A DNA stretch of 15,014 nucleotides from Thalassiosira profunda (Eukaryota > Bacillariophyta > Thalassiosirophyceae > Thalassiosirales > Thalassiosiraceae), in the NCBI GenBank assembly GCA_036939355.1, contig JALLAP010001831.1:1-15014 (forward strand). Reading direction: 5' to 3'. Below the pieces are notes generated by a model. It was not told the DNA's origin and made no database searches. It saw only the letters and a list, made by a program, of their open reading frames with translations. Positions 1 to 15,014 of the stretch are shown here, piece after piece; position 1 is the first letter of the stretch; each line of letters opens with the position of its first letter. Made by a program: the position numbers and the translations under genes.

Positions 1-65
1 TGATTTAGCAGTTGGCAAAAAGGTGAAAAGAGGCCAACAGCACGAAAACGTTGCCGAGAACTCCA

Positions 66-105
66 CCTTGGATATACTTTTCTTGGATAGACCTTGGATA
101 GACTT
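66..105 (+). repeat. Left terminal inverted repeat, three 11-bp units
   Basis: This 40-bp sequence matches the reverse complement of 6783-6822 with a single mismatch (T at 75). It holds three copies of CTTGGATAGAC, at 67-77 (one base different), 82-92 and 93-103. Such repeated units within a terminal repeat are a common format for transposase binding sites; binding itself is inferred. Confidence 0.9.
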
Positions 106-120
106 TCTACGTACTAATTC

Positions 121-180
121 CGACGTGGTTTCCCGCAAAATTCTACGTGGTTCCCGCCAAAATAGAGATATATGGCGGGA
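121..180 (+). promoter_or_regulatory. Putative promoter of the dioxygenase gene: repeated E2F-like boxes and a small hairpin
   Basis: Just inside the left terminal repeat there are two near-copies of an approximately 21-bp unit, (CG/CT)ACGTGG followed by TTTCCCGCAAAA at about 130-141 and TTCCCGCCAAAA at 151-162. Both resemble the E2F/DP consensus TTTSSCGC. The second box forms a 7-bp stem (CCCGCCA 153-159 with TGGCGGG 173-179). A matching TTCCCGCCAA lies at 6775-6784 upstream of the transposase. The regulatory reading is inferred from sequence likeness only. Confidence 0.3.
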
Positions 181-677
181 GCGCTCCCCGTAGAAGCTTG
201 GTACAAAATCTGCGTAGAAATACTTAGCAGATTTTGCAACACCCCGAGCGCCACACAAAAGAGGCCACCACACATGAAGCACAACCTCCCCCCACCAATC
301 TTCTAGCCCCCTTTGCCTCCGCCACCCCCGGCGCACCCACCTCGCCGCCCTCTACCGCCGCCGTCCTCGCTGCCGCCGCCATCCTCGCACCCGCCTCCGC
401 CGCCTCCATCGGATCCTTCAACCTCGGCGAGTCGAGTGCGACGCCCGCCCGGACCGACGCAGGCACCGTCGACGACAGCCACGTCCTCGGGCGCGCCCAG
501 AGTGCCCACGCCGCGCGGCTGCGGCCTGTCCTTCCTTCGATATCCGGCGCCTTCCATCGCCACCGCCCCTCGCCCGCCACGCCTCCGGAGTCGCCGCCCA
601 TCGAGCTGCAAATTGATTGTGGCGGCGACAGTCTCTCCCCCGATTCGCAGCCGCCGCCCGACGACGACGCAGCCGCC

Positions 678-2105
678 ATGGCTCGCAGCGGCCGCAATGG
701 CAAGACGACGGTGTGGGGACACCGGTTTACCCTCTTTCGGGCGTTTAAGGACGCCGAAGAAGCGGGCGGCTTGGATAAAGTCCGGGAGAACTACAACAAA
801 TATTCCTTGCAGAGGAGGCAATTTCGGAAGAAGGAGCGGGAGGAGAAAGGCACTGGCAAAGCGCCGGACGCCGACCTGGCTGGAGCTGCTTCTATACACG
901 AGACAATACTCAAGCAGAGGGCCGCCATCAGGTCGAAAGAGAGCAGCCCCTCGGCTCCGCATGATGTGATTGAGGGCGATAGCTTTGTGAATTGCAAGCG
1001 ACTTCGCTACTGCAAAGATAGGAACTTGGCCAAGGTGGATGGACTCCCGGTCCCTTTGCAAACCAATCCCACAACCGCAAAGTTTCGGGGAAAGACCAGA
1101 AAGATCACAAAGAGGCTGCAATTGAACAAGGAGGTGGTGGCGACTCTGAACTCTCCTAGGATTGGTGAGCATTCTGGGGAAGTCACTGATGTGAAGTTCC
1201 CAAACGGGCTGGAGAATGTTGTGATAAAATGCCGCAGGGACAGCAGTGACAGTGCCTTGAGAGATTTCCACAGCTTTATGATGGATGGAGAAGGGCGGCG
1301 CTTTGATGAGTTGCTGGACCAGCTGCCCAATTGGTGCTGGAAGCTGGATGCATTGGGTGGTGGCCGATACCATCCAGTGGGGCATAGCACTAGGGGATGC
1401 CCGAATGGGATGCCTACGGGACAAGCCTTCCTCAGAGAAACGGCTAAAAATGAGCATTCAGTCGAGATATCGAGGTTGCTGGGGAAGGCGTTTTCTCTCA
1501 TTGCACGCATCCTTAGCAAACACTGCCCTGAAGTGCTCGAGGAGAACGACCAGTTCAGACAGATGAACAGCAACGCTGCGTGGCCAACCTATGCAATGCA
1601 AGATACCATGTGGCACATTTTTTGCTCCCAGATTGCTATCAGGCGATGGGGTGGCCCTAAGTACGCGCAGACCCGAGATGAGGCGATGACTTCATTGCAT
1701 TGGGATAGTGGGGATGTGGACACCCGTCTGCCCCTATTTTACAGGCCTGGCGGTGGCGTTGGAGACCTGGGTGGCCCAGTAGAGGACACAGACTTGCAGC
1801 TATTCGAGGATGAGAATGGTGGCGCGTCTGTGACTGTAGAGACCTGCATTCGCGACACAATAGTGATCATTGTCAAAAACGCTCGGCGGCAGCTTCATGG
1901 GGTCGTGAAGAGTTCTCCTCAATTTCAATCTGATGGGACCTGCTGGTCTACTCGATTTGTGCCTTTGTTCAGTATGGGGGTGTGGTATTGGATGAGGCGA
2001 GAGGAGCCAACTCGCAAACCTTGGAGATACCCGGAGTGCAGAAAGTTTCCGTGGGAAAGTAGGCAATACAACTTGCCCTGGCCGGTTCTTGGAACCGAAT
2101 CCTAG
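678..2105 (+). CDS. Putative Fe(II)/2-oxoglutarate dioxygenase, TET/JBP-like, carried by the transposon
   Basis: This gene encodes about 475 residues from the ATG at 678, which sits in a strong context (GCCGCCATGG). The frame stays open upstream to a stop at 225 but has no other ATG, and that stretch is Ala/Pro-rich low complexity, so I treat it as leader; a 10-codon upstream ORF (274-306) lies in it. The N-terminal 75 residues or so are basic and charged (QRRQFRKKEREEK), which could suit nucleic-acid binding. The C-terminal part carries H341-W-D343, then H407 in RQLHGVV and R426 in STRFVPLF, the order of iron ligands and 2OG-binding Arg in double-stranded beta-helix dioxygenases. TET/JBP enzymes oxidise 5-methylcytosine or thymine in DNA. 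Subfamily placement is inference; another 2OG dioxygenase family such as AlkB-like or prolyl hydroxylase-like is possible. It converges on the transposase gene, 315 bp from its stop. Confidence 0.55.
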   Translation: MARSGRNGKTTVWGHRFTLFRAFKDAEEAGGLDKVRENYNKYSLQRRQFRKKEREEKGTGKAPDADLAGAASIHETILKQRAAIRSKESSPSAPHDVIEGDSFVNCKRLRYCKDRNLAKVDGLPVPLQTNPTTAKFRGKTRKITKRLQLNKEVVATLNSPRIGEHSGEVTDVKFPNGLENVVIKCRRDSSDSALRDFHSFMMDGEGRRFDELLDQLPNWCWKLDALGGGRYHPVGHSTRGCPNGMPTGQAFLRETAKNEHSVEISRLLGKAFSLIARILSKHCPEVLEENDQFRQMNSNAAWPTYAMQDTMWHIFCSQIAIRRWGGPKYAQTRDEAMTSLHWDSGDVDTRLPLFYRPGGGVGDLGGPVEDTDLQLFEDENGGASVTVETCIRDTIVIIVKNARRQLHGVVKSSPQFQSDGTCWSTRFVPLFSMGVWYWMRREEPTRKPWRYPECRKFPWESRQYNLPWPVLGTES

Positions 2106-2420
2106 TATAGAGAGAGCTAATGGGGCAACACTCTTTACAGAATCTGTGAAACGGTGTCGAGCGATGGCTCCGGCTAGCATATTTTCAGCCCGAGGGTCCA
2201 GATCTGAATTCCTAGGGAGTTCTGGGAATCGAACTCTGCTGGTAGATAAATTCATGAGAAGAGCCAAGGTAGTTCTGAGAATACTGATACCCTACATACC
2301 CAAATCGTACCACTTAAAACGGCCCGGAGTTGCCGGCGGAGCAATCGCCAGTCAACACTCGGCCCTACTTCTCCAATTATACGGCCCGATGGGCAACTAC
2401 AACACCCAAAAAAGCCCTTC
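2106..2420. other. Intergenic region between two convergent genes
   Basis: This 315-bp spacer separates the stop codons of the dioxygenase and transposase genes. It must hold both 3' ends. I see no AATAAA signal, repeat or further gene in it. Confidence 0.6.
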
Positions 2421-5400
2421 TCAAACAGATCCCTCCGCATTTTCACTGTGGCCCGTCTTTAGTCTCTTGCTGTCCGGCTCCAAATCCAGATCAGCCAGAG
2501 CATCGGAAGAGACGGCCGAGAAGAACACAAAGTCATACGACTTGATGGAGGCCAACAAAGCCAAGTAATCAACAAAAACATCCTCATAGGAAACCGTGCG
2601 GGTTCCCTCCTTTTGAGAGAGTGCATTTCCAATCCTGTCAATGCATGTGCGAAAAATATACTTCTTGCCCCCCGCGGCTACCGTCTTGTATCCCTTGACC
2701 TGAACCCTTTTTGCAGTTTTCGGCGGCTGTGTCAATTCTGGCTTCCCGCACAAAGACTGCTCCTTTGTAAGGTCAGGAAACTCGGAACGGCCATCAACAA
2801 TCTCTGCCAACCTTGAGCAAGTCTTCCCTGAGTCCTTTTTGGCGAAAAACTCACCCAATGCCGCCTTTCGGGGACAGGTTAGAATGTTTCCGGGGTGTTC
2901 GCCTACCGTTAGGCAGAAGCCACACCTTCTCGGTTGCTTTCCAGCGGTGCTGTTTGGGCCACCTACCCTATTTCTCCGATTTCCGCCTTGTCTCCGCACA
3001 TATCTCCGCACAACCATTTCCCCGTGGCCACTAGACTGCGAGTCCAGGGCAGTGATGCTCTGTAGCTGGCCGGCGAGCGCCTCAATTGGAGTGCCTTTGT
3101 GGCGATCCGCTGCATAGTCTCCCTCCTCAAGGAGACTTGTGATCTTGTCTACCATTGTGAGGATGACGTTTTGGACACGGTTGTCGTGAGAAACGGTTTG
3201 GTCGGCCAAATTTTTGCATGCATCCTGCAGAGTGGTCCATGCAACATTGGCATTGATATTGCAGCTGTCTCTCTGCGTTTTGAGATCAATGTCGCCAGCG
3301 CCCGTTGACCCAGTTTTTGATGGAGAGATGGCAATCTGAGAGAAGGATGGCTCTGCTGCCCGTTTCTGGCGCTTGGAAGGACGGATTTCATCCGCAGACA
3401 GCTCGACAGCATCATTAAAGTCTTCCGCGCCGAATCCACCAGAAGAATCAAAAACATTGCCCTCGTCTCCCGTCGACTCGAGGGCAGGCATTGGTGCATC
3501 TGCAGCCTCTGCTTTCTCCATAGACGGGTGAAAATGATGCAACGGGCTGAACAGATCCAAGCAAAACGCTGGCTGTTTTCTGTGCATGCGTTTTGCAATT
3601 TCATGCCGGCACTGATCTTCCCATGCAAAGACATGGGGGCAGTCACAGCGTTTGCCATCCTCCAGAAACCGCACCTTATCTGGTGAGCCAGTGTGACTCA
3701 CGTTGCACCCATTCGGAACATCTGTCACATTGTACGACGACCGCAGTTTGTACTGTTCCAAAAACCGCATATATGGTTGCCAGTGCAGTCTCAGCCTGGC
3801 TTCTTTCAGATGCGGCCGATCGGTGGGGCTCATTTGCCTTATGGCACCCGCTGAAGTGCCATCCCATTCCAGCCATTTTGCCTGCCTCTCATCTAGGACG
3901 TCACCGCTGCGTCCAATGATGTCAACAATGAACTGCTGAATGCTTTTTTTGGCATTATCTGGCACTCGCCGGGCAAGGCTTGAATGGTTTTGCTCGACGT
4001 AGCACGATGTCCTTAGATTACGGTGGCCGCGGATTTGGATGGTGACGTAGTGAGCCCATCGTTCACGCTGGTTCTGCCACTTCAGGATAGTCTCTTTTGC
4101 ATTCTGGTCATTTCCCACGGCAACCAAGGCGCGTTCGATGTGTTTCTAAAGAAGGCGCAGGCGAGTTGGTGAGGTATAGCAGGTAACAAGCGGTGAATAG
4201 AGCCCACTTGGGGGTTCTTACCAAACATTCTTCCTCCGTCTTTGCATAGACTGCTCCGTGAAAGTGCGGCTTCACCAGCCTCCATGCGTCGCCAAAGTCC
4301 CGTGACAGAATGCAGATCCCTCTCTCGCCGACCAGGAAGTGGAAGGTGTCCAGCATTACAATGCAATTGGGGAAATATTCTCTTATCTTCTCGCCGTCGA
4401 TTTTGTCATCAGCGAACGCCAGTAAAACGTCCTCCGGATTCATCCCAGGCGTCATAGCAACAGATTCAGTGTGCAAGAACTTGTACAAGACGTCCAACTC
4501 TCCCAACAACAACGCCTCCGTTCCAGGGATGAATTGGTTGTTGGCGTCGATGACCACCCATGAGGCATACACATAGCACAGTTCATTCATCTCCTCAGAG
4601 ACCCGCATATCCCAGAAGCCCCGAGCGCCGTACTTCTTCAGCGCATGCCTGGCTCTGCCATCTTGCCAGACGACACCGTTGATCCGGCCCTGCTCATCCT
4701 CAGAGAATCGATAGCTGAAGTATTGTGGGTCTTTCCGCTTTAGGTTGTTCATGAGGCGGCGGAGGATGGTCGAGGTTGTATCGGATGTGTTAATTGCAAG
4801 ATCTTTGAGAACCTGTTCGCAGTGGCGCGTAGACTCATCTCTGGTCGAGAACTTTTGGAACTGCGCCAAGCCAGCCATGTCAAGCAGAGGACGCGCCGCA
4901 ACATCTCCAGAGTCAACAAGGGCTTTGACGCCTCTCAGTATGCTCCCAATGTTCTTTGCATTCAAATCCACGGCGTCTCCAACCATCGGCCGCAGTTGGC
5001 TCCGCACATAAGCTACTTCCGGGCGAGTCGGAGCAGTGACAATGGGTGCCATTGCCTCGGCAACGCATTTCACGGCCGCCGACACGACCTTTCTACTCCG
5101 CTTTTGAGAGGTGTTGAAGGTTGAGGTGGTTAGGGGATGATTGTGCAGGCCATCTACTCTGGCGATTGTGACCCGTTCATGCTTCTTCGACTTCTTCATC
5201 CAAATGCCCCACGGGCAGCCGCATGCTTGGGAATGTGGATTTCTTTTGGCCTTCCCAGCGCCGGGCAGGGAAGGCGGGCGATAGAGGGAGCACCGAATTT
5301 GATTGTAGCCATTTTTTCCGCAGGTAAAACAGTTCTGCCCGCCAAAGGCATCTGCTGTCTGTTTCAATGCCGATTCGTTCTCATAAGTATGGCCGACAAT

Positions 5401-6627
5401 GAACTTTGCTACGGTCCGCTCCTGTACTTCCGCAGCAGTCAATTGTCTGTACACAGAGGCGTTCGCAGGCGCCTGAATCGAATCAACTGGCTGGCAATAC
5501 GGTTCACTGTCCAGCTGGATTGCGGGTTGTGGTTGTTGCATGGCTGCCAGAGGTGGCGCAGAACGGATTATCCCGACTCCCCGGTTTGAACCCTTCCGGA
5601 GGTGGAGGTGCTCCACTTTGGTCACTTGGATACCGTCGATTGTGACAATGCGATCCCCTGGCTTGGCCTTCCCAAAGAAGGGACTGGTATTCTGAACCGA
5701 CATGATAACTGCTCCCAAATCTGCATCGATCCGAACACCAACACCCAAACTGCCAGGAGGGATGTTGTGGGTCACTGGCGCGGGACGGGCATTCCGCGGG
5801 ACAGCCTCCGTCGCCAGCCCTGGCGCCCCGCCGGACAGTCCCGTCAACTCCCCCGCGGCGGTCTCCGCGGCGGTCTCCGCGGCGGTCTCCACGGCGGGCT
5901 GCAGCATGCCCAGCCCGGCCAGCGACGCCGGGTCCTCCTCGGCTGGTGGCGCGGCCTCCGTCACAACGGGCGTCGGCTCCTCGTCGACCGGCGACGCAGT
6001 CTCCTCCACCGCGGGAGGCACTGCCCCCGCCTCCTTCGCCAGCCCCGGCGACGCCACCACCTTGTCCTCCGCGACCTCCTCGGCGGCGTCCTCGGCGGGC
6101 AACTCCGGCTCGACCTCGGCGAGCGACTCATGCTCCTCGGCAGCTGGCAGTGTGGGCTCTTTCACCACTGGCGCTGGCACCTCCACCGGCGACGCCGCCT
6201 CCTTCGTCTCCACAGGGGATTCCATCGCCGGCGGCGCCCTCCCCGCCACAAGAGAGGCGGGATTATCTTCCTCCTCGACCGGCGACGGGGCGCCCTTCAC
6301 AGAATCGGCGAAGGTGCGCCCGGGCATCCGAGGGGAGGATGGAGGAGGTGATTTGGGGCGATCGCACTTGGGCTTTTGGGAGGGGGGCGCCGTCTGCGCC
6401 GGCGGCTGTTTGGTCCTGTCGCCGCTGCCAGGCGAGAACGACGACTTCTTGGGGTGGCGGCGCTTCCTCTTCTCCCCAGCGGCGCCCTTCTTGGTGCGGT
6501 TCTTGGGGGCGGCGGGGGCCTTCTTCTTGCGCTCGACAGTGGTCCACATGCCATCGTCGTCTTCCGGCACAAATCTCGCAGCAGGCGCCGAGCGGCGGCC
6601 GCTGCTGGGGCGGGTAGCAGGGCTCAT
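2421..6627 (-). CDS. Mutator-like (MULE) transposase with PDZ-like domain, two exons
   Basis: Exons 6627-4222 and 4145-2421 join in phase to give about 1376 residues, longer than most MULE transposases. Domains in order: Lys/Arg-rich then Pro/Ala/Glu-rich low complexity (1-285); a PDZ-like domain (about 290-350, GVGVRI...KPGDRIVTIDGIQV); a FAR1/WRKY-GCM1-like zinc domain (about 410-495: CFTC, a later Cys pair, HNHPL); the RNase H-fold core with D694 (WVVIDANNQFIP), D740/D741 (FADDKIDG...YFPNC) and E853 (CYVEQNHSSL); a SWIM finger with C969, C971, C981, H983; and a CX2CX5HX6C zinc knuckle near 1210-1226. The order DNA-binding zinc domain, D-D-E core, SWIM is the MULE hallmark. It would cut and join the element at its terminal repeats in the nucleus. 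The PDZ-like domain is unusual and suggests a protein partner. Start: ATG at 6627, about 155 bp inside the right repeat. Confidence 0.85.
4146..4221 (-). other. 76-nt spliceosomal intron in the transposase gene
   Basis: On the minus strand it begins GTAAGA and ends CTTTAG. Removing it joins ...EEECL to KHIERALVAV in phase 0 and links the half of the catalytic core with the first two Asp residues to the half with the Glu. The intron has no in-frame stop, but 76 is not a multiple of three, so retention shifts the frame and ends translation at 4108, after about 839 residues. Confidence 0.85.
5855..5890 (-). repeat. Three tandem 12-bp repeats inside the transposase coding region
   Basis: GCGGCGGTCTCC is repeated exactly three times on the plus strand (5855-5866, 5867-5878, 5879-5890), followed by a decayed fourth copy. 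On the coding strand this gives ETAA repeats in the low-complexity segment before the PDZ-like domain. It keeps the frame and is probably replication slippage. Confidence 0.9.
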
Positions 6628-6782
6628 ATCTTTGATGGGATTTGGGGCGGCGGCAATGGGATTGGGGGCGGCGGCGAGTTGGAGTTGTGGGGAGAGCTGG
6701 AGGGGCGCTGCGGATTGGGATCCGCGCTCCTCCCGGAAGGATCTCGGTGAAAATTGGTGGCTGTGAGAGAGGCCTTCCCGCC
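6628..6782 (-). promoter_or_regulatory. Leader and putative promoter of the transposase gene
   Basis: This stretch lies between the right terminal repeat and the transposase ATG. It is G-rich on the plus strand and carries TTCCCGCCAA at 6775-6784, touching the terminal repeat, which matches the E2F-like box at the other end of the element. No clear TATA box is seen. Promoter function is inferred from position. Confidence 0.3.
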
Positions 6783-6822
6783 AAGTCTATCCAAGGTCTA
6801 TCCAAGAAAAGTCTATCCAAGG
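6783..6822 (-). repeat. Right terminal inverted repeat, three 11-bp units
   Basis: Inverted partner of 66-105. On the plus strand it reads as three copies of GTCTATCCAAG at 6785-6795, 6796-6806 and 6811-6821, with the same unit spacing as the left repeat seen from its outer side. It lies about 155 bp upstream of the transposase start codon (6627), so it may also contribute to the promoter. Confidence 0.9.
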
Positions 6823-6865
6823 AGGCAATCTCCCCCTTTTGCTGTTCAGGTTGGAGTACTCTTAA

Positions 6866-6884
6866 CCCGTTATTTACGAGGCCA
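6866..6884 (+). repeat. Left 19-bp terminal inverted repeat of the TTAA-flanked element
   Basis: Perfect inverted partner of 8984-9002, starting CCC directly after TTAA. The similarity resumes after a 2-bp difference. Confidence 0.85.
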
Positions 6885-7992
6885 GATTTTGCCAGATTTT
6901 TTTTTCACCTTCACTCAAACCACCCCAATCGCCCACATGGCCCCCTCCTCCTCCGCCCCATTCCTCCGGTGGCACGGCGAATACAAGCACGCCCGGCATA
7001 TCGGCATAGACCCCCGCTCCTCCGCAATCACTGACCCACGCCGATTCGGCCGCGCCGCCCGCCCGCGGCTGTAAATCGCGATCGCCTTCACGTGCATCGA
7101 AATCGCCGCCGTCATCGCGACGCTGTTGAATGGAGGCAAATATAATTGAACCACCGCCACTTCATTTGCATCCTCGCCCATCGCCCAAGCTAATACATGC
7201 AGGTGATCGGCTCTGGCGAAGGAACCGGCCGAGGAGCTGTGATTTTGCTTGCTTGGCGGCTTCATGTCAGCGTCAGCAGTGATGGAAAATACTGGCCACA
7301 TATTCGGTGATGGGGAAATCGTCGAATGTTCGCCTGTGGCAATTAAAGAGCCGTTCCATTGCAGCCGCGTCTTCATAAGAACCCCGTCTAGATGTCCGCT
7401 GCTCCAAATTGCAATTGGGGAAGAGTGAGGATCAATTTCCTACCACCGGTGGAGGCCACCGTATTTTTTCGCGGTCGGGTCGGGCTTGGATGGATATCTG
7501 CTCGAATGATGGGCCGGTGGCCCTCTCCTTCAAAACAAGCAGCTCTTTTGCACATCGGAGATACCCCAGAGCATAATCCATGCGAGTCCTTGGGCGGGGT
7601 TGCTGTGATAGGGGCAGTATAACACATCAAACTCGGCCAACAGTGGGGACAATTTTCAACACGGAATCACCGGGGAGCCTGATCCAGGATCTAGCCGATA
7701 CACAGTTGAATAATGACTTTGCACCAAACAAATACAATCTATACATCGCGTTGCCTTTGCTTATCATCGTGATGGCGTTATTTCGGCCTCGCTGATCTAC
7801 GTTTGTTGCATTTCTAGGGTGCTCACTCAATTCACTCGCCATCAGCGCCGTTCTTCCCGATTCGATGCAGTGGCAGACCACCTCGCCATTTGCAGTGCTC
7901 ATTCTACCCCTCGGCGCTTCTCTTCAAGATCGGTTGTTGCCGCTAGATCGCGGAGACGAGTCATCGCGACGCTGCATCGCAAGATTTAGCCG

Positions 7993-8006
7993 GGAGATAT
8001 ATCTCC
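7993..8006. repeat. 14-bp perfect palindrome
   Basis: GGAGATATATCTCC is self-complementary. Another palindrome, CACCGGTG (8009-8016), follows after two bases, and a 10-bp version, CCACCGGTGG, lies at 7443-7452 in the same element. The function is unknown; these could be protein-binding sites or chance. Confidence 0.5.
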
Positions 8007-8983
8007 ATCACCGGTGGTATGTGTAGGCATATTGTTGCGTGCGGAAGGCTCAACATATCACCCCCTCGTCCACCCCCGCGGGACAATGGGCTTCCTATAC
8101 CCCACAGCATCGTCCCAGCTATCGTTGGCGACGATCTCCTCGGCGCACTCACGTTTATCCAAATGCCAAATGCATATTATGCATATCGTGTGTCATTACG
8201 GCCAAATCGACACATGACGACGGAAGAGGCTCGGCCGGGAGGCCATAGAGCCTTCCAACGGCCAACCCACGCATTCAGGCGATGTATCTGTGTCCATAGA
8301 GGAGGAGGATGGCGAGAGGTTGGGTGAGGTTGTTGATGGAAGAGAAAGATTAACGTTGTCAACTGGGCTCCTCATAGCAATTTTTTGGGTGTGTTGAAGA
8401 GTAGCGACGCACATCACACGACGCGATCACCGCCGCCCCACGCCAATATAAAATAGAATGACGCCATAGGCACATCGCCCCTATTGTGAAGGAGACGCTG
8501 ATGCATTGGCGCTGCCGGCGGCGGCTTCGTTCCGCGTCGCGGGCAGAATAATGAGCACGTCCGCTCAAGTCCAACCAAACAGCTGCCTCGTAGTCAACCC
8601 GCCTCCTCCACCGCCCCCCGATCCCCGCACAACAAAACCCGCGCCATCGGTAGATGTCGACGGATGTTTTGAACGATATCAGCGCCGGAGACGCAGCGAG
8701 AGGGTAGACGGGGGGCCATAAATGGGCATCAGCGAGGTGACTGCAACGACGGAAATGATCGACGGCCAGGCACGAAATTGAAAGGCACCGGCGCAAAAAA
8801 TATAACGCCCCCACGAGGCGAAAAAGGACAAACCACCGCACCAAACACGTCGACCACTTACCAATGAAGGTGCGGACGAAGTGGGGTTGCGGAGATCGGC
8901 GCGGTTCTGTTGATATGCCGGCGGCGAGAGGGGGGTTGTTTTGGGTGGGTGAATTCATGAAGAAAAAAAGTTGGCCAAAAAGT

Positions 8984-9002
8984 TGGCCTCGTAAATAACG
9001 GG
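8984..9002 (-). repeat. Right 19-bp terminal inverted repeat of the TTAA-flanked element
   Basis: Perfect inverted partner of 6866-6884, ending GGG directly before TTAA (9003-9006). It lies about 150 bp upstream of the P450 start codon. Confidence 0.85.
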
Positions 9003-9020
9003 TTAAAGCTAGCGGTAAAA

Positions 9021-9087
9021 GTACCAACATTTTTGTTGGTACCGGCGGGTACGATACCAACAAAAGTACCAACAAAATGGACCAACA
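9021..9087. repeat. Hairpin plus ACCAACA repeat cluster upstream of the P450 gene
   Basis: GTACCAACA (9021-9029) and TGTTGGTAC (9034-9042) form a perfect 9-bp stem with a TTTT loop. The same motif recurs directly at 9054-9062 (ATACCAACA), 9066-9074 (GTACCAACA) and 9079-9087 (GGACCAACA). The cluster lies 69-135 bp upstream of the P450 ATG, right beside the end of the TTAA-flanked element. It could be a regulatory site array for the P450 or a remnant of another repeat. Confidence 0.7.
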
Positions 9088-9155
9088 TTTATCTTTTCCC
9101 CTGATTTTTTCCCCGCCAACCCAACAACTTGCCACAAGCCAGCACAAGCAACAGC

Positions 9156-10661
9156 ATGCCAGTAGCTCCGCCTAACCGCTTTCCCACCCTCCTCGAGCGC
9201 CTCGACGCGGCCCGGTGGCGGCTGCCCCATTCGCCCGTCCTAAACTCGCCGCGGGGCGGGCCGGCCTTCGTCCTCGACCCGGCCCTCGCCCGCTCCATCC
9301 TCGACGAGCACGAGTTGTGCTCGCCGAGCGACGTTGCGGATGATGTGATCAGTGATCAATTGGCGAATTTGGAGAAGCCGACCAAGCCGACGAGGCTGCT
9401 CCATCACGCGCTGACGAACGCCAACGGCGACGTGTGGGAGAGGCAGAGGCGTTGCGTCGGACGGGCCTTCGCGGTGGACAGGGCGACAAGGGCGGAGGCG
9501 TATGCGGGGTTCGCTGTCGACGCAGCGATGGGGCTGATCAATGAGGCCTCCGACCGCAGCTGCAAGAAGCGCCGCCCGTTCTCGCTCATCGACAAGTGGA
9601 TGGGAAGAAACAGAGGCGGGGGAAGAATGGACGTGCGCATCTTTGCGAGGGATGTGGCAATACAAACTTTGACGAGAATAGTATTGGGGGAACGCCACAG
9701 TGGAAATGCAACAATAATCGATGCGCTGCACGGGATGGTGAAAGACACGCTGGAGCCGCGGCGGGACGAGGAAAGTTCCCGGGAGAGCGAGTCGATCGTG
9801 CAACAGTTGGATATTGCCGTGAGGGAGGCGATTGAAGAAATTGCAAAGAAAGAGACCGGTTCAGAAGATGAACAACATCAATGTCCCTGCCTCGCAGAAC
9901 GGCTGCTCCTGCACGAGCAGTCTCGAGATGGTACCACAGAACATCACCTCACGCGGGACGAGGTGGTGGGGAATGCCCACTCGGCCCTCCTCGCGGGCAT
10001 ACAAACAATCAGCACGACGCTAGCCGGCGCACTGCTCCGTTTGGCCGAGAGACCCAATCTCCAAATTGAGCTCAGGGAAGGATCTCTATCGGGGAAGGAG
10101 GTAGCACATGAAGCTCTGAGGATATTGCCACCGGTCGCAGGGCTCCCTCGGGTGCCGAAGATGTGCGATTTGCAAATAACGAGGCAGGGCGAGCAGGGCG
10201 CCGGGAGGTCCTGCACGGTCCGAAAAGGCAACGTGCTGGTCATTGATGTGCTGGCCTTTGCGCACGCCCAGGAATCGCCGATGGAGGAGAGGAGTGCCCC
10301 GACGAGTGCCAACACCGCAATTCAGGACTTTCCAACCCTGCAATTCGAGCCTCGATCGAAACGAAGGACGGAAGCGCAGCCGTTCGGAATCGGGCGTCGA
10401 CGGTGTCCGGCGGGAATCCTCTCGGTCGAGTGCATCGGCGCCGTATTGGAGGCCATTGCCTCGACGGGGCATTCGTGGTCGTTGTGCAACTCCCGAGACT
10501 GCGTGGCCGGCCAACATAGCAGGGGCGGGTGGTACGAAACCATTTGCTACAGGCCCACGCTGACGTTTGGTGCTCCGCTGATGATACGAATGAAGCGGCT
10601 GTCAGACTCGGCAGAGAATGCCCATGATAGTGCACAACACATTCATTCTAACACATCCTAA
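9156..10661 (+). CDS. Cytochrome P450 monooxygenase, soluble type
   Basis: This single-exon gene encodes 501 residues, a normal P450 length. The landmarks are in order: helix C WxxxR (W94-R98), helix I AGIQT (280-284), helix K ExxR (E319-A-L-R322, in HEALRILPPV), the PERF-like FEPRS, and the haem-binding loop FGIGRRRCPAG with ligand Cys417. It should bind haem through that Cys and activate oxygen to hydroxylate a small organic substrate that I cannot predict. The N-terminus (MPVAPPNRFPTLLER) has no hydrophobic anchor, unlike most eukaryotic microsomal P450s. The ATG at 9156 is the first in frame after a stop at 9102, unless an upstream exon exists. Gln283 replaces the usual acidic residue before the helix I Thr, and Ala419 sits where the classic FxxGxRxCxG has Gly. 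It converges on the EF-hand gene 119 bp away; no partner reductase is in the window. Confidence 0.92.
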   Translation: MPVAPPNRFPTLLERLDAARWRLPHSPVLNSPRGGPAFVLDPALARSILDEHELCSPSDVADDVISDQLANLEKPTKPTRLLHHALTNANGDVWERQRRCVGRAFAVDRATRAEAYAGFAVDAAMGLINEASDRSCKKRRPFSLIDKWMGRNRGGGRMDVRIFARDVAIQTLTRIVLGERHSGNATIIDALHGMVKDTLEPRRDEESSRESESIVQQLDIAVREAIEEIAKKETGSEDEQHQCPCLAERLLLHEQSRDGTTEHHLTRDEVVGNAHSALLAGIQTISTTLAGALLRLAERPNLQIELREGSLSGKEVAHEALRILPPVAGLPRVPKMCDLQITRQGEQGAGRSCTVRKGNVLVIDVLAFAHAQESPMEERSAPTSANTAIQDFPTLQFEPRSKRRTEAQPFGIGRRRCPAGILSVECIGAVLEAIASTGHSWSLCNSRDCVAGQHSRGGWYETICYRPTLTFGAPLMIRMKRLSDSAENAHDSAQHIHSNTS

Positions 10662-10780
10662 TTCGGCAACATCACATGATGTGGACTGACATCACATTCC
10701 CAAACCCAATCACGGTATCCTCTCTCTACCTCGAACAAACACCTGTATGTCATGTGCACGTTCCCCTTGAGATGTCCGCA
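10662..10780. other. Short spacer between convergent genes
   Basis: This 119-bp spacer holds the 3' ends of the P450 and EF-hand genes. I see no clear signal in it. Confidence 0.6.
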
Positions 10781-11653
10781 TCACCACTGGCCGGGCGTGC
10801 ACCCCTCCCCGTCGTCCCGCACGCTCGACCGCTCCACCTCCCCGTCGTCCGCCAATTCCACCCCCGTCGCCTCCCCCAGCCACCGATAGAACTCTTCCTC
10901 GTCCAGTTCGTGATCGTCCCCCAGCGCCGCCAGCTCGTTCAATTTGCCCTGGGCCACGCCCTTGTTCCCGATGGACTCCATGAAGTACGATATCTCCTTG
11001 GAGGAGATGGTGCTGCTTCGATTGAGATCGATCATCTTGAAAAGGTCCGAAGCCCCCCGGCCGGTGGCGAGGAAGTGCTCCCAGATCGTTCGCTGGAGGC
11101 CGTGGCGGGCGTCCACCATCTTCTTCTTCGGGGCGGCACTGCTGCCGCCCTTGGCCGATTCATCGTCCGAGTCCGACGAGGAGCTGCTCTCCTCCCCCTT
11201 CGTTGCATCGGTCGCCACATTGATGCCCCGCTTGACATCGGTGGCCAAACGCAGCCACCGCCTGAATTCGTCGCGGTCCATCTCGTGATCCCCTCCGAGC
11301 TCCTGCAATAAGGCGAACTTGCTTTCGGCCACGCCCTCCTTGTGCACCGAGTCGAGAAAATAGTTGATCTCCTCGACGGTGATGGTGCCGCTCTTGTTGA
11401 GGTCGAGCTCGGCGAAGAGGGAGGAATCCGACAAGTTGCCGGAGAGGTAGGACGACCACGCCGAGCGCTGGGCCGAGCGGCGGACGTCGACGATCTTCTT
11501 GGCGAAGTGGCGTCGGGATTGCTGGCCGATGGTGCATGCTGTTGCAGCGATCGGCGGGCGATGGACCAACGCGGACCGGCCGGCCGCTCCGCCCCAGCAT
11601 GGGGCCGACGAGGCGAGGATTCGGGCGGAGCGGGCGAGGTGGGAGAGCATCAT
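10781..11653 (-). CDS. EF-hand calcium-binding protein with internal duplication, probably mitochondrial
   Basis: The gene encodes 290 residues in one exon. Two canonical calcium loops are visible, D84-E95 (DLNKSGTITVEE) and D209-E220 (DLNRSSTISSKE). Each is followed about 25-30 residues later by a degenerate partner with a shortened loop (GGDHEMDRDEF and GDDHELDEEEF), so there are two EF-hand pairs. The pairs lie in two similar blocks (about 57-140 and 185-270) that share the frame 'W...L...LF...DLN.S.TI...EI.YF..S...GVA..K...L..LG.DHE.D..EF.RWL..AT', pointing to a tandem duplication. An acidic Ser/Asp linker separates them. The first 55 or so residues are rich in Arg, Ser and Ala with almost no acids (MMLSHLARSARILASS...QSRRHFAKK), typical of a mitochondrial or organellar transit peptide. 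It probably acts as a calcium sensor; no catalytic domain is seen. Confidence 0.88.
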   Translation of the reverse strand: MMLSHLARSARILASSAPCWGGAAGRSALVHRPPIAATACTIGQQSRRHFAKKIVDVRRSAQRSAWSSYLSGNLSDSSLFAELDLNKSGTITVEEINYFLDSVHKEGVAESKFALLQELGGDHEMDRDEFRRWLRLATDVKRGINVATDATKGEESSSSSDSDDESAKGGSSAAPKKKMVDARHGLQRTIWEHFLATGRGASDLFKMIDLNRSSTISSKEISYFMESIGNKGVAQGKLNELAALGDDHELDEEEFYRWLGEATGVELADDGEVERSSVRDDGEGCTPGQW

Positions 11654-11743
11654 CGTCGCATCGGATGCGCGCTCGGATTGTGCCGGCGGGCAAGGAAGCC
11701 CAAATCAGGAGGGGCGGCCCGGTAGTGATTCCTACGTAGACAC

Positions 11744-12033
11744 CCCCAGGTATCAAGGTTAGCCGCCGTTTTATTTCTAGCTGATACCCCGGTATCTCGC
11801 TTTGTTAGCATATCAAGCGCCGCGGTTTTGTTTCTAGCTGATACCCCGGTATCGAAACGCCGGCGAGACGCACCCAGATCAGGAGTCGATCGAGTCGCGT
11901 CCGTGACTCAAGACGCTACTAGCTTCGTTCGTAGACGAGGGTACCGTACCCCTGCTTAGTACCAGGGCTACGCATATCCACGTAGGAATTCAAGTTTCGC
12001 CGCCGCCGTTTTTTTCTGGCTTGATACCTGGGG
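11744..12033. repeat. Inverted repeats enclosing a 290-bp segment
   Basis: CCCCAGGTATCAAG at 11744-11757 is the exact complement of 12020-12033 (14 bp). A second inverted pair uses ATTCCTACGT: 11728-11737 against the complement at about 11981-11990. The enclosed segment includes the 29-bp direct repeats. This could be a small non-autonomous element (MITE-like), a nested set of remnants, or part of the 5' region of the downstream retrotransposon. Confidence 0.6.
11768..11853 (+). repeat. Direct repeat pair of 29 bp, 57 bp apart
   Basis: 11768-11796 and 11825-11853 match at 28 of 29 positions. Both contain TTTCTAGCTGATACC followed by CCGGTATC, so each copy includes a GATACC/GGTATC inverted pair with a 2-bp spacer. 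A diverged third relative lies at about 11999-12031 (TTTTTTCTGGCTTGATACC). Confidence 0.85.
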
Positions 12034-12062
12034 CAGCCGCGTTCACGACGTGCTCGTCGACC

Positions 12063-12458
12063 ATGAGACAAACCGGCAATAGCAGCGCACCAAACTTTAT
12101 GCCGCTCACGGACCAAATGGCTGTCACCCCCTTAAGCTCTCTCCCTGCATGGCACTGGTCTTTTTCGGCGTTGCGGGCACTCCGCTGTGTCCTCCACGGC
12201 TTTAAGCCTGGGGGTGCACGACAGCTCGCTCGCGGCCGTGATGCTCCGAGCTCTCGTCAGCCCATCTTCTGGCCCCTATCCTTCCACCCGACGAGCACGG
12301 CAGGTGACGAGGACCGCCCGCCCTGGGCTGTCATGACGAGCCTTCGACCCGCGTCGCTGGCGGTCATCGGAGGCGGAGGGGAGAAGATAGAGGTATGTGT
12401 GTCAATCCCACATCAAGCGAGCACATTTTGCGTCCCCCGTCAGCATCTTGCACGATGA
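12063..12458 (+). CDS. Weak reading frame upstream of the retrotransposon ORF; possible ORF1 remnant
   Basis: This frame encodes 131 residues from the ATG at 12063. Its composition is unremarkable (Pro, Ser, Ala, Arg), with no CCHC knuckle, RRM or coiled coil of a typical LINE ORF1. Its TGA stop overlaps an internal ATG of the endonuclease-RT frame as ATGA (12455-12458), the arrangement used for coupled translation in some non-LTR elements. A longer in-frame ATG at 12395 for the downstream frame weakens that reading. It may not be translated. Confidence 0.2.
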   Translation: MRQTGNSSAPNFMPLTDQMAVTPLSSLPAWHWSFSALRALRCVLHGFKPGGARQLARGRDAPSSRQPIFWPLSFHPTSTAGDEDRPPWAVMTSLRPASLAVIGGGGEKIEVCVSIPHQASTFCVPRQHLAR

Positions 12459-15014
12459 CGGACGCTCCCAACAGGGCCCGCACGAGATCGCGGGGGCAGA
12501 TCAGTGTCCTCCAGTTCAACTGCGGCTCTCTCCCAGCAAATCTCCACGAAATCAGGTCAAGATTGGTGCAACAACAGCCCGATTTGGTCCTTATTCAGGA
12601 GACGCACCTCACAACCGAGCGTGTCGTCAAGATAGATGGATATTCGGTGGTGCGGTTCGACCGCATCACTCCCCGGCGCACGGGAACGGCGTGTCGGGGC
12701 GGGGGAGTAGCAATTTTGATCTCCTCGGCCTACCGGAACTGGTCGTGGGAGGAGCTTCCCCGCATCTCGACCCCTCGGGACACTACCACGGAAATGGTAC
12801 GTGTCCGTCTCCATTTGGAATTCGAGGGAAAGCACTTTGCTATCGATTTGCTCAACATTTACATTCCCCCAATCGGCACCAGAGCGGGGGATGATCGACA
12901 GCAAAACTTCCGTGCCGCCAACTCCTTCCTACCAGCCTACAACGACTATGTTGCAAGCAACTCAACTGGACTGCTGATTGCCGGCGATGTCAATGCACAT
13001 GCATGGGAATGGGATGCAGGGGCAGATGGACGGGAACAGCGGGGGAATGATATCATGGATTTTATGGATGAAAAGAGCTTCATCTGCTGCAACGACTCCT
13101 GCCCTACCTATCGATCTACTGGGCACAGCAGAGCTCGCGGAGGGAGGCGGCGACCCACCGCTCCCGATATCACATTCTTCCACTCCGACCACGGCCTCAC
13201 TGTCAGAAATTGGGAACACCAAAACCCAATTGGAAAGAGCCGACACGATGTACTTGCCTATCGGCTCAATCTACTTGACTGCACCAATCCACTCCGCCAG
13301 CGATATACCAAAGACATCCGCCGCACTACAATCAGCTGGAGCAAAGTTAATTGGGATCAATTCCGCGAATCATCCACTCGATACCTCAACGAGTACTTGG
13401 CGATGCATCAATATCCCACGAGCGAAGCGCAGCAAGTCTTTTACAACGCGAAAGCAATACAATCTGCATTCCACCGCGCTGCGAAAGAACTGCCTCGTGG
13501 GTGCCGCCCTGATCCCATCTGCTGGTGCACCAGCGAGCTAGAAGAGTTACTTGCAGCTCGCAACGAAGCTTGGGCAATGGCGTCGAGCACAGACAATGAG
13601 TGTGATTGGGAGCACTTCTGCAACACTGCCAGTGAATTTGCAGACGCGCTGCGGAGGGAGAAGACGCAAGCTTGGGAGACTTTCGCTGCCACTCTGTCCT
13701 ACAATACAGAGCCGACTAAGGTGATGAAAGTCATTCAAGCTATCAATCGCGAATCCAAATATACCTCACCCAATCTAACTCTCAAATCACCCACTGGCAA
13801 ACCAATCACCACAGATAGAGGCAAAGCTGAGCTCTTTCGCAAGCATTTTGCTAACGTTTGCAAGCGCCCACCAGCGCCCAAAGGAAGAGCTGCTCGAGCT
13901 GAGCGTCGTCAATTGAAAGGCAAAGTCCGTCGCTATGTCAGGCGTATGGACTTTGCTACTGCTTCTATGCCTTACGCCTACGACGAGCTTGACGTTGCAG
14001 CTCGCTACCTCCATCGAAGGAAAGCGTGCGGCGAGGACGAAATCTACAACGAATTCTTGATCGAATGCGACGACGTCCTCAAGCATCGCATCCTACTTCT
14101 CATCAACCTGATCTGGAGGACTGGCGTCTTCCCAACTTCTTTCCATCACGCCATCACTTGTCCAGTCTTCAAAGGATCACCCAAACCACCCGAGATTCCA
14201 TCCAACTATCGACCCGTCGCGCTTACCTCTTGCCTGTGCAAACTTGCTGAACGATTAGTCATCAACAGACTGATCCACTTCATCGAATCATGTGGTATGT
14301 TTAGTCATTGCCAGTCTGCTTATCGCACTGCTCGAAGCACCCTTGATCCGCTTGCTCGCCTTGTTGCTGACGTCAACAATGGATTTAACCAAAACCCAAC
14401 GCACCGAACGATAGCTGTACAGCTTGACTTGACGTCGGCATTCAATCGAGTGGATCACTTGGGCTTGCTCGCCATAATGGACGACCTTGGCATTCCTCCT
14501 TGCTTTGGCAAGTTTTACCGAGGCTTCCTGACCGACCGGCGCTTCCGCGTGCGATACAACAACACACTCAGCAGATCGGCGCGAGAGAGCTGTGGAGATC
14601 CGCAGGGCGCAGTATCTTCGCCCTGGTTGTTTTTGATCTATGAGGAGGCAATGCTGCGAGAGATTGAGCCCGAAGCAAATCGCCGAGACGTCAACGTGGG
14701 AATGTTCGCTGACGACTTGACACTTTGGGCAACTGGGCGCCTCCTTCCTCCACTCAACAACAACCTGACTCAGCTCATCACAGCAACCTCGCAATGGAAC
14801 GATCGCCACAATATGAAGTTCAGCAATAAACCAGGCAAGTGCAAAGCGATTCTTTTTTCGAACTACACGCGAGAGGAACAAGTGCCTGCTGTGCTCCTCA
14901 ATGGCAGGCCTCTTGAAGCTGTGACGAAGACCACGCTGTTGGGCGTTGTTTTAGACCAGCACATGACAATGAAAGCGCATTTTGAGAAGCTGCACAAGGA
15001 AGGCAAGCGAAGGA
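12395..15014 (+). CDS. Non-LTR (LINE-type) retrotransposon polyprotein: APE-like endonuclease and reverse transcriptase, 3' truncated by the window
   Basis: The frame stays open for 873 codons from the ATG at 12395 to the window edge; a second in-frame ATG is at 12455. N-terminal endonuclease: VLQFNCGSL (N42), LIQETHL (E69), GDVNAHAWEW (D198, N200), APDITFF, and KSRHDVL (H284), an APE/exonuclease III-like fold that nicks target DNA to prime reverse transcription. Reverse transcriptase (about 525-800): RKACGEDEI, NYRPVALTS, LDLTSAFNRV with D678, GDPQGAVSSPWLF, FADDL with D773-D774, then TTLLGVVLD. All catalytic Asp are present and there is no stop or frameshift, so the copy looks young. The usual Asp before the last endonuclease His (SDH) is Arg here (SRH). 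Clade is uncertain (I/Jockey-like group is my guess); any RNase H, C-terminal zinc knuckle or poly(A) tail lies beyond the window. Confidence 0.95.
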   Translation, partial: MCVNPTSSEHILRPPSASCTMTDAPNRARTRSRGQISVLQFNCGSLPANLHEIRSRLVQQQPDLVLIQETHLTTERVVKIDGYSVVRFDRITPRRTGTACRGGGVAILISSAYRNWSWEELPRISTPRDTTTEMVRVRLHLEFEGKHFAIDLLNIYIPPIGTRAGDDRQQNFRAANSFLPAYNDYVASNSTGLLIAGDVNAHAWEWDAGADGREQRGNDIMDFMDEKSFICCNDSCPTYRSTGHSRARGGRRRPTAPDITFFHSDHGLTVRNWEHQNPIGKSRHDVLAYRLNLLDCTNPLRQRYTKDIRRTTISWSKVNWDQFRESSTRYLNEYLAMHQYPTSEAQQVFYNAKAIQSAFHRAAKELPRGCRPDPICWCTSELEELLAARNEAWAMASSTDNECDWEHFCNTASEFADALRREKTQAWETFAATLSYNTEPTKVMKVIQAINRESKYTSPNLTLKSPTGKPITTDRGKAELFRKHFANVCKRPPAPKGRAARAERRQLKGKVRRYVRRMDFATASMPYAYDELDVAARYLHRRKACGEDEIYNEFLIECDDVLKHRILLLINLIWRTGVFPTSFHHAITCPVFKGSPKPPEIPSNYRPVALTSCLCKLAERLVINRLIHFIESCGMFSHCQSAYRTARSTLDPLARLVADVNNGFNQNPTHRTIAVQLDLTSAFNRVDHLGLLAIMDDLGIPPCFGKFYRGFLTDRRFRVRYNNTLSRSARESCGDPQGAVSSPWLFLIYEEAMLREIEPEANRRDVNVGMFADDLTLWATGRLLPPLNNNLTQLITATSQWNDRHNMKFSNKPGKCKAILFSNYTREEQVPAVLLNGRPLEAVTKTTLLGVVLDQHMTMKAHFEKLHKEGKRR

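Follow-up and report, generated by a model that had tools for sequence, protein, structure and literature searches.

The question raised by this locus is why a DNA transposon should enclose, beside its transposase gene, a gene for a putative dioxygenase, and what that enzyme might act on. The window examined, i.e. the whole stretch of 15,014 bases, is the entire contig C1174 of a 21.8-Mb assembly comprising 1366 contigs. The explanation that we favour, with moderate confidence, is that of a MULE-type transposon in which the gene for a DDE transposase converges with one for a predicted TET/JBP-like dioxygenase, an enzyme that likely oxidises 5mC on the element and would in this way counter its silencing.

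Structure of the element

The following features were recognised in the element:

66–6822: whole element, 6.76 kb, bounded by 40-bp inverted ends
66–105, plus strand: left terminal inverted repeat (TIR), 40 bp, identical at 39 of 40 positions to the reverse complement of 6783–6822
234–677, plus strand: in-frame open stretch preceding the first dioxygenase ATG, Pro/Ala-rich, with TTG at 234
678–2105, plus strand: predicted TET/JBP-like Fe(II)/2OG dioxygenase, 475 aa (HxD, 1698–1706; D346, 1713–1715; H407, 1896–1898; R426, 1953–1955)
2421–4145, minus strand: MULE-type transposase exon 2, 574 codons and stop (E853, 3993–3995; SWIM motif, 3603–3647)
4146–4221, minus strand: predicted transposase intron, 76 b, GTAAGA...TTTAG, phase 0, read from sequence only
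4222–6627, minus strand: MULE-type transposase exon 1, 802 codons (PDZ domain; weak FAR1 zinc-finger match; D673, 4609–4611; D740, 4408–4410)
5602–5754, minus strand: PDZ domain, transposase residues 292–342 (PF13180, 29.4 bits; cut-off 27)
6783–6822, minus strand: right terminal inverted repeat, 40 bp, pairing with 66–105

An earlier note on this DNA had described near-identical terminal repeats that enclose a MULE transposase and a protein with an HxD...H...R core. This description was confirmed: both frames and their catalytic residues were found between the paired ends. On the contig from position 106 onwards, right arm excluded, the next-best 40-mer match to the left arm reached 21/40 on the reverse strand and 20 on the direct strand. 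The 22-base core of the repeat, searched with up to two mismatches, was present solely at the two ends of the window element in the 21.8-Mb assembly, which makes a single copy of these ends.

Long terminal inverted repeats, as expected of a MULE, are present both here (40 bp, 39 identical) and in a sister element on contig C1251 (51 bp, all identical). Target-site duplications of MULEs measure 8–11 bp. A perfect duplication of 10 bp occurs at the C1251 element, while no clear one was seen at the window element (left flank, ...GAGAACTCCA, of which just 65 b exist; right flank, AGGCAATCTC...). Within the window contig, no other end pair of at least 20 nt was found around the dioxygenase gene.

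The surroundings of the element contain several further features. Another inverted repeat of 67 nt, 73% complementary (6862–6928 and 8940–9006, 2.0 kb apart), adjoins the element on its outer side and may represent another, older element. Neighbouring ORFs encode a cytochrome P450 (9129–10661, plus strand) and a protein with two EF-hand stretches (10781–11653, minus strand). Also, a 35-nt repeat is present at 11762–12036 in three direct copies, with spacings of 57 and 183 and with 94% and 63% identity to the first copy.

The dioxygenase gene and its relatives

The dioxygenase gene is located between the left end and the transposase gene, and the two genes are convergent. Its first in-frame ATG is at 678 and its stop codon at 2103–2105, which makes 475 aa a minimum; the protein may be longer, as no stop interrupts the frame from 234 onwards. 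The core residues are H341 and D343 of the HxD motif, H407, and R426. Pfam recognised no DNA-binding domain in this protein.

The genome contains four such loci, none with an internal stop: the window gene and those on contigs C1251 (52% identical), C407 (37%), and C472 (33%). In a database of 5.8 billion proteins, where each search scored the 7996 candidates with the largest number of shared words, the window protein had at least one close relative (P0001, 66%), and at least five further relatives (P0002–P0006) were retrieved with the C407 protein as the query. The metal triad and the 2OG arginine are conserved throughout: H341, D343, D346, H407, and R426 were invariant in all ten aligned family members. 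In the tree of these ten sequences, the two genes located within TIR-bounded elements grouped with P0001 (support 98/99). The genes from C407 and C472 formed long branches, and their placement is unsure. Among 61 stretches of viral contigs matching a pattern, none encoded a relative.

Comparison of the window and C1251 genes gave pN of 0.33 and pS of 0.76, the latter being saturated; the remaining five pairs of dioxygenase genes showed pN of 0.44–0.52 and pS of 0.76–0.80. As judged from these substitutions, the protein sequence has been conserved, in contrast to the silent sites.

The transposase gene

Two overlapping ORFs (4108–6627 and 2421–4127, both on the minus strand) can be joined in frame across the predicted intron, which has canonical borders and is flanked by exons each made up of a whole number of codons. 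The resulting protein is 1376 aa long. Its D673...D740...E853 triad, of the kind found in RNase H-like DDE enzymes, lines up with those of the transposases from contigs C1042 and C1202. BLASTP of the window transposase against two other transposases of the genome gave E-values of 1e-19 and 4e-19 over 401 and 389 residues, respectively. A SWIM-type CxC...CxH motif was read by eye. The FAR1 profile matched below the cut-off (E = 0.017), as did ZSWIM1-3_RNaseH-like in the related C1042 transposase (5e-4). No Pfam MULE profile matched the window transposase, and its DDE part had no Pfam match of any kind; the label 'MULE-type' therefore derives from four features, namely the triad, the arrangement of FAR1 and SWIM, the length of the inverted ends, and the duplication of 10 bp that flanks the sister element. 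The exon-2 protein, used as a query against the genome, matched only itself.

Six further loci of the genome matched the transposase through its PDZ part only. To our knowledge, fusion of a PDZ domain to the N-terminal part of a MULE transposase is unusual.

Relation to TET/JBP enzymes

Sequence profiles were silent about the identity of the dioxygenase. The earlier note had called for a profile comparison: Pfam Tet_JBP (PF12851) had no match at E ≤ 10 in the genome, the four genes included, nor in any of the ten family members, although the 14 genomes used as a control contained no TET above the cut-off and hence provided no positive control. For this reason, the protein is named TET/JBP-like and is not treated as a member of the profile family. 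Pfam searches with five and with ten relatives assigned no family; a weak LSM match (best 0.074, in two of ten) was taken as chance. The search of PDB with a profile of the dioxygenase family retrieved no oxygenase, only weak matches to RAD23 and others. The hhalign comparison with NgTet1 was not significant (E = 0.27), with one local block pairing the HxDxxD motifs of both proteins; the global run paired unrelated ends.

The fold was more informative. A single-sequence AlphaFold model was of no use (pLDDT 36). The model used for the comparisons, in which the HxD loop (residues 333–349) has a pLDDT below 50, matched 2OG oxygenases with a double-stranded beta-helix, the outcome that the earlier note had anticipated for 678–2105. 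The nearest solved structures among the best 50 rows of VIA-align were CMD1, TET2, NgTet1, and CcTet. The protein is thus predicted by modelling to adopt a double-stranded beta-helix fold close to that of TET/JBP enzymes. A search of predicted viral structures with the same model gave four matches at E ≤ 0.001, none of which was informatively named, and a search of phages with NgTet1 produced only weak matches (E of 0.9 or worse).

The two structural searches differ in the rank that they give to AlkB, and this bears on the possibility that the enzyme is some other 2OG oxygenase (AlkB-, FTO- or prolyl-hydroxylase-like), which would act on alkylated DNA or RNA, on 6mA or on protein and would, for instance, repair or regulate transposition. 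Foldseek placed AlkB first by E-value (7.5e-6) and TET2 at rank 22, and TM-scores normalised over the target were higher for AlkB (mostly 0.44–0.52) than for TET2 (0.35–0.36). The silence of the TET sequence profiles points in the same direction. Against this, TM-scores over the query favoured TET2 (0.32) over AlkB (0.16–0.27). In VIA-align, every TET row of the best 50 stood above all others, with a lead over FTO of 0.6 for the weakest TET and 3.0 for the best one. The aligned stretches were also longer for TETs: 238–256 residues for CMD1, TET2, and CcTet; 212–232 for NgTet1; 197–210 for FTO; and 174–190 for AlkB-type chains. We consider a non-TET oxygenase to be unlikely.

Individual residues agree with a TET-like enzyme in part. 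The residue located three positions after the HxD aspartate (TET2 Asn1387, NgTet1 Asp234, CMD1 Asp350) bonds the N4 atom of 5mC, while CcTet has Gly at that position and accepts 6mA as well (PMC11040006, PMC7854593). In the family described here, this position is occupied by Asp (D346) in all ten members; a role of D346 in N4 contact is suggested by its spacing only, and the motif is not unique to TETs. HxDxx[D/N/E] occurs in AlkB and PHD2 too, and the sharing of HxDxxE/N with these proteins is compatible with a non-TET oxygenase. In CcTet, the residues that sandwich the base, Phe391 and Arg393, lie 6 and 8 positions beyond the 2OG arginine, Arg385 (PMC11040006). An aromatic residue and His/Arg at these two positions are absent from the window protein, which has S432 and G434. 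In other TETs, TET2 among them, an aromatic residue and His/Arg sandwich 5mC at this same spacing.

Other carriers and non-carriers in the genome

Relatives of the dioxygenase gene were associated with two further elements or element genes:

C1251, inverted ends 4399–4449 and 9013–9063, perfect 51 bp: element with the second dioxygenase gene and a 10-bp target-site duplication, GCCTCCAGCG
C472 (L022/L028), 536–2536: dioxygenase relative, ORF of 666 aa, 3.7 kb upstream of a Helitron ORF on the same strand
C472 (L022/L028), 6209–13645: intact Helitron ORF, 2479 aa, with DUF6570, Rep, weak OTU (below the cut-off), and PIF1 helicase domains

The C1251 element combines inverted ends, a target-site duplication and the dioxygenase gene, while the window element has the ends and the gene without the duplication. 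The order of features in C1251 (end, oxygenase gene, convergent ORF with a SWIM motif, end) is the same as in the window. No DDE core was found in C1251, and neither the window transposase nor, apart from the ORF itself, any other part of the genome was significantly similar to its SWIM-motif ORF. The presence of the gene within these two elements indicates that members of the dioxygenase family are carried by elements whose ends differ. In C472, the gene is a neighbour of the Helitron ORF. The C407 relative is not accompanied by any recognisable element within its contig. A frame of 662 aa located directly 3' of it (L021, 981–2966, minus strand) had no Pfam match at E ≤ 1.

At least three DDE transposases of the window's group are present in the genome, and one of these three, that of the window, is accompanied by the dioxygenase gene. 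The other two (C1042 and C1202) belong to elements that have their own ends and lack the gene. The co-occurrence of both genes in other copies, for which the earlier note had asked, held with limits: the C1251 element does carry the gene, without a stop, but the ends of that element differ, no DDE core was found in it, and two related MULEs lack the gene. The overall reading of the element is supported.

These patterns also bear on whether the dioxygenase gene is a passenger, i.e. a gene that the element took up from its host, in the manner of Pack-MULEs, and that contributes nothing to the element's life. Gene capture by MULEs is documented (PMC12477816), and both the two MULEs without the gene and the C407 relative without a recognisable element would fit it. 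A mere passenger, however, would hardly be expected in two TIR-bounded elements with unlike ends as well as upstream of a Helitron ORF, in frames that are open and show constrained changes; C1251 keeps its oxygenase frame open even though no DDE core was found there. We therefore regard passive capture as improbable.

Several minor observations concern these contigs. The outer 29 bases of the C1251 ends were also found where two other contigs, C41 and C981, break off, and the insertion sites differ. In both cases (L040 and L041, last 55 b), the contig stops just inside a C1251-type terminal repeat, the C41 copy differing in its inner part; these contigs were considered as two sides of one insertion, but their flanks mismatch and the sites are separate. 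Position 8010 of the C1251 contig (L019, 610) is a single N with 72 identical bases on either side, which probably marks a join made during assembly, at which hardly any sequence, if any, is missing. In the C1042 element (L024), which is without the dioxygenase, an ORF encoding a Zn2Cys6 cluster of the fungal type (PF00172, 5.6e-5; 3813–5144, minus strand) is convergent to the MULE transposase gene and overlaps an unplaced ORF with an HxD motif seen by eye (2510–4156, minus strand). The latter protein (P0007) was considered as a second oxygenase in this element, but profile comparison and PDB gave nothing and it is not claimed as such.

Host and methylation context

The genome encodes 32 matches to light-harvesting proteins, which indicates that the host is photosynthetic and probably an alga. 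The C5 methyltransferase profile PF00145 had 14 matches on nine contigs (best 2.6e-70), so that this genome possesses candidate writers of methylation and four candidate erasers. The window element has a CpG observed/expected ratio of 0.874 and the C1251 element one of 0.858, both below the minima of control windows (0.968 in 52 windows of 6757 b and 0.886 in 75 windows of 4665 b); the ratios in the two MULEs without the gene were 0.963 and 1.133. As the control windows overlap and were taken, outside the four elements, from six contigs, one of which contains the Helitron, and as the elements are largely coding, the low CpG is read as a hint of past methylation only.

Proposed role of the dioxygenase

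The mechanism that we propose begins with methylation of the element by the host's own C5 methyltransferases, for which genes are present. The dioxygenase would flip out 5mC and oxidise it, a step suggested by the predicted fold and by the catalytic residues, with D346 at the spacing of the N4-contacting residue of TET2, NgTet1, and CMD1. The oxidised base could then be taken for an unmethylated one, diluted, or repaired. As a result, the transposase promoter and the ends would be kept active, the transposase expressed, and the ends usable. Both 5mC oxidation and the anti-silencing role, the latter already put forward in the earlier note, are what we infer from these features.

The same chemistry could serve another purpose. 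The enzyme might write a new base mark (glyceryl-methylcytosine of the CMD1 type or hydroxymethyluracil of the JBP type) that labels the element instead of removing methylation. Pfam revealed no modifying partner, such as a glycosyltransferase or similar enzyme, in the two genes of the element, and D346 favours cytosine over thymine, by comparison with Asp350 of CMD1 (PMC7854593); a labelling function has, in our view, a slim chance of being correct. That the inverted ends are real while the dioxygenase gene is a separate nested insertion or a host gene accidentally paired with the transposase is very improbable: the missing target-site duplication and the single copy of these ends in the assembly would allow it, but the gene fills the space from the left end to the convergent transposase gene, no second end pair of at least 20 nt was found around it, and C1251 repeats the gene order with its 10-bp duplication.

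Removal of methylation from the element by a TET/JBP-like enzyme thus remains our preferred reading. A broader version of it, which we put forward tentatively and think somewhat doubtful, is that a deeply divergent, profile-invisible TET clade serves both the MULEs and the Helitrons of a single alga-like genome as a portable gene against silencing. Outside plants, the MULE superfamily would then have met host methylation by oxidation of the base itself, and the element's own DNA may receive an unknown cytosine mark from the enzyme.

Comparison with known systems

The fungal precedents for TET genes on transposons, invoked in the earlier note, are real: a recent survey describes 11 lineages of TET-bearing DNA transposons (Kojima, 2025; PMC12730594). 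The elements described here resemble them in carrying a TET/JBP-like gene in TIR-bounded DNA transposons and in that relatives of the gene occur, within a single genome, on elements that differ from each other, in one case 5' of a Helitron ORF. An anti-silencing role was proposed there too, without experiment. They differ in that MULE/MuDR is outside the 11 lineages (the survey mentions MuDR/MULE just for VANDAL and SET-bearing elements), in that the host has light-harvesting genes and is no fungus, and in that the gene family is too diverged for Pfam Tet_JBP.

A transposon with its own TET is therefore known already; what is added here is a MULE, a photosynthetic host, and a gene family invisible to Tet_JBP. 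No report of a TET gene in a MULE was found in titles and abstract openings of the open-licence PMC literature; in the Chlamydomonas genome paper (PMC8226300), TET appears in the reference list only. Should the prediction for the enzyme hold, one more transposon superfamily has adopted DNA-base oxidation, apparently in a photosynthetic lineage, and such oxidation would be a recurrent answer of eukaryotic transposons to methylation beyond fungi. Since the Tet_JBP profile misses this family, TET-bearing transposons may be undercounted.

The dioxygenase shares with CMD1, TET2, NgTet1, and CcTet the predicted fold, the 2-His-1-Asp triad, and the C-terminal arginine, and with the first three, unlike CcTet, the Asp/Asn located three positions after the HxD aspartate. 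It differs from all four in its low identity (8–13%), base-sandwich spacing, and lack of a sequence-profile match.

Similarities to other transposons that carry a second gene are of a more general kind. VANDAL elements of Arabidopsis are also MULEs with a second gene, one believed to counteract silencing of the element itself; that gene, however, encodes VANC, a sequence-specific anti-silencing protein (PMC10398659), whereas a predicted oxygenase without a recognised DNA-binding domain is encoded here. MuDR elements of Phytophthora also carry a gene for a chromatin enzyme, which is a SET histone methyltransferase and not a base oxygenase (PMC12730594). Sola1-1_Ec32 of the brown alga Ectocarpus is likewise an algal DNA transposon with an additional gene, which runs in the opposite direction to that of the transposase; this additional gene encodes a ParB/DNA-methyltransferase (PMC12477816), in place of the predicted DNA-base oxygenase of the window element.
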